A stretch of DNA of 64,000 bases from positions 4,960,001 through 5,024,000 of the forward strand of contig NC_017030.1 in the NCBI RefSeq assembly GCF_000255295.1, read 5' to 3'. The position numbers were made by a program, and so were the translations under genes. Positions 1 through 64,000 of this stretch are shown here, piece by piece (within the stretch, counting starts at the first letter, position 1; every line of letters begins with the position of its first letter). Origin of the DNA: Corallococcus coralloides DSM 2259. GTDB taxonomy: Bacteria > Myxococcota > Myxococcia > Myxococcales > Myxococcaceae. Under the pieces are notes generated by a model. The model saw nothing but the letters and a program-made list of their open reading frames with translations, did not search any database and was not told the origin of the DNA.

Positions 1-1266
1 GGCGGCGTGTGGCGCTTCCTCACGGACGTGAAGGCGGAAGCCCAGGGCACCGTCGCCTTCAGCTTCTCGCGCGTGTACCTGCCGGGCTTCAGCGACCTGG
101 CGCATCAGATCATCGTGCCCCAGCACGTCTGGAAGGACGTCGCGGACCCGGTGACGTTCACCAACCCGGAGCCGGTGGCCACCGGGCCCTTCACCCAGGT
201 GACGCTGTTCCGCAACCAGGTCTACGAGCTGGGCAGGAACCCGCACTACTGGCAGCCCGGCAAGCCCGCGGTGTCCGCGCTGCGCTTCCTCGCGTTCCCC
301 ACCAACGACCAGGCCAACATGGCGCTCGTGGAGGGGGAGGTGGACTGGGCGGGCAACTTCGTGCCGGCCGTGGACCGCACCTTCGTGTCGCGAAATCCCG
401 CGCACCACGCGCGCTGGTTCCCGCTCTACGGCAGCACCGTCTTCCTCTATCCCAACACCACGCGCCCGCCGCTGGATGACGTGCGCGTGCGCAAGGCGCT
501 GAGCATGGCGCTGGACCGCGACCGGCTGGTGGAGGTGGCCATGTATGGCTACACCCGCCCCGCGGACGCCACCGCCCTCAACGACGCGTACACCGGCTGG
601 AAGGACGCGGAGGTCGCGAAGGATGCGTGGACGCACTACGACCTGGACGCGGCGAACAAGCTCCTGGACGAGGCGGGCCTCACGCGCGGCGCGGACGGGA
701 TGCGGCGCCTGAAGGACGGGCAGCCCTTCGCGTTGGACCTGGAAGTCGTGAGCGGGTGGTCGGACTGGGTGCGGGCGGGGCAGGTGGTGGGCCGCGACCT
801 GCGCAAGCTGGGCATCGGCGTGACGCTCAAGACGTACGAGTTCGGCACGTGGTTCACGCGCCTGCAGAAGGGCGAGTTCCAGCTGGCCATCTCCTGGTCG
901 CTGGACGGCCCCACGCCGTACAACTTCTACAAGTGGCTGTTGTCGCCGCGCACGGTGCGGCCGGTGGGCGAGGTGGCCGCGGCCAACTGGCACCGCATGG
1001 GCGATGCGCAGGCGGATGAGCTGCTCATGCGCTTCGAGCGCGCCGGCACGCCGGAGGAGCAGCACGCGCTGATGTCCCAGGTGCAGCAGCGCTTCTCCGC
1101 CACCGCGCCCGCGATTCCCCTGTTCCCCAACCCGTCCTGGGGCGAGTCCAACTCCTCGCGCTTCACGGGCTTCCCCACCGAGCAGAACCCCTACGCGCGG
1201 CTCGCGCCGCACGCGGAGCCCGACAGCCTGCTGGTGCTGACGCAGCTGTCCCCGAGGGAGCGCTGA
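1..1266 (+). CDS. ABC transporter substrate-binding protein, family 5 (5' partial)
   Basis: This is the C-terminal part of an extracellular solute-binding protein of the Opp/Dpp family (SBP_bac_5), which captures oligopeptides or oligosaccharides and delivers them to the ABC permeases encoded next. The frame is open from base 1, so the true start and signal peptide lie outside the window. Family-typical segments are visible: the ATGPF-type motif, NPHYW, and the run DDVRVRKALSMALDRD that precedes lobe II. The stop (1264-1266) is 2 bases before the permease start, so the genes are co-transcribed. Because glycosidase genes follow in the same run, I infer a beta-linked oligosaccharide as ligand rather than a peptide. 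The family is clear; the substrate is not. Confidence 0.9.
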   Translation, partial: GGVWRFLTDVKAEAQGTVAFSFSRVYLPGFSDLAHQIIVPQHVWKDVADPVTFTNPEPVATGPFTQVTLFRNQVYELGRNPHYWQPGKPAVSALRFLAFPTNDQANMALVEGEVDWAGNFVPAVDRTFVSRNPAHHARWFPLYGSTVFLYPNTTRPPLDDVRVRKALSMALDRDRLVEVAMYGYTRPADATALNDAYTGWKDAEVAKDAWTHYDLDAANKLLDEAGLTRGADGMRRLKDGQPFALDLEVVSGWSDWVRAGQVVGRDLRKLGIGVTLKTYEFGTWFTRLQKGEFQLAISWSLDGPTPYNFYKWLLSPRTVRPVGEVAAANWHRMGDAQADELLMRFERAGTPEEQHALMSQVQQRFSATAPAIPLFPNPSWGESNSSRFTGFPTEQNPYARLAPHAEPDSLLVLTQLSPRER

Positions 1267-1268
1267 CC

Positions 1269-2252
1269 ATGGGCCGCTACATCCTCCGGCGACTGGGCTT
1301 CTACCTCATCGCCGCGTGGGCCTCGCTCACGCTCAACTTCGTGATTCCGCGCCTGGCCCCCGGCGACCCGGCCGCGGCCATGTTCGCGCGCTTCGAGGGC
1401 AAGGTCGCGCCGGAGGCCATGGGCGCGCTGAGGGCCGCCTTCGGCTTCACGGACGCGCCGCTCCACGCCCAGTACTTCACCTACCTGAAGCACCTGGTGC
1501 AGGGCGACCTGGGCATGTCCTACGCCTACTTCCCCGCGCGCGTGTCGGAGGTCATCGGCACGGGCCTGATGTGGACGGTGGGGCTGGCCGGCGTGGCGGT
1601 CATCATCAGCTTCGTGGTGGGGTCCTTCCTGGGAGTGCTCGCCGCGTGGAACCGGGGCGGGTGGTTGGACTCGGGGCTGGCTCCGGCGCTCGCGTTCCTG
1701 GGGGCCTTCCCGTACTTCTGGCTGGCCATGCTGGCGCTGTACCTCTTCGGCTTCGTGCTGGGGTGGTTCCCACTGCGCCACGCGTACGGGCACGACATGG
1801 AGCCGGGGCTGTCGTTCGCGTTCGCCGCGGACGTGGCCCGCCACGCGGTGCTGCCCGCGTCCTCCATCGTGGTGGCCACGCTGGGCGGGTGGATGCTGGG
1901 CATGCGCAACACGATGGTGGCCACGCTGGGCACGGACTCCATCCGCCTGGCGCACGCGCGCGGCTTGCCGCCCCGGCAGGTGATGCTGCGCTACGCCGCG
2001 CGCAACGCGCTTCTGCCCAACGTCACCAGCTTCGGCATGGCGGTGGGGTTCGTGCTGTCCGGCTCGCTGCTCACGGAGATCGTCTTCTCCTATCCGGGCA
2101 CGGGCTACCTGCTCATCCTCGCCGTGCGCAACCAGGACTACCCGCTGATGCAGGGGCTCTTCCTGGTCATCACCCTGGCGGTGCTCGCGGCGAACTTCGC
2201 CGTGGACCTCCTCTGCCTCTGGTTGGATCCGAGGACCCGCGCCCATGCGTGA
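1269..2252 (+). CDS. ABC transporter permease, DppB/OppB type
   Basis: This inner-membrane permease of 327 residues is the first of two subunits forming the channel of the importer. It shows about six hydrophobic segments: an N-terminal helix followed by the PRLAPGDPAA segment typical of DppB, a block near residues 100-165, and the last helices near residues 250-315. The ATPase-docking EAA loop is visible as DSIRLAHARGLPPRQV. The length matches DppB. It starts 2 bases after the binding-protein stop and overlaps the next gene by 8 bases, consistent with translational coupling. Confidence 0.93.
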   Translation: MGRYILRRLGFYLIAAWASLTLNFVIPRLAPGDPAAAMFARFEGKVAPEAMGALRAAFGFTDAPLHAQYFTYLKHLVQGDLGMSYAYFPARVSEVIGTGLMWTVGLAGVAVIISFVVGSFLGVLAAWNRGGWLDSGLAPALAFLGAFPYFWLAMLALYLFGFVLGWFPLRHAYGHDMEPGLSFAFAADVARHAVLPASSIVVATLGGWMLGMRNTMVATLGTDSIRLAHARGLPPRQVMLRYAARNALLPNVTSFGMAVGFVLSGSLLTEIVFSYPGTGYLLILAVRNQDYPLMQGLFLVITLAVLAANFAVDLLCLWLDPRTRAHA

Positions 2253-4011
2253 CTTCCTGCGAAGGCTCGCCCGCCACCGGAAGGCGGCGGTGGGCGGCGC
2301 CCTGCTCTTGTTCTTCCTCCTGCTCGCGGTGGTGGGGCCCTTCTTCGTGATGGACCCCACGGAGCTCGTGGGCCGGCCGCACCAGCCGCCGAACGCGGCG
2401 CACTGGTTCGGCACCACGGGGCAGGGGCAGGACGTGCTCGCGCAGACGGTGGTGGGCGCGCGCGAGACGCTGGCGGTGGGCTTCGCGGTGGGCGCGCTCG
2501 TGACGCTGATTGGCGCGCTGGTGGGCATCACCTCGGGCTACCTGGGCCGGCGCGTGGACGACGTGCTGTCGCTCACGACCAACGTGTTCCTGGTGATTCC
2601 CGGCATGCCGCTGGCCATCGTGCTGGGCGCGTACCTGCCGTCCGGCCCGCTGCGCATGGTGGCGGTGCTGACCGTGGCGGGCTGGGCCTGGAACGCGCGC
2701 GTGTTCCGCGCGGAGTCGCTGGCCCTGCGCGGGCGCGACTTCGTGTCCGCGGCGGTGGTGACGGGGGAGAGCCACTCGCGCATCGTGTCGCGGGAGCTGT
2801 TGCCCAACATGGCGTCGCTGCTGGGCTCGTCCTTCATTGGAAACACGCTCTATGCCGTGGGTGCGCAGGTGGGCCTGGAGTTCCTGGGCCTGGGCGACGT
2901 GAGCGTGGTGACGTGGGGCACCAACCTCTACTGGGCCGCCAACGACGCGGCGCTGCTCACGCGCTCCTGGTGGATCTTCGTCCCCACGGGCCTGTGCATC
3001 GCGCTCGTGGGCTTCGCGCTCACGCTCGTCAGCTCCGCCATCGACGAGATGACCAACCCCGCGCTGCGCGTGCACAAGCCGGCGGCGCTGCCCGCGAGCA
3101 CCGCCCCGCGCGCGCACCTGGAGAAGCCGGTGCCGGGCGTGCTCCTGCGCGTTCAGGAGCTGTGCATCGACTACGCGACGGAGAAGGGCGCTTCCCGCGT
3201 GGTGGACTCGGTGTCGTTCGACGTGGCGCCGGGCGAGGTGTTCGGCCTGGCGGGTGAGTCCGGCAGCGGCAAGTCCACCATCGGCTCCGCGCTGCTGGGC
3301 CTCCTGCCTTCCTCCGCGCGCGTCACGCAGGGGCGCATCCTCTTCAACGGCATGGACGTCACCGCGCTGGAGGGCCCGGCCCTGCGCGCGTTCCGCTGGC
3401 GTCAGGTGTCCATGGTGTTCCAGAGCGCCATGAGCGCGCTCAACCCGGTGCTCACGCTGGGCGAGCAGTTCCACGACACGCTCGCGGCGCACGGCCGCGT
3501 GTCGCGCGCCACGTCCTATGCCCGCGCGCGGGAGCTGCTGGGCATGGTGGGCCTGTCACCGGACCTGGTGACGGCGTGGCCGCACCAGCTCTCCGGCGGC
3601 ATGCGGCAGCGCGTGGGCATCGCGCTGGCGCTGGCCCTGGAGCCCCGGCTGGTCATCATGGACGAGCCCACCACGGCGCTGGACGTCGTGGTGCAGAAGG
3701 AGCTGCTCCAGCGCATGGTGGAGCTCAAGCAGCGGCTGGGCTTCGCCATGCTCTTCATCACGCATGACCTGCCGCTCTTGCTCGCGCTGTCGGATCGCGT
3801 GGGCGTGCTCCAGGGCGGCAAGCTGGTGGAGGTGGACACGTCCGCCAACCTGCGCGCCGGAGCCCGCCACCCGTACACGCAGCTGCTGCTGTCCTCGTTC
3901 CCGCACCTGTCCGCGAAGGACGCCGCGCCGCTGCCGGTCCAGCAGGCGCCGGAGCTGTCCGTGTCCCGGCCGTCCACGCGCATCGCCGCCATCCCCGGAG
4001 GTCACCGATGA
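2245..4011 (+). CDS. ABC transporter fused permease-ATPase (DppC-DppD type)
   Basis: One 588-residue chain combines the second permease and the first ATPase of the importer, normally two proteins. Residues about 1-275 are DppC-like: an N-terminal helix, then a membrane block ending in the MTNPALR segment. Residues about 295-560 are an ABC ATPase with Walker A GESGSGKST, Q-loop VFQSAMSALNP, signature LSGGMRQRV, Walker B VIMDEPTTALD and the H-loop FITHD. No frameshift or stop separates the halves, and the linker is only about 25 residues. It overlaps the next ATPase gene by 4 bases (ATGA). Confidence 0.93.
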   Translation: MRDFLRRLARHRKAAVGGALLLFFLLLAVVGPFFVMDPTELVGRPHQPPNAAHWFGTTGQGQDVLAQTVVGARETLAVGFAVGALVTLIGALVGITSGYLGRRVDDVLSLTTNVFLVIPGMPLAIVLGAYLPSGPLRMVAVLTVAGWAWNARVFRAESLALRGRDFVSAAVVTGESHSRIVSRELLPNMASLLGSSFIGNTLYAVGAQVGLEFLGLGDVSVVTWGTNLYWAANDAALLTRSWWIFVPTGLCIALVGFALTLVSSAIDEMTNPALRVHKPAALPASTAPRAHLEKPVPGVLLRVQELCIDYATEKGASRVVDSVSFDVAPGEVFGLAGESGSGKSTIGSALLGLLPSSARVTQGRILFNGMDVTALEGPALRAFRWRQVSMVFQSAMSALNPVLTLGEQFHDTLAAHGRVSRATSYARARELLGMVGLSPDLVTAWPHQLSGGMRQRVGIALALALEPRLVIMDEPTTALDVVVQKELLQRMVELKQRLGFAMLFITHDLPLLLALSDRVGVLQGGKLVEVDTSANLRAGARHPYTQLLLSSFPHLSAKDAAPLPVQQAPELSVSRPSTRIAAIPGGHR

Positions 4012-5003
4012 GCGCGCCCCTCCTGGAGGCGGAAGGGCTCACCCGCAGCTACCTGGCGGGCGGCTTCTTCTCCCGCGAGCGCAAGCCCATCCTCAAGGGC
4101 GTGTCCTTCTCCCTCCAGCCGGGGGAGATCGTCGCGCTGGTGGGCGAGTCCGGCAGCGGCAAGTCCACGCTGGCGCGGCTCCTGGCCCGGCTGGACATGC
4201 CGGACGCGGGCCAGCTGCGGCTCGCCGGGCGCGACGTGCTGGCGGACGGCAGCGCGCAGGCGTCGCTCGACTACCGCGGCCGGGTGCAGATGGTGTTCCA
4301 GGATCCGTTCGCGTCCCTGAACCCCGTGCACACGGTGGCGTACCACCTGGAGCGGCCGCTCGTGCGCCACGGCCGGGTGCCGAAGTCGGGCCTGCGCACG
4401 CGGGTGCTGTCGCTCCTGGAGTCCGTGGGCCTGACGCCCGCGGAGGCCTTCGCGAAGCGCTACCCGCATGAGCTGTCCGGCGGCCAGCGCCAGCGCGTGG
4501 CGGTGGCACGCGCCCTGGCGGTGGAGCCGCAGGTCATCATCGCGGACGAACCCACGTCCATGCTGGACGTGTCCACGCGCAAGGGCGTGCTGCAGCTGCT
4601 TCGCGGCCTCACGCAGGAGCGCGGCATCGGCATCCTGTTCATCACCCACGACCTGGCGAGCGCGCGGCACCTGGCCGACCGCATCCTCGTGCTCTACGCG
4701 GGCACGGTGGTGGAGGCGGGCAGGGCGGACGAGGTGCTGCGCCAGCCGCGCCACCCGTACACGAAGCTGCTCTTGTCCGCGGTGCCGGATGGAGACGACT
4801 TCCTCCAGGCCGCGCTGCCGGTGCGCCCCGCCACGGGGTCACCGCCGCTCGTGGGCTGTCCCTTTGCTCCGCGCTGCCCGGTGTCCGAGCCGCGCTGCTC
4901 CACCGTCACGCCTCCCGACGTCCTCCCGGCCGCGAATCACCTCGTCCGCTGCCACCTTGAAGTTCCGAAAGGAGTTACCGCCGATGCGTCAGTTTCCTCC
5001 TGA
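4008..5003 (+). CDS. ABC transporter ATPase, DppF/OppF type
   Basis: This 331-residue ATPase is the second nucleotide-binding subunit and would pair with the ATPase half of the preceding fusion. Walker A GESGSGKST, Q-loop MVFQDPFASLNP, signature LSGGQRQRV, Walker B VIIADEPTSMLD and H-loop LFITHD are intact. The C-terminus carries the oligopeptide/dipeptide transporter extension with the cysteine motif CPFAPRCP. The ATG overlaps the stop of the upstream gene. Its last 20 bases overlap the start of the beta-glucosidase gene, tying importer and enzyme into one transcript. Confidence 0.93.
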   Translation: MSAPLLEAEGLTRSYLAGGFFSRERKPILKGVSFSLQPGEIVALVGESGSGKSTLARLLARLDMPDAGQLRLAGRDVLADGSAQASLDYRGRVQMVFQDPFASLNPVHTVAYHLERPLVRHGRVPKSGLRTRVLSLLESVGLTPAEAFAKRYPHELSGGQRQRVAVARALAVEPQVIIADEPTSMLDVSTRKGVLQLLRGLTQERGIGILFITHDLASARHLADRILVLYAGTVVEAGRADEVLRQPRHPYTKLLLSAVPDGDDFLQAALPVRPATGSPPLVGCPFAPRCPVSEPRCSTVTPPDVLPAANHLVRCHLEVPKGVTADASVSS

Positions 5004-6354
5004 CTTCCTCTGGGGAGTGGCCACCTCCGCGTATCAGATCGAGGGCGCCACCCGCGTGGACGGCCGTGGCGAGTCCATCTGGGATCGCTTCGCCGCCACC
5101 CCGGGGAAGATCCAAGACAAGTCCGACGGCTCGGTGGCCTGTGAGCACTACCGCCGCTGGCCGGAGGACATCGAACTGATGCGCTGGATGGGGCTGAAGT
5201 CCTACCGCTTCTCCATCGCGTGGCCGCGCATCCTCCCGGAGGGCCGCGGCCGGGTGAACGCGGCGGGCGTGGACTTCTACTCGCGCCTCGTGGACTCGCT
5301 CTTGGGCGCGGGCATCGAGCCCTTCGTCACGCTCTACCACTGGGACCTGCCGCAGGTGCTGGAGGACCAGGGCGGCTGGCCCTCGCGCGCCACCGGTGAC
5401 GCCTTCGTGGAGTACGCGGACGTCATCAGCCGCGCCCTGGGCGACCGCGTGAATCGGTGGATCACCCACAACGAGCCCTGGTGCATCAGCTACCTGGGCT
5501 ACGGCAACGGCGAGCACGCCCCGGGCCACAAGGACTGGTCCAAGATGCTGGCCGCGGCGCACACGCTGCTCGTGTCTCACGGCAACGCGGTGAAGGTGCT
5601 GCGCGCCAACGTGAAGAACGCGGAGGTGGGCATCACCCTCAACCTCACGCCGGGCGAGCCCGCATCGCCCAGCCCGGAGGACGCGGACGCGACCCGCGAC
5701 TTCGACGGAGGGTTCAACCGCTGGTTCCTGGAGCCGCTCTACGGCCGGGGCTACCCGCAGGACGTGATTGAAGACCACGTGAAGGCGGGCCGCATCGCGT
5801 CCCCGCACCTGGACTTCATCCAGCCCGGCGACCTGGAGACCATCGCCGCGCCCACCGACTTCCTGGGCGTGAACTTCTATTCGCGCGCCGTCCTGCGCAG
5901 CAACCGCATCCCGGAAGAGCAGAACGCGCCGCGCACCGTGTTCGTGCGCCCGGACAAGACGGACATGGACTGGGAGGTCTGCCCGGCCTCCCTCACGCGC
6001 CTGCTGGTTCATCTGGAATCGGAATACAAGCCGGGCCCCATCTACATCACGGAGAACGGCTGCGCGTACTCCACGGCCCCCAGCGCGGACGGCCGCGTGC
6101 ACGACGTGCAGCGCGTGGAGTACCTGCGCGGGCACCTGGCGGCGTGCGGTGACGCCATCGCGCAGGGCGTGAAGCTGGCGGGTTACTTCGCGTGGTCGCT
6201 GCTGGACAACTTCGAGTGGGCCTACGGGTACACCAAGCGCTTCGGCCTGGTGTGGGTGGACTACGCCACCCAGCAGCGCATCCCGAAGGACAGCGCCCAT
6301 CTCTATCGCGACGTCGTGGCCCAGAACGGCCTGGACGTGGAGCAGGCCGCTTGA
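4984..6354 (+). CDS. Beta-glucosidase, glycoside hydrolase family 1
   Basis: A cytoplasmic retaining beta-glucosidase of 456 residues that would release glucose from imported beta-linked oligosaccharides. The family 1 N-terminal signature FLWGVATSAYQIEGA is present, with the general acid/base Glu164 in THNEPWC and the nucleophile Glu357 in ITENG. There is no signal peptide. I chose ATG 4984 because a strong ribosome site (GAAAGGAG, 4967-4974) precedes it and the family N-terminus begins there, although the frame is open further upstream inside the ATPase gene. Length is normal for GH1. The stop overlaps the TTG start of the next gene. Confidence 0.95.
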   Translation: MRQFPPDFLWGVATSAYQIEGATRVDGRGESIWDRFAATPGKIQDKSDGSVACEHYRRWPEDIELMRWMGLKSYRFSIAWPRILPEGRGRVNAAGVDFYSRLVDSLLGAGIEPFVTLYHWDLPQVLEDQGGWPSRATGDAFVEYADVISRALGDRVNRWITHNEPWCISYLGYGNGEHAPGHKDWSKMLAAAHTLLVSHGNAVKVLRANVKNAEVGITLNLTPGEPASPSPEDADATRDFDGGFNRWFLEPLYGRGYPQDVIEDHVKAGRIASPHLDFIQPGDLETIAAPTDFLGVNFYSRAVLRSNRIPEEQNAPRTVFVRPDKTDMDWEVCPASLTRLLVHLESEYKPGPIYITENGCAYSTAPSADGRVHDVQRVEYLRGHLAACGDAIAQGVKLAGYFAWSLLDNFEWAYGYTKRFGLVWVDYATQQRIPKDSAHLYRDVVAQNGLDVEQAA

Positions 6355-9300
6355 AAAGGCTCTTCCTGACGACGTGTCTGGCGTTGTGCGGCGGAACCCA
6401 GGCCTGGGCCCAGGTGTCCGGTGCGGGCTCGCCCCTCCAGTCGCCGCCCGCCGCGCAGCCTCCCTCCGCGGGCCCCGTGGACGCCGCCGCGCCCGTGCCA
6501 GGGCAGGCGACGCCCGAGCAGCCGGCTCCGGATCGCGCTCCGTTGGTCCACGAGGCCCCGGCCGCCGCGCCTTCGGACGCGAAGCGCACGACGGTGACGC
6601 GGATCATCCACGACGAGCGCGGCTTCAAGCTCCAGGTGGACGGGAAGGACTTCCCCGTCCACGGCGTGAACTGGGGCTACACGCCCATCGGTGAGAACTA
6701 CCGGTACTCGCTCTGGACGCAGCCGGAGGACTTCATCAAGCAGGTGCTGGCCAAAGAGATGGGGATGCTCCGCGACGCGGGCTTCAACGCCATCCGCCAG
6801 TTCGACGACATCCCGCCTGTCTGGGTCGAGTACATCTACCGGAACTATGGCATCCACACGCTGCTCAACCCGCTGATGGGACGCTATGGCCACCCGGTGA
6901 ACGGGGTCATGGTCGCCAACATCGACTACTCGAACCCCGAGCACCGCAAGGCCATCCTCGGGGCGCTCGCGGAGAAGGTGGAGATCTACCGCGACGTGCC
7001 CGGCGTGCTCATGTGGCTGCTGGGCAACGAGAACAACTACGGCCTGCACTGGACGTCGTTCGAGATCGAAGCCCTGCCGGGCCAGGAGGACGCCGCCCGC
7101 GCGGAGTCGCTCTACACGCTCTACGGCGAGGCGGCCCGCACGGTGAAGAAGCGGGACACGAACCACCCCGTGTCCATCGCCAACGGCGACCTCCAGTACA
7201 TCGACCTCATCGCCAAGCACTGCCAGGACCTGGACGTGCTGGGCACGAACGTCTACCGCGGCCCCACCGCGCGCGACCTGTTCGCGGAGGTGAAGGCCAA
7301 GCTCAACAAGCCGGTGTTCTTCAGCGAGTTCGGCGCGGACGCCTATGACGCCCGCGCGGGCCGCGAGGACCACGTGGCGCAGGCGGAGTACCTGCGCACG
7401 CAGTGGGAGCAGATCTACCTGGAGGGCTACGGCCAGGGCCTGTCCGGCACCGCCATTGGCGGCTTCGTGTTCCAGTGGGTGGATGGCTGGTGGAAGCACG
7501 GCCAGGAGTCCAACCTGTCCATCCACGACACCACCGCGACGTGGCCCAACGGCGGCTACGCGGCCGACTTCGTCCCCGGCCAGAACAACATGAACGAGGA
7601 GTGGTTCGGCATCGCGGCCCTGGGCCCGCCGGACTCCAACGGCATCAGCGGCATCCAGCCGCGCACGGCCTACTACGTCCTCCAGGCCGTGTTCCGCCTG
7701 GACCCGTACGCGCAGACCACCAACCCGGACGTCATCCGCGACTACTTCGCGGGCATCCGTCCGTCCGCGCTCACCAGCGGCTACACCTCGTCGGTGGCGC
7801 TGGCGCGCACGGAGGAGCTCAGCGCGGTGCGGGTGTCCAACCTGCGGCTGCTCTTGGACAGCTCGCTGTCTCGCGGAAGCATCGCGACGACGCGGCCCAA
7901 CCGGAGCGCCGCGGACCACACCGAATCCATCTTCTTCGACCTGGCGTTGCAGCCGGCCAGCGGCGTCTACGGCCGCGCGTCGTTCAACGTCGTGGGCAAC
8001 GTGGCGCAGAACCGGCTCAACAACCTGTTCTACGAGAACCGCGGCACGCCCTCCACGCCCGCCGCGGGAGACATCCCCGTGGGCCCCGGCGCTCCGGCGC
8101 GCGAGCAGTCCCCGCTGGACCGCTTCGCGCTGTATCAGGCGGAGTTCAAGTTCGACCGCTCGGACTTCGCGCTGGAAGGCTACTACCGCACCGGCCACTA
8201 CCACTGGGGCGAGGAGGGTGACTTCTTCAACCTCTACCGCGAGGCGAACTACGGGCCGAACCTGGACATCTACCACGGCAACGCGCCCTTCGGCGTGGTG
8301 TTCAGCGGCAAGAAGGCCATGGACGGGCTGAAGGTCGCCGTCGGGCCGGAGCTGTACTGGGGCGCCAACCCCTCCGTGGTGGCGAAGTACCGAAACAACG
8401 TGGGCCCGGTGAACGTGACGCTGGTGCACCAGGAGGACCTGGCGCAGGGCTCGTCGTCGTCCACGGCCTCCGTGGTGCGCGAGCGCATCGCGCGAAGGAC
8501 GGCGCTCAACTTCCAGTACGCCACCGGCAAGCTGGTGCTGGACGTGGGCGGCCTGCTCTCCGCGCCCCAGCGCATTGGCGAGACGTTCACGTATACGCGC
8601 GCCGCTCCGGAAGGTGGCCCCAGCTACCTCAACAGCGGCTACGACGTGCTCCAGGACAAGGTGCAGTTCCTGGACACGCTGGGCGCCAAGGCGCGGCTCA
8701 CCTACGACATGGGGGCGGTGCGCTGGCTGGTGCAGTCCTCCTTCCGCGGCCTCGTCGCGGACAGCGGGCCGGAGCAGGGCAACATCATCACCGGCTGGAG
8801 CCTGCGCGAGAGCGGCCGCGGCAACCACTACGCGGGCCAGCTGGGCGCGGCGGTGCAGTTCGGCTCCATCCAGGTGTCGCCCAACGTCCTGTACCAGAAG
8901 CCCCTCATCGGGCCGAACCCCACCATCTCGGACGCGTACGACCCGGCCACCGGCATGTACTACGCGGGCGTGCGGCCGCGCAGCGTGCTCGTGGACTCGT
9001 TCAGCGTGCTGGACAACCGCGAGACGCTGGGCGGTGAGCTGCTCATCACCTTCGACCCGACGCCGGGCACGTGGTTCTGGTCGTGGGACCGCGACATGCG
9101 CGAGGACGCGCCGTTCGCCGCGGGCCTGGACATCGTCTACCGGCACCAGCCCACGTCACGCGACGCGGGCATCGCCATCCTCGCGGACGGCAGCACCATC
9201 GCCTTCGGCAGCGCGCCGGTGGCCCGCGATGAGTGGGAGACGTCCCTGCGACTGGTGGGCAACCCCACGCAGCGCCTGCGCCTGTACGGCACGGCGTACG

Positions 9301-9650
9301 TGGGCAGCCAGCAGTCCTCCGGCGAGGACAGCCGGCAGATCCACCGCTTCGGCCTGGATGGCTCCGCGCTCTACGACACGCTGCTGCTGGCGGCCCAGCT
9401 GCGCTTCAACGACTGGGGCCCGTACGACTACCACCGCGTCTTCAACCTCACCTATCCGGTGCAGCTGGGCGGGGACCTGTCCTACGGCCTGAAGAAGCCG
9501 GTGCTGGGCGCGGTGACCACGCGCTTCGGTCTGCGCGGGCTGGTGCGAATGCTGAACGAGTACTCGGAAGGCCTCAACGAGCAGGGCATCACCGAGGGCC
9601 TGAAGGGTCGCGAGTACGAGGTGGGCGCGTATGCCATCCTTTCTCTCTGA
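6351..9650 (+). CDS. Secreted glycosidase fused to a putative outer-membrane beta-barrel
   Basis: An 1099-residue protein. Residues 1-20 form a signal peptide (cut after AWA), followed by a Pro/Ala-rich linker to about residue 75. Residues about 80-420 resemble the TIM barrel of GH2/GH5-like enzymes, with the acid/base in WLLGNEN (Glu227) and a probable nucleophile in FFSEFGAD (Glu326). From about residue 500 to the end the sequence has alternating polar/hydrophobic strands rich in Tyr, Phe and Gly and ends in a short strand (EVGAYAILSL), which suggests a beta-barrel. I picked the TTG at 6351, with GGAG eight bases upstream, because it begins the signal peptide and overlaps the beta-glucosidase stop. 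The glycosidase call is firm; the barrel is inferred from pattern only. Confidence 0.8.
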   Translation: MKRLFLTTCLALCGGTQAWAQVSGAGSPLQSPPAAQPPSAGPVDAAAPVPGQATPEQPAPDRAPLVHEAPAAAPSDAKRTTVTRIIHDERGFKLQVDGKDFPVHGVNWGYTPIGENYRYSLWTQPEDFIKQVLAKEMGMLRDAGFNAIRQFDDIPPVWVEYIYRNYGIHTLLNPLMGRYGHPVNGVMVANIDYSNPEHRKAILGALAEKVEIYRDVPGVLMWLLGNENNYGLHWTSFEIEALPGQEDAARAESLYTLYGEAARTVKKRDTNHPVSIANGDLQYIDLIAKHCQDLDVLGTNVYRGPTARDLFAEVKAKLNKPVFFSEFGADAYDARAGREDHVAQAEYLRTQWEQIYLEGYGQGLSGTAIGGFVFQWVDGWWKHGQESNLSIHDTTATWPNGGYAADFVPGQNNMNEEWFGIAALGPPDSNGISGIQPRTAYYVLQAVFRLDPYAQTTNPDVIRDYFAGIRPSALTSGYTSSVALARTEELSAVRVSNLRLLLDSSLSRGSIATTRPNRSAADHTESIFFDLALQPASGVYGRASFNVVGNVAQNRLNNLFYENRGTPSTPAAGDIPVGPGAPAREQSPLDRFALYQAEFKFDRSDFALEGYYRTGHYHWGEEGDFFNLYREANYGPNLDIYHGNAPFGVVFSGKKAMDGLKVAVGPELYWGANPSVVAKYRNNVGPVNVTLVHQEDLAQGSSSSTASVVRERIARRTALNFQYATGKLVLDVGGLLSAPQRIGETFTYTRAAPEGGPSYLNSGYDVLQDKVQFLDTLGAKARLTYDMGAVRWLVQSSFRGLVADSGPEQGNIITGWSLRESGRGNHYAGQLGAAVQFGSIQVSPNVLYQKPLIGPNPTISDAYDPATGMYYAGVRPRSVLVDSFSVLDNRETLGGELLITFDPTPGTWFWSWDRDMREDAPFAAGLDIVYRHQPTSRDAGIAILADGSTIAFGSAPVARDEWETSLRLVGNPTQRLRLYGTAYVGSQQSSGEDSRQIHRFGLDGSALYDTLLLAAQLRFNDWGPYDYHRVFNLTYPVQLGGDLSYGLKKPVLGAVTTRFGLRGLVRMLNEYSEGLNEQGITEGLKGREYEVGAYAILSL

Positions 9651-9663
9651 GGGAACACGCATC

Positions 9664-10218
9664 ATGAGGACTGGTTTCCTGCTGGCCGCCGTGGCCGCGC
9701 TGTCCGGCTGCTACGAAGACCCGACCATCATCTACGGCAAGTCGCTGGACGGGATGACCTTCACGGTCACCGACCCGGCCATGGGCATCTACCCGAACAC
9801 CTCCGTGCTGGATGACCCGAACAACCCCTTCGCGGGCTCGGGCGTGGGCACGGAGACGAAGTGGCAGATCCAGTCCGGCGGGGACCCGGTGGCGGGCTAC
9901 TACGCGTGGGCGACGGTGCTCGCGAACGGGCCGTATGGCGAAGCGCAGTACTACGTGGCCGTCAACCTGGCCGCCATCTACCAGCGGGGCCGGGCGGACC
10001 AGGGCAGCCTGGCGCAGACGCGTGAGATGGCGGTGAAGGCCTACCAGTCCGTGCTCGACAACTTCCCGGACGCGGTGACGTACGACGCCTCCGGCACGGT
10101 GGCCTACGACCTGGTGACGCCCGCGTACAAGGGCGTCGTCGAGCTGGGCGGCACCGTGACGGGCGGCTGGGTGATGGTGAAGACCTCCAGTGGTGCGGAC
10201 CGGGCGGTGAAGCCATGA
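9664..10218 (+). CDS. Lipoprotein of unknown function in the glycosidase locus
   Basis: A 184-residue protein with a lipoprotein signal, MRTGFLLAAVAALSGC, and no aspartate at +2 (Tyr follows the cysteine), so outer-membrane or surface placement is plausible. I do not recognise a family. The mature part is mixed alpha/beta with a central segment rich in Tyr, Ala and Gln. The ATG follows an AGGGA ribosome site and lies 13 bases after the previous stop; a longer start at 9631 would overlap the upstream gene and spoil the lipobox. The stop overlaps the next ATG (ATGA). Confidence 0.8.
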   Translation: MRTGFLLAAVAALSGCYEDPTIIYGKSLDGMTFTVTDPAMGIYPNTSVLDDPNNPFAGSGVGTETKWQIQSGGDPVAGYYAWATVLANGPYGEAQYYVAVNLAAIYQRGRADQGSLAQTREMAVKAYQSVLDNFPDAVTYDASGTVAYDLVTPAYKGVVELGGTVTGGWVMVKTSSGADRAVKP

Positions 10219-10886
10219 AGAAGCCAGCGTGGGGACTGTTGCTGCTGCTCGCCGCCTGCCGCCCGGATCCGGGACCGGCGGACTACTCCGGCCAGGAGCT
10301 GCCGGACAACCAGAACCCCGACGGCGGGACGCAGCCCTCGGATCTGCTGCCGGGGCCGTTCCCCTACGAGGCCGGCAAGGCCCGCCTGATGGTGGGCATC
10401 TTCTACGAGACGGGCCGCTCGCAGGAGATCATCCTCGACAACATCGACTCCAACTTCTACCTCTACGAGAACACCGTCTACGTGGAGTCCGACCCGGACC
10501 ACATCGAGGGCAAGTCCTCGGACCGCATCGTCCAGAACGGCCAGCCGTGGATGGGCTTTGGCGTGCACTGGAAGCAGTCGCACAACTTCGATGCCTGGAA
10601 GACGCTCCACATCAGCATGAAGTCGTCTGACGCCGCCTTCGCAAGCGTGAAGATCGGCATGTCCCACGGCGTGGGCCCAGGCAATGAAAAGGGCTTCCAG
10701 CTGGATATCTCGAAGTACGGCTGGGCGAACGACGGCGAGTGGCACCACCTGGCCATCCCCGTCGCGGACTACGTCGCGGCGGGCCTGAAGCTCAACGACG
10801 TCTCTTCACCGTTCACCTTCGCGGCCGCGGGTGGCACGGCCGGTCAATTCATCCTGCTCGACAACCTGTACTTCACCGCGGACTAG
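10215..10886 (+). CDS. Lipoprotein with a putative carbohydrate-binding beta-sandwich
   Basis: A 223-residue lipoprotein (lipobox LLAAC) with a short Pro/Asp/Gly-rich tether and a C-terminal domain of about 170 residues. The pattern of that domain (WHHLAIPVADY and a terminal ILLDNLYFT strand) is like the galactose-binding-like modules of secreted glucan hydrolases. A glycan-binding role on the cell surface is an inference from this and from its position between two glycosidase genes. It is translationally coupled to the preceding lipoprotein gene. Confidence 0.75.
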   Translation: MKKPAWGLLLLLAACRPDPGPADYSGQELPDNQNPDGGTQPSDLLPGPFPYEAGKARLMVGIFYETGRSQEIILDNIDSNFYLYENTVYVESDPDHIEGKSSDRIVQNGQPWMGFGVHWKQSHNFDAWKTLHISMKSSDAAFASVKIGMSHGVGPGNEKGFQLDISKYGWANDGEWHHLAIPVADYVAAGLKLNDVSSPFTFAAAGGTAGQFILLDNLYFTAD

Positions 10887-10914
10887 GCAGGAACGCAGTG
10901 CCAGGAAGGGCGGG

Positions 10915-10939
10915 CCGGCTGTCGCCGTGTGACAGCCGG
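10915..10939 (+). terminator. Perfect 9-bp hairpin after the lipoprotein pair
   Basis: CCGGCTGTC and GACAGCCGG form a perfect stem around a 7-base loop, 28 bases after the lipoprotein stop. No T-run follows, so it may attenuate or protect the transcript 3' end rather than act as a classical intrinsic terminator. It suggests that the GH3 gene beyond has partly separate expression. Confidence 0.45.
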
Positions 10940-11039
10940 AACGCTCGAGCCTTGTCTTGACGCCGCCGTCACGCCCCCGCGTGCGGTGTCGCCAGGGCAG
11001 GGATGCGGTTGCTGTTCCTACTCAAGGAGTCATCCCCCA

Positions 11040-14000
11040 ATGTCTGAATCCTTGCCGCAATTGTCAAGCAGGGGCGCAAGCCCATGTCTCCATGAAGCAC
11101 CGCGTGTCTGGTTATTACAGGCCTTCACCGCGGTGCTCATGCTGGTGTCTTTCCTGGGCGCATCCAACGCCCACGCGCAGACGAACGTCGCGCTGAACAA
11201 GACCACCTATACCTCTTCCGCGGAGGCTCCATTCCTGGGCCAGTACGCGGTGGACGGCGACGGTGGCACCCGCTGGGCCAGTGGCTTCACGGCGAACGAA
11301 TGGATCACCGTGGACCTGGGCCAGACGCGCACCATCTCGCGCGTGGTGCTCACCTGGGAGGCGGCCTACGCCACGGTCTACAAAATCCAGGTCTCCACCA
11401 ACAACACCACCTTCACCGACGCGCTGACGGTGAACACCGGCGATGGCGCGACGGACGACCTGTCCCTGCCGTCCGGCATCACGGGCCGCTACGTCCGCAT
11501 GCAGGGCGTCACCCGCGCGCTGCCGGCGTATGGCTATTCGCTGTGGGAGTTCGCCGTCTATGAGACGGGCGGCACGCCGCCTCCCACCAACACGGACCTG
11601 GCGCGCAACCGGTCGGCCACCGCTTCCAGCGTGGAGGCGGACGCCGCGGGGCTCCAGCCGGGCTTCGCGTTCGACGGCGACGTCAACACGCGCTGGGCCT
11701 CCGCGCAGGGCGTGGATCCGCAGTGGATCCGCGTGGACCTGGGCTCGTCCCAGGTGGTGGGCAAGGTGGTGCTGGACTGGGAGGGCGCGTACGGCAAGAC
11801 GTACACGATTGACGGCTCCAACAACGACACCAGCTGGACCACGCTCAACACGGTGACCAACGGCGCCATTGGCCGGCGGGAGATTCCGGTCTCCGGCACC
11901 TGGCGCTACATCCGCATGCGCGGCACGGAGCGCGGCACGGGCTACGGCTATTCGCTGTGGTCCTTCGAGGTCTACCAGAACGGAGGCACCACGCCGCCGC
12001 CCACGCAGACCACCAACCAGACCATCAAGCTGAACTTCCCGGAGCTGGCGTACGCGAAGATCAACGTGTCGCCCGCGCCGCTGTCGGTGACGCCGGTACC
12101 GGAGGAGGGCAACACCACGCCGTCCGTGCGCAACCCGCCCGGGCCCTTCACCTACCAGCTCACGTTCCCGCCCAACACGACGGTGACGCTGTCGAAGAAC
12201 CAGTTCTCTCCCACGCAGCCCAACACGGACATCCGTCTGGCGGTGGTGGACTACAATGGCGTGCAGCAGCGAGCACAGTCCGTCACGGCGCTGGCGGTGC
12301 AGGGCGCGGACTGGAACGTCGAAATCTTCTCCACGGGCAATGGTCCCACGGACCCTCGCGACCCCACCATCATCCCGGACCCGTACGTGGCGCCCGCGCC
12401 GCTGCCGGTGGCCGGGGCGTTCCGTCTGGCCGCGCCGGGCAACAACGCGATGATCACCGCGACCCGCCGGCCCACGCTGTCGTGGGCGACGGTGACGGGC
12501 GCGACGAACTACAAGCTCTACGTCAACCTCACCCGCAACGACTACGACTGGATGGCGGCGGGCAACCTGCTGGACAGGTACACGCAGGTGGCGTCGCAGA
12601 CGGGCACGTCCTTCACCTTCACGGAGGACCTGCCGGACCGCTGGACGTACAAGTGGTACGTCGTGGCCACGCTGTCGGGTGGCAGCACGTCGCGCTCGGA
12701 CATCGGCAACTTCAGCGTGTACCTGCCGGTGGTGGAGACGCAGGCGGACGGCGTCAACCTCATCAATGGCATCCGCGACCTGAACAAGAACGGGACGATT
12801 GAACCGTACGAGGACTGGCACAACCCCATCTCCGTGCGCGTGAACGACCTCCTGGGCCGCATGACGCTGCGCGAGAAGGCGCTGCAGATGTTCTACGACG
12901 CCAAGACGTACCCGGAGGCCGGCTTCCAGATGGGGCCTCTGTCGCCCACGGACATCCCCATGTTCCAGAAGGCGTCCGCGGCCACTCGCCTGGGCATCCC
13001 GCACATCGACGCGGGTGACACCATCCACGGATACAAGACGAGCTGGCCCACGCAGCCGGCGCTGGCGGCCACGCGCGACCTGGACACCATCTACGAGATG
13101 GGTGACATCCAGCGCCGCGAGCAGCTGGCCATTGGCAGCCGGGGCACGCTGTCGCCGCTGGCGGAGGTGAACACCAAGGTCCTGTATCCGCGCACCCAGG
13201 AGGGCAACGGCGAGGACGCGGACCTGGCGGCGGGCATCACCCGCGCGCTCATCGCGGGCCTCCAGGGCGGTCCGGAGGTCAATCCGAGCTCCATCTGGGT
13301 GACGACGAAGCACTGGCCGGGGCAGGGCGCTGGCGGTGAGGCGGGCATCACCTACGACGGCACCACCATCCACTACCACATGCGTCCGTGGCACGCGGCC
13401 ATCGAGGCGGGCACCAGCGGCATCATGCCGGGCTACGCGGGCAGCTGGCTCTTGGGGCCGGAGGGCTACGGCGCGGGTGACAACCCGGGCATCCTCAACT
13501 ACCTGCGCAACCAGCTGAAGTACGACGGCGTCATCTGCTCGGACTGGCTGCCTTCGGGTTCGTGGGTGCGCTCCGCCACGGCGGGCTCGGACGTGATGGG
13601 CGGCGCGACGCCGCAGGCCATGGCCAACTTCGAGAACGAGGTCCCCGTCGCGCGCATCAACGACTCCGTGCGCCGCATCCTGGACCTGAAGTTCCGCCTG
13701 GGCATCTTCGAGGATCCGTACAAGCAGGGCCCGGCCGGCACGTCCCAGTGGCACACCGCGGACAGCAAGGCCGCGGTGCGCCGGGCGGCCCAGGAGTCCA
13801 TGACGCTGCTCAAGAACGACGGCGCGCTGCCCATCCGGCTGCCGGCGGGCGGCAGGCTGGTCATCGCGGGCCCTCGCGCGGACGACATGTCCTGCATGGT
13901 GACCTGGCGTTCGGACTTCCACGGCACCGAGTTCGGCGACCCGACCATCTACGCGGCGGTGAAGGCGCGCGCGGAGGCCGCGGGGCTCACGGTCTACAAG

Positions 14001-15539
14001 GACAACGCCCCCGCGGGCGTGACGCCGGACGCGGCCATCGTGGTGGTGGGGGAGAGCTACTTCACCCACGGCACGGAGTGGGACAAGGAGAAGCCGTACC
14101 TGCCGGGCGACCCGATTGGCCCGGCCCACGACGCGAAGTGGGGCGACCAGTACGGCATCATCAACAGCTTCAGGTCGCGGGGCATCCCCACGACGGTGGT
14201 GTTGATCAGCCCGCGTCCCTATGTGCTGACGAACGTGGTGCCGCTCTCCAACGCGCTGATGCTGGCGTACCGCCCGGGCGACATGGGCGGCTACGCGGTG
14301 GCGGACGTGCTGTTCGGTGACGTGCTGCCTCGGGGCAAGACGCCCTGGCAGCTGCCGCGCGGCATGAACCAGATCGGCACGGACGTGGAGAACAACCAGC
14401 TGGAGAAGTGGGACCTGCCGTTCGACCTGGGCGCGACGGACGCGGAGCGCGCGGCCATCCGCCAGAAGATCGCGACGGGCCAGCCGGTGCCGCCCACGTA
14501 CGGCAACCCGCTGTTCCAGTACGGCGCGGGCATCCAGGGCTTCGGCCTGACGGACGCGACGCCTCCCGTGGCGTTCAACCTGCTGACGCCGTCGAACAAC
14601 CTGGTCATCACCGGCACGCGTCCGGCGTTCACCTGGGCGGCGAGCAGCGACCCCCAGACGGGCGTCCAGCGTTACGAGGTGTACCTGGATGGTGGTGCGA
14701 TGCCGGTGGCCATCACCAGGACGCCGTCAGCGGCGCTGGACGGGCTGAAGCTGGCGAACGGGGTGCACACCTGGTTCGTGAAGGCGTTCAACTGGGCGAA
14801 CGGCGTCACGCAGTCCGCGACGTTCACCTTCACGCTGAACGACACGACGCCGCCCGCGGCCTTCGCGGCGCTGTCGCCGTCGGCCGGGCAGGCGGTGCCG
14901 GGCACGTCCACGCGCTTCATCTGGGAGCAGACGACGGACGTGGGCGCGGGCGTGGCGGAGTACGTCCTCATCGTGGACGGCACGGACCGCGGGCCCTCCA
15001 TCCTGCGCAGCACGCCGGTGCCGGCGGGCACGAACCTGGCGCGGGGCAAGAACGCCTACGCCACGTCCGTGGAGTTCGGCAGCGCGAACGACGCGGTGGA
15101 CGGCAGCCTGGCGACGCGCTGGTCCAGCGTGGGCACGGCGACCACGGGCGACACGGAGTCCATCACCATCGACCTGGGGGCCATCTACTCGCTCAAGCGC
15201 ATCGTGCTGAACTGGGAGGCCGCGTACGGCCGGCGCTACGTGCTGGAGGCGTCGCTGGACGGCTCCACCAACTGGACGGCGCTGCGGACGGTGGACACCG
15301 GCGACGGTGGCATCGACGACTGGACGGTGGCCGGCGTGGGCCGCTTCGTGCGCATGCGCGGCGTGCAGCGTGCGACGGCGTACGGCTACTCGCTGTGGGA
15401 GTTCGAGGTGTACGGCGTGGGCACGGAGCAGACCACGCTGAACGGTCTGTCCACGGGATCGCACACGTGGCGCGTGCGCGCGGTGGACGGCGCGAACAAC
15501 ACCACGCTGTCCTCGGGGCCCATCACCTTCACGAAGTAG
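11040..15539 (+). CDS. Secreted GH3 glycoside hydrolase with three discoidin (F5/8 type C) modules
   Basis: A 1499-residue exported enzyme. The signal peptide has an unusually long N-region and ends AHA-Q near residue 46. Two F5/8 type C (CBM32-like) domains follow at about 47-177 and 186-315, then an uncharacterised stretch and a fibronectin-like segment to about 570. A complete GH3 barrel and C-domain spans about 573-1170, with the nucleophile Asp835 in ICSDWLPSG and KHWPG before it. Two Ig/FN3-like repeats and a third discoidin domain (about 1330-1460) complete it. GH3 members of this type cleave beta-1,3/1,4-glucans or cello-oligosaccharides. I chose ATG 11040 for its AAGGAG site (11024-11029). 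Confidence 0.93.
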   Translation: MSESLPQLSSRGASPCLHEAPRVWLLQAFTAVLMLVSFLGASNAHAQTNVALNKTTYTSSAEAPFLGQYAVDGDGGTRWASGFTANEWITVDLGQTRTISRVVLTWEAAYATVYKIQVSTNNTTFTDALTVNTGDGATDDLSLPSGITGRYVRMQGVTRALPAYGYSLWEFAVYETGGTPPPTNTDLARNRSATASSVEADAAGLQPGFAFDGDVNTRWASAQGVDPQWIRVDLGSSQVVGKVVLDWEGAYGKTYTIDGSNNDTSWTTLNTVTNGAIGRREIPVSGTWRYIRMRGTERGTGYGYSLWSFEVYQNGGTTPPPTQTTNQTIKLNFPELAYAKINVSPAPLSVTPVPEEGNTTPSVRNPPGPFTYQLTFPPNTTVTLSKNQFSPTQPNTDIRLAVVDYNGVQQRAQSVTALAVQGADWNVEIFSTGNGPTDPRDPTIIPDPYVAPAPLPVAGAFRLAAPGNNAMITATRRPTLSWATVTGATNYKLYVNLTRNDYDWMAAGNLLDRYTQVASQTGTSFTFTEDLPDRWTYKWYVVATLSGGSTSRSDIGNFSVYLPVVETQADGVNLINGIRDLNKNGTIEPYEDWHNPISVRVNDLLGRMTLREKALQMFYDAKTYPEAGFQMGPLSPTDIPMFQKASAATRLGIPHIDAGDTIHGYKTSWPTQPALAATRDLDTIYEMGDIQRREQLAIGSRGTLSPLAEVNTKVLYPRTQEGNGEDADLAAGITRALIAGLQGGPEVNPSSIWVTTKHWPGQGAGGEAGITYDGTTIHYHMRPWHAAIEAGTSGIMPGYAGSWLLGPEGYGAGDNPGILNYLRNQLKYDGVICSDWLPSGSWVRSATAGSDVMGGATPQAMANFENEVPVARINDSVRRILDLKFRLGIFEDPYKQGPAGTSQWHTADSKAAVRRAAQESMTLLKNDGALPIRLPAGGRLVIAGPRADDMSCMVTWRSDFHGTEFGDPTIYAAVKARAEAAGLTVYKDNAPAGVTPDAAIVVVGESYFTHGTEWDKEKPYLPGDPIGPAHDAKWGDQYGIINSFRSRGIPTTVVLISPRPYVLTNVVPLSNALMLAYRPGDMGGYAVADVLFGDVLPRGKTPWQLPRGMNQIGTDVENNQLEKWDLPFDLGATDAERAAIRQKIATGQPVPPTYGNPLFQYGAGIQGFGLTDATPPVAFNLLTPSNNLVITGTRPAFTWAASSDPQTGVQRYEVYLDGGAMPVAITRTPSAALDGLKLANGVHTWFVKAFNWANGVTQSATFTFTLNDTTPPAAFAALSPSAGQAVPGTSTRFIWEQTTDVGAGVAEYVLIVDGTDRGPSILRSTPVPAGTNLARGKNAYATSVEFGSANDAVDGSLATRWSSVGTATTGDTESITIDLGAIYSLKRIVLNWEAAYGRRYVLEASLDGSTNWTALRTVDTGDGGIDDWTVAGVGRFVRMRGVQRATAYGYSLWEFEVYGVGTEQTTLNGLSTGSHTWRVRAVDGANNTTLSSGPITFTK

Positions 15540-15561
15540 GGTGAGGGTTTGAGGTGAGGTG

Positions 15562-15599
15562 AGGGGCGGCCGGAGCGACGGCCGCCCCTCTTTCATTTC
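15562..15599 (+). terminator. Rho-independent terminator after the GH3 gene
   Basis: An 11-bp perfect stem, AGGGGCGGCCG (15562-15572) with CGGCCGCCCCT (15579-15589), is followed by a TCTTTCATTT tail. It closes the glycosidase locus and argues that the next gene starts downstream of it. Confidence 0.85.
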
Positions 15600-15612
15600 C
15601 AGCACGACCCGG

Positions 15613-17310
15613 GTGAACGCCCGGGTCCGTATCCGTGTCGTGCTCCTGTCCTGGCTCAGACGCTTCGCGCTGCCGTGCTTCGTCCTGGGCGTGATGGGCT
15701 GCGAGTCCGGCGAGACGCCCCTGGAACCGCCGGACGCGGTGGAGGGGGCGCTGGCAGCCACGGTGGAGCGCTACGACTTCGCCTTCGATCTCACCACGGG
15801 AGAGGCGTCGTCCCGGTTGTGGCTGGACGTGGAGGCGGGCGCGCGGGGCTGCGTGTCGCTTCCGGCTCGCGCGGTGGTGACGGACGCGCGGTGGGACGGT
15901 GCGCCTGCCGAAGGCTTCCGCGTGGCGGACGGTCGGCTGGAGGTCTGTGGCGTGGCGCCGGTGGAGGGCCCCTTGTGGCTCGACAGCCGCCTGCGTGTGC
16001 CGGAGGCCACGGTGCCCTACACGCAGGTGGGGTTCTCACGGCGGTTGGATGCGCAGGGCCGTCCCTTCACGTATCTGCTGGGATGGCTGGAGTCCTGCGA
16101 CCTCTTCGGCCCGTGTGACACGGCGCCCGGGCGGCTGGCGCACTTCACCTTCGACATCACGCACTCGCCCGACGAGGTGGTGTTGTGTCCGGGAAGCCTG
16201 TCGCGGCGGGATGAAACACATACGCGCTGCGAGCTGCTGGGGACACGGGCTCCCACGTACTCCGCCTTCATGGTCGCGTCGCATCCGGCGTGGGAGCGCA
16301 CGCGGCTGGTGGACACGGACGTAGGGCGCGTGGAGCTGTATGAGCCGCCAGGGGGACTGCTCGGGCCGGCGATTGACGCGGGCACGGTGGCGGAGTTCCT
16401 GGCGTGGATGACGGCGCGCTTCGGGCCGCTGCCCTATGGCCCCGAGCTGCGCGTGGCCAGCGGGCGCACGGACTGGCTGGGCATGGAGCACCCGGCCAAC
16501 ATCGTGCTGCGCGACGACCTGCCATGGATGGGCGGACCCTATGCCAACGTGACGATGCACACGTTGATGCATGAAATCGTGCACCAGTGGGCGGGAGACC
16601 GGACGACGCTGGCGAGCGCGGCGGACTACCCGTGGAAGGAGGCGGTGGCGGAGTACCTCACGTATGTCTTCGAGGACGAGCACCGGAACGAAGAGGCCGC
16701 GGTCACGCTGGCGTACTGGGACCGGCTGGCGCGGACGGCCTCCTACCATCTGCGTCCAAGCGACTCTCCCGCGCCGCCCTTCCTCTCCTTCGTGAATGAC
16801 ATCTACGGCACGGGCCCGATGATCCTCCTGGTGCAGCTGGAGTCGCTGCTGGGACGGGAGCAGGTGCTGGCGGGGCTCCAGGCGTTCCTGGCGGAGCCGG
16901 GAGTCCGGAGCATCGAGGACCTGCGCCATGCGCTCGAAGGCGCTTCGGGACGGGACCTGCGGCGCTACTTCGACACCTGGGTGGATGGGGAAGGGGAGCC
17001 GGACTGGCCGTACCTCCAGGTGGAGTGGAGCCAGGACGAGCTGCTCACGCTGACGGTGACGCAGCGGACGGCGAGCGGGAAGGTGTATCCCTGCGCGGTG
17101 GAACTGGAGCTTCAGGGCGCGGCGCCAGAGGAGCGACGGCGGGTCACGGTCTCGTACGGCCTGGAGCCGGAGTCCGCGACGGCGGGCCTCACGGTGGAAG
17201 GGCTGCCGTGGAAGGTCCAGCAGGTCGCGGTGGATCCGCGCAATCGCCTGGTCAATCGCAGGAGCCTGGGGCTGGCTCGGGAGCCCGCTCCCCAGCGCTG
17301 GCGGTTGTGA
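15613..17310 (+). CDS. M1-family-like metallopeptidase, probable lipoprotein
   Basis: A zinc aminopeptidase-like protein of about 565 residues. The M1 signature HEIVHQW (His320, Glu321, His324) is followed exactly 18 residues later by the third ligand, Glu343, in WKEAVAEYL. The exopeptidase motif normally GAMEN reads GMEHP here, so substrate specificity may differ. The N-terminus has a hydrophobic segment ending LGVMGC, a weak lipobox. The frame is open back to 15559, but that would begin inside the upstream terminator, so I place the start at GTG 15613 (GTG 15640 is the alternative); no clear ribosome site helps. Confidence 0.82.
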   Translation: MNARVRIRVVLLSWLRRFALPCFVLGVMGCESGETPLEPPDAVEGALAATVERYDFAFDLTTGEASSRLWLDVEAGARGCVSLPARAVVTDARWDGAPAEGFRVADGRLEVCGVAPVEGPLWLDSRLRVPEATVPYTQVGFSRRLDAQGRPFTYLLGWLESCDLFGPCDTAPGRLAHFTFDITHSPDEVVLCPGSLSRRDETHTRCELLGTRAPTYSAFMVASHPAWERTRLVDTDVGRVELYEPPGGLLGPAIDAGTVAEFLAWMTARFGPLPYGPELRVASGRTDWLGMEHPANIVLRDDLPWMGGPYANVTMHTLMHEIVHQWAGDRTTLASAADYPWKEAVAEYLTYVFEDEHRNEEAAVTLAYWDRLARTASYHLRPSDSPAPPFLSFVNDIYGTGPMILLVQLESLLGREQVLAGLQAFLAEPGVRSIEDLRHALEGASGRDLRRYFDTWVDGEGEPDWPYLQVEWSQDELLTLTVTQRTASGKVYPCAVELELQGAAPEERRRVTVSYGLEPESATAGLTVEGLPWKVQQVAVDPRNRLVNRRSLGLAREPAPQRWRL

Positions 17311-17312
17311 AC

Positions 17313-17354
17313 CGTGAAAAGGAAAGCCCCTCGGGCCAGGGGGGCGCGAGGGGC
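17313..17354 (-). terminator. Rho-independent terminator for the SRPBCC gene
   Basis: On the minus strand GCCCCTCG (17347-17354) pairs with CGAGGGGC (17326-17333) and is followed by TTTCCTTTTC. It sits between the convergent peptidase and SRPBCC genes and could work in both directions. Confidence 0.75.
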
Positions 17355-17381
17355 AGGGGGACGCGAGATGGCGGCCCGGGG

Positions 17382-18035
17382 CTACGGGGTGGGCGCGGCG
17401 ACGGCGGGCGTGCCTTCCGCGGGCGCGGGCGTGGCGGCAGCGGCTTCCTCGGCGGCCTTGGCCTCGGCGACCTTACGGGCGGCTTCGGCCTCCGCGCGCT
17501 TCGTGGCCTCGGCCTGGGCGGCGGTCTTCATGCTGGCGAGGCCCTTCTCGAAGTCCTTGCCCACCATCTGGTCCATGTCCATGAACAGGCAGAACGCCTT
17601 GGTCACGAAGCTGTGCTGGCCGGCCATTTCCCAGCTGACGTTGGTTCCGCCATCGGCGGGCTTGAACGTGAAGGTGGTGATGTTGGTGGAGGCGAAGGGC
17701 TTGATGAACGACAGCTTGACGCGGATGGACTCGTTGGTCTTGGCCTCCTCGATGGTCATGTTGCCCTCACCGACGTCGTCGTTGCCGGTCCACGCATAGG
17801 TGGCCCCAACGCCCGATTCCGCGCCGCCGAAGGTCCGCTTCAGGTTCGGGTCGATGTTGTCCCAGGGAGACCACTGGTTCCACTGGTGGAAGTCATTGAC
17901 CAGACCGAACGCGATGTCGGGAGTGCCCGGCACGGTGGCGGAGCGCGTGACGGTGAAGGTATCCGGGCGGGTGGCGACAAAGCCGGCGAACAGCGCGAGC
18001 GCGGCGACGACGCCAATGGCAATCTTCTTGAACAT
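17382..18035 (-). CDS. SRPBCC-fold protein with membrane anchor and charged Ala-rich tail
   Basis: A 217-residue protein. Residues 1-22 are a membrane anchor or signal peptide (MFKKIAIGVVAALALFAGF). Residues about 28-165 match the polyketide cyclase/START-like (SRPBCC) pattern, with the typical NDFHQWNQWSPWDN start and a helix at the end. The last 45 residues are an Ala/Glu/Lys coiled-coil-like stretch followed by Pro/Ala-rich sequence. SRPBCC folds bind small hydrophobic ligands; the ligand here is unknown. It is transcribed away from the beta-propeller gene. Confidence 0.82.
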   Translation of the reverse strand: MFKKIAIGVVAALALFAGFVATRPDTFTVTRSATVPGTPDIAFGLVNDFHQWNQWSPWDNIDPNLKRTFGGAESGVGATYAWTGNDDVGEGNMTIEEAKTNESIRVKLSFIKPFASTNITTFTFKPADGGTNVSWEMAGQHSFVTKAFCLFMDMDQMVGKDFEKGLASMKTAAQAEATKRAEAEAARKVAEAKAAEEAAAATPAPAEGTPAVAAPTP

Positions 18036-18222
18036 GAAGTTCCTCGAAAGGGTCCCCTGGACGGGGGGGCCAAGTCTTAGGCCGCCCGTTCGGTCCGGCT
18101 CAAGCCCCCCAGCGCGCGGCCCACCATGACGCAGCGTGCGGCGCGGGTCCTCGCGGCCTTTTGCTTCGAAACCGCTTCAAGCCTCGCTCCTGAGCGGCTA
18201 TGCGCCCTCTCGGATTCGCACC

Positions 18223-19221
18223 ATGCTCACGCCTTCCCTGATGCTGACCCCTGAGACCGCGAGACACTTGACCCTGCTGCGGACGCTGGGGGAGCCGGAG
18301 CTGTCGCAGTACTCACGGTGGCAGTGGCTGGCGTGGGATGCGTCGTCGCGCTACCTGCTGTCCGTCCAGAAGCAGGGCGGGACGCCGTTGCGCTGGTGGG
18401 ACCTGCACGCGGATGCGGCGACTCCGCGCTTCGCGCACTCCGTTTCCCTCTGCGTGGCCGCGTGGTTCCTCCCTGGCTCCCAGCGCCTCCTGTCCGTGAC
18501 GGCTCGCGGCACCCTCCAGACCTGGTCTGTCACGGACGGCACGCTGGTGTCCTCGGTGGAGACCGGTGGGTCCGTCGCCAGCGCATGCCTGTCCTCGGAC
18601 GGAACGCGCCTGTTGCTCACGTCCGCCCAGGGCCGTGTCCTGCTCTGGGACCTGGAGCGCGGCTGGCTCGTGTGGCGGCTGGAGGACCCCGCGTTCCACT
18701 ACGGCTGCGCGCTGTCGGCGGATGGCCGGTTCGCGGCCGTGGGTGCCGCCGAGGAGCAGGTCGGTGCCGCGACACGCGCTTCCGTTCGCCTCTGGGATGC
18801 GCGGACCGGCAAGCCCGTGGGGTCCCGCACGCTCGACGCCCAGCTGACCTGGAACGTGGCGTTCACGCCGTCTGGAGAAGGGCTGGTCGCCGCCAACTCC
18901 GATGGCGAGTTGCTGTTCCTGGGCCTCCCCGGACTGGAAACCATTCGGAGCATCGCGGGCCCTGCCTCCGGTGCGATGCAGGTCGAGTTCATCCCCGGGG
19001 GTTCCCTGCTGGCCGCCAGCGCGGACACGAGCGCGTTCGTGGTCATCGACGTCCATGCCGGCCAGCGCGTCTTCGCGTACTCGGACCTGGATGACATGCA
19101 GGGCAGCACCGCGAACTTCTCTCCCGACGGGCGCTTCGTGAGCTGGGGCATGGATGACGGCAAGGTGGGCATCTGGGGCGCGAAGCCCAGGCCTGGCGCT
19201 GCATGGGACGTAGGGAATTGA
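18223..19221 (+). CDS. WD40-like beta-propeller protein
   Basis: A soluble protein of 332 residues built of repeating blades. Each repeat of about 40 residues ends in a WD-like dipeptide, such as LRWWDLHA, LLWDLERG, VRLWDART and VGIWGAKP, with SxDGRF-type turns between. No signal peptide is visible, so it is likely cytoplasmic and serves as a protein-interaction platform. The frame is open to 18136; I prefer ATG 18223, where the sequence becomes protein-like, but no ribosome site settles this. Confidence 0.75.
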   Translation: MLTPSLMLTPETARHLTLLRTLGEPELSQYSRWQWLAWDASSRYLLSVQKQGGTPLRWWDLHADAATPRFAHSVSLCVAAWFLPGSQRLLSVTARGTLQTWSVTDGTLVSSVETGGSVASACLSSDGTRLLLTSAQGRVLLWDLERGWLVWRLEDPAFHYGCALSADGRFAAVGAAEEQVGAATRASVRLWDARTGKPVGSRTLDAQLTWNVAFTPSGEGLVAANSDGELLFLGLPGLETIRSIAGPASGAMQVEFIPGGSLLAASADTSAFVVIDVHAGQRVFAYSDLDDMQGSTANFSPDGRFVSWGMDDGKVGIWGAKPRPGAAWDVGN

Positions 19222-19237
19222 TGGTAGTTTGCGCGGC

Positions 19238-21265
19238 ATGCGCCCCATCGCCCCCTGGCTTGCCCTGGCATTGCTGACCGCCGCCCGCGTCCATGCCCAA
19301 CCCGTCGAGACGGCTCGTGACCTCGAGGTCCAGGAAGGCTGGGTGACCTTCGCAACGGCCAGCGACGCGACCCGGATGGGCTGGGTTCCGGATGGTTCTG
19401 GCCGCCTGTTCGTGGCGACGATGTCTGGAAAGGTTCTCGTCGTGAAGAACGGGGTCGTGCAGCCGACTCCCTTCATCTCCGAGTCATTCAATCACTATGA
19501 CCAGGAAGGACTCCTGGGCATGGCCTTCGATCCGAACTTCGCGAGCAACCGCTACGTCTATTTCTTCGCGGCGATGCCGGGCTTCACCTTGCAGATCTTC
19601 CGGTACACCGACGTCGGCGGCGTCGGCGCGAATCGCACCGTCATCGTGGGGGGGCTCCCTGGGGGAGTGCTCGACTACGACGGTGGCGGGATGGCCTTTG
19701 GTCCGGATGGAATGCTGTACTTCGGGGTGGGGACGCTCCAGGGCATCCGCAGCGCGGACGTCCTGACGAACGCGGCGGGAAAGATCCACCGCGTGCGCCC
19801 GGATGGCACCGTGCCCACCGACAATCCCTTCCACGACGGGGCGGGCCCCAACGTGGACAGCATCTGGGCCCGGGGCTTCCACAACCTCTACGGGCTGGTC
19901 TTCCAGCCGGGAACCGGGCGCTTGTGGGCCAATGTCTCAGGCCCGGGGGCCAATCAAATCTTCAGCGTCAGCGCGGGAGCCCATGGGGGTTGGCCCGACC
20001 ATGAGAACAACCAGCCCGCGGGATACCTGGCGCCCGTGTACTCATACCTGCCCGGTGTCAATGATGAGGCCACGTTCACGGCGACAGGCGCGGTGCGGCA
20101 GAACGGCGTCGCGACCTACACGCTGGTCGGCGGCTATTACAATTCATCCTGGTATCGCAAGGGAACGCGGGTCTCGATCTTCGATGTCGCGAACCCCAGC
20201 TTCAACGGCGAGTTCTACATCAAGGGGCATCCCTCCTCGCAGTCGTTCACCGTGGACCAGCCGGAGCCGGACGCGGTGAGTGGTGGCGGCTATCTCAAGC
20301 GATGGCCGGAGGGCGAGTTCACGATGGGAGGCATGTTCTACAAGGGGACGCGCTTCCCCCAGAGCTACTCTGGCAATTACCTGTTCACGGACTTCCGCGG
20401 GATGCTGCATCGGATGCAGTTCGCGGCGGATGGCTCCGTGGCCAGGGAACACATCATCATGAATTATGAGACGGGCGGCGGCTTCGTTGACGTGAACGAG
20501 GGGCCGGACGGGGCGCTGTATGTCCTCAGCCACCACGGGGGAGTCCATCGGGTCACCCCGGTGCCGGGAGCCCAGGCCCTGAGCGTGTCACCCCTGAACC
20601 TCGTCGTCCCGGAGGACGGAACCCAGACGGTCACGGTGTCCCTGGCGATGCCTCCGCTGGTGGACGTCTGGGTCAAGGTGGCGCTGCAGGGGGGCGAGGG
20701 TGACCTGATCTTGGTGGAGGGTGGCTCGCTTCGGTTCACGCGAGAGAACTGGAGCGTTCCTCAGTTCGTGACGGTGCGCGCGGCGCAGGACGCGGATGCG
20801 ACGGTCGAACACGCGTCCCTCACGTTCACGCCGACCCAGGACATCCCCGTGGTGACCGTCCAGGCCCGCACGGTGGACGACGACCTGCCTCAGGGGCCCG
20901 GCGACGGCGGCGTGGCAGGCGACGCGGGTGTGGACGCCGGGACCGGGGTGGACGCTGGCACCCAGGTGGATGCGGGCACCCGTGCGGACGCGGGCACCGG
21001 AGTGGACGCCGGCACCCAGGTGGATGCGGGCACCCGTGCGGACGCGGGCACCGGAGTGGACGCCGGAACCGGAGTGGACGCCGGGACCCAGGTGGACGCG
21101 GGAACCCAGGCGGACGCGGGCTCCGCGCACGACGGCGGCACGGCGCCTGTGCACATGGAGGATGACTCCGGCGGGTGCAGTGCTGGCGCCAGCGCGCTTC
21201 CGGGGGTCCTGGCCTGGTGGCTGCTCGCGGGGCTCGTGTGGAGGCCCCGCCGCGTCCGCCGGTAA
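19238..21265 (+). CDS. PQQ-dependent sugar dehydrogenase-like protein with MYXO-CTERM tail
   Basis: A 675-residue surface protein. It has a signal peptide (cut near VHA-Q), then a six-bladed propeller of the glucose/sorbosone dehydrogenase type, with GLLGMAFDPNF, YFGVG, RVRPDGTVPTDNPF and GFHNLYG segments. A beta-sandwich of about 100 residues follows, then a low-complexity tract of VDAGT repeats. The tail has a GGCSAG motif, a hydrophobic helix and a WRPRRVRR end, which is the MYXO-CTERM sorting pattern of myxobacteria. The enzyme may oxidise sugars outside the cell; cofactor use is not shown by sequence alone. ATG 19238 gives the intact signal peptide. Confidence 0.88.
   Translation: MRPIAPWLALALLTAARVHAQPVETARDLEVQEGWVTFATASDATRMGWVPDGSGRLFVATMSGKVLVVKNGVVQPTPFISESFNHYDQEGLLGMAFDPNFASNRYVYFFAAMPGFTLQIFRYTDVGGVGANRTVIVGGLPGGVLDYDGGGMAFGPDGMLYFGVGTLQGIRSADVLTNAAGKIHRVRPDGTVPTDNPFHDGAGPNVDSIWARGFHNLYGLVFQPGTGRLWANVSGPGANQIFSVSAGAHGGWPDHENNQPAGYLAPVYSYLPGVNDEATFTATGAVRQNGVATYTLVGGYYNSSWYRKGTRVSIFDVANPSFNGEFYIKGHPSSQSFTVDQPEPDAVSGGGYLKRWPEGEFTMGGMFYKGTRFPQSYSGNYLFTDFRGMLHRMQFAADGSVAREHIIMNYETGGGFVDVNEGPDGALYVLSHHGGVHRVTPVPGAQALSVSPLNLVVPEDGTQTVTVSLAMPPLVDVWVKVALQGGEGDLILVEGGSLRFTRENWSVPQFVTVRAAQDADATVEHASLTFTPTQDIPVVTVQARTVDDDLPQGPGDGGVAGDAGVDAGTGVDAGTQVDAGTRADAGTGVDAGTQVDAGTRADAGTGVDAGTGVDAGTQVDAGTQADAGSAHDGGTAPVHMEDDSGGCSAGASALPGVLAWWLLAGLVWRPRRVRR
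20928..21123 (+). repeat. Tandem 18-bp coding repeat (VDAGTx units)
   Basis: About eleven in-frame copies of an 18-base unit encode VDAGTG, VDAGTQ, VDAGTR or ADAGTG. A higher-order 54-base period (Q, R, G) is nearly exact. The tract is a tether between the enzyme domain and the MYXO-CTERM tail and should be prone to length change by slippage. Confidence 0.9.
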
Positions 21266-21305
21266 CCCGCCGCGCAGCACCTGGGCGCTGTTGGCGGCAA
21301 GCGAA

Positions 21306-21346
21306 CATCCTCCCACTCGGGGACTCCACCCCCCGGCGGGAGGATG
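21306..21346. repeat. Perfect 9-bp inverted repeat between genes
   Basis: CATCCTCCC (21306-21314) and GGGAGGATG (21338-21346) form a perfect stem with a 23-base C-rich loop, just upstream of the hydrolase ribosome site. It may terminate the preceding transcript or act in the leader of the next gene; there is no T-run. Confidence 0.5.
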
Positions 21347-21374
21347 ATTAGCGTTCAGCCACGAGGAGGTGGAC

Positions 21375-22022
21375 GTGGCGAAGCCGCGCCAGGCGGTCCG
21401 GAAGCAGACGCGCGCGCCGCACGAGCGGCGGCATGACACCGCGCTGCTCATCATCGACGTCATCAACGACCTGGAGTTCCCTGGCGGGGAGAACGTCCTG
21501 CCCTGGGCGCTGCGCATGGTGGAGCGCCTGGGCCCCTTCGCGGAGCGGATGCGCAAGGCGGGCGTCCCGGTCATCTACGTCAACGACAACTTCGACCTGT
21601 GGCGCAGCAGCTTCACGGACGTCTACAAGCACTGCACCCGGAAGGACAGCCGGGGCCAGCGGGTCGCCCGCGCGCTCAAGCCCCGGCCGGACGACTACTT
21701 CATCCTCAAGCCCAAGCACTCGGCCTTCTTCGCCACGTCGCTGGTGCCCCTGCTGGAGCACCTGGGCACGAAGAAGCTGCTGCTCGCGGGCATCGCCACC
21801 AACCTGTGCGTCTTCTTCAGCGCCCACGACGCGCACATGCACGAGTACAAGATCACCGTGCTCAGCGACTGCTGCTGCGCGGAGAGCGACAAGGACCACG
21901 ACCTGGCCCTGGATCAGCTCCAGCGCTTCCTGAGCGTGCGCGTCTGCCGCGGGGACGAGGTGCACCTGCAACCCCGCTCGCGCCGCCGCGCCACGCGCAA
22001 GCCCCCGCCAGAATGGAAGTGA
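21375..22022 (+). CDS. Isochorismatase-family cysteine hydrolase
   Basis: A cytoplasmic hydrolase of 215 residues with the Asp-Lys-Cys triad of the family: Asp in LLIIDVIND, Lys in ILKPKHSAF and the nucleophile Cys in GIATNLCV. Family members hydrolyse isochorismate, nicotinamide or ureido compounds; no siderophore genes adjoin, so the substrate is open. GTG 21375 is preferred because AGGAGG (21364-21369) lies five bases upstream. The C-terminal 20 residues are basic. It converges on the next gene with only 30 bases between stops. Confidence 0.88.
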   Translation: MAKPRQAVRKQTRAPHERRHDTALLIIDVINDLEFPGGENVLPWALRMVERLGPFAERMRKAGVPVIYVNDNFDLWRSSFTDVYKHCTRKDSRGQRVARALKPRPDDYFILKPKHSAFFATSLVPLLEHLGTKKLLLAGIATNLCVFFSAHDAHMHEYKITVLSDCCCAESDKDHDLALDQLQRFLSVRVCRGDEVHLQPRSRRRATRKPPPEWK

Positions 22023-22052
22023 CGGGGGCCGCCTGACACGCAGGACTACGGC

Positions 22053-22598
22053 TCAGACGTCCTTGTCGTCGTCGTCATCCTCGTCGTCGAGGATGTGGCA
22101 CTTGCCGGCATCCTCGTCGAGCGCCTTGCCGACGAACTCCTTCACCAGGTCGTCGCCGTTGAAGACCAGGGACAGGGAGTTCTGCTCACCGCTCACGTCC
22201 TCCTTCTTGTCCACCACGAGCTTGCCGCCCAGCGCCGTCACGTCCCCGTCGACGTGCGCGCCCGCGGGCACCCGCACCTCGCCGCCGATGGACACCACGT
22301 CGCCCTTCACCTTGGCGCCGGGCTCCAGGATGACGCGGCCCCGGATGGCGGCCACGTCGTTGTCCACGACCGCGCCCTTCTTCACGATGACGTCGCCGTC
22401 CACGGCGACCGCGTCCTTGACCTTCTCGCCGGGCTCGATGACCAGGTTCGTCCCCTGGACCGCCTTGCTCCCGTCCTTGACGTTGACGCAGATGGTCTTG
22501 GCGGGAGCCTTGGCCGGCTTCTTCGCCGGCTCCGCCGCCAGGGCGGGCACGGCCAGCGAGCAGGCGAGCAGCAGGGTGGGGAGGAACGGGCGGCGCAT
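22053..22598 (-). CDS. Secreted polymer-forming (bactofilin-like) beta-helix protein
   Basis: A 181-residue exported protein. It has a signal peptide ending PALA-A, a Lys/Pro-rich linker, then about 100 residues of short repeats with Val and Gly at regular positions (GDVIVKKGAVVDNDVAAI, GDVVSIGG). This is the pattern of polymer-forming right-handed beta-helices such as bactofilins. The C-terminus is strongly acidic (DDEDDDDDKDV). ATG 22598 has a GGAGG site. Cytosolic bactofilins lack signal peptides, so this is a periplasmic or envelope variant. Confidence 0.8.
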   Translation of the reverse strand: MRRPFLPTLLLACSLAVPALAAEPAKKPAKAPAKTICVNVKDGSKAVQGTNLVIEPGEKVKDAVAVDGDVIVKKGAVVDNDVAAIRGRVILEPGAKVKGDVVSIGGEVRVPAGAHVDGDVTALGGKLVVDKKEDVSGEQNSLSLVFNGDDLVKEFVGKALDEDAGKCHILDDEDDDDDKDV

Positions 22599-22682
22599 GG
22601 CGGAGACCTCCGGAACGCGGAAGGGGAGCGGCATGCCCTTGCTACGGACGGCCGCGTCCCCCATTGCGTCCGGTGCCCCGCG

Positions 22683-24740
22683 TCAGCCGAGCACGCCCTT
22701 CGCCGCGTCGATGGCCTCGTGCGTCCCCGCGAGCGCGAGGATGTCACCCGCGCGCAGCACCTCCTGCGCGGTGGGCACCAGCACGCCCGCTTCGCCCCGC
22801 CGGATGGCCAGCACCGTGGCCCCCGTCATGCCGCGCAGGTTGAGCTCCGCCAGGGTGCGGCCCACCGCCGGGCTGGACTCGCCGAGCGCCACCGACTCCG
22901 GCTCGCCAATGCCGGGCAGCATCTGACGCACGCCGTGCAGCACGTCCTGTGACGGCTCGTCCTCGGCGCCCTTGGCGTGGGACTGGGCCGCGAGCGCCTC
23001 CACGATGACCTGCGCGCCCGCGCGCATGTGTCCCTGAAGGTTCGTGGCGCTCTTCCAGAAGGCGAAGCCCATCACGCCCAGGGACACCAGCAGCAGCACC
23101 GCGCCCGGTACGCCTGGCAGGAACGGCTGGGTGATGGCCAGCACCGGCACGCCCACCATGAAGACGCTGGCCAACTGGAGCGCCACCACCAGCACCCGCC
23201 GGGGCGCCGCCGCCAGGTCCACCCTGCCATTGGCGGCTGCTGGCAGCGCGCCCTCCGCCAGCACCACGCCCAGCCGCCGCCCCATCCGCACGATGCCCAC
23301 GCAGAAGGGCAGGGCCAGCGCCGTGGCCAGGCCGATGACGATCCACGGCGTCAGCGTCTTGCCCCAGCCCATGCGCTCGTCGATGAACTCCGTCACCTGG
23401 GGCAGCAGCACGGACGTGCCGATGACGATGATGGTGATGAACGCCGCGTCCAGCAGCATCAACAGCCCCATGCGCCTCACGCGCGCGCCCACCGTCTTCT
23501 GGCGCGGCGACGTGCGCAGGTTCTCCACCCAGCTGCCGTACAGCGACGCGAACGTCTGTAGCGGCGCCGGCAGCTTGCGGTCCACCCAGTTGGCGATGGG
23601 GCCGGACGCGCGGATGAGCCACGGCGTGGTCAGCGTGGTGATGGCGGACACGGCCACCGCCACCGGGTAGAGGAACGTGCCCGTGGCCTTCAGCGACAGG
23701 CCCAGGCCCGCGATGATGAAGGAGAACTCGCCAATCTGGGACAGGCTCAGGCCCGCCTGCACGGACGTGCGCGTGCCGTTGCCCGTGAAGAACGCACCCA
23801 GCGACACGCTGAGGATCTTCCCCAGCACGACCACGCCGGTGAGCACCGTGATGGCCATCCAGTGCTCGCGGATGAGCGCCGGGTCGATGAGCATGCCCAC
23901 CGACACGAAGAACACCGCGCCGAACAGGTCGCGCACCGGCTGCACCAGGTGCTCAATCTCCTTGCCCTCGCCGGACTCCGCCACCAGCGAGCCCGCGAGG
24001 AACGCGCCCAGCGCCACCGAGTAGCCGAACGTCTGCGCCAGCAGCGCGCCCGCGAAGCAGATGCCCACGCTGGTGACGAGCGTCGTCTCCGGCCGCTGGA
24101 GCTTCGTGATGTAGCGCATCAACCGGGGCACGACGAACAGGCCAATGCCGACCAGCCCCACGAGGAACGCGGCCAGCCGGCCCACGGTGAAGGCCAGGTC
24201 ACCAGCGGACAGGCCGGTGCCGCTGGACACCGCGGTGAGCATGGCCATCAGCAGGATGCCGATGAGGTCCTCCACGATGAGGATGCCCACCACGATGCTG
24301 CGCAGCGCGCCCCGGATGTTCTGCTCGTCGAAGGCCTTGGCGATGATGGTGGTGCTGGAGATGGCGATGCAGGAGCCGGTGAACAGGCTCTCCAGCATCG
24401 TCCAGCCGAAGGCGCGGCCGACGACGAAGCCCAGCCACACCATCACGCTGCATTGGATGACGGCGGTGAGCCCCGCGGTGGGTCCCACCTGGAACAGCCG
24501 CCGCAGGCTGAACTCCAGCCCCAGGGAGAACATCAGCAGGATGACGCCCAGCTCCGACAGCGTCTGCACGATGCCCGGGTCCGCCACCAGGGGGATGGGG
24601 ACGTGCGGTCCTATGATGAAGCCCGCGAGGATGTAGCCCAGCACCACCGGCTGGCGCAGGCGCTGGAAGAGGACCGTGGTGACCGCCGCGACACAAAGGA
24701 CGGTGGCGAGGGCTTGAAGGAACGCGTGGGCGTCGTGCAT
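22683..24740 (-). CDS. Cation:proton antiporter (CPA2/KefB-like) with C-terminal TrkA_C domain
   Basis: An inner-membrane antiporter of 685 residues. Residues about 1-390 form the CPA2 exchanger with the characteristic LGYILAGFIIGP and GVILLMFSLGLEFS segments. Residues about 430-590 add further hydrophobic helices. Residues about 610-685 are a TrkA_C (RCK_C) regulatory domain (ALGESSPAVGRTLAELNL). The NAD-binding TrkA_N domain of KefB/KefC, with its GxGxxG, is not visible, so gating differs from classical Kef. It probably exports K+ or Na+ in exchange for protons. Confidence 0.9.
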   Translation of the reverse strand: MHDAHAFLQALATVLCVAAVTTVLFQRLRQPVVLGYILAGFIIGPHVPIPLVADPGIVQTLSELGVILLMFSLGLEFSLRRLFQVGPTAGLTAVIQCSVMVWLGFVVGRAFGWTMLESLFTGSCIAISSTTIIAKAFDEQNIRGALRSIVVGILIVEDLIGILLMAMLTAVSSGTGLSAGDLAFTVGRLAAFLVGLVGIGLFVVPRLMRYITKLQRPETTLVTSVGICFAGALLAQTFGYSVALGAFLAGSLVAESGEGKEIEHLVQPVRDLFGAVFFVSVGMLIDPALIREHWMAITVLTGVVVLGKILSVSLGAFFTGNGTRTSVQAGLSLSQIGEFSFIIAGLGLSLKATGTFLYPVAVAVSAITTLTTPWLIRASGPIANWVDRKLPAPLQTFASLYGSWVENLRTSPRQKTVGARVRRMGLLMLLDAAFITIIVIGTSVLLPQVTEFIDERMGWGKTLTPWIVIGLATALALPFCVGIVRMGRRLGVVLAEGALPAAANGRVDLAAAPRRVLVVALQLASVFMVGVPVLAITQPFLPGVPGAVLLLVSLGVMGFAFWKSATNLQGHMRAGAQVIVEALAAQSHAKGAEDEPSQDVLHGVRQMLPGIGEPESVALGESSPAVGRTLAELNLRGMTGATVLAIRRGEAGVLVPTAQEVLRAGDILALAGTHEAIDAAKGVLG

Positions 24741-24774
24741 GGGGGCGCCTCTGGAGGTGATGGGCTCTCGATGA

Positions 24775-24803
24775 CCGGCCCCGCCCGCGCTGCGCGGGGC
24801 CGG
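24775..24803 (-). terminator. GC-rich 10-bp hairpin between small membrane gene and antiporter
   Basis: CCGGCCCCGC (24775-24784) and GCGGGGCCGG (24794-24803) form a perfect stem with a 9-base loop. It lies between the small membrane protein stop and the antiporter start, both on the minus strand. There is no T-run, so the effect on transcription is uncertain. Confidence 0.5.
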
Positions 24804-24826
24804 AACTACAGGAAGTTAGGGCGGAC

Positions 24827-24988
24827 TCAGCTGCATCGCTCGAGGGCAATGGCCCCGACGATGATGGCCAGGCACAGCAGTCCGCTCCACAACAGGCGCG
24901 CACCCTGCCACTGATCGTGGGTGGAGCCGCCCTGCTGGGGCTGCTGCGAAGGGGTGGAGATGGGCTCGGGGGGAGGGGATGACGACAT
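24827..24988 (-). CDS. Small single-pass membrane protein
   Basis: A predicted 53-residue protein: a Pro/Ser/Gln-rich N-terminus (SSSPPPEPISTPSQQPQQ) and one C-terminal helix (LLWSGLLCLAIIVGAIAL). No family is recognised. The frame stays open upstream to 25081, but the Pro/Ser start at 24988 looks most natural. No good ribosome site is seen, so it may not be translated. Confidence 0.45.
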   Translation of the reverse strand: MSSSPPPEPISTPSQQPQQGGSTHDQWQGARLLWSGLLCLAIIVGAIALERCS

Positions 24989-25125
24989 GAAGGAAGGTCT
25001 CGCGCGGCCGCGAAGGGCAAACCGCGTGCTGGAAGGATTGTGTTGTGGGAAGGGCCCGCCCGCCTGGTCCCCAGGGGTCACACCGGGGTGGAGACGGGCG
25101 CGGGCCTGCGAACGAAAAGAACCGC

Positions 25126-25605
25126 TCAGCCCCAGACGGGTGGCCCCTGGGCCGGGCAGTTCACCGTCCGGGGACGGTCCGCCAGCGGCGTGAGGCGCGA
25201 AGGCAGCGCTCGGGCAAGCAGGCCCTCGGCATGCGCCAGCATCCGCGCGTCATGGCGCGCGAGGATCGCGCGCAGCGTGTCCAGCCGGGGAGCGAAGGGC
25301 GTCGGAGGACGGACGCCGGCACCACCCCCATCCACCTGATCGCGCGAGCCCGTCCGCGGCGCGGCCACGTGCGAGCCATGCAGCAGCCCCGCGACCTCCC
25401 ACCCCAGCTTCGAGGGGGACGGCATGCGCGACACCGCATGCGTCCGGGACGCCGCGGCCTCCTGGCGGGCGCCGTGGAGGGGCGCTGACCAGAGCCCCAC
25501 CATCCCCAGGAGCCCGGCCAGCACCGCCGCGCACACGGCCGCCGCCAGGGCGAACCTGATCTCGCGGGGGGCTTCACGCCCGGTGTGGGGAAGGGCCGGC
25601 GTCAT
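25126..25605 (-). CDS. Hypothetical membrane-anchored protein
   Basis: A 159-residue protein with an N-terminal membrane helix (about residues 18-40, FALAAAVCAAVLAGLLGMVG) and a soluble part containing an alpha-helical stretch (LRAILARHDARMLAHAEGLLARAL). No family is recognised. It is divergent from tonB, sharing the 220-base upstream region. Codon pattern and the clear anchor support a real gene. Confidence 0.6.
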   Translation of the reverse strand: MTPALPHTGREAPREIRFALAAAVCAAVLAGLLGMVGLWSAPLHGARQEAAASRTHAVSRMPSPSKLGWEVAGLLHGSHVAAPRTGSRDQVDGGGAGVRPPTPFAPRLDTLRAILARHDARMLAHAEGLLARALPSRLTPLADRPRTVNCPAQGPPVWG

Positions 25606-25784
25606 GGTCGGGGGGGTTAAGCGTGTCGCACCGGATGCGACAGTCGGGCGACGACAAAAAACGAGTCAGCGGAACGCCTTTATACGCAGCAGGGTTCTTA
25701 CGCACCTCGGAAAATCGCGCCCTTGGCAACGAAACAGTCAGGAGGCGACGCGCCGGGATGATTTCAGCATCGCTCCAGATTGAC

Positions 25785-25825
25785 GTTGCCACCCCCCAGG
25801 GGGTATCCCCTTTCGGCAACCGAAA
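25785..25825 (+). promoter_or_regulatory. Stacked palindromes in the tonB leader
   Basis: Three inverted repeats lie within 41 bases before the tonB ATG: GTTGCC/GGCAAC (25785-25790, 25815-25820), ACCCCC-CA-GGGGGT (25791-25804), and TTTCGG-CAA-CCGAAA (25811-25825), the last touching the start codon. TTGACG at 25780-25785 could be a -35 element. They are operator or RNA-hairpin candidates. Confidence 0.5.
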
Positions 25826-26698
25826 ATGCGAACCATTCTCAACTTCGACGACGGATTGGGTGCTGCCCCAGCGCTGCCGCAAGCTGTGACCGCCCGTGCG
25901 GATGCGGCGCGGAGCCCGGTGGGGCTCTTCCAGTCCGCGACCGCGACGGCCGAGACGGGATGGGGTCGCTGGAGCGGGGCCCTGCTGACCGCGACCGTGG
26001 CGCACGTGCTGGCGGTGGCGGTGGGGTTGATGGTGTCGACCCAGGCGCCGCCGGTGGTCAAGAAGCCGGAGCCGGAGCTGGTGCTGATGGCCTACGCGCC
26101 GCCTCCGCCGCCGCTGGGCGGTGGCGCGCTGAAGCAGGCGACCCCGGAGCCCGTGAAGCCGGTGGTGCAGAAGCCGCGCCCCAAGCGGCAGGAGCTGGTG
26201 GTCCCCGCGAAGGTTCCGGAGCCGGTGAAGGAGACGGAGCCGGTGGTGGAGCTGGTGGAGACGCCGGTCGCGACGGAGGTGGCCGCCGTCGCGTCGCAGG
26301 CGCCCGCGGGTCCGGGCGTGCCGGACGGCGCGGTGGGCGGCGTCGTCGGGGGCGTGGTGGGCGGAATCGTGGGCGGCAAGGTCGGCGGGCAGGGCAAGGC
26401 GCCGCCCATCTACACGCCGCGCGAGGTGATGAAGCTGCCGGCGCTGCTGTCCGGCAAGCCGGAGTATCCGCGCCGCGCCCGGGAGGATGGCATCACCGGC
26501 GTGGTGATGGTGATGGTGGTCATTGGCACGGACGGCACGGTGGAGCCGGGCTCGCCGCGCATCCACCGCTCGGTGCCGGGCCTGGACGAGGCCGCGCTCG
26601 AGTCCGTGGCGGGCTGGCGCTTCTCGCCGGCCCTGGGACACGACGGCGCGCCGGTGCGCGTGAAGGTCGTGATCCCGGTGAAGTTCGCCCTGAGGTAG
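25826..26698 (+). CDS. tonB: TonB energy-transducing protein
   Basis: A 290-residue TonB. It has an N-terminal cytoplasmic stretch of about 50 residues, one membrane helix (about 52-70), a Pro/Lys/Glu-rich periplasmic spacer (KPEPELVLMAYAPPPPPL and onward), and a C-terminal TonB domain from about residue 210 (PEYPRRAREDGITGVV). It couples the proton motive force to TonB-dependent receptors such as the one encoded 2.5 kb downstream. A glycine-rich run (GGVVGGVVGGIVGGKVGG) before the C-domain is unusual. No ExbB/ExbD genes are in the window. Confidence 0.9.
   Translation: MRTILNFDDGLGAAPALPQAVTARADAARSPVGLFQSATATAETGWGRWSGALLTATVAHVLAVAVGLMVSTQAPPVVKKPEPELVLMAYAPPPPPLGGGALKQATPEPVKPVVQKPRPKRQELVVPAKVPEPVKETEPVVELVETPVATEVAAVASQAPAGPGVPDGAVGGVVGGVVGGIVGGKVGGQGKAPPIYTPREVMKLPALLSGKPEYPRRAREDGITGVVMVMVVIGTDGTVEPGSPRIHRSVPGLDEAALESVAGWRFSPALGHDGAPVRVKVVIPVKFALR
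25827..25841 (+). promoter_or_regulatory. Degenerate Fur-box-like site over the tonB start
   Basis: TGCGAAC-C-ATTCTCA keeps one exact half (ATTCTCA) of the 7-1-7 palindrome seen perfectly at 28291-28305 and matches 5 of 7 bases in the other half. It overlaps codons 1-6 of tonB, where a bound repressor could block transcription. Confidence 0.5.
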
Positions 26699-26725
26699 TT
26701 CCTTCGCAGTCCCGTAGAAGCCTTC

Positions 26726-28096
26726 ATGAACCCCAAGCTCCGCTCGATTCTCTTCTGGATCCACCTGGTCTGCGGCCTGATCGTCGGGCTCGTGGTCGGG
26801 GTCATGTCGTTCACGGGCGCGGCGATCGCGTTCGAGTCGCAGATCATCGACTGGGCGGACCGTGACGCCCGCCACGCGGCGCCTCCCGCCGAAGGGACGC
26901 CCCGCCTGACGCTGGAGGAGATGCTCGCGAAGGTGAAGGAGGCGAAGCCCGCCGTGCCTCCCTCCGGCGTGACGGTGTCCCCGGAAGCGGACAGCATGGT
27001 GACGGTGGCCCTGGGCCGCGGCGCCTCCGTCTACGTCCACCCCTACACCGGTGAAGTGCGCGAGCCGGGTGCGCAGGGCTGGCGCTCGTTCTTCCACACG
27101 ATGGAGGAGCTGCACCGCTGGCTCGCGGCGTCTGGAGACAACCGCGCCGTGGGCAAGGCCATCACCGGCGTGGCCAACCTGGCGTTCCTCTTCCTGGGCA
27201 TCACCGGCCTGTTCCTGTGGTGGCCGCGCAAGTGGAACCTGCGCGCCATGCGGCCCATCCTGTGGTTCCGCCGCGGGCTCAAGGGCAAGGCGCGCGACTT
27301 CAACTGGCACAACGTCATCGGCTTCTGGTCGCTGCCCGTGCTGGTGGTGCTGACCGCGTCCGGCGCGGTGATTTCGTACAAGTGGGCGTCGAACCTGGTC
27401 TTCACGCTCACCGGCAACGAGCCGCCCGCGGCGCAGGGGCCCATCGCCTCGGCGCCCGTGGTCGTGCCCACGCCCGCGCCGGGGACGAAGCCCCAGCCGC
27501 TGGACGCGCAGTTCGCGGCGGTGATGAAGCAGTCCAACGCCTGGGAGACCATCACCCTGCGCCTGGCCACGCCGCAGGGCGCTGGCGGCCCCGGTGGCCG
27601 TCCCGAAGGTGCTCCGCGAGGCGAGGGTGGTCCCAGGGCCGAAGGTGCACCGCGCGGTGAGGGCGGTCCTCGGGCCGAAGGGGGGGCACGTGGTGAGGGG
27701 GGCCCTCGCGGCGAAGGCCGCGCGGAAGGTCGCGGCGGTCCCAAGGGCCCGCAGGCCAGCGCCTTCACCGTCCGCGAGCAGGAGCGCTGGCCGCTCTTCG
27801 CCACCAACACGGTGTCGCTGGATCCCTTCACGGCCCAGCCGCTGAAGACGGAGACGTACGCGGACTTCAACAGCGGCCGGAAGCTGCGCACGTGGCTGCG
27901 CTTCCTGCACACCGGCGAGGCGCTGGGGTGGATGGGCCAGCTCATCGCGGCGCTCGCGTCCTTCGGCGCCGTGTTCCTCGTCTACACCGGCTATGCGCTC
28001 TCCTGGCGCCGCTTCGTCCCGCGCCGCAAGACGCAGCCCGTGGCCGCCGCGGCCCCGGTGGCTCCGCCCGCGGAGTCGAATACAAACGCCGCCTGA
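26726..28096 (+). CDS. PepSY-TM domain inner-membrane protein, iron-uptake associated
   Basis: A 456-residue membrane protein of the PepSY_TM family, often encoded beside siderophore receptors and proposed to act as a ferric-siderophore reductase or helper. The family start is clear (RSILFWIHLVCGLIVGLVVG), followed by helices near residues 148-170, 198-220 and 405-425, and HRW/WHN histidines that may bind haem. Between helices, residues about 285-345 are a repetitive Gly/Arg/Glu-rich insert (EGAPRGEGGPRA repeats). It lies 27 bases after tonB, so the two are probably co-transcribed. Confidence 0.88.
   Translation: MNPKLRSILFWIHLVCGLIVGLVVGVMSFTGAAIAFESQIIDWADRDARHAAPPAEGTPRLTLEEMLAKVKEAKPAVPPSGVTVSPEADSMVTVALGRGASVYVHPYTGEVREPGAQGWRSFFHTMEELHRWLAASGDNRAVGKAITGVANLAFLFLGITGLFLWWPRKWNLRAMRPILWFRRGLKGKARDFNWHNVIGFWSLPVLVVLTASGAVISYKWASNLVFTLTGNEPPAAQGPIASAPVVVPTPAPGTKPQPLDAQFAAVMKQSNAWETITLRLATPQGAGGPGGRPEGAPRGEGGPRAEGAPRGEGGPRAEGGARGEGGPRGEGRAEGRGGPKGPQASAFTVREQERWPLFATNTVSLDPFTAQPLKTETYADFNSGRKLRTWLRFLHTGEALGWMGQLIAALASFGAVFLVYTGYALSWRRFVPRRKTQPVAAAAPVAPPAESNTNAA
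27580..27755 (+). repeat. In-frame Gly/Pro/Arg/Glu repeat in the PepSY gene
   Basis: Imperfect tandem units encode GEGGPRAEGAPR-like sequence. The tract is low-complexity, likely disordered, and sits in the periplasmic loop of the PepSY protein. Confidence 0.75.
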
Positions 28097-28128
28097 CGTT
28101 CCAATTCAGCAAGCCCAGACATCCCCGG

Positions 28129-28167
28129 GGCCCGGACCGCGAGAGCGGATCCGGGCCTCATCGTTTT
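28129..28167 (+). terminator. Rho-independent terminator after the tonB-PepSY genes
   Basis: GGCCCGGA-CCGC (28129-28140) pairs with GCGG-A-TCCGGGCC (28145-28157) around a GAGA loop with one bulged A, followed by TCATCGTTTT. It separates the tonB-PepSY unit from the receptor gene. Confidence 0.85.
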
Positions 28168-28289
28168 CACTCGGCGGCGTGTGGCATTCGTCCGGCTGAT
28201 GCAAGGCAGTGCTGGAACGATCGCCTGTCTTTGTGACTCGGAGTGTTGACGGGAAGAAATTTCTTGTAACGCGAATCAGGGTCCTGCAT

Positions 28290-28306
28290 ATGAGAATCAT
28301 TCTCAT
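28290..28306 (+). promoter_or_regulatory. Perfect Fur-box palindrome upstream of the siderophore receptor
   Basis: ATGAGAAT-C-ATTCTCAT is a perfect palindrome that matches the 7-1-7 Fur consensus (TGAnAATnATTnTCA). It ends about 30 bases before the chosen receptor start. A possible -35 (TTGTAA, 28264-28269) and -10 (TATGAG, 28289-28294) would place the -10 inside it, as expected for repression by Fe-Fur. Another palindrome, AAGAAATTTCTT, lies at 28254-28265. Confidence 0.88.
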
Positions 28307-28337
28307 TTAGGCAGTGCTTCCTATCCCGAGGGGATTC

Positions 28338-30692
28338 GTGTCCACAGCAAAGCCCGGTCGTCCTGGTATCCGCTCTTCGAATGGCAACCCTGGAGGCGTG
28401 CGTGGCGCGCTCTGGCCCTGGGGTCCCGCCGCCGTAGGCCTTGCCTCCGCCCTGGCGGCGGGCGGCGCGGTGGCGCAGGAGACGCCGGTGACGGGCGAGA
28501 CGTCGGCGCCGGTGCAGGAGTCCCGGCCGGCGGAGACGCCCAAGGTGGGCCAGGATGCCCCGTCCCCCGAGCGCACCCCGGAGTCCGCGCCCACGGGCAC
28601 GCCCACGGACGCGTCGGCGGCGCAGGCCGGCCAGGCCAGCCAGGACGACGCGTACGTCCTTCCTGAAGTGTCCGTGGAAGGTGAGACGGAGAAGTACAAC
28701 GTCACCGAGCCCAGCCTGGCCCGCCTGCCGCGGCCGCTGGTGGACACGCCGCAGACCATCACGGTGGTCCCCGAGCGCGTGATGGAGGAGCAGCAGGCGA
28801 CGACGCTGCGCGATGCCCTGCGCAACGTGTCCGGCATCACGGTGACGGCGGGCGAGGGTGGCCGCCAGGGCGACTCCTTCTCGCTGCGCGGCTTCTCCGC
28901 CCAGACGGACACGCTGCGCGACGGCGTGCGCGACCTGGGCTGGTTCACCCGCGACACGTTCAACCTGGAGGGCGTGGAGGTCTACTTCGGCCCGTCGTCG
29001 GTGCTGTTCGGCCGCGGCTCCACGGGCGGCGCCATCAACCTGGTGACGAAGAAGGCGCGCAAGGGCTCCTTCACGGACCTGCGCCTGTCGGGCGGCACGT
29101 CGCCCACCGGCCGCATCGAGGCGGACGTCAACCAGGAGCTCTCCGACAGCATCCAGTTCCGCGTGAGCGCCGTGGGGCAGCTGGCGGGCGTCGCGGGCCG
29201 TGACATCGTCAAGGAGAACCGGGCGGGCATCGCGCCGTCCGCGCGCTTCCAGCTGGCGGAGAAGGTCGCCCTGGAAGTGGACTACTTCTACCAGCACGAG
29301 GAAGGCGTCCCGGACTACGGCCAGCCGTACTTCAACGGCTACCCCGTGGGCGTCACGCTGGACGTGCCCCGTGAGAACTTCTACGGCGTGAAGGACAGCG
29401 ACACGGAGCTCGTCAACGTCCACATCGGCTCGGCGCGCCTGCTGGCGGACCTGGGCAACACGTTCCGCCTGACGAACACGCTGCGCTACGGCGGCGTGGA
29501 CCGCTTCGCCCGGCCCACCGCGCCGCGCGGCCTGACGCCCGCCACGAACCCCACCACCATCGGCCGCCAGCGCTTCGAGACGACCGCGGACAACACCTAC
29601 TTCGCGGACCAGCTGGACGTGCGCGGCGTGTTCAACACGGGCTTCCTCAAGCACACCGCCAACGTCGGCCTGGACATCTCCCGCGAGCAGCGTGAGCAGG
29701 GCCGCACCAACCTCACCGTGAACGGCGGCAACATGCCGGCGGACCTGTTCGATCCGGACAACAGCCCGGACCTGTCCGGGGTGGTGCGCGTCCCGGGCGC
29801 CACCAACTACAGCCGCCAGTGGAACCTGGGCGCTTACGCGTCGGATCAGATCCAGATCGGCAAGTACGTGGAGGTCCTGGGCACGCTGCGCCTGGACAAC
29901 CTGCACAGCGACTACGAGACCATCGCCGCGAACGGCACCGTGGCCGCCTTCGAGCAGGAGAACAGCCTGTTCAACTGGCGCGTGGGCCTGGTGCTCCACC
30001 CGGCGGAGAACACCAGCGTCTACGGCATGTACGGCACGTCCCAGAACCCGAGCGCGGAGCTGGCGACGCTGTCCAACGAGACCGTCACGCTGGATCCGGA
30101 GAAGAACGAGACCTTCGAGATCGGCGCCAAGTCCGACCTCATCGCGGAGCGCCTGAGCGTCAACGCCGCCATCTTCCGCACCAACAAGCTGAACGCGCGC
30201 GTGCCGAACTCGGATCCGGACGGCCCGCCCACGGTGCTGGAGGGCAAGCAGCGGGTGCAGGGCTACGCGCTCGGCATCGCGGGTTCGCCGGTGCGCCGCT
30301 GGAACGTGTTCGCCAACTACACGTTCCTGGACGCGAGCATCCGCGAGCACACCAATGAGTTCCTGGTGGACCAGCGCCTGGTGAACACGCCCAAGCGCAG
30401 CTTCTCGCTGTGGACCACGTACGCCATCCTGGACAACCTGTCCGTGGGCGGCGGCGCCACCTACCAGGACGTGGCGGCGGTGAACAACCCGGCCAACGAG
30501 ACGGTGCTGCTCAGCAAGGTGCCCAACTTCTGGCGCTTCGACGCGTTCGCGTCGTACTCCATCAAGAAGGTGGACCTGCAGCTCAACGTCTACAACCTGA
30601 CCGACAAGCTCTACTACGACTCGTACTACGGCGGTCAGGCCGTGCCGGCGGACGGCGTTTCGGCGCTGCTCTCCGCGCACGTGCGGTTCTAG
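28338..30692 (+). CDS. TonB-dependent siderophore receptor
   Basis: An outer-membrane ferric-siderophore receptor. A signal-like helix (WPWGPAAVGLASALAAGGAVA) is followed by a Pro/Glu-rich stretch that may hold the TonB box. The plug domain starts near residue 130 (PRPLVDTPQTITVVPERV) and includes the FGPSSVLFGRGSTGG motif. A 22-strand barrel region follows, ending in phenylalanine (SAHVRF) as expected for outer-membrane insertion. There is no N-terminal STN signalling domain. GTG 28338 with AGGGG just upstream is my choice; GTG 28314 is also in frame. The Fur box upstream indicates iron repression. Confidence 0.93.
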   Translation: MSTAKPGRPGIRSSNGNPGGVRGALWPWGPAAVGLASALAAGGAVAQETPVTGETSAPVQESRPAETPKVGQDAPSPERTPESAPTGTPTDASAAQAGQASQDDAYVLPEVSVEGETEKYNVTEPSLARLPRPLVDTPQTITVVPERVMEEQQATTLRDALRNVSGITVTAGEGGRQGDSFSLRGFSAQTDTLRDGVRDLGWFTRDTFNLEGVEVYFGPSSVLFGRGSTGGAINLVTKKARKGSFTDLRLSGGTSPTGRIEADVNQELSDSIQFRVSAVGQLAGVAGRDIVKENRAGIAPSARFQLAEKVALEVDYFYQHEEGVPDYGQPYFNGYPVGVTLDVPRENFYGVKDSDTELVNVHIGSARLLADLGNTFRLTNTLRYGGVDRFARPTAPRGLTPATNPTTIGRQRFETTADNTYFADQLDVRGVFNTGFLKHTANVGLDISREQREQGRTNLTVNGGNMPADLFDPDNSPDLSGVVRVPGATNYSRQWNLGAYASDQIQIGKYVEVLGTLRLDNLHSDYETIAANGTVAAFEQENSLFNWRVGLVLHPAENTSVYGMYGTSQNPSAELATLSNETVTLDPEKNETFEIGAKSDLIAERLSVNAAIFRTNKLNARVPNSDPDGPPTVLEGKQRVQGYALGIAGSPVRRWNVFANYTFLDASIREHTNEFLVDQRLVNTPKRSFSLWTTYAILDNLSVGGGATYQDVAAVNNPANETVLLSKVPNFWRFDAFASYSIKKVDLQLNVYNLTDKLYYDSYYGGQAVPADGVSALLSAHVRF

Positions 30693-30731
30693 TCGCGCGC
30701 TTTTCCTGCCGGGCGTAGGAGGACGTTCATC

Positions 30732-31412
30732 ATGATGGTGCACATCCCGCAGGTCCTCACGCCCGAGCAGGTGGCCCACTGCCGCGCCGTCTTCGACAAG
30801 GCGGCGTGGGAGGATGGCCGGACCACCGCCGGCAAGCAGTCCGCGCAGGTGAAGAAGAACCTCCAGCTGCCCGAAGGCAGCCCCGCCGCCCGGGAGCTGG
30901 GGGACCTGGTGCTGGCCGGCCTGGAGAAGAGCCCGCTGTTCATCTCCGCCGTGCTGCCCCAGCGCGTCTTCCCGCCGCTGTTCAACCGCTACGAGCAGGG
31001 GATGGACTTCGGCTCGCACGTGGACAACGCCATCCGGCCGCTGCTGGGAACGAACCAGCGCATCCGCACGGACGTGTCCGCCACGCTCTTCCTCTCAGAC
31101 CCGGACAGCTACGACGGCGGTGAGCTGGTGGTGGAGGACACCTACGGCAACCACTCGGCGAAGCTGCCCGCGGGGGACCTCATCGTCTACCCGTCCACCA
31201 GCCTGCACCACGTCACGCCGGTGACGCGCGGCGTGCGGCTGGCGTCGTTCTTCTGGGTCCAGAGCATGATCCGCGACGCGGGGCAGCGCTCGCTGCTCTT
31301 CGACATGGACACGTCCATCATGCAGCTCACCCGCGAGGTACCCAAGAGCCCCGCGCTGGTGATGCTCACGGGCGTGTACCACAACCTCCTGCGCCAGTGG
31401 GCGGAGCCCTAG
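30732..31412 (+). CDS. PKHD-type Fe(II)/2-oxoglutarate hydroxylase (PiuC/YbiX family)
   Basis: A cytoplasmic non-haem iron dioxygenase of 226 residues. Iron ligands are His96 and Asp98 (GSHVDNA) and His159 (SLHHVTPV), with Arg169 positioned for 2-oxoglutarate. Length and ligand spacing agree with YbiX/PiuC, which are commonly encoded next to iron-regulated TonB receptors. A strong AGGAGG site (30717-30722) supports ATG 30732. It is 39 bases after the receptor gene, so probably under the same Fur control. Its substrate is not known. Confidence 0.92.
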
Positions 31413-31427
31413 CGGGCACCGGAGCCT

Positions 31428-31889
31428 CTATTCGGGGCTGACGTGCAGGGTGAGCACCGGGCACGCGGCGCGGCCCACCACCTTCTGCGCCACGCTGCCC
31501 AGCAGCATGCGGGTGAGCCCCTTGCGCTGGTGCGTGCCCATCACGATGAGGTCGTACTTCCCTCGCTCGGCCTCCTCGAGCACCACGTTGCCCGCCTCGC
31601 CAATCACCACGCGGTGGGACAGCGCCACGGGCGCGGTGCCGTCCACCTTGCGCAAGAGCGCCTCCAGTTCCTTGCCCGCGGTGTCGCGCGCCATCGCCTC
31701 CAGCGAGGTGGCGTCCCAGCCGGGCGAGGCCACCAGCAGGTCCGGCGCCACGTACTGCGGCGGCTCCCAGGCGTGCAGGACGTCCACCGTCGCGCCGAAG
31801 GGGCGGGCGAGTTGCAGCGCGTAGTCCACGACGGACCGGGAACCGTCCTTCAGGTCCACCGGCACGAGGATGCGTGAAGGGCCAGCCAT
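31428..31889 (-). CDS. Universal stress protein (UspA family)
   Basis: A 153-residue single-domain UspA protein. It begins with the family strand RILVPVDL and keeps the ATP-binding signature in VMGTHQRKGLTRMLLGSVA (GxHxxxG...GS). ATG 31889 has GGAGGAGG just upstream; an ORF extension to 31985 is not protein-like. It converges on the hydroxylase gene with 15 bases between stops. Confidence 0.92.
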   Translation of the reverse strand: MAGPSRILVPVDLKDGSRSVVDYALQLARPFGATVDVLHAWEPPQYVAPDLLVASPGWDATSLEAMARDTAGKELEALLRKVDGTAPVALSHRVVIGEAGNVVLEEAERGKYDLIVMGTHQRKGLTRMLLGSVAQKVVGRAACPVLTLHVSPE

Positions 31890-32035
31890 GGGTGTCCTCC
31901 TCCAGCGGGAACACTGAACGGTTAATGCCCGCCCGCCGCCAGGGCAAGGGGGCGTGCAGGGGGAGCCGAGCAGCGGGGCGGGCACGCAGGGTCACCCGCG
32001 CATGGGCACCTTCGTGTCCGAGGTCCTGCCCCCAT

Positions 32036-32911
32036 ATGCGCCCTCCCATCGACAACGGTACCGTGCTCATCATTGGCGCAGCTGGCGGCATCGGCCGCGA
32101 GCTTGCCCGGCTGCTCTCCCCACGGGTCAGGACCCTGGTGCTCGTCGCGCGCGACGTGGATGACCTGGGGAGCCTGAGGGAGGAGCTGCTGGTCCGGAAT
32201 CCCACCCTGGGGGTGATGATCCGCGCGTGCCGGCTGGATGATCCGCGCGCCGTGGACGCCCTGTTCGAGCACCTGGAGCGCCACTACGTCCGCGTGGACG
32301 TGCTCATCAACAACGCGGACTACGCTTCCAGCGGCCTGTACGCGGACGAGCGCTGGAAGCGCATCGAGGAGCTGGTGCAGGCGAACGTGCTGGCCCCGGC
32401 CATGATCACGCACCGCCTGCTGGGCCCCATGCTGGAGCGCGGGCGGGGCGGCATCCTCCTGGTGGGCTCGGGCGCGGCGCGCCTGTTCCTCCCGGGCGCG
32501 GTGGCGTTCGCCGCCACGCAGCGCTTCCTGGACGGCTTCAGTGAGTCCCTGCGCCTGGAGCTGAAGGACGCGGGCATCCCCGTCACCTTCGTGGCCCCCG
32601 GCCCGCTGGCGCTGGAGCCGCACCTGGAGGGAGAGGTGACGCCGTTCTTCGAGCTGTCCCTGCGCCAGTGCGCCCGCGAGGCCCTGGCGGGCTTCGAGCG
32701 GGGCGAGGCGCTGGTGTACCCCGGCCTGGGGCACCGCTGGGTGATGCGGCTGTTGCGCTTCCTGCCGCGCTCCTTCAAGCGGGGCCTGGGACGGCTGGCG
32801 CTGGGCGGCTTGAAGCGGACGTTGCTCTTGAATCCGGCCGGGCCCACCGGAACGGATGCGCCCCCCCAGCCGGTGATGCTGGCCGGAGGGGAGCCTTCGT
32901 CCGCGACGTAG
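32036..32911 (+). CDS. SDR-family protein lacking the catalytic Tyr and Lys
   Basis: A 291-residue Rossmann-fold protein of the classical short-chain dehydrogenase family. The nucleotide-binding GAAGGIG (14-20) and an NNAD segment (92-95, usually NNAG) are present, and the catalytic serine position is kept (Ser145). At the place of YxxxK the sequence is FAATQ: Phe158 and Gln162 replace Tyr and Lys. Normal oxidoreductase chemistry is therefore unlikely, and a binding or regulatory role is possible. The C-terminal 60 residues are basic and may associate with membrane. Confidence 0.85.
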   Translation: MRPPIDNGTVLIIGAAGGIGRELARLLSPRVRTLVLVARDVDDLGSLREELLVRNPTLGVMIRACRLDDPRAVDALFEHLERHYVRVDVLINNADYASSGLYADERWKRIEELVQANVLAPAMITHRLLGPMLERGRGGILLVGSGAARLFLPGAVAFAATQRFLDGFSESLRLELKDAGIPVTFVAPGPLALEPHLEGEVTPFFELSLRQCAREALAGFERGEALVYPGLGHRWVMRLLRFLPRSFKRGLGRLALGGLKRTLLLNPAGPTGTDAPPQPVMLAGGEPSSAT

Positions 32912-32934
32912 ACGCCCGGAGAGTTCCCGGGCGA

Positions 32935-33729
32935 CTACAGGCCGATTTCAGCCAGGCGCGCCTTCACGCGGGTGGCCTTCACGCCGGTGTTGGCCGTGCC
33001 ACGGCCCTGCGAGTTGCCACCGATGCCGATGTGGTGCAGCGCCACCACCTCGTTCGTGGACGTGGAGAGGACGGGCGAGCCGGACGAGCCGCCCAGCGTG
33101 TCCGCGTCATAGGAGATGTCCGTGGTGCTGTAGTTGCCGTTGAGCACCTTGCCCGGCGAGGACTTCTTCGTCGGCGTGCAGGACGGCGTCGTGTAGTAGT
33201 CGCAGTTCTGGTTCACGACGTACACGGTGGCGTTCGTCGCCGCGTTGGCGCTGGCGACGGTGAGGAAGCCATTCGCCTGGCCGGGCAGCTGGCCGTTGAC
33301 GGCCGAGCAGCGCAGCGCCGTCATGTCGTCACTGCTCCACGTCTTGATGAACGTGGCGCACGGGTACCAGACGCGCGAAGCGGACGCGACGCCGTCCTCG
33401 TAGTTGAACGACACGCGCGCGCCCACCGCCTCCGACGCGCTGCCCACGCAGTGGTTGTTGGTGATGACCACGTCGTTGGAGACGAGCCACGCCGTGCAGC
33501 GGCTGCCCACCGCCGGGATGGAGAGGTAGCCCACCGCCCGGGACTTCGTGCGCTGCGTGCCCGTGAGGGACGTGGCGCTCACCCAGTTCAGCGTCCCCAC
33601 GATGACGTTGGACTCCTGCGACGCCAGCGCCTCATTGGGCTCCGCGTCCGGCACGTCCATGGGCTCCACGGAACCACACGCCGTCAGGCCCATCACCAGC
33701 ATCGCACCCAAGAGCTTCTTCGCGGCCAT
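32935..33729 (-). CDS. Trypsin-like serine protease, lipoprotein
   Basis: A 264-residue secreted chymotrypsin-fold (S1-type) protease. The lipobox LTAC places Cys18 at the mature end. The triad is visible as His93 in ITNNHC, Asp134/135 in SSDDMTAL and Ser216 in GGSSGSPV. Several Cys pairs could form disulfides. ATG 33729 has a GGGGGAG site eight bases upstream. It is alone on this strand. A short GC hairpin (32914-32932) lies beyond the stop. Confidence 0.9.
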   Translation of the reverse strand: MAAKKLLGAMLVMGLTACGSVEPMDVPDAEPNEALASQESNVIVGTLNWVSATSLTGTQRTKSRAVGYLSIPAVGSRCTAWLVSNDVVITNNHCVGSASEAVGARVSFNYEDGVASASRVWYPCATFIKTWSSDDMTALRCSAVNGQLPGQANGFLTVASANAATNATVYVVNQNCDYYTTPSCTPTKKSSPGKVLNGNYSTTDISYDADTLGGSSGSPVLSTSTNEVVALHHIGIGGNSQGRGTANTGVKATRVKARLAEIGL

Positions 33730-34007
33730 CTGTGAGTCTCCCCCCGCGCGGCATTGCGCGGCGCGGGGGGCCAAGGCACGCCCCGTGCCAGCGCGCCCGT
33801 CAGAGGGGGACCGGCGTCACGCCCCCGTGACGGTGGTGCGTGGATGCTCCGTGCAATCCGGTTGCGTCTGTAAAGAAACGTCACGTTCCGCGGCGAATCC
33901 CCAGCCATCCCGAGGACTTGCATGGTTTTCCGGGAGTGCCGTTTTTGCGGACATGCGGGGAGCGCCCCTGTCCCAGGTGGAGACAGGAGCGGGGAGGGCG
34001 GAATTCT
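33730..34007. other. Intergenic region before the protease gene
   Basis: This 278-base stretch holds the protease upstream region and the 3' side of the flavoprotein operon. An imperfect hairpin (CCTGTC/GACAGG, about 33970-33990) could end the operon transcript. I see no gene in it. Confidence 0.4.
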
Positions 34008-35498
34008 TCAGCCGATGATCATGTCCTCGCGCTCGAGGGTGCCTTCCTCGAAGCGGCGGAGGTTGAAGCGGGTGAAGAGCTCGTCGGAGTCGCCGGAGGT
34101 CATCCACCGGGCCATCCGCTCCGCGACGGCGGGGGCCATCATGAAGCCGTGGCCCACGAAGCCGGACAGCTGCAGCAGGTTGTCCAGGCCGGGGGTGCGC
34201 CCGAGGATGGGGTTGTTGTCCGGGGTGACGTCGTAGAGGCCGCCCCACTGGCGCAGCACCTTCACCTGGTTCACGTGCGGCAGCTGCTCCGTGAGGGCCT
34301 GGGCGAAGCGCGCCACGAAGCGCAGGGTGCTGCCCATGTTGGGGCCGGCGGGCTCCTTCGGGTCGCCCATGCCGCCCACGATTTCACCGCGCATGGACTG
34401 GCTGAAGTACAGGCCCGTGTCGAGCACCGACACCAGCGGCGACAGGAAGGGCTTGAGCGGTTCGGTGCTGAGGATCTCGTGGCGGTGCGGCTCGTTGGGC
34501 AGCTTCACGTCCGCGAGCTTCGCGACCGCGGGGCTCCACGCGCCGGAGGCGAGCACCACGGTGTCGCAGGCGATGTCGCCCCGGTCCGTCTTCACCTTGC
34601 GCACCTGGCCGTTGCTCGTCTCGAAGCCGGTGACGTTGGTGTACGTCTCCACCTTCACGCCGCGCTTCACACAGCCCTGCGCGTAGCCCCACAGGAAGGC
34701 CCAGGGGAAGATGACGCCGTCCTCCGGGTTGTAGGCCGCCGTCACGCAGTCCTTCATCGTGAGATCCGGGACGATCTGCCGCGCCTCGTCCGCGGTGATG
34801 ATGCGCGTGGGCACGCCGTACTTGTTGTGCAGGGCGGCGTTGCGATCCAGCCGGTACGCGGTGTCCTTGCGCTTGGCCAGGAACAGGTAGCCACCCTGGC
34901 GCAGCCACACGTTGACGCCCAGCTCGCGCGCGAAGCCCTTCATCAGGTCGATGGAGCGCTTGGCCAGCTCAATCAGCGCCGGGGTGCCCCACTGCATGCG
35001 CACGCCGCCGCCATTGCGGCCGGACGCGCCCGCGCACAGGTAGCCGCGCTCCAGCACGACGACGTCCGTCTCACCGCGCAGGGCCAGGTTGTACGCCAGC
35101 GACAGGCCCATGATGCCGCCGCCGATGATGACCACCTTCGCCTTCTGGGGCACCGGCCCTTCCGGGCGCAGCGCGGACGGGAAGTGCTCCAGCTCCTGGG
35201 GCACGCCGCCCACGGGCGGGACGGACTCGTCCACCGGGGCGCTGGCGAGCACGCGCAGCTCCGTGGGGTACAGCGGCGGGCGGGGCGTGAAGGGGACCAC
35301 GGCCTCCGGCTTGAGCGCCGGGGCCTTCTGCTTGAGCAGCGCGGCCACCGCGGCGTGGCAGCTCTTGCCCTGGCAGATGCCGGTGCCGAAGCCCGTGTAG
35401 CGCTTCACCGACTCCACGTCGTGGTAGCCGCGCTCGATGGCGTGCTCCACGTCCGTGACGGTGACGTCCTCGCAGGTGCAGACGAGCGCCTTGCTCAT
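34008..35498 (-). CDS. FAD-dependent dehydrogenase, DAO fold, with N-terminal BFD-type [2Fe-2S] domain
   Basis: A 496-residue flavoprotein. Residues 1-60 are a bacterioferritin-associated-ferredoxin-like domain with cysteines in CTC (7, 9) and CQGKSC. After a Pro-rich linker, residues about 118-490 are a D-amino-acid oxidase/sarcosine oxidase beta-like FAD domain, with IIGGGIMGLSLA and the GRNGGG segment. With the next gene it resembles the multi-subunit amine dehydrogenases (sarcosine oxidase, opine oxidase, hydroxyproline dehydrogenase, cyanide synthase HcnABC). Its ATG overlaps the stop of the upstream subunit (ATGA). Substrate is unresolved. Confidence 0.88.
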   Translation of the reverse strand: MSKALVCTCEDVTVTDVEHAIERGYHDVESVKRYTGFGTGICQGKSCHAAVAALLKQKAPALKPEAVVPFTPRPPLYPTELRVLASAPVDESVPPVGGVPQELEHFPSALRPEGPVPQKAKVVIIGGGIMGLSLAYNLALRGETDVVVLERGYLCAGASGRNGGGVRMQWGTPALIELAKRSIDLMKGFARELGVNVWLRQGGYLFLAKRKDTAYRLDRNAALHNKYGVPTRIITADEARQIVPDLTMKDCVTAAYNPEDGVIFPWAFLWGYAQGCVKRGVKVETYTNVTGFETSNGQVRKVKTDRGDIACDTVVLASGAWSPAVAKLADVKLPNEPHRHEILSTEPLKPFLSPLVSVLDTGLYFSQSMRGEIVGGMGDPKEPAGPNMGSTLRFVARFAQALTEQLPHVNQVKVLRQWGGLYDVTPDNNPILGRTPGLDNLLQLSGFVGHGFMMAPAVAERMARWMTSGDSDELFTRFNLRRFEEGTLEREDMIIG

Positions 35499-36841
35499 GA
35501 CAGCCCTCCCATCAGCGCCTGTGCCGCGCGCGCGCCCATGGCCGCGGCGTCCTTCGCCGTGCCGACCTTCGCCACGTCACCCGCGACGAACACGTCCGCC
35601 GCCTGCGTGCGCCCGTCCGCGTCCGCCTCCACCCGGAAGTGGCCCGCGTCCGCGTCGAACTCCACCTTCGCGCCGCCCTGGCGCGCCAGCTCGAAGCCCG
35701 GCGTCACCGGCACGGACACCACCACCGCGTCGCACGACACCTTCTGCTTGCGCCCGCCCTGGGGCGTGAAGCTCAGTGCCGTCACGCCGCGCAGGCCGTG
35801 GGCCTTGAGCCCGTCACCGATGACGGCCTTGGGGTGCGCGTTCGCGGGCAGCGGGCCCTTCAGGTCCACCACCGCCGCCACCTCCACGCCGCGCTGGGTG
35901 AACAGGTGCGCCAGCGCGTGCAGTTCCGCGCCGTGGCCCACCAGCGTCGCCACCTGGGGCGCCACGTCGTGCTTGCGCAACAGCAGGCTCGCCGCGCGGC
36001 CCGCGATGACGCCGGGCAGGTCGTTGTTCTCGAAGGGGAGGGTGGGGGGATGGCCGCCCACCGTGAGCAGGAAGCGCTTCGCGTAGACCTTGAGCAGCCG
36101 CAGGTTCGACGCTTCCTTCGACGCCACCGCCAGGTAGCGGCCGTGCTCGTCGTCATACAGGCCGATGACGGTGGCGTTCTTCACCACGCTGCCCTGCGGG
36201 AACGCGGTGGCCTCCGGCACGAAGGGCGCGTTCTCCTCCGGGGCGCCGTGGGCCAGCCGTCCGCCCAGGTTCGCGTCGCGCTCGAAGAGCATGAAGGGGA
36301 CGCCCTGTCCGGAGAACACCCGCGCCGCCTCCAGGCCCGCCGCCCCGCCGCCCACCACCGCGACGGAGGTGTGGAAGGTGCGAGGGGGCAGGGGCTCAGG
36401 GCCCGCCTCCTTGGGCAGCAGGCCCAGGCCGGCCAGCTGCCGGGCCACGCGCGCCATCACGTCCTCCGCCACCGGCACGCCCGCGAACATCTCGTGGTGG
36501 TCCAGACGCTTGGGGAAGAACCAGTCGATGGTCTCGAAGATGTCCACCTTCGCGGACGGGTACGCGTTCTGCCGCTCCAGCCGCATGCCCTCCTTCGCGG
36601 GGGTGCGGCAGGTGTAGACGTTGGGCAGCCCGTCCACGCGCATGAGGCAGTGCGAGCAGGCCGCGGCGAAGCAGTACGGCCCGCGCGGGCGGTGGTACTT
36701 CACGGAGCGGGAGAGGACGTTCTCGCCCGCGGCGATGAGGGAGCACGCCACCGGCTCGCCTTCGATGGCGGGGATGCTCTCGCCCTCGAGGTCCACGGTG
36801 ATGGCCCTGCCGCGCGGGGTTGCGTCTGGGAGGCGTCGCAT
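35495..36841 (-). CDS. [2Fe-2S]/FAD oxidoreductase subunit (HcnA-HcnB / sarcosine oxidase alpha-like)
   Basis: A 448-residue partner subunit. Residues about 10-95 are a plant-type [2Fe-2S] domain with the ligand spacing C-x4-C-x2-C-x12-C (CFAAACSHC ... YTC). Residues about 135-445 form a pyridine nucleotide-disulfide-type FAD domain (VAVVGGGAAGLEAA, then DVFVAGD near the end). In Hcn and opine oxidases the BFD [2Fe-2S] domain ends this subunit; here it is absent and is found at the N-terminus of the partner. No clear ribosome site precedes ATG 36841. Confidence 0.88.
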   Translation of the reverse strand: MRRLPDATPRGRAITVDLEGESIPAIEGEPVACSLIAAGENVLSRSVKYHRPRGPYCFAAACSHCLMRVDGLPNVYTCRTPAKEGMRLERQNAYPSAKVDIFETIDWFFPKRLDHHEMFAGVPVAEDVMARVARQLAGLGLLPKEAGPEPLPPRTFHTSVAVVGGGAAGLEAARVFSGQGVPFMLFERDANLGGRLAHGAPEENAPFVPEATAFPQGSVVKNATVIGLYDDEHGRYLAVASKEASNLRLLKVYAKRFLLTVGGHPPTLPFENNDLPGVIAGRAASLLLRKHDVAPQVATLVGHGAELHALAHLFTQRGVEVAAVVDLKGPLPANAHPKAVIGDGLKAHGLRGVTALSFTPQGGRKQKVSCDAVVVSVPVTPGFELARQGGAKVEFDADAGHFRVEADADGRTQAADVFVAGDVAKVGTAKDAAAMGARAAQALMGGLS

Positions 36842-36971
36842 GGGTGCCGCGCAAAATGGCGCACCCGACGGAGCCGGTCAAAGCCTGTCAGCGCCCGCCC
36901 GCTCTCCGTCAACACCCGGTCACGACAGCGCAGGTGATGGCGCGCGAGCGTGGCACTTGTTGGAGAAGGAA

Positions 36972-37006
36972 AAGCCCCACTCCCGGTGCGCTTGGGAGCG
37001 GGGCTT
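36972..37006 (-). terminator. Rho-independent terminator of the ECF operon
   Basis: AAGCCCC-A-CTCCC pairs with GGGAG-C-GGGGCTT around a 9-base loop. On the minus strand it is followed by TTTCCTTCTCC. It ends the sigma/anti-sigma/STN operon transcribed toward it and isolates it from the flavoprotein operon. Confidence 0.85.
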
Positions 37007-37050
37007 CATGATGCGGTGTGGCAATCCAGGGGGCCGTGAGGCCGGATGCG

Positions 37051-38604
37051 TCAAACCGGGTTCTCGCTCCGGGGGAAGATGGGCTCCGGCATGCCCCGGC
37101 CGCGGTAGCCGAACCGGGTGCGGATGACCGCGCCGAAGGCCAGCGGGGTGAGGATGAGGTTGAGGAAGACGCCCAGCACCGGGATGTGGCTCACCAGGAG
37201 GATGAGGCCCAGGCCCAGGGCGAGCACCACCGCCTGCGTCTTGCGTCCGCGCAGCACCGGCAGCCGCGTGCCCACCTCGCTGGCGATGGCCGCGTAGCCC
37301 AGCGCCGTGCCCAGCATGGAGGCGACCAGGAGGGCGAACGCCACCGGGATGCCGATGAGCGTGATGCACAGGACGATGGTCAGCGGGATGAGGGCCGCCA
37401 TGCCCACCAGGCCCACCCAGAAGTTGCGGGCGGGGTTGGCGCGGATCTCATCGCCCAGCTCCTTCATGCGCGCCGGGAAGAACATCTGCCCCAGGAAGCC
37501 CAGGCCGAAGAGGAGCGCGAACTGGAGGATGAAGGACGCCAGGCCTCCGCCGCGGTCGTGGTCGTCATCGTCGTCGGAGGGGTCCACCGACGCGTCGTGG
37601 TGCTGCCCCTCCTGCATGCCGCGCTTGATCTCACCGGCCACCATGCGGCCCAGGCCCGCGCCGCCGAAGGACTCCAGGCTGCCCTCCACGATGGCGCCGT
37701 CGGCCTTCTGCACCTGACCGCCGAAGGCGGACACGTCGCCCTCCACCCGCGCGTTGGGCCCCAGGAGGACGTTGCCGCCGAAGGCGTGCACGTCTCCCTC
37801 CACGAGGCCCTGGATCTCCATGTTGCCGCCGAAGGCGACCGCGTCGTCCTCCACGGTGCCCTTCACGATGAGGTTGCCGCCGTAGACGACGGCGCTCTCC
37901 ACGGACTCGCCCTCCTTCACCTCCAGGTTCTGTCCGCGCGCCACCACGTCCCGGGCGCCGCGCTTGCCCTTCTTGTGCTTGAAGCTGTCGCGGAAGTTGC
38001 GGATCTCCTCGCGGACGCGCTGCTTGGCCGCTTCCGCCTCTTCCTTCATGGCCAGCCTGGCTTCGTCGCGGGCGCGCTTCGCCTCTTCACGGGCCTGCTC
38101 GCGCTCGCGCTCCGCCTCTTCGCGGGCCAGGGCGCGCTCCTCGGGCGTCGCGTTCGCGTCCATGGCGGGCGGCGCGGGAGGCGCCGGCGGCGCGGGCGGG
38201 GTGGCGGCGATGACGGGCGGAGCGACGGGCGGCGTGGGGGCGTTGGCCGTGGGGCTTGCGCCGGACTCCTTCTCCTTCGCGGTCAGCGGGCGCAGCGTGA
38301 AGATGGAGCCGTCCTGCTCCAGGTGGAGCGAGTAGGCGCGGGCCACGGTGCGCAGGGCCTGCTCGGCGCTGATGCCGCGCAGCCGCACTTCGGCCGGGGT
38401 GTCCAGGTCGCCGGTGACGACCAGGTTCAGGCCGCCCTTCTCCGCGATGGTCTTGAGCGCGTCCCGCAGCGAGCCGCGGAAGCTCACGTCGATGGTGCGG
38501 GCCGGCGCGGTGGCGGCAGCGGCGGGGGCCGGGGCGCCTTCCGCGAGCGCCACGGGGGCGCCGAGGAGGAGGGTCGGAAGCAACAGGCGGGGGAGGATCT
38601 TCAT
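37051..38604 (-). CDS. STN-coiled coil-bactofilin-like-membrane protein in an ECF sigma operon
   Basis: A 517-residue protein of unusual make-up. It has a signal peptide (1-21), an STN/secretin N-terminal domain (about 37-106), a Pro-rich linker (120-147), a charged coiled coil (153-205), a polymer-forming beta-helix like bactofilins (about 218-318, GG-N-x-x-V repeats), an acidic/His stretch, and four to five membrane helices (355-375, 395-420, 424-442, 457-478, 480-495). STN domains normally signal to anti-sigma factors from the periplasm. ATG 38604 gives the signal peptide and lies 8 bases after the anti-sigma stop, so co-translation is likely. Confidence 0.8.
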   Translation of the reverse strand: MKILPRLLLPTLLLGAPVALAEGAPAPAAAATAPARTIDVSFRGSLRDALKTIAEKGGLNLVVTGDLDTPAEVRLRGISAEQALRTVARAYSLHLEQDGSIFTLRPLTAKEKESGASPTANAPTPPVAPPVIAATPPAPPAPPAPPAMDANATPEERALAREEAEREREQAREEAKRARDEARLAMKEEAEAAKQRVREEIRNFRDSFKHKKGKRGARDVVARGQNLEVKEGESVESAVVYGGNLIVKGTVEDDAVAFGGNMEIQGLVEGDVHAFGGNVLLGPNARVEGDVSAFGGQVQKADGAIVEGSLESFGGAGLGRMVAGEIKRGMQEGQHHDASVDPSDDDDDHDRGGGLASFILQFALLFGLGFLGQMFFPARMKELGDEIRANPARNFWVGLVGMAALIPLTIVLCITLIGIPVAFALLVASMLGTALGYAAIASEVGTRLPVLRGRKTQAVVLALGLGLILLVSHIPVLGVFLNLILTPLAFGAVIRTRFGYRGRGMPEPIFPRSENPV

Positions 38605-38612
38605 GGTCACGC

Positions 38613-39119
38613 TCAGGCTTCGGAGAGGGACGGAGGAGGGGTGCCGGCCAGGCGCTTCAGGCCGAACAGCGACGTGAACACGACGAACGCGACGATGCAG
38701 GCCACCGCCAGCCCCGCGGTGCTCCACAGGGCGTGCGCACCGCTGAACAGGCCTTCCACGAACGCACGGCTGTCACGCACGCTGGACGCGAACGCGGTGC
38801 CCATGCGGCCGAGCGCCCTGTCGTTGCTGAACAGGAAGCCCAGACCCACGCCCAGGGACGTGAGCAGGATGGCCAGGCCCGTCCACACCTCGCGGCGCTG
38901 GGGGACGGGGCTCTCCGCGACGCGGGCCATCACGTTCACGACCAGCGACGGGGGCGGCAGCGGATCCGCCAGCCGGAACAGGTCGTTCTCCAGCAGGCGG
39001 TGGTCCTCCATCAGGGCGGCGCACGCCTCGCACTCCGCGGCGTGATCCAGGGCGGGGCCCTCACCGGCCTCCAGCTCCGCGAAGAGGACCTCCAGGTCGG
39101 GGCAGGGGGTGGGGCTCAT
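38613..39119 (-). CDS. Anti-sigma factor with zinc-finger (ZAS-like) domain
   Basis: A 168-residue membrane protein. The N-terminal domain has the HAAECEAC pattern (H-x3-C-x2-C) of zinc-binding anti-sigma domains. Two helices follow, near residues 80-97 and 130-153. It would hold the sigma factor encoded just upstream at the membrane. Its ATG overlaps the sigma gene stop (ATGA), which supports the pairing. Confidence 0.87.
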   Translation of the reverse strand: MSPTPCPDLEVLFAELEAGEGPALDHAAECEACAALMEDHRLLENDLFRLADPLPPPSLVVNVMARVAESPVPQRREVWTGLAILLTSLGVGLGFLFSNDRALGRMGTAFASSVRDSRAFVEGLFSGAHALWSTAGLAVACIVAFVVFTSLFGLKRLAGTPPPSLSEA

Positions 39120-39736
39120 CGCGTCTCCTCTTCGGCGGGCGCCATCTTCTTGCGAAGCTTCTCACGGGCGCGGAACAGGCGGGCCATGATGGTCCCGGGC
39201 GCGCAGCCCATGATCTGCGCGATCTCCTTCGTGGTGCGCTTCTGGACGTAATAGAGGGCCAGCACCTCACGGTCGTCCACGGAGAGCGTCTCCATGGCGG
39301 CCTCCAGGGACTGCCGCTCCTCGCGCGCGATGGCCCCGTCCTCCTGGGACGCCTCGTTGCTGGGGAGCACCTCCTTCATGGGCTCCAGCTCCTCGGTGCG
39401 CACCTTGGTGCGGCGGCGGAGCAGGTCCAGGCAGAGGTTGCGCGTGATGGCGAGCACCCAGAGGTCGAACGGGCGCGCGTCGTCGTAGCGGTGGAGGTTC
39501 TGGTACGCGCGGAGCAGGGCCTCCTGCGCGACCTCGGCGGCCTCCGCCTCGCTCTGCAACAGGCGCAGCGCCAGGCCGTACACCGGGCGCTGCACGCTGC
39601 GAACGAGCGCTTCGAAAGCGGACGGGTCCCCCTTGCGGGCGGCCTGCACGTCCGCCTTCCAGGGGAGCGGGGCGGCGTCCTCAGCCATCAGCATTCCGAT
39701 GGCCATGGGGAGCGAGTCGAGGGCAAGAGCGTTCAC
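39116..39736 (-). CDS. ECF-family RNA polymerase sigma factor
   Basis: A 206-residue sigma-70 of the extracytoplasmic-function type. Region 2 includes AYQNLHRYDDARPFDLWVLA and RNLCLDLLRR; region 4 includes LSVDDREVLALYYVQ and the helix-turn-helix TTKEIAQIMGCAPGTIMARL. It would direct polymerase to an envelope regulon that may include its own operon. GTG 39736 has AAGG nearby; internal ATGs at 39706 and 39694 are alternatives. Confidence 0.92.
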   Translation of the reverse strand: MNALALDSLPMAIGMLMAEDAAPLPWKADVQAARKGDPSAFEALVRSVQRPVYGLALRLLQSEAEAAEVAQEALLRAYQNLHRYDDARPFDLWVLAITRNLCLDLLRRRTKVRTEELEPMKEVLPSNEASQEDGAIAREERQSLEAAMETLSVDDREVLALYYVQKRTTKEIAQIMGCAPGTIMARLFRAREKLRKKMAPAEEETR

Positions 39737-39784
39737 GCCTTGAATTACGGGCGCGGCGAAAGGCCATTGCGCTGCCCTCGAACA

Positions 39785-41425
39785 TCACTTCCGCTTCTGT
39801 TTTTTCGCGGACTTGGCGGCGGCCAGGCGCTGCTTTTCGGCCTTTTCCGCCCGGCTTTCGGCCTTCGCCTGCTTGCGCTGCTTCTGCTTCGCCCGGAAGC
39901 CCAACGGAATCTCCGGCTCGGGAGCAGGCGGGGGGGCGGCCCGGACCTCATCCAGGTCCGGGAGCGCTTCACGGGGCGCGCGGGCCGGCCGGCCGATGCG
40001 GCCAGGCGGGCGTGCTTCCTTGGCTGGCGTGGCGGCACGGCCGTCGCGGCTGCCGGTGCCCGCCCGTGCGGGGCGCTCGGAGGTGGCCGGACGCGCGGCC
40101 GGGCGCGTCGAGCGGTCCGCCAGGGTGCGGTGGCGCGAAGGGCCTTCGGAGGCACGCGCGGCGCTCCGGGCCTCTTGCACCCGCTCCTCTTCGCGCTCGG
40201 TGGTGACCAGGCGCGGGCGCTGCGAGGTGCGGATGTCCTCCTTCGAGTCCTCCGAGTACTCGAAGTGGAACAGGCGCTTGATCACCAGCGTGGCGTACGC
40301 GCCCGGGGGCAGCGTGAAGGCCACGTTGACCTTGATGTCGCCGCGGTTCACGTCGTCGTTCTGCGTGCGGCCCACGACGAGCTTGTGCGGGAACATCACC
40401 AGCGGGCGCTGCTCCTCCTTGAAGTAGAGCATCCGCTCCGCGCCCTTGATGCGCAGGTCGGCGAGCTTGAGCTTCTCCTTGCCCAGCACCCAGGTCATGG
40501 CCTCCGCCACCTTCGGATCCTCGAAGGTGGAGTCCGGCCCCACGAGCGGGAAGGTCTTCTCCCGCAGGATGTGCAGCACGTCCGGGGTCGCGTCCCGGTA
40601 GTGCAGCAGCGTGCCGGCCTGGTAGCGCATGGGGAACATGGCTTCGCGCGGCAGCATCAGCTGGAGGTAGCGCCGGACGCCCTCGTTCCAGAGGAAGCTC
40701 TGGTACTCGAAGAGGATCATCGCCCGGTAGTCCGAGTCGATCTGCAGGAACGCGCGGAGCCAGTCGCCCGGGTGCTCACGCAGGGAGCGCAGGATGCGGT
40801 GGTACTTCTTCGCGCCCTCGAAGGGCACGCGCGCGTCCCAGCGGCCCCAGTTGTCGCGCCAGAAGCCCTTCACCTTGGCGTCCTCGGTGCGGTCCAGGTC
40901 CGAGGGGCGGGCGAAGTAGTTGTGCAGCGCGGCCTCGAAGTCGCCCCGGATGAGGTCCTTGGCGATGAAGCCCTGGCCGTGCTTGATCGCGCCGAAGCGC
41001 TGGCTGTCGAAGTAGTTCACCACGCCCAGCCGGTTCACCTCCGCGGCGGCCAGGTTCAGTGGCGCCAGCGAGTCGCGCGTGAGGGCGCGCACGGTGACGG
41101 AGAAGCGGTTGGAGGTGATGTTCTTCGCGGACAGCGGCTTGTCCGTCCGGCCCAGGAACTTCAGGCGCAGGTCGGGCTCCTGCATGTCCACGTCCGCGCC
41201 GTCCACGGCGATGATCTGCTCGGTGCGGCCCTGCTTGTCCTTCAGGCCGCAGTAGCTGATGGCGCCAGGCTTCAGGCCGAACGCGTCACGGATTCGGTTC
41301 ACTGCGTCAAAGGTGGACAGCTTCTGCTTGTCCATCAGGTAGACGCGATGCTTGCCGCTTTCGACCTCGTCGAAGCGGTAGGACTCCTTCACGGAGAAGT
41401 CCTCGGGTTTTTGCTTGATTCGCAC
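39785..41425 (-). CDS. truD: tRNA pseudouridine(13) synthase TruD with long basic C-terminal tail
   Basis: TruD converts U13 of certain tRNAs to pseudouridine. The catalytic Asp63 lies in the family motif YCGLKDKQGRT, and later segments (NYFDSQRFG, LEYQSFLWN-like) match TruD. The protein is 546 residues, whereas E. coli TruD is about 350: after a core of roughly 410 residues there is a tail of some 135 rich in Arg, Ala, Lys and Pro, ending KSAKKQKRK. The tail may bind RNA or ribosomes. GTG 41425 has AAGGGGG upstream. Divergent from the next gene. Confidence 0.9.
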   Translation of the reverse strand: MRIKQKPEDFSVKESYRFDEVESGKHRVYLMDKQKLSTFDAVNRIRDAFGLKPGAISYCGLKDKQGRTEQIIAVDGADVDMQEPDLRLKFLGRTDKPLSAKNITSNRFSVTVRALTRDSLAPLNLAAAEVNRLGVVNYFDSQRFGAIKHGQGFIAKDLIRGDFEAALHNYFARPSDLDRTEDAKVKGFWRDNWGRWDARVPFEGAKKYHRILRSLREHPGDWLRAFLQIDSDYRAMILFEYQSFLWNEGVRRYLQLMLPREAMFPMRYQAGTLLHYRDATPDVLHILREKTFPLVGPDSTFEDPKVAEAMTWVLGKEKLKLADLRIKGAERMLYFKEEQRPLVMFPHKLVVGRTQNDDVNRGDIKVNVAFTLPPGAYATLVIKRLFHFEYSEDSKEDIRTSQRPRLVTTEREEERVQEARSAARASEGPSRHRTLADRSTRPAARPATSERPARAGTGSRDGRAATPAKEARPPGRIGRPARAPREALPDLDEVRAAPPPAPEPEIPLGFRAKQKQRKQAKAESRAEKAEKQRLAAAKSAKKQKRK

Positions 41426-41496
41426 GACAGCCCCCTTACCACGCGGACGCGCGGAATGAAGCGTTCGCGCCGGAAATGGGCATAACCTGCAACCCC

Positions 41497-42432
41497 ATGA
41501 GAAACCTTCCCGCCCTGATCCTTTTGGGGCTCGCCGGCCTCGCCGTGGGGTGCGCGACCCCGCTGTCCACCATGCAGACGGCGAAGACGCTCTCACCGGG
41601 GCAGGTCCAGGTGACGGGCAGCATGGGCGTGTTCGTCCCCGTGGGGACGCTGGCGTCGGTGGTGGACGTGGGCATCGACCAGGGGCTCGAGGCGAAGCGC
41701 GCCATCGAGGAGGACCGGCCCTACACCCTCACGGAGGAGGACCAGCAGCGCCTGCTGACGGCGGGCCTGGCCCTGGCGGTGGCCCCGCCGGGGGTGAACC
41801 CGGAGCTGATGGTGCGGGTGGGGCTCCTGGACGGGTTCGACGTGGGCGGGCGCTACAACGGCAACGCGCTGCGCTTCGACGGCAAGGTGCGCCTGGCCCA
41901 CGGCGGGCCGGGGCCTCGCCGCTCCTATGACCTGGCGCTGGGGCTGGGGGTGTCCAAGTACCTGTTTTCCGGAGCGGTGATGGACGTCCTGGAGGTGGTC
42001 CAGCTGGGGGACTTCAGCCGGACCGACGTGGAGGTGCCGCTGTACCTGAGCGCCGAGTACGGCGACGTGTTCAAGCTCTACGGCGCCCCCAAGTACGTCT
42101 TCAGCCACACCCGGCTGGACGCCCAGCTGGTGGACTTCTCCCAGCAGGGCAAGCCGGTGACGGGCTTCGACGCGAGCCTGCCGTCCACGGTGAACAGCCA
42201 CTTCGTGGGCTCCACGGTGGGCTTCGCGGTGGGCTACAAGTACGTGCACTTCTACGCGGAGCTCACCGGGGGCTACGTCTTCTGCAACCCCCACGTCTTC
42301 GGGCAGAAGCGGGACCTGGGCGGGATGACCTTCCTGCCGTCCGTGGGCCTGGGGTTCCGGGCCCCCGAGCGCCGCCCGGCCGCCTCCGCGAACCCCGCCA
42401 CCCCGGGGACGCTGGCCCCGCCCTCCACATGA
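41497..42432 (+). CDS. Outer-membrane lipoprotein, hypothetical
   Basis: A 311-residue lipoprotein (lipobox LAVGC) whose mature part has alternating strands and aromatic residues, suggesting an outer-membrane or periplasmic beta-rich fold (GVSKYLFSGAV, FAVGYKYVHFYAELTGGY). The tail is Pro/Ala-rich. No named family is recognised. ATG 41497 begins the signal; a start at 41476 would add seven non-signal residues. The promoter region is shared with truD. Confidence 0.78.
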   Translation: MRNLPALILLGLAGLAVGCATPLSTMQTAKTLSPGQVQVTGSMGVFVPVGTLASVVDVGIDQGLEAKRAIEEDRPYTLTEEDQQRLLTAGLALAVAPPGVNPELMVRVGLLDGFDVGGRYNGNALRFDGKVRLAHGGPGPRRSYDLALGLGVSKYLFSGAVMDVLEVVQLGDFSRTDVEVPLYLSAEYGDVFKLYGAPKYVFSHTRLDAQLVDFSQQGKPVTGFDASLPSTVNSHFVGSTVGFAVGYKYVHFYAELTGGYVFCNPHVFGQKRDLGGMTFLPSVGLGFRAPERRPAASANPATPGTLAPPST

Positions 42433-42559
42433 GCGGGAGGACGGGGCAGGGGACTGACCGGCCGTACAGGGCGTTGGTGGCATGGACCCAGGGGCGCTTC
42501 GCGAGCGTTCCTTTGGGGCGGAAGGCTCTGGTAGTGTCCGGGCCGGTGAGGATTCGCGC

Positions 42560-44230
42560 GTGAACCAGGCACCCGCCCCATTCCCGCCCAGGTCCGGGTC
42601 GCACCCGCGCGGGCCGCACCTGACGGGGCGGTTCGCGGACGGGACGCTGGGGGAGTTTCCCCTGGGCCCCACCACGTCGCTCGGCCGCCATCCGTCCAAC
42701 ACGCTGCGGCTGGTGGACCGCGAGGTCTCCAAGGAGCACGCCACCATCGAGAAGGTGGGGCGCGACTTCGTGCTGCGCGACCTGAACTCGTCCAACGGCA
42801 CCTTCGTCAACGGGCGCCGGGTGACGGGGGAGATGCGCCTGAAGGACGGGGATGAGATCGCCCTGGGCTCCTCGCGGCTCGTCTTCCACAGCGGCGAGGC
42901 CGCGCCCGGCGGAGCCAACCCGCCCACGCTGCCGGGCGTGACGGTGGTGGCCAACGCCGTGTCCATGCCGGCCTTCCTGGCGCAGATGGACCAGGTGCCG
43001 CAGAACTTCCGTCCGGCCGACCAGGTGACGGACACCGCCGCGCTGCGCCGGGACTACGAGAAGCTGCGCATCGTCCACGAGTTCCACCGGCAGGTGAGCC
43101 TCAAGGGCACCCAGGATGATCTGTTCGAACAGATCCTGAAGGTCGCCTTCGAGCTGCTCGCGGCCGACCACGGCGTCATCCTGAAGGTGGGCCCGCAGGG
43201 GGAGTTCATCCCGGCCGCGGTGCACCACCGGCAGGGCAAGCAGGTGAACGTCATGCTGTCGGACACCGTGCTCAAGCGCGTGGTGGAGACGGGCAAGGCG
43301 GTGCTCACGGCGGACGCCATCATCGACGAGCGCTTCTCCGCCGCGGAGAGCATCGTGGCGCAGGGCATCCGCTCCGCCATGGCCGTGCCGCTGCTCGTCA
43401 ATGGCGACATCATGGCGGTGCTGTTCCTGGACAGCCGCCAGCAGATCAACGCCTTCTCGGAGAAGGACCTGACCATCCTCTCTGGCATCGCCGCGCAGGC
43501 GGGCATCGCGCTGGAGAACGCGGCCCTGGCGGAGCAGATCCGCAACGAGGCGGTGACGCGCGCGGAACTGTCGCGCTTCCTGTCCAAGGCCGTGGCGGAC
43601 GCGGTGATCAACGGCGGCACGGAGGACCTGCGCCAGAGCCGGCTCGCGGAGGTGAGCTGCCTGTTCGCGGACATCCGTGGCTTCACCACCCTGGCGGAGA
43701 GCGACTCGCCGCAGGAGGTGGTGTCCATGCTCAACAGCTTCTTCAGCGCCATGGCGGACGTGGTGTTCCGCTACGAGGGCAACCTGGACAAGTTCATCGG
43801 GGACTGCGTGATGGCGGTGTGGGGGCCGCCGTCGTCGCACCCGGATGATCCGGCCCGGGCCCTGCGCGCCGCGCTGGAGATGCAGGACGCCGTCACGGAG
43901 CTCAACCGGCAGCGCGTGCTGGACGGCAAGAAGCCCATCGAGGTGGGCATTGGCGTGAACACCGGCCAGGCCGTCGTGGGCTACATGGGCAGCGCGGAGC
44001 GGCACGAGTTCACCGCCATTGGCGACACCGTGAACACCGCGTCGCGGCTGTGCGGCATCGCGAAGAGCGGCGAGGTGCTGGCGTCGGAGGCCACGGTGCG
44101 CAAGTCCGGGCCGGGCTTCGACGTGGAGGAGCTGCCGGTGCTGCAGGTGAAGGGCAAGGAGAAGGGCGTGCAGACCTTCCGCGTCCACGGCGCGGAGCTG
44201 ACCACTTCCACCTCCCGCAAGGTGCGCTGA
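42560..44230 (+). CDS. Class III adenylate/guanylate cyclase with FHA and GAF domains
   Basis: A cytoplasmic cyclase of 556 residues. It has an N-terminal FHA domain (about 25-115, with GRHPSN and NSSNGTFVNG for phosphothreonine binding), a GAF sensor (about 170-335) and a C-terminal class III catalytic domain (about 365-530). Metal-binding aspartates are in FADIRGF and FIGD, with Lys in NLDKF and the NTASR motif for catalysis; the residues favour ATP. The neighbouring kinase could phosphorylate partners recognised by FHA. GTG 42560 has GTGAGGA eight bases upstream; the frame is open to 42482. Confidence 0.92.
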   Translation: MNQAPAPFPPRSGSHPRGPHLTGRFADGTLGEFPLGPTTSLGRHPSNTLRLVDREVSKEHATIEKVGRDFVLRDLNSSNGTFVNGRRVTGEMRLKDGDEIALGSSRLVFHSGEAAPGGANPPTLPGVTVVANAVSMPAFLAQMDQVPQNFRPADQVTDTAALRRDYEKLRIVHEFHRQVSLKGTQDDLFEQILKVAFELLAADHGVILKVGPQGEFIPAAVHHRQGKQVNVMLSDTVLKRVVETGKAVLTADAIIDERFSAAESIVAQGIRSAMAVPLLVNGDIMAVLFLDSRQQINAFSEKDLTILSGIAAQAGIALENAALAEQIRNEAVTRAELSRFLSKAVADAVINGGTEDLRQSRLAEVSCLFADIRGFTTLAESDSPQEVVSMLNSFFSAMADVVFRYEGNLDKFIGDCVMAVWGPPSSHPDDPARALRAALEMQDAVTELNRQRVLDGKKPIEVGIGVNTGQAVVGYMGSAERHEFTAIGDTVNTASRLCGIAKSGEVLASEATVRKSGPGFDVEELPVLQVKGKEKGVQTFRVHGAELTTSTSRKVR

Positions 44231-44232
44231 CG

Positions 44233-46578
44233 GTGCGCTCCTCGTCCATGACGACGACCCAGTCGTGCCCCAACTGCGGCACGGTGCACGACACCCGGGT
44301 GTACGTGAGCGGCCAGAAGGTGACGTGCCGCTGCGGCATCCGCTTCGAGGTGCGGCGCGCGGACGTGTCCGGCATCCATCGCCCGGCCGAGCCGTCGGGC
44401 ATCCGTCCGGCCGACAAGGGCCACGACGAAGCAGGCATCGCGGTGACGTTCACGCCGCGCACGGCGGATGATCCGCCAGAATCGAAGTCACCTTCCGCGG
44501 CTCCGGGTGTTGGAGCGGGCAGGATGGACTCGGTGGGACAGGAGATGAGGGCCGGCTCCGTCCCAGGGGGCAACGAGATGAACATCCCGCGACCGGATGG
44601 CGTGGGGAAGGCGGACGAGGGTGAGGTTCCCGCGGGGGTGGTGCCTGCCTCCGCGGAGGGCCGCGACGCGCCTTCGTCCGGAGTGGCATTGCCCGCGGCC
44701 GACCCTTCGGCTCCGGAGCTGATCAGTGCCACGCTGGTGCGCGCGGAGTCGCTGGGGGTGAAGGCCCCGCGCGCGCCGGTGAACACGGGCATCCGCGACA
44801 TCGAGAACGCGGAGACGATGCTGACGGGCCAGAAGCCCCAGCTGCCGGGCCTGGAGCTCCTGGAGGTGCTGGGGCGCGGCGGCATGGGCGAGGTGTGGCT
44901 CGCGCGCCAGCGCTCCCTGGGCCGCACGGTGGCGGTGAAGGTGCTGCCGCCCCGGCTGGCGAAGGACGAGGAGTTCGTGTCGCGCTTCGACAAGGAAGCG
45001 ACGGCGCTCGCGGCCCTGAGCCACCCGAACATCGTGCAGATCATCGACCGGGGCGTGCAGGGCGAGCACTACTACTTCGTCATGGAGTACGTGGAGGGCC
45101 AGTCGCTGCGCCACGCGCTGAGCGGCAGGGATCCGCTCACGCCCTCGCAGGCGCTGAAGGTGCTGCTCCAGGTGGCGCGCGCCGTGGAGTGCGCGCACGC
45201 CAAGAACATCATCCACCGCGACCTGAAGCCGGAGAACATCCTGCTGGATGGGCGGCTGCACGCGAAGGTGGCGGACTTCGGCCTGGCCGGCATCCGCGAG
45301 CCGGATTCGGAGAAGCAGCTCACCGCGACCGCGGTGGCCATGGGCACGCTCAACTACATGGCCCCGGAGCAGCGCCGGGACGCGAAGAACGTGGACGGCA
45401 GGGCGGACCTCTTCTCCCTGGGCGTGATGATGTACGAGGCGCTCACGGGCGAGCTGCCCGTGGGCCGCTTCAAGCTGCCGTCCGAGCGCGTGCGCGGCCT
45501 GGACCCGCGCCTGGATCCGGTGGTGGAGTGCCTGCTGGAGACGGACCGCGAGGCCCGCTACGCCAACGCCACGGAGGTCTGCGAGGCGCTGGAAGCGCTG
45601 GTGTCGGCCTCGTCGTCGCCGCACGTGGTGGCGCCCGCGTCGGCGCTGGCGCGCGCGCAGCCCTCGCACGTGGCTCCGATGAAGTCCCCGACGCCCGCGG
45701 AGACCGCCGTGCTGGAGGCGCTCCACGCGGGCTGGGGCCGGGTGCGCACCGGCCTGTCCGTGGTGGGCGGCCTGGCCGTGCTCGGCTTCGCGGTGCGCGC
45801 CTTCGTGGGCTTCGGGAGCCTGACCGCCACGCCGATCGTCTCGGATCCGGTCCCTCCGGTCATGCACTTCCCGGCCAACACGGAAGGGGAGGTGTTCTCC
45901 GGCCTGAAGCTCACGCCGCCCGCGGCCGGCTCGGCCAGCGCCACCCTGGAGCTGGGCTTCGAGCAGGGCGAGGAGGAGATCAACGTCCACAGCGGCACGT
46001 GGACCATGGACCAGGGCGAGCTGCGCGTCGTGCAGGCCGGACGGGAGGCGGACGGCAAGCTGGTGCCGCGCGCGTACCTGGCGCACCGCTACTTCACGAG
46101 CGACGACTTCACGGCCGAAGTGCTGATGGACGTGAACCCGCTGGGGAAGCAGTGGTCGGTGGAGGAGGACGGGCAGCACTTCGGCGAGCTGGCGTTCCGC
46201 ATCCGCGACGTGCAGGTGTCCGTCTTCGCCATCCCCGACGCGGGCATGCGCCTGTCGTGGCGCTACTTCTCCCCGGACGACGGGCATGAAGTGGTGGGCA
46301 ACAGCGCGGAGGACACCAAGAACCTGGTCCAGGACGAGATGCCGGTGCCCAAGACGGGCCCCTTCCTGGTGAAGCTCCAGCTCAAGCGGCAGAAGAGCGG
46401 CGTGCGGGTGGACGCCTTCCTCAACAAGAAGCTCTTCGCCTCCAAGGTGCTGCCGGGCTTCGAGGGCCGCGTGGGCAAGCTGGCCCTGGGCTGCCGCAAC
46501 CTCGAGTGCACCTTCGATGACCTGAAGGTCGTGGGGCCGCTGCAGGAGCGCCCCGTGCGCCGCGTCGCCCCCGAGTAG
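44233..46578 (+). CDS. Membrane Ser/Thr protein kinase with zinc ribbon and extracytoplasmic domain
   Basis: A 781-residue eukaryotic-type kinase. The N-terminus has a zinc-ribbon pattern (CPNCG, then CRCG), followed by a long disordered linker. The kinase domain (about 205-455) has GRGGMGEVW, the VAVK lysine, HRDLKPEN, DFGLAG and MAPEQ, so it should be active. A membrane helix (about 507-528) leads to a C-terminal domain of about 240 residues, beta-rich and like the jelly-roll of DUF1080-type glycan-binding proteins. The start is GTG 44233 (AAGGTG nearby) or ATG 44248. It lies 2 bases after the cyclase stop. Confidence 0.9.
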   Translation: MRSSSMTTTQSCPNCGTVHDTRVYVSGQKVTCRCGIRFEVRRADVSGIHRPAEPSGIRPADKGHDEAGIAVTFTPRTADDPPESKSPSAAPGVGAGRMDSVGQEMRAGSVPGGNEMNIPRPDGVGKADEGEVPAGVVPASAEGRDAPSSGVALPAADPSAPELISATLVRAESLGVKAPRAPVNTGIRDIENAETMLTGQKPQLPGLELLEVLGRGGMGEVWLARQRSLGRTVAVKVLPPRLAKDEEFVSRFDKEATALAALSHPNIVQIIDRGVQGEHYYFVMEYVEGQSLRHALSGRDPLTPSQALKVLLQVARAVECAHAKNIIHRDLKPENILLDGRLHAKVADFGLAGIREPDSEKQLTATAVAMGTLNYMAPEQRRDAKNVDGRADLFSLGVMMYEALTGELPVGRFKLPSERVRGLDPRLDPVVECLLETDREARYANATEVCEALEALVSASSSPHVVAPASALARAQPSHVAPMKSPTPAETAVLEALHAGWGRVRTGLSVVGGLAVLGFAVRAFVGFGSLTATPIVSDPVPPVMHFPANTEGEVFSGLKLTPPAAGSASATLELGFEQGEEEINVHSGTWTMDQGELRVVQAGREADGKLVPRAYLAHRYFTSDDFTAEVLMDVNPLGKQWSVEEDGQHFGELAFRIRDVQVSVFAIPDAGMRLSWRYFSPDDGHEVVGNSAEDTKNLVQDEMPVPKTGPFLVKLQLKRQKSGVRVDAFLNKKLFASKVLPGFEGRVGKLALGCRNLECTFDDLKVVGPLQERPVRRVAPE

Positions 46579-46687
46579 TCGCCCGGGCCCCGGGGATGGG
46601 GCTTGCCGCCCCGTCCGCCCGTTCCCACCTTGCTCCCGCCGGGCTCCGCCATCGCGGGGCCGTCCGGCACGCGGGCGGGGGTGGGGC

Positions 46688-47590
46688 ATGGCCGTGGACC
46701 TGGACCTGGGGCGCGTGCTCCTGCTGCCGCTCTGTGGCGTGGGACTGGCCCTGCTGCTCTGGGCGACCTTCACCCTGGGAAGGACACCCACGGGCGCGCG
46801 GCCGCGCTGGATGCTCGCGGGCTTCGGGGCGCTGGCCCTGGGCCTGGTGCTCTTCGTCCCGTGGATGCGGGGGACGCCGCTGGTGCCCGTGTCGCCGGAC
46901 GTGCTGGTGAAGGCGCTGGGCGGCGTGCTGCTGGTGCTGGCCGCGGGGGTGTCCGCCCGGGGTGCCCGGGTGCGCCTGCGGGCGGATGCGCTGCGCGGCG
47001 CCGCGCCCATGCCGCTGGATGAGGCGGTGGAGGCCCTGCGCGCGGGGCGGTCCCCGGGCTTTGGCGTGTACCGGGGCCAGCTGGACTCCGTGGACACGCT
47101 GACGTCGCCGGGCGGCGTGCCGTGCGCCTTCTACGACGCGGCGGTGCACGCGGTGGGGACGCATGGCCGCAAGGGGCCGCTGTTGTCGCGGGAGCGCGCG
47201 TACTCGCCGGTGCTGCTCCTGAAGGGCGAGCGCACGCGGGCAACGGTGGGGTTCGCGCCGTCCGCGCTGCTGGCGCCGGTGGAGGTGCGGCGGTGCCCGG
47301 CGGCGCCCGCGCTCACCCGGGCGGAGCTGCTGGGGGCGCCCGCGCAGGCGCTGTCCTGGGAGCGCGTGGGCGTCCCCGGGGAGGCGTGCCTGGTGGTGGG
47401 GGAGCTTCAGCGCGGGTCCCGCGACGGCACCTACGAGCTGCGCGGGCGCGGCGGGCGTCCGGCGCTGATGGTGCTGGGGGAGGGGGCCACGGGCACCGGC
47501 GGGGAGTTGTCCCGCCGGGCCTGGAGGCACTTCGCGGCGGCCGGGGCGCTGTCCCTGGCCGCCGTGTTCATGCTCGCCCGGACCCTGTGA
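46688..47590 (+). CDS. GIDE-domain-like membrane protein
   Basis: A 300-residue membrane protein with helices near residues 10-30, 43-60 and 72-90, one near the C-terminus (RHFAAAGALSLAAVFML), and a soluble domain between. That domain resembles the GIDE domain of mitochondrial E3 ligase MUL1 and prokaryotic relatives: an SPGGVPCAFYDA segment, then beta strands and a second GELQ-type strand. There is no RING finger. Function in bacteria is unknown, and the match is from pattern only. Confidence 0.65.
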   Translation: MAVDLDLGRVLLLPLCGVGLALLLWATFTLGRTPTGARPRWMLAGFGALALGLVLFVPWMRGTPLVPVSPDVLVKALGGVLLVLAAGVSARGARVRLRADALRGAAPMPLDEAVEALRAGRSPGFGVYRGQLDSVDTLTSPGGVPCAFYDAAVHAVGTHGRKGPLLSRERAYSPVLLLKGERTRATVGFAPSALLAPVEVRRCPAAPALTRAELLGAPAQALSWERVGVPGEACLVVGELQRGSRDGTYELRGRGGRPALMVLGEGATGTGGELSRRAWRHFAAAGALSLAAVFMLARTL

Positions 47591-47614
47591 GGCCCGGGCG
47601 GAGGGGCGGGACGG

Positions 47615-49402
47615 CTACCCCGGATCGATCACGCAGTTGTTCGGGCAGCTGTCGTTGTTGTTGGTGTTGCCGTCGTCGCAGGTCTCGCCGAAGTTGTACT
47701 GGGTGATGCCGTCGCCGCAGCGGGCGTTCCAGATGCAGGTGAGGCTGCACTTGCCGTAGCCCGGGCCGTTCTCGCTGCCGTTGTCGCACGTCTCGCCCGG
47801 ATCAATCTTCTTGTCGCCGCAGGTGGATTCGCACGTGGTGCGCTCGGTCCGGAAGTTGGTCAGGGTCAGCTTGTACGACGACGCGCTCTGGTGGCGCTCC
47901 GCCTGGAACACGACGACCTCGTAGATCTTGCCCTTCTGCAGCTTCAGGTTGGACACGGTGGTGGCGTTGGCCAGGTTCACCGAGCCGTCGAGCGCACCGT
48001 GGACGCCACCCAGGTCCAGGGCGAGCGTGCCGTCGATGTACACCCAGACGTCGTCGTCACCGTTGAACTCCAGCAGCTCGTTGCCCTCGAACTGGAACCA
48101 GTAGCGCGTCTCGCTGGTGAAGCTGAAGTTGTGGTTGTTGGCGCCGAGGTTCTCCAGGCCCAATCCCACCCAGCCGCTCTTGTCGAGCGGGAAGAAATTC
48201 GGGTTGTCGAACCGGTAGATGGCGCCGGTGGTGCCCACCCGGTCCAGCTTCAGCGTGCTGACCTCCGTGATGTTGATGCCCTCCACGTCGGTGTACCACT
48301 GGTTGAAGTTCGTCGCGCCGCTGGTGGTCGCGGAGGTCACGCCCTCCTTGGCGTAGGTCGGCTTCCCCTTGGCGTTCAGCTTGCCCTCGTAGACCTTGCC
48401 CGTGATGAACTCTTCCCTGCCATTCTTGTCGTCGAAGTCCGGGTGGATGGCGGCCGGGTACTTGCCGCCCACGGGCTGTCCCTTGCCGCGGAAGTCGCGG
48501 TAGACGACCGGGATCTCCACCGAGGCCGGCGCGGTGTCCTGGACGTTGCGGCACGCGAAGCCGTTCTCCAGCTTGCACTCGGACGAGCAGCCGTCGTTGC
48601 TGCGCGTGTTGCCGTCGTCGCACTCCTCGGTGGTGTCACCGGGGAGGATGACGCCGTCGCCGCAGCGCGACGCGCAGACGCCGTTCTTGCAGCTGGGCTC
48701 CAGCACGCACAGCGGCGAGCAGCCATCGCCCATGTCGTGGTTGCCGTCGTCGCACTGCTCGGTGCCTTCCTTCTTGCCGTCGCCGCACTTCGTCTTCGTG
48801 CACGGCTGGTTGATGGCATCGCACTTGTAGCCCGGCTCCAGGCGGCAGGTCTTGCTGCAGCCGTCGCCGTTGTTGAGGTTGCCGTCCTCGCACTCCTCCT
48901 CGCCGGCGATGATCTTGTCACCGCACTCGGCCGCGCGGCAGCGCTGGCCCTGGAAGGGGCAGGTCCAACCGGTCTCCACGGTGGAGCAGTCCGCCGAGCA
49001 GCCGTCGTTGGACTCCCGGTTGCGGTCGTCGCACTTCTCGCCTTCCTCCACGATGCCGTTGCCGCACGCCGTCGCCACGACGCAGGGCCGGCCCCAGCTG
49101 GGACACTCGAAGCCGACCTCCACCTCCTGGCAGTCGAACGTGCAGCCGTCGCCGCTCACGGTGTTGGCGTCGTCACAGACTTCGCCCTTCTGGACCTTGC
49201 CGTCGCCACAGACCTTGGGGCCCGGGTCATACGAACCGCCGTCGGGCAACGTGTCGCCACCGTCGGTGTTGCCACCGTCCGTGACGCTCGTGCCGCCGTC
49301 GTTGTCCGTTTCACCGTTGTCCGGACAGCCTGTGAGGGTGAGGAGGAGGGAAGCGAGCAGGACGCTCGCGAGTCGGGGGAACGGGGGGGAATGTTTCAGC
49401 AT
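47615..49402 (-). CDS. Lipoprotein with DUF4215 cysteine repeats and a fibro-slime domain
   Basis: A 595-residue surface lipoprotein (lipobox LTGC, then a Thr/Asp/Gly-rich tether). Residues about 65-275 contain six DUF4215 Cys-rich repeats (CGDG...CDDGN...GDGCS...C). Residues about 290-530 form a fibro-slime/PA14-like domain (NQWYTDV, FNGDDDVWVYIDG, DLGGVHG). Two more Cys repeats close the protein, ending NCVIDPG. Such proteins are typical of the myxobacterial surface and matrix. It is convergent with the GIDE-like gene, 24 bases apart. Confidence 0.88.
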   Translation of the reverse strand: MLKHSPPFPRLASVLLASLLLTLTGCPDNGETDNDGGTSVTDGGNTDGGDTLPDGGSYDPGPKVCGDGKVQKGEVCDDANTVSGDGCTFDCQEVEVGFECPSWGRPCVVATACGNGIVEEGEKCDDRNRESNDGCSADCSTVETGWTCPFQGQRCRAAECGDKIIAGEEECEDGNLNNGDGCSKTCRLEPGYKCDAINQPCTKTKCGDGKKEGTEQCDDGNHDMGDGCSPLCVLEPSCKNGVCASRCGDGVILPGDTTEECDDGNTRSNDGCSSECKLENGFACRNVQDTAPASVEIPVVYRDFRGKGQPVGGKYPAAIHPDFDDKNGREEFITGKVYEGKLNAKGKPTYAKEGVTSATTSGATNFNQWYTDVEGINITEVSTLKLDRVGTTGAIYRFDNPNFFPLDKSGWVGLGLENLGANNHNFSFTSETRYWFQFEGNELLEFNGDDDVWVYIDGTLALDLGGVHGALDGSVNLANATTVSNLKLQKGKIYEVVVFQAERHQSASSYKLTLTNFRTERTTCESTCGDKKIDPGETCDNGSENGPGYGKCSLTCIWNARCGDGITQYNFGETCDDGNTNNNDSCPNNCVIDPG

Positions 49403-49471
49403 GAAGGAGATGCTGAAAGCCGGTGACCCCAGGTGTCAAATGGATCAGGTGTTTTCTCACCCAGCCGGTGC

Positions 49472-49505
49472 GTAAAAATGCAGAAAGCCCGTACGGGTGT
49501 ACAGG
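49472..49505 (-). terminator. Rho-independent terminator of the sugar porter gene
   Basis: On the minus strand CCTGTAC and GTACGGG form a 7-bp stem with one G-T pair and a 4-base loop, followed by CTTTCTGCATTTTTAC. Confidence 0.65.
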
Positions 49506-49533
49506 CGTCCGCGTATCGCCCTGTCTCGCGGGG

Positions 49534-50958
49534 CTACATCTGTTCCAGCTCCCGACCCTTCGTCTCGCGGATGAACTTCGCGGCGAAGAAGACGGAGAAC
49601 ACGGCGGCCGCGGCATACAGGCCGTACGCCCAGCCCAGGCCCATGGCCTGCAGCGACGGGAACGTGGCGGACACCAGGAAGTTGGCCAGCCACTGCGCCA
49701 TGGCCGCGATGGACAGCGCGAGCGCGCGGATGCTGTTGGGGAACATCTCTCCCAACAGCACCCAGACGACGGGGCCCCATGAGAAGCCGAAGAAGACGAC
49801 GTAGAGGTTGGCGGCGATGAGCGCGGTGGTGCCTGCAGCGCCCTGGAGGACGGGCTTGCCCGCGGCATCCAGCGGCGCGGTGCCGAAGAGGTACGCCATC
49901 AGGCCCAGGGTGAGCGCCATGCCCACGGAGCCGATGATCAGCAGGGGCTTTCTTCCCACCCGATCCACGAACGCGATGGCCACCAGCGTGGTGAGGATGT
50001 TGGTGACGCTGGTGATGACGGTGATGGCCAGCGAGTTGTGCTCGGAGAAGCCCACCGCCTGCCAGAGGACGCTGGAGTAGTAGAAGATGACGTTGATGCC
50101 CACGAACTGCTGGAGCATCGCGAGCACGATGCCGACCCACACGATGGGCAGGAACCCGAAGCGGCCGCCCTTCAGGTCCGCCAGGTGCGGCGTGTAGTTC
50201 GTGCGCAGCGAGCGGCGGATCTCCACGACCTTGGACGGCGCGGCGTCCCCCTCGATGTCGCGCAGCACGCCCAGCGCCTCCTGCTCACGCCCCTTCGCGA
50301 CGAGGAAGCGCGGGGACTCCGAGATGAAGACGGCGCCGATGCCGTAGAGGAGCGCGGGTGGCAGGCCGCTGAAGAACATCCACCGCCACGCGGTGAGGCC
50401 GAGCCAGGTGGGATTGGAGGCGGAGCCCGCGTAGAGCGCGATGGCGAAGTCCCCCAGCAGGGCCACGAAGATGCCGGTCACGATGGCCAGTTGTTGCAGG
50501 GACGCCAGGCGGCCGCGCAGGTACGCCGGAGCGACCTCCGCGATGTACGTGGGCGCCACGACGCTGGCGAAGCCCACCCCCAGCCCGCCCACCAGCCGCC
50601 AGAAGCTCAGGTCCCACAGGGAGAACGCGAGCCCCGACCCGATGGCGCTGATGATGAACAGGGCCGCCGCGAGCATCATCGCGCGCCGGCGGCCGTAGCG
50701 GTCCGCGAAGGGCCCCGCGGCGAAGGCGCCCGCGGCCGAGCCGACGAGCGCGGAGGACACCGCCAGCCCCAGGCCCAGGCTGCTCGCGGCGAACTCGGCC
50801 TTCAGGGCGGCGACGGTGCCGTTGATGACGGCGGTGTCGAAGCCGAAGAGAAACCCGCCCAGGGCGGCCACCACGGAGATGCCAATGACCCTGCCGGTCC
50901 GTGTCTCCCGATCCGCCGGAGGCCGCCTGCTCACCGAGGCATCGATGACATCCGCCAT
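49534..50958 (-). CDS. MFS sugar porter family transporter
   Basis: A 474-residue 12-helix sugar:proton symporter or facilitator. The family signatures are all present: GFLFGFDTAVINGT, DRYGRRR, SESPRFL, QQFVGINVIFYYSS, DRVGRKP and the W-x-x-x-GEMFP motif (usually E-I/L-FP). Xylose, galactose and glucose are typical substrates. It stands alone between terminator-like sequences and has no adjacent sugar kinase or isomerase. Confidence 0.92.
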   Translation of the reverse strand: MADVIDASVSRRPPADRETRTGRVIGISVVAALGGFLFGFDTAVINGTVAALKAEFAASSLGLGLAVSSALVGSAAGAFAAGPFADRYGRRRAMMLAAALFIISAIGSGLAFSLWDLSFWRLVGGLGVGFASVVAPTYIAEVAPAYLRGRLASLQQLAIVTGIFVALLGDFAIALYAGSASNPTWLGLTAWRWMFFSGLPPALLYGIGAVFISESPRFLVAKGREQEALGVLRDIEGDAAPSKVVEIRRSLRTNYTPHLADLKGGRFGFLPIVWVGIVLAMLQQFVGINVIFYYSSVLWQAVGFSEHNSLAITVITSVTNILTTLVAIAFVDRVGRKPLLIIGSVGMALTLGLMAYLFGTAPLDAAGKPVLQGAAGTTALIAANLYVVFFGFSWGPVVWVLLGEMFPNSIRALALSIAAMAQWLANFLVSATFPSLQAMGLGWAYGLYAAAAVFSVFFAAKFIRETKGRELEQM

Positions 50959-51126
50959 GACGCGCTCCTTCCCCCTGGGACGGGCACGTGTCCGGCCTTC
51001 GCGGTACGCACCACGGCCCTGAGAAGAGGTGGCCCCCGTGGCCGCTGAAAGGCAGCCCCGGGCAGGACAGCGCCACGGTGGCCGCTCGCTGGGGGCAGGG
51101 CTTTGACGTCGACGGCGGGCCGGGGC

Positions 51127-52721
<1,595 letters not shown>

Positions 52722-52725
<4 letters not shown>

Positions 52726-53558
52726 GCGCCCGCCGCGCGGCCCAGGAGCATGCGCTGGCCTTCCCGCGCGGGCTCGGTGAAGGGGAACAGGCCGCGCGCC
52801 TGCTGCGCCATGTCCTCCAGCAGCTCGTCCGCGTGGGACGGGTCGTGGTGGAAGAGGAAGAGGCGCCCGGCGTGCAGGTCCTTGGCCACCTTGGCCGCGT
52901 CCATCATCGTCGAGTGGCCCCAGCCCTTCTTGGACATGCCCTTCCTGCCCTCGTACTCGTCAGGCGTGTACTGCGCGTCCAGGCACAGCGCGTCCGCGCC
53001 CTCGAAGTGGCGGGCCACGTCCGACGTGAGGCGCTCCGGCAGCTCCACGTCCGTGGCGTACACGAAGGAGTGGCCGTCCGCCTCCACGCGGTACGCCATG
53101 CAGCCGTCCGGGTGCGGCACGTCGATGGGCGTCACCTTGAAGGGGCCCACCTCCACGGTGCGGCCGTGCAGCGCGGCGCCGAAGGTCATCTTCGAGCGCA
53201 TGGTGGACAGCGGCACCGGGAACTGCGGCGGGCGCATCTGCTGGGACAGCGTGGACTCCAGCGCCTGGGCACCATTCGCGCCGGGGCCGTACATCGTCAG
53301 CGACGTGGTGGGCAGGTACGCGGGCGTGAAGAAGGGGAAGCCCTGCACGTGATCCCAGTGCAGGTGCGAGAAGAACATCGTCGCCTTCTGCGGAGCGCCC
53401 TCGCGCATCATGACCTCGCCCAACGTCCGGATGCCCGTGCCCGCGTCGAGGATCAGCCGCTCGCCCTGGCTCGTCACCTCCACGCACGCCGTGTTGCCAC
53501 CAATGCGCGAGCCCGACACCGCAATGCTGCCCCGAACGCCAAAGAAGCGGATTTCCAT
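52722..53558 (-). CDS. MBL-fold metal-dependent hydrolase
   Basis: A 278-residue metallo-beta-lactamase-fold hydrolase. The metal motif is SHLHWDH, with a further His in VPHPDG, an Asp in VYATDVE and a late His in GHSTMMDAA. The pattern is of the cyclic-phosphodiesterase/PqqB-like type rather than a beta-lactamase. It is coupled to the sigma-54 activator. Its ATG (53558) lies inside the overlapping end of the integrase frame, which I take as a by-product of phage integration upstream. Confidence 0.88.
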
Positions 53559-55054
53559 GATGGGTCTCCAGATGCGCTGACGCCCGCTGGGGGCGCCCTG
53601 ACGTGGAGGGGACAGAGCACGTTCGGTGCCAGCGCCAAGGGGCTGGAATCATTGGAGTGGCGGGGGTGGGGCAGGGCGGGCCGCTCCATTCTGGAGCGCT
53701 CCGGATGGGGCGGGCGGTCCAATCCGGAGCGGCCCAGTGCGTGGGGGATTCCTGGTAGACCCCGGGGCCATGCCGACGATTGCGTTCTGCACCATCTAGA
53801 ATCGGCATCGGCCGAAATGGTTGCAGGCATCGCTGGAAGTCCTTGAATTTGTAATGCTTTTGCCTCGTGGACGGCAGGGGACTCCCCCTGGAATGTAGCC
53901 CACGTGTTCGCCACGTGCTCGTCCGCCGCACCCACCGTAAGGCGGACCTTTCCCATCTGCTGTTCGAGGTGACCCACGTCGGTCGCGAGGTAGACGGCCG
54001 CCGTGATCTGAGGGTTGGCATGGCCCAGCAGTCGCTGCGTGGTGACGAGGTCCCCGGTCGCCTGGTGCACGAGGCTGCCGAACTGCTTGCGGAGTCCGTG
54101 GAAGGTGAATCCCTCGGGCAGATTCACTCCAGCTCGCGCGGCGATGTTGCGCAGGAGCGCGGTCACCGGCCAAGTGGCGTACCTCATGCCGCCGGTGCGC
54201 GTGGACGGGAACACGAGTCCTTCTGTCGCACCTGCGTTGCGCCGGTATGCCTCCAGCTCCGGCCGGAGCTGCGGATGAACCGGCACGAGACGCTCCTTGC
54301 CGCCCTTGGTGGTGTCGCGTCCCCAGCTCCTACGCACGTGGATGACGCCGTTTGCTCCAGCGCTCCAGTCGATGTCTTCCCAGCGCAGCGCGGCCAACTC
54401 GCCGCGGCGCAACCCCGTCAAAATCGCGACCAACAGTAGGGGCCGCCACGGCCCGGCCGCTGCGAGCAGGGCCCCAATCTGCTCGGGCCGAAGTACCTTC
54501 ACAGCTCGTCGCGGCAGCGGCGGGTGGCTCACCGAGGCCCAAGGGTTCTTCTCGATGACGAGGAGCTTCTTGCACGCGTACTCGAAAACGAGGCGGGCCC
54601 GGATGTAGAGAACGCGGGTCGTTGTCGCCGCCTGTCCGGCGTCACGAGACTTCTGGAGCAGCGCCTCGCAGTCGGCCGGTGTCACCTGCGTCACGAGCTT
54701 CTTGCCGAAGTGCGGCCCGACCCATCGGCGCAGTTGGCTCTGCATGGGCTTGATGCTCGCGAGGTGCTGGCTCGCGGCCATGTACTTCTCCAGAAGCTCC
54801 GCGCAGGTGATGGGCGGCACTGGCATCTTCTCCAGGCCCGCACGGACGCGCTCCGCGCGCATCGCCTTCTCGTGAACGAGGCGCTCGGCTTCCGCCTCCA
54901 TCCGCGCCTCACACGACTCGCGCACCTTCCGGCCCGCCTCGTCGCGGTAGCGCAGCCACCAAGTGCCGTACGTGGGGGACTCGCGCCGCAGCCGCTTGCC
55001 GGCAGCGACGAGCGCCTTGCCGACGCGGTTGGGGCGGAAGTAGACGCTCGTCAC
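53474..55054 (-). CDS. Tyrosine-recombinase prophage integrase with host-derived C-terminus
   Basis: A phage integrase of 526 residues. The catalytic set is complete: Arg216 in TGLRRGEL, Lys near 250, His319-x-x-Arg322 in FHGLRKQF, His345 in LLGHANP and the nucleophile Tyr355. A core-binding domain lies at about 80-180. The catalytic fold ends near residue 372, yet the frame runs 150 residues more, changes to low-complexity Pro/Arg/Ser sequence near residue 420, and overlaps the host hydrolase gene by 85 bases. In phage Mx8 attP lies inside the integrase gene and integration swaps its 3' end; the same is inferred here. GTG 55054 overlaps the excisionase stop (GTGA) and has GGAGAAG upstream. 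Confidence 0.9.
   Translation of the reverse strand: MTSVYFRPNRVGKALVAAGKRLRRESPTYGTWWLRYRDEAGRKVRESCEARMEAEAERLVHEKAMRAERVRAGLEKMPVPPITCAELLEKYMAASQHLASIKPMQSQLRRWVGPHFGKKLVTQVTPADCEALLQKSRDAGQAATTTRVLYIRARLVFEYACKKLLVIEKNPWASVSHPPLPRRAVKVLRPEQIGALLAAAGPWRPLLLVAILTGLRRGELAALRWEDIDWSAGANGVIHVRRSWGRDTTKGGKERLVPVHPQLRPELEAYRRNAGATEGLVFPSTRTGGMRYATWPVTALLRNIAARAGVNLPEGFTFHGLRKQFGSLVHQATGDLVTTQRLLGHANPQITAAVYLATDVGHLEQQMGKVRLTVGAADEHVANTWATFQGESPAVHEAKALQIQGLPAMPATISADADSRWCRTQSSAWPRGLPGIPHALGRSGLDRPPHPERSRMERPALPHPRHSNDSSPLALAPNVLCPLHVRAPPAGVSASGDPSWKSASLAFGAALRCRARALVATRRAWR
53678..53735. promoter_or_regulatory. Nested palindromes upstream of the MBL hydrolase gene
   Basis: Three overlapping perfect inverted repeats lie in 58 bases: GGGCCGCTCC/GGAGCGGCCC (53678-53687, 53726-53735), CGCTCC-ATTCT-GGAGCG (53682-53698) and CGCTCCGGAT/ATCCGGAGCG (53697-53706, 53722-53731). 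CCATTCTGGAGCG and CCAATCCGGAGCG also form a direct repeat. They begin 120 bases upstream of the hydrolase start, so an operator or leader structure is likely. Confidence 0.6.
53740..53880. other. Probable phage-host junction (attachment site region)
   Basis: The integrase reading frame loses catalytic-family character here and composition becomes AT-richer around 53840-53865. An att core should lie in this interval. I found no tRNA gene overlapping it, and the core cannot be fixed without the other prophage end. Confidence 0.4.
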
Positions 55055-55290
55055 GGACGCTTCTCCGAGGGCTGCTGCTCCACCCACGCGCGCACCTTCG
55101 CCGGGCTGAAGCGGTAGTTGCGCGTCCCCAGCTTCACGAATGGGAAGCCCGTGTTGGCCCGGACCTGCTTCCACACCCAGGCGGTGGACACGCCGAGATA
55201 GGCGGCCACCTTCTCAGCTGACCAAAACCCCTCATCGGGCACGGCCGCCAGCCGCGCCCCCTCACCGGAACTGCTCCCGTCACAGCTCAT
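55051..55290 (-). CDS. Excisionase-like MerR/HTH_17 DNA-binding protein
   Basis: A 79-residue protein with a winged helix-turn-helix of the excisionase type (FWSAEKVAAYLGVSTAWVWKQ, then FVKLGTRNYRFSPAKVRAWV). It would bend DNA at the att site and steer the integrase toward excision. ATG 55290 has a GAGGTGAG site; the stop overlaps the integrase GTG (GTGA), so the pair is translationally coupled. Confidence 0.88.
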   Translation of the reverse strand: MSCDGSSSGEGARLAAVPDEGFWSAEKVAAYLGVSTAWVWKQVRANTGFPFVKLGTRNYRFSPAKVRAWVEQQPSEKRP

Positions 55291-55479
55291 GCTCACCTCG
55301 TTGTCGGACTCTGCCGTGGCGTGTGCATCGCGCGCGATGCACGCAGGAGGCCACGCGGAGGAACGAGACACGTCGGGGAGTGCTGTGGCGCGACCCCGTC
55401 TCAACACAGGGCGGGTGTCCGCCTCGCGGGATGGTGCGCGGTCGATGTCGGGATGCTCGTGCCCCATGCGAACCCCACC

Positions 55480-55532
55480 CAGAAACAAAGAGGTGCTCCG
55501 CCGACGGACCTAAGAAACGCCGACGGAGCACC
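55480..55532 (-). terminator. Terminator-like hairpin, prophage minus strand
   Basis: On the minus strand GGTGCTCCG (55524-55532) pairs with CGGAGCACC (55492-55500), followed by TCTTTGTTTCT. It could end transcripts coming from the accessory gene, keeping xis-int separate. Confidence 0.65.
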
Positions 55533-55593
55533 GGAGGGCGGGTGTCCCGACATCACTCGGGTGCACCGGCCTTTTCTGGTAGCCAGCCGCACG

Positions 55594-55734
55594 ATGGCGG
55601 AGGCCAAGCTCGATTTGGGAGGCGATCCACCGCTTAGGTCACTGCTTCAGCGGACCGCTGGAACTGCGCAATACCTCAAAAGGGGTAACACCAGTCAGGC
55701 AGCCGCGCAAGTGGGCATCTCGCGGAAGACCTGA
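55594..55734 (+). pseudogene. Doubtful small ORF resembling a truncated helix-turn-helix
   Basis: A 46-residue frame starting ATG ends in TSQAAAQVGISRKT, which looks like the recognition part of a Fis/HTH_8 domain cut just before its last helix. No ribosome site is seen. It may be a remnant of a regulator or chance. Confidence 0.25.
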
Positions 55735-55737
55735 GCA

Positions 55738-56592
55738 CTACATGCCGGCGGGGCGATAGCACTTGCCCTTGTGCTCGTACTGCTTGTCGCCGCACGGCGC
55801 CTGCCGGTCAGTGGCAACCCAGCAGGCCCCATTGATCAGGCGCTCACTAGCATCGGGGTCGCAGTCCTTCGTCTTCTGCCCCTTGAGCGGGCGCTTTGGG
55901 ACCTCAATCGACATCTCAGGTGCATCGGGCGTCGAGGCGGCGAGAACGAGGCCGATGGGCACATGCGGCGGTCGCGTCGGCGTCGGCTCCAGGGCTCCGC
56001 TCGGCATCATGATGGAGCCCAGGATGGCGGCGGCTGCGATAACGACGGACACGTAGCCGCTCTTCAGCGTGTTGGTCCAGGTCCGCGCGAGCACTCGCCG
56101 GGCTCGCCTCCAGTGTCTGCGCGAGCGCAGGATGGGACCGCGGGGCCGAGCTGGGGCGCGAAGGTGCGCCATGGTGGCGGCCAGTTCGCTGCGCGTGCAG
56201 GTGGCCTGCACCATCGCCTTGGCGAGGCTCAAGGCACCCTCTGCGACGCGAGCCACGTCCGCGTCGGATGCGTCCTCTGACACGTTGGCCAGCCGGAAAC
56301 GCACGCGCGAGGGCGCATGTTCTGTCGCTGCTCGCGCGGAGACGACCATGTCCACATCCACGTCCGGGTGGAAGTCCGGGCGCCGTCCCGTTGCGTGAAG
56401 GTCGAGGGACGGGGCGCCCGTCTTCGCATCGCGCACCTGGTACAGGCGACCCAGCAGAATGCGTCGGTAACGGCGGATGATGATGTCGAGCAGTCGCTCA
56501 TGGCTTCCTGCACGTGGGGCTTTCGTGCTGCTGCCGCCACTGCGCAAGGACACCGACACCGGGCCCTTCCAGATATTCTCTGCCTGCCTCAT
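55738..56592 (-). CDS. Prophage accessory membrane protein with Cys-rich C-terminus
   Basis: A 284-residue protein of unknown role. The N-terminal 150 residues are soluble and mixed alpha/beta (a helix near 34-50, then PDVDVDMVVSARAAT). A membrane helix lies at about residues 178-198. The C-terminal part ends in a Cys-rich motif, with INGACWV, then PCG, YEHKGKCYRP. Similar short Cys tails occur, to my knowledge, at the ends of some myxobacterial Ser/Thr kinases; no kinase domain is present here. It is 39 bases downstream of the ribbon-helix-helix gene and probably in the same operon. Confidence 0.7.
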   Translation of the reverse strand: MRQAENIWKGPVSVSLRSGGSSTKAPRAGSHERLLDIIIRRYRRILLGRLYQVRDAKTGAPSLDLHATGRRPDFHPDVDVDMVVSARAATEHAPSRVRFRLANVSEDASDADVARVAEGALSLAKAMVQATCTRSELAATMAHLRAPARPRGPILRSRRHWRRARRVLARTWTNTLKSGYVSVVIAAAAILGSIMMPSGALEPTPTRPPHVPIGLVLAASTPDAPEMSIEVPKRPLKGQKTKDCDPDASERLINGACWVATDRQAPCGDKQYEHKGKCYRPAGM

Positions 56593-56631
56593 TCCGCCCC
56601 TCGCACAGTCGCTCGCTACGCGGCCTGGCCG

Positions 56632-56901
56632 CTACTTCCTCGCCCGGGTTTTCTTCGTCGGAGCCTCGGTGGACTCTTCCTGAACAGCCTTGAGGTGTTT
56701 CTCGTAGCTCGCGAGCTGCGCTGGCGTTGCGTCCTTTCGCCAAGCCTCCTCCGCCCAGTGAAGCAACTCCTCGATGACCTCGTTCCGGCTGCGGTCCAAC
56801 GTCCGGGCAATGGCCTCCAGTCGATGCCACTGCTGGATCCGGAGACGCAGCGGGACGGCACGGATGGGGTTGTTGCTGTGGTCAACCAGTACAGGGGACA
56901 T
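56632..56901 (-). CDS. Ribbon-helix-helix-like prophage regulator
   Basis: An 89-residue protein with a strand (IRAVPLRLRI) followed by two helices (WHRLEAIARTLD and RNEVIEELLHWAEEAW), the layout of CopG/Arc-type ribbon-helix-helix DNA-binding proteins. The tail is Lys/Arg-rich. ATG 56901 has a GGAGGG site. It is preceded by palindromes in the divergent region and is the likely binder of them. Confidence 0.72.
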   Translation of the reverse strand: MSPVLVDHSNNPIRAVPLRLRIQQWHRLEAIARTLDRSRNEVIEELLHWAEEAWRKDATPAQLASYEKHLKAVQEESTEAPTKKTRARK

Positions 56902-56965
56902 GAGAACCCTCCGGCGCACCGGGCCGGTTTCAGCGGATCCGGAGTTCGCAGAACTGTTGCGAACC

Positions 56966-57028
56966 AACTATGGTATCGAAAATAGTTCGAGTCAAATCGG
57001 AAGTAGTTTCGGTTTTGGTACTACTTCC
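56966..57028. promoter_or_regulatory. Operator-like palindromes in the prophage divergent region
   Basis: AACTAT/ATAGTT (56966-56971, 56982-56987) and GGAAGTAGT/ACTACTTCC (56999-57007, 57020-57028) are perfect inverted repeats; AGTTCGAGT and AGTTCGACT form a direct repeat flanking the second. The stretch is AT-richer than its surroundings and lies between divergent genes, as expected for a promoter-operator. Confidence 0.65.
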
Positions 57029-57067
57029 AGTTCGACTTGCAGGCGGTTGGCGCCCCTTCTTGGGGGT

Positions 57068-57286
57068 ATGCCTCCTCGTCGCCCCCGGAATCCGTCGCCC
57101 GAGCTGCAGCGCCACCGGCAGGTCCGCGCGGACTACCTGCGCGACTTGGCCCATCTCCAGGGCGTGGCCGAGCCAACGCCCCAGCCGCGCGAGATTCCAC
57201 CCGAGGAACGCTGCCCGACCTGCGATGGCCCGACCTTCATCACTGGGTATGGCCGGGTGTGCAGTCTGGGGCTGCATGACGGGTGA
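57068..57286 (+). CDS. Small prophage protein with a C-terminal cysteine motif
   Basis: A predicted 72-residue protein: a basic N-terminus (PPRRPRNPSPELQRHRQ), a helix, and RCPTCDGPTFITGYGRVCS, which could be half a zinc ribbon. The upstream site is only a G-run. No family is recognised, and the call is moderate. Confidence 0.5.
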   Translation: MPPRRPRNPSPELQRHRQVRADYLRDLAHLQGVAEPTPQPREIPPEERCPTCDGPTFITGYGRVCSLGLHDG

Positions 57287-57352
57287 GAGTGTTCATGCCC
57301 CTGCGGAGGAGTCCGCAAGCGCTATGCTTGGTCTCCTGGGAGGGACTTGCAA

Positions 57353-58054
57353 ATGCTGAAGGTGTGCTGGGGGGCGGTGATGCTCGCTGCCGCCGTGTTG
57401 TCGTTCGTATCGCGAAGCGCAACGGCCGCCGAGGAAGGCGAATGGGCTGAATGGGGTACCGGTGGAGCATCGGACTCGGGCACCATCGGCGTGACCGCGC
57501 AGGCTGACGGCGGCAGGGACGTTCCTGAGCCAGCCATGATGAGCGAGGCCGCCGACGACGACCAGCCTTCTTCCATGTTGGAAGGGCGTGATGCTGGGAG
57601 CGCCAGGAAAGGGCGTGCCGGCACATTGGCCGCTGATGTGAACGGCTATCAAGATTTGCGCTGGGGAATGAAGCTTCCAGAAGTGCAGAGGCGTATGCCC
57701 GGTCTCGAGGAGTCATCCCGAGGGCTGTGGGTGAAAGAAACCGTCGTGGCTGGGTTTCCAGCATTCATTGGGCTCGCGTTTAAGAATGGCAAGCTCAAGG
57801 AGGCGACCGTTCAGTTTTCGAGAGAGATACCTCGGGGCCTGAGTCGCGAAGAGCACCGGAGCGCGATAATAAATGCTCTCACCAAGAAGTATGGTGCTCC
57901 GAAGAAGGAGGAGGGCTTCCTGGGTGAGCACCAGACTTGGTCAAACGACCGGATGACCATCACGGCATCGGATACCATTCATGGCTACACGGTGACGTAC
58001 ACGAGCCTGCGCCTCCTCAAGGAGGTTGAAGAAGTCTCTCCCGATGGACTGTAG
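57353..58054 (+). CDS. Secreted protein of unknown function, candidate phage moron
   Basis: A 233-residue exported protein. A signal peptide (cut near ATA-A) is followed by a disordered acidic stretch to about residue 95, and then a compact domain (GYQDLRWGMKLPEVQRRM, AGFPAFIGLAFKNGKL, TKKYGAPKKEEGF). The last part resembles small bacterial proteins of the WGM-x-x-x-EV type, of unknown role. The second half is visibly AT-richer than the rest of the window. It faces the tail genes (stops 4 bases apart) and has its own ribosome site (GGGAGGGA), so it could be expressed in the lysogen. Confidence 0.78.
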   Translation: MLKVCWGAVMLAAAVLSFVSRSATAAEEGEWAEWGTGGASDSGTIGVTAQADGGRDVPEPAMMSEAADDDQPSSMLEGRDAGSARKGRAGTLAADVNGYQDLRWGMKLPEVQRRMPGLEESSRGLWVKETVVAGFPAFIGLAFKNGKLKEATVQFSREIPRGLSREEHRSAIINALTKKYGAPKKEEGFLGEHQTWSNDRMTITASDTIHGYTVTYTSLRLLKEVEEVSPDGL

Positions 58055-58057
58055 CGG

Positions 58058-60460
58058 TCACGCCTCTTGGCGGAACCTCACGCCGTCGAGGTTGAACTCC
58101 GTCGTGCTGCCGGAGATGGGTGTCACGGCGCCGTCGGACGTGATGCGCACCCGGCCGAAGAGGGAGCCGGAGTCGACGAGCAGGCGCTGCTCATTGAGGG
58201 GGCGGTACCCTGGCGGCAGCACGAAGGCTGCCACGCCGAAGGTGCCGTTCCTCATCGCACCGCCCAGCACCACGTCCCCAGCGCTGTTCTTGTAGTAGTT
58301 GGGGTTGCGCGGGGCTCCGACGCCCACCCAGCCGGAGGAGCCAATCAGCGTGGCATGCTCGTAGTCTGGGGGCCGTGGCTGCGGGATGACGCGCGTGGAG
58401 TCGACGTAGAGCGTGTATGCCAGCGCATTCGCCTTCCCAACGTAGAGCTGGCCGTAGCGAGCGCCTCCGGGGGCGGTGACGCTCGCGCCACGTCCCAGCT
58501 CCTGCCAGCCGGCGCCAGCCTGGAGGCGGTCGACCTCGCTGATGCTGAGCAGGTTGAAGTTGCCATCCAGCCAGGCAATCCACAGCAGGCCCTGATAGTT
58601 CGCGCCCACGCCCTCGGGGCCCCCGCGCATCAGCGCGCTGGCGAAGTACAGGTCCCCGGGCCGCACCGTGAAGCGTTGACTGCCCAGCTTCGTGTCCACC
58701 GCCGTGGGCGCAAGCCGCACGGCGCGGACGCCGCTCAGGACGGTGGAGGACTCCGCAAAGCCGTCTACGCCCCAGGTCCCGGGCGAGAGTGCCCAACCGT
58801 CCGGCGGCAGCTCAGGGTCGGACTGCGCCTCGAAGTCCGAGTTCGTCGGCAGCGCGGCATAGGTGACGGTCGGCAGCAGCATGGACGGCGCGACATACCG
58901 AGGCTCCAGAGTTACTTCAGTGCTGGACGGCCCTGCGTTGCCCTGCGCGTCGCGGGGGATGACGCGTGCGTAGTAGGCGCGGCCCGCAACCAGGTCCGCC
59001 ACCTCGAAGCGCGTCGCGCGGCTGTTGGCTCTAAACGTCGCCTGCGAGGGGGTGAAGCTGGAAGAACTGCTGATGTGGAGCTCGTAGGAGTCCCACTCGG
59101 GCCCGGTAGCCGCTGGCGTCCACGCGAGGCTGAAGCCGTTGACGGTGTTCGTCACCGTCAACCCGGACGGCGCGGACGGCCCCGTGAATGGAACGCTCGG
59201 CGCGACCCCCGGCCGCGACTCCTTCGACGCCCAGACGGCGAGGCTTGTGGACGGGCGCCCGCGCAGCTCGAGCTTCGTGCGCGCCTCGCCGCTGGAGGCC
59301 GCTTCGAAGTCGACGGACTGGATGGCCAGCGCCTGCGCGGAGTCGAACCGCACGCCGTCGGGCTGGACCTCGATGAGGTCCGACGGCTCCAGGTACCAGT
59401 GAATCCCGGGGAGCGTCAGCGTCATGCTCAGCGCCGATTCGGAGAGGTCCGAGAGCCCGGCGTTCGCCAGGCGCAACGCCTCCGCCCCGGTGTCAATGAG
59501 GTCGGATGCCTTCAGCGCAACTCTCATCCACCGACGCCCGACGAGGGCGATGCTCGCGGCGTTGCTGACCTCCACCGTCTTGCGCTTGCGCGCGCCGGTT
59601 GCGTCGAGGTCCGCCTTGTCGGAGTACACCACCTGCACGACGTTTCGCACGTGCTCCAAGCTCTGTCGCACCGGGGACGCGTCCAGGTAGTAGTCCGGAC
59701 TGTAGCTCGCGACCGGCGTCAGCGTCGTGCGGTCAGGGCTCCAGAGCGTGAGCGCGAAGGCGTTCGCGTCCGGACGCCAGCGCATGCGGACGTCCCAGCC
59801 AATCTGCTCGGCGAGGAAGCGCAGCGCATCCAGGATGGGCTCCTGCTTCTGGGTGTATGGCCCGCGCACGCTGCTTGGGTTGACGGGCGTGTAGAGCCCG
59901 TAGCTGCCCATGCCGTTGTCGTTGAGGATGGACTGGATGATGGACTGCACGGCGACACCAGCCGCGCTGCCGTAGTTTCTGTCCGTCTCGATGTGCGTGT
60001 CCTGCAGGACGCCGCCGAGGTCCCGGCCGCTGAAGGTCATCTCCTCTGGCCCGGGGTCCACCTCGTCGATGCGACCGCGCCACGCCTCCGTCCACGAACT
60101 CGACGGCACCAGTTCCCGAGGAGCTCCGAGTGGCGCCGCGGCCACCTCGATGCGGAAGTACGCGCCCGCGTGAATGAGCGGCACGTACGCGCCGCCGCTC
60201 GTGTTGAGGACGCTCGCCACCACGAGCGGCGCCAGCGAGAGCCGAGCGCCTCCAGGCCCGTTGCGTACGACCGTCACGCTGGCGGTCGACACGGGCGCCT
60301 CGATGCTGTCCGACCACGAGGCGCCAAGGAGGTAGTCCCCGCCCAGCAACGTCGAGAGGTCCACCCACGTGGCGTCGCGCTGCACCAGCACGCGGACGTG
60401 CGACGCGAATCCAGCCCGGCACGAAGCCAGGGCTGAGGAGCTACTGGAGAGCGAACGCAT
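58058..60460 (-). CDS. Phage tail protein with fibronectin type III domain
   Basis: An 800-residue structural protein. The first 400 residues resemble tail hub or baseplate proteins (an FSGRDLGGVLQDT segment, a LRFLAEQIGWDVRM domain). Residues about 430-525 form a fibronectin type III domain (PSAPSGLTVTNTVNG, YYARVIPRDAQGN). A jelly-roll-like region and a C-terminal strand-rich domain follow, perhaps for receptor binding. The ATG overlaps the upstream stop by one base (TGATG). Confidence 0.82.
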   Translation of the reverse strand: MRSLSSSSSALASCRAGFASHVRVLVQRDATWVDLSTLLGGDYLLGASWSDSIEAPVSTASVTVVRNGPGGARLSLAPLVVASVLNTSGGAYVPLIHAGAYFRIEVAAAPLGAPRELVPSSSWTEAWRGRIDEVDPGPEEMTFSGRDLGGVLQDTHIETDRNYGSAAGVAVQSIIQSILNDNGMGSYGLYTPVNPSSVRGPYTQKQEPILDALRFLAEQIGWDVRMRWRPDANAFALTLWSPDRTTLTPVASYSPDYYLDASPVRQSLEHVRNVVQVVYSDKADLDATGARKRKTVEVSNAASIALVGRRWMRVALKASDLIDTGAEALRLANAGLSDLSESALSMTLTLPGIHWYLEPSDLIEVQPDGVRFDSAQALAIQSVDFEAASSGEARTKLELRGRPSTSLAVWASKESRPGVAPSVPFTGPSAPSGLTVTNTVNGFSLAWTPAATGPEWDSYELHISSSSSFTPSQATFRANSRATRFEVADLVAGRAYYARVIPRDAQGNAGPSSTEVTLEPRYVAPSMLLPTVTYAALPTNSDFEAQSDPELPPDGWALSPGTWGVDGFAESSTVLSGVRAVRLAPTAVDTKLGSQRFTVRPGDLYFASALMRGGPEGVGANYQGLLWIAWLDGNFNLLSISEVDRLQAGAGWQELGRGASVTAPGGARYGQLYVGKANALAYTLYVDSTRVIPQPRPPDYEHATLIGSSGWVGVGAPRNPNYYKNSAGDVVLGGAMRNGTFGVAAFVLPPGYRPLNEQRLLVDSGSLFGRVRITSDGAVTPISGSTTEFNLDGVRFRQEA

Positions 60461-61329
60461 CAGGCAGCCTCCGGCTGTTGCAACAGTTCGAAGTCCATGT
60501 ACTGGCCCTGCACCCGCGCGCCGTCCTCGTCGTACTCCATGGCCTGCGCGTCGAGCGCCTGGCCCAGCACGCGGAACGGCCCCGGGATGCCTGCCCCGTC
60601 AGCGGTGTGATACGGCAGCGCCCCAAAGGGTTGGCCAGCAGCGCCCCATGCGTACCACTGGGGGATCCACGCGCGCGGCACCTCGTAGGGCAGCAGCACC
60701 AAGTCGTCGATATCCAGGATGCTCGGGGTGCCAGTTTCGGCTGTGCGGTTGGAAACGGAGAGCGCGCTGGGGGTGACGAGGCCCACGCCCAAACCGATAC
60801 CCGTCTCGGCAATCAGCTCATCAGCCGCCATCCACTCCTCGCCGTTCAGCCAGGTCTGGTTCCCGTTCGCGTCGACGACGACGTGCGCCCACGCTCCAGC
60901 GCTGAAGGCGCCCCTCATCCACGCCCCGACGAAGTACCTGCCGGTGGTGGCCGTGGCCCAGGTGACGGAGGCGCCGGCCGCAAGCGCCAAGCCACCCGTG
61001 CCGTACCGGGGCGTGGAACTGCCGGGCCCCACACCAATGGTGCCCACGGCCGTCCCGGTGAGTCCCTTGCTGCTCACGAGTCCGGCGTCGGCGTTGGCCT
61101 CGAAGGACCAGGAGTGTCCGTCGCCGTCGATGAGCCGGCGCAGGGCTTGAGCTTCCGCCATCGACATCGGCGGCGTGCCGCCTGCCCAGGTGAAGACGCG
61201 AGAGCGGGTGCCGCTCTGCGCCCACCCGCTGAAGGTCCGCACGCGCGGGCCCAGCAGCGTGGGCTTCTGGGTGAGCCCCTTCGCTGCCGAGCACCGCACC
61301 TCAATACCGCTGAGGGTGAGATAGGCCAT
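60460..61329 (-). CDS. Phage tail-associated protein
   Basis: A 289-residue protein beginning with a beta-rich domain (MAYLTLSGIEVRCSAAKG) and containing a central carbohydrate-module-like sandwich (GRYFVGAWMRGAF, WAHVVVDANGN). Its place between the tape-measure-like and fibronectin tail genes suggests a distal tail or adaptor protein. The family is not recognised with certainty. Confidence 0.7.
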   Translation of the reverse strand: MAYLTLSGIEVRCSAAKGLTQKPTLLGPRVRTFSGWAQSGTRSRVFTWAGGTPPMSMAEAQALRRLIDGDGHSWSFEANADAGLVSSKGLTGTAVGTIGVGPGSSTPRYGTGGLALAAGASVTWATATTGRYFVGAWMRGAFSAGAWAHVVVDANGNQTWLNGEEWMAADELIAETGIGLGVGLVTPSALSVSNRTAETGTPSILDIDDLVLLPYEVPRAWIPQWYAWGAAGQPFGALPYHTADGAGIPGPFRVLGQALDAQAMEYDEDGARVQGQYMDFELLQQPEAA

Positions 61330-61355
61330 GCCCCGTTAGAAGGGGCGGGCCTCGC

Positions 61356-64000
61356 CTACGCGTATCGTGAGCCGATGGCGGCAGCCGTGCCGAAGAGGCG
61401 AACGCCCGCCTTCCGCTGCCGGTCCTCGTAATCCTGCCGGGCCTTCGCCATGGCGTCGTCGAGGTCGAAGCCGGTGATGTTGTACTGGACGGGCGGCATC
61501 GCCGCGGCGCTAGCGGCCCCGCCACCGGAGCGAGCCGGCAGCTGGTCGAAGAAGTCCCGCAGCCAGGGGAACAGGCTGAGTGCACCGTCTCCACGGCTGA
61601 TGGGGGGCAGCGCCTCGGGCGCGGGCGCCGTCGGAGTCGAGGGGACGCCAGTCGTGGGTGATGGCTGGGTGCCGGGCGTCGTGTTCGGACCGTCCTGCTC
61701 GTCCTGGGCGTCGAAGCGACGGAGGGCCACCTTCCACAAGTCGGGCACGTTGCTGAGGGCCTCGTTCACATCCTCCAGCGCGTCCCGGTTCTTGAGCACC
61801 TCCGCCGTCTCCCGAGCCTTGGCCATGGCCGCGTCCCACGTCAGGCCCTCCAACTCCTGGATGCTCCGGGCCAGCGCCTCCGTGTCTACCTTCGCGCCCT
61901 CCATCGACTTGGCCCATCCCTTGAGGAATCCGAGCGGATGCGCGCCGAAGATGGAGATGTCGCCCAGCGCCCGAAACACGGACTGGATGGCGGAGACGAT
62001 GCCGTTCCACGCGGAGCCCAACCCCTTGATGATGTAGAGGATGGCGATGGCCACGTAGCGGAGCACCTGGAACAGTCCCTTGAGGACGTTGTCGAGCAGC
62101 CACGCGGTCGCCTTGCCGATGGCGTCGATGGCGGGCGCGAGCATCTTCAGCACCATGCCCACCAGGACGATGATGGGCGCAATGCTTTCCATAGCCTCCC
62201 CCATCGCCTCCATCGATGGTTGCACGACCTCGACGATGACGGACACGAGGTAGCCGACGCCGCCCATGATGGTGTCGAGCCCGGTGGCGGCCGCACCAAA
62301 CAGGTCCTTCAACATCCCGATGACGCCGTTCAACACGTCGATGGCCGAGGCCATCTGGTCGGACCCCATGACCAGTTCGCCGATGGTAGCCAGCAGCGCA
62401 CCCCACCAGCCGCCGGCCTCGAACCCCTTCTTCGCAGTATCGATGATGCCGCTGATCTCTCCCAGCCCTCCCAGAAAGCCGTAGAGGAGGTCCGCCTTCG
62501 CAGCAGCAGCTGCTGCCGCTGCTTCCTCCGCAGCCTTGCGGATGGACTCAGCGAGTGCCTTGGCGTTGTCCTCCATCACCTTGGCATAGGCCTCCATGGC
62601 CGGCGAGCCCAGCCCTCCGCGGAGCCGCTCCGCGAAACGCTCCGTTCCCTTGTGACCTACCGCGGACACATCGATGCCGTTCTCGTCCCCGGCGCCAGTC
62701 CGCAACGTGGCCTTCGCGTCACCACTGAAGAGGGAGTCGAGCAGGGCCTTCAACTCACCCATCTTCCCCTTCCACTCCTCGACCGTCTTCGAGTTGAGGA
62801 CCGCCGCGACGATGTCCTGGATGCCGGAGAGGGAGTGTTGCAGGCCGAAGCCCACCGTATCCTTCACAGCGCCAGCTGCCGCCTTCGCCCCGTCGGCCGC
62901 CTTCGTGGCAATGAGCACCGCGCCCCTGTTCAACTCTGCCGTCGCCTTCGCAGCCTTCTCGACGAACGCATTCCCGCCGGCCGCCAGCGCCTCCATAATC
63001 CCCTTCTTCAACCCCTTGCCGGTGAGATTCTCCGCTGATGCCAATGCCTTATCTGCGTTGCCCATGCCGACCGCGCGCGCAATAGGACGAAGAACGCTTG
63101 CGCTTTTGGCCACCAGGAACGCGACGAAGTCGAGTGAGCGGTCCACCATCGACTCAACGGTGGAGGAGAGAGCGCTGAAGGCGAGCCCGAAGACATTGGC
63201 CAGCCTCATGGCGACGTCGGAGAGGCCCGCCATCATCTCGGAGACGGACTGAGACATCGAACTCCATGCGTCCTTGGCCAGGTACTTGATGTCCCCCCAC
63301 GACTTGTAGACGCTGCCGACGAGGAGCGCGATGCCCGCGAGCGCGGCGACGACGGCCAGGATGGGGATGGCGGCGGTAGCGAAGCTGACAGCTATCCGCC
63401 CGACACCGCCCAATAGGGATGGGACAGACTTCGTGAAGTCCGCCGCCGCGGAACCCAGCCCGCCGACACCGGACTTCATGCCGGCCAGCGCCTTGCCGAT
63501 GTCCACCTGGGCCAGCGTCTGGAGGGATTGGAGCGCCTTGCCCGCGCCCACGCCCAGGTGCGTGAAGACGGGCAGGACGCCCTTGCTCAACTCCAGGAAG
63601 ATGCCGAACCCCTTGAAGAGCCCCTCCATGGTGCCCGCCAGCTTGCCCACGGCGCCGATGCCGAGGCCCAGCCCGGCCACCCACGCTGCCATGGAGGCCG
63701 CTGCGCGCTTCGACTCCGGCGAGAGAGACTGAAGCTTCGCCACCACCTGCTCGATGACCTGCGCCACCTTCTTCACCAGCGGCGCGAAGAGGTCGCCGAG
63801 CTCGGCTGCGAGCGTGACGAGCAGTGCCTTGATGCGCTCAGTCTGCTCCTTCATGGCCGCATTGGACTCGGCGGCGGCCGCCACCGCGGCGGCGATGCCC
63901 GCGGCAACGACGGCACCGATTTTTCCGACAGGGTCGGTCGCCTCCTTCACCTGCTTGGCAACCTTCTCCGCGTGCTTCACGAACTTGCCGAGGTTGGCCA
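61356..64000 (-). CDS. Phage tape-measure-like tail protein (5' partial)
   Basis: Over 880 residues of a long, mainly alpha-helical protein. It has Ala/Lys/Glu coiled-coil stretches, several hydrophobic segments (AVVAAGIAAAVAAAAE, FATAAIPILAVVAALAGIA, and helices near the middle) and a Pro/Thr-rich linker before the C-terminus. This is the pattern of tape-measure proteins, which set tail length. The frame stays open to the window end (an in-frame GTG at 63980 is probably internal), so the start lies outside. Confidence 0.82.
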   Translation of the reverse strand, partial: ANLGKFVKHAEKVAKQVKEATDPVGKIGAVVAAGIAAAVAAAAESNAAMKEQTERIKALLVTLAAELGDLFAPLVKKVAQVIEQVVAKLQSLSPESKRAAASMAAWVAGLGLGIGAVGKLAGTMEGLFKGFGIFLELSKGVLPVFTHLGVGAGKALQSLQTLAQVDIGKALAGMKSGVGGLGSAAADFTKSVPSLLGGVGRIAVSFATAAIPILAVVAALAGIALLVGSVYKSWGDIKYLAKDAWSSMSQSVSEMMAGLSDVAMRLANVFGLAFSALSSTVESMVDRSLDFVAFLVAKSASVLRPIARAVGMGNADKALASAENLTGKGLKKGIMEALAAGGNAFVEKAAKATAELNRGAVLIATKAADGAKAAAGAVKDTVGFGLQHSLSGIQDIVAAVLNSKTVEEWKGKMGELKALLDSLFSGDAKATLRTGAGDENGIDVSAVGHKGTERFAERLRGGLGSPAMEAYAKVMEDNAKALAESIRKAAEEAAAAAAAAKADLLYGFLGGLGEISGIIDTAKKGFEAGGWWGALLATIGELVMGSDQMASAIDVLNGVIGMLKDLFGAAATGLDTIMGGVGYLVSVIVEVVQPSMEAMGEAMESIAPIIVLVGMVLKMLAPAIDAIGKATAWLLDNVLKGLFQVLRYVAIAILYIIKGLGSAWNGIVSAIQSVFRALGDISIFGAHPLGFLKGWAKSMEGAKVDTEALARSIQELEGLTWDAAMAKARETAEVLKNRDALEDVNEALSNVPDLWKVALRRFDAQDEQDGPNTTPGTQPSPTTGVPSTPTAPAPEALPPISRGDGALSLFPWLRDFFDQLPARSGGGAASAAAMPPVQYNITGFDLDDAMAKARQDYEDRQRKAGVRLFGTAAAIGSRYA

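Follow-up and report, generated by a model that had tools for sequence, protein, structure and literature searches.

Salmonella prophages carry accessory genes antisense to lytic genes, one of them with its own promoter, and in prophage BTP1 the antisense RNA STnc6030 over the tailspike gene gives superinfection exclusion (PMC7067206). Prophages are also known to contain accessory and defence hotspots, small high-turnover loci between two conserved phage genes in which some occupants are defence genes. Ltp of Streptococcus thermophilus phages is reportedly a superinfection-exclusion lipoprotein. The gene described here, P0001, lies in a prophage of Corallococcus coralloides DSM 2259, within the 64,000-nucleotide stretch that was analyzed (the window; NC_017030.1, positions 4,960,001 to 5,024,000). 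It belongs with the known antisense prophage accessory genes, and its protein family was found in none of the libraries searched. As with the BTP1-type genes, P0001 occupies the strand opposite to lytic genes and independent transcription is proposed, but transcription was measured in Salmonella, whereas P0001 and its locus are known from sequence only, and STnc6030 is a non-coding RNA whereas the locus here encodes a protein (PMC7067206). The locus shares with known hotspots its small size and turnover; here, however, it usually holds one or two small genes that are mostly signal-bearing and convergent with a tail operon, in a different phage family. P0001 resembles Ltp in being a prophage-encoded, probably exported protein for which an exclusion role is proposed, but no Pfam family common to both was found, and P0001 has a Gram-negative host and no lipobox. 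The literature matches listed, judged by title and the start of the abstract, included no paper on the cargo genes of such prophages.

In a Myxococcaceae prophage family, the tail operon is followed at its convergent 3' end by a swappable slot, apparently for morons, which the P0001 gene currently occupies. Sequence comparison shows that the slot exists, that its contents differ between conserved flanks, and that P0001 is a constrained protein with a signal-like N-terminus. P0001 is probably (with a probability of about 0.7) a moron acting in the envelope of the lysogen. The features of the region are these:

53474-55174, minus strand: ORF with the prophage integrase (tested as 53477-55117; PHROG 4.3e-60; Pfam PF00589)
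57068-57286, plus strand: conserved 72-codon gene bordering the slot on the left, in which inspection shows two CxxC-like pairs (flank alignments)
57287-58057: swapped unit (cassette), leader plus ORF, from the upstream-gene stop to the tail-gene stop (blastn)
57320-57326, plus strand: CGCTATG, a variant of the putative cassette promoter-like motif [TC]GCTANG (post hoc)
57338-57344, plus strand: ribosome site GGGAGGG (sequence inspection)
57353-58054, plus strand: cargo (moron) gene P0001, 233 amino acids plus stop, ATG start (ORF call; homologues)
57353-57427, plus strand: signal-peptide-like N-terminus, residues 1-25, with cleavage after ATA placed by eye (hydropathy, inspection)
57428-57640, plus strand: linker, residues 26-96, low-confidence and probably disordered (pLDDT mostly <50; dN)
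57641-58051, plus strand: conserved C-terminal domain ("WGM"), residues 97-233 (alignments, structure models)
58058-60460, minus strand: fn3-domain tail protein bordering the slot on the right (PHROG and Pfam; 55 relatives)
60460-61329, minus strand: middle tail-region gene, no match in PHROG or Pfam
61356-63980, minus strand: tape measure protein (PHROG 4.8e-18)

The P0001 gene is convergent with the last tail gene, and their stop codons are 3 bp apart. The preliminary description had proposed an exported protein on the strand opposite the tail genes, with its own ribosome site and an AT-richer second half. These points hold: the ORF lies on the plus strand and the tail genes on the minus strand, hydropathy supports a signal-like N-terminus, GGGAGGG precedes the start, and G+C falls from 0.641 in the first half to 0.558 in the second. 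The 72-codon gene, which ends 66 nt upstream on the same strand, was absent from that description. The portal and terminase genes of the same prophage sit outside the window, in contig piece L035 (PHROG, Pfam). A scan of 52000-58500 returned no tRNA, and a possible attachment repeat (at 53028 and at L036 8556) is 15 bases only and not convincing.

The N-terminus of P0001 (MLKVCWGAVMLAAAVLSFVSRSATA-AEE) is Sec-signal-peptide-like, with a 12-residue hydropathy peak of 2.61 within residues 1-45; a peak of at least 2.0 was found in 1 of 84 other genes of the prophage. Inspection of the putative cleavage site showed no lipobox Cys. The composition of the gene is atypical for its prophage, as in morons, with a GC3 of 0.68 against a mean of 0.864 (sd 0.077) for the 84 other genes, four of which are at or below 0.70. 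When P0001 was compared with its ~57-58%-identical homologue G007:C42, dN was 0.64 over residues 1-96 and 0.21 over residues 97-233, where dS was 1.80 and saturated. These values indicate purifying selection on residues 97-233, with synonymous sites saturated. A chance ORF was ruled out by this constraint, the conserved homologues, the ribosome site, and the signal-like N-terminus.

To compare the locus across related prophages, window positions 56901-58300 were used as a blastn query against slot regions. In the four nearest regions (L145, L143, L144, and L141), the left flank matched at 82-84% DNA identity up to 57284-57287, the stop of the upstream gene being at 57286, and the match restarted at 58058, the tail-gene stop, at 76-86%. 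Nothing aligned between these points, and other genes occupy the gap. G014 (74%) and G007:C159 (72%) also restarted at 58058, with the left match of G007:C159 reaching only 57192, and G010 and G006 matched from 58070 only. Because the flank matches break at both stops, the swapped unit takes in the leader together with the ORF, and its end coincides with the tail-gene stop. As judged from these alignments, the P0001 gene is an extra gene between conserved neighbors that is replaced in close relatives. The cargo DNA itself aligned with G007:C42, at 70%, and for this pair the cargo pS (0.67) exceeded the tail-gene pS (0.46). The difference fits separate histories for cargo and tail gene, and composition may contribute to it. 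The earlier proposal of a lysogenic-conversion (moron) gene is thus well supported by the comparison, since unrelated genes replace P0001 between conserved flanks in related prophages; it is also favored by the AT-richness, the signal, and the antisense placement of the gene relative to the tail genes.

A search of 96 family genomes with the fn3 tail protein gave 55 matches, spread over 34 of them. The regions examined were 54 tail places (50 downstream DNAs and four earlier ones, with G117:C124 left out) and the viral contig L079, 55 in all. A WGM gene, detected by profile A1, was present in 9 of the 55 regions (8 of the tail places, plus L079) and was always convergent with the tail gene. 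By reading, convergent cargo was counted at 24 of the 54 tail places; the remaining 30 hold same-strand or conserved early genes, give doubtful calls, or run into a contig end. The gene calling behind this count was crude and GC3-based. The scan gave no tail end in L147 (which was read separately), L175, L179, L195, or L079, and L185 and L195 are truncated by contig ends. Convergent calls in L159, L178, L180, L182, L183, and L196 were left out as conserved early genes or doubtful frames (by eye), and L184 was left out as a minus-strand gene after a plus-strand gene. With three further slot proteins, the 24 cargos (n = 27) fell into about 13 groups by phmmer linkage. The largest group joins WGM proteins with a separate lipoprotein of the KGLDTIE type, and in G055 and G116 the two domains are fused in one protein.

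Slot occupants are mostly exported or lipoprotein-like, and some are defence genes. A hydropathy peak of at least 2.0 near the N-terminus occurred in 15 of 23 scored cassettes, against the 1 of 84 given above; L147 was unscored, and L149 and L077 fell below 2.0 yet look exported, by eye, from a later start. Besides further exported proteins, the occupants include BamE-like lipoproteins, that of L173 barely at the Pfam cut-off. In other genera of the family, the slot holds Shedu SduA (1.2e-82; L187 2801-3634, G130), HEC-08 (4.3e-50; L177 3531-4571, G104), and, as second slot gene in L188 (G129), an HNH/GIY-like HNH nuclease; weaker DzbB and NERD matches were also found among the contents. The SduA and HEC-08 proteins are cytosolic, and their genes are without the promoter-like motif. 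As judged from these regions, the slot is a prophage accessory/defence hotspot, with high turnover between two conserved genes and known defence genes among its occupants.

P0001 matched proteins in 25 of 98 related genomes at E ≤0.01, the window's own genome included. Besides the window itself, that search gave close homologues only in G007:C42 (58%; same genus) and G055:C5 (39%), and the remaining matches mostly cover residues ~70-200. The three-row alignment A2 extended the matches to 44 of 96 family genomes at E 0.001 and added a fourth close copy, in G116. All four close copies (window, G007:C42, G055, and G116) are convergent with a related tail gene; in G055, one other small gene lies between the tail gene and the P0001 homologue. 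More distant relatives are encoded on chromosomes within the same bacterial family. They have the same conserved domain and sequence pattern as the phage copy, G[FY]Q..xWGM..xEV ... F ... KYG.P ... W, but several carry a lipobox and second-half insertions (by eye), whereas in the phage copy the linker is longer and there is no lipobox. Across 18 aligned rows Q100, G105, M106, P116, F143, G181, and W196 are invariant, and the final residue is L in 15, phage and host alike. Short versions occur in viral contigs L043, L079, and L044, in the last beside a repressor-like gene. P0001 had no match in Pfam, NCBIfam, or PADLOC (0 PADLOC families at E 0.1), its best PHROG match was 16276 at E 0.47 only, and nine WGM proteins (two phage, seven other) had no Pfam match at E 1. 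The viral-contig search with P0001 returned only the window's own prophage. Three Acinetobacter phage matches in INPHARED (E 0.6) and two PDB profile matches to CHMP5 (E 0.12-0.13) were taken as chance. Profile comparison gave no support for an internal repeat of the WGM domain, nor for a relationship between its halves and the BamE-like proteins found in the slot.

The structure of P0001 was modeled from six sequences. Residues 1-96 were mostly at pLDDT <50 and the remainder was well predicted, with helices and three strands followed by a long helix, then four strands and a last helix; modeled alone, the WGM domain had a mean pLDDT of 79. In VIA-align comparisons, in which unrelated models commonly score 7-8, the best solved neighbor was YjgB of DUF4309 (Z 9.0, rmsd 3.8, 122 aligned; and Z 8.6, 3.9, 116), followed by an IF2-TAGH model (8.2, 8.1), RhsI1 (8.1, 7.7), the YdcD double-wing (7.0, 7.3), and BLIP (5.7, 5.5). 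BLIP has been likened to two BamE-like units; BamE as a fold relative was set aside, with Z scores of 4.3 and 4.7 to part of the model being too weak. Foldseek found nothing in the PDB at E 0.001; in BFVD it matched two viral proteins below 0.001, one named a transcriptional regulator and the other uncharacterized. The predicted fold thus weakly resembles DUF4309, RhsI1, and BLIP, as a lead only. These neighbors are secreted or inhibitor proteins, and the faint likeness makes it plausible that P0001 binds an envelope protein.

The cassette leaders were also compared. In 12 of 29 cassette leaders, the sequence [TC]GCTANG precedes the start by 28-37 nt, whereas a first-order Markov control gave a mean of 0.77 and a maximum of 5 in 2000 trials; this control is post hoc, since the motif was first spotted by eye in the same leaders. 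Several of the leaders are related, and by eye they make up ~7 independent groups. Of 106 leaders of prophage genes, only that of the P0001 gene matched, and no match occurred in 34 host-gene leaders of the window; for these comparisons, cassette starts were hand-picked at signal-like starts (one TTG) and control starts were the first possible ones. All motif-bearing leaders precede exported-type cargo (12 of 22, against 0 of 7 for other cargo), and in some, TTGNCC lies ~17-18 nt upstream of the motif (by eye). A first motif test had found TANNNT in 7 of 22 leaders (shuffle mean 3.7, p 0.057) and TA.GCT in 3 (p 0.005). The motif may be an extended -10 element carried by the cassettes. The P0001 gene itself has the CGCTATG variant, the leader of G007:C42, the closest homologue, lacks the motif, and a sigma-70 consensus scan found no site on the P0001 strand. 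Intrinsic-terminator-like sites numbered 0 in 56600-58400, with 1.2 expected by chance.

The same-strand gene 66 nt upstream makes read-through into P0001 possible, and this conserved neighbor is an argument for regarding P0001 as an early or lytic-phase gene, the last in a short plus-strand operon (57068-58054) used in infection rather than in the lysogen. Such a gene might, for instance, shield the envelope of the infected cell from competitors before lysis. Elsewhere in the family (for example in G010, G006, G014, G002:C506, and G047), cargo likewise follows same-strand zinc-ribbon-like and sigma-factor-like genes (labels by eye). The swapped unit, however, begins directly past the upstream stop codon and includes the leader, and the motif common to unrelated cassettes sits in that leader, which leaves a lytic-phase role unlikely.

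Two further explanations start from the host and from the virion. P0001 could belong to the contact-dependent social toxins and immunity genes of myxobacteria, for instance to the SitA/SitI system of outer membrane exchange or one like it, and be carried by the prophage as a means of discriminating against non-lysogens. Such loci are often on mobile DNA in Myxococcus (PMC8546572), and the probably disordered linker past the signal peptide and the weak fold likeness to the immunity protein RhsI1 would suit this role. SitA, however, is a lipoprotein and sitA and sitI form one operon, whereas P0001 has no lipobox Cys at its putative cleavage site and is alone in a one-gene cassette with no partner, so that this origin is very improbable. 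P0001 might also be a tail accessory protein or a chaperone, with a role in the virion or its assembly, whose gene is on the opposite strand by chance. Among the carriers examined, its position beside the tail gene, or one gene off (G055, G099), would accord with this. Tail proteins related at 68-77% identity nevertheless stand beside unrelated cargo or none, and the signal-like N-terminus and low GC3 also speak against a role in the tail, for which the odds are slight indeed.

If P0001 is a moron of the lysogen envelope, a promoter inside the cassette would drive its transcription in the lysogen, and the protein would be released into the periplasm, where its C-terminal domain, on a flexible linker, would bind and block or alter an envelope protein. 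The likeliest payoff may be superinfection exclusion, the alternative being a changed host envelope function. For exclusion as such the odds seem somewhat below even. The phage exclusion suggested in the preliminary description is a reasonable guess, because known defence genes (SduA and HEC-08) occupy the same place in some sister prophages, which makes a defence role likelier than for an arbitrary moron; this argument does not transfer directly to P0001, since those proteins are cytosolic and come from other genera. A broader and rather doubtful extension is that the slot works in myxobacterial phages as a portable cassette from which envelope-acting exclusion proteins are expressed, with one promoter-like element across unrelated exported cargos, and that WGM proteins are a new family of periplasmic superinfection-exclusion inhibitors related to host proteins. 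The transcript might also continue past the cassette, antisense to the tail gene, and counter incoming phages of related types, as is reported for STnc6030; such run-through is conceivable because only 3 bp lie between the end of the cassette and the tail-gene stop and the scan detected no terminator. If the moron reading is true, the slot would be a ready source of candidate genes for exclusion and defence, many of which look exported and are unannotated, in bacteria studied for predation and social life.

A second low-GC3 gene of the prophage (0.56) lies antisense between the portal and terminase genes (L035 9323-10057, plus strand; ~5031322-5032056 of the genome), with a counterpart in G055 (L039 4466-5098, plus strand, GC3 0.66) that is likewise antisense between portal and terminase genes. 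Neither had a Pfam or PHROG match, and they possibly mark a second cargo slot. Two further low-GC3 genes of the same prophage are at L036 1745-2056 (minus strand) and L035 18582-19517 (minus strand), the latter with a PIN-domain-like start by eye. The window gene at 55738-56592 (minus strand) had no PHROG or Pfam match and is present in related prophages (95% in G004, 76-81% in G007); in some genera, many chromosomal proteins show weak similarity to its product, mainly toward the C-terminus.
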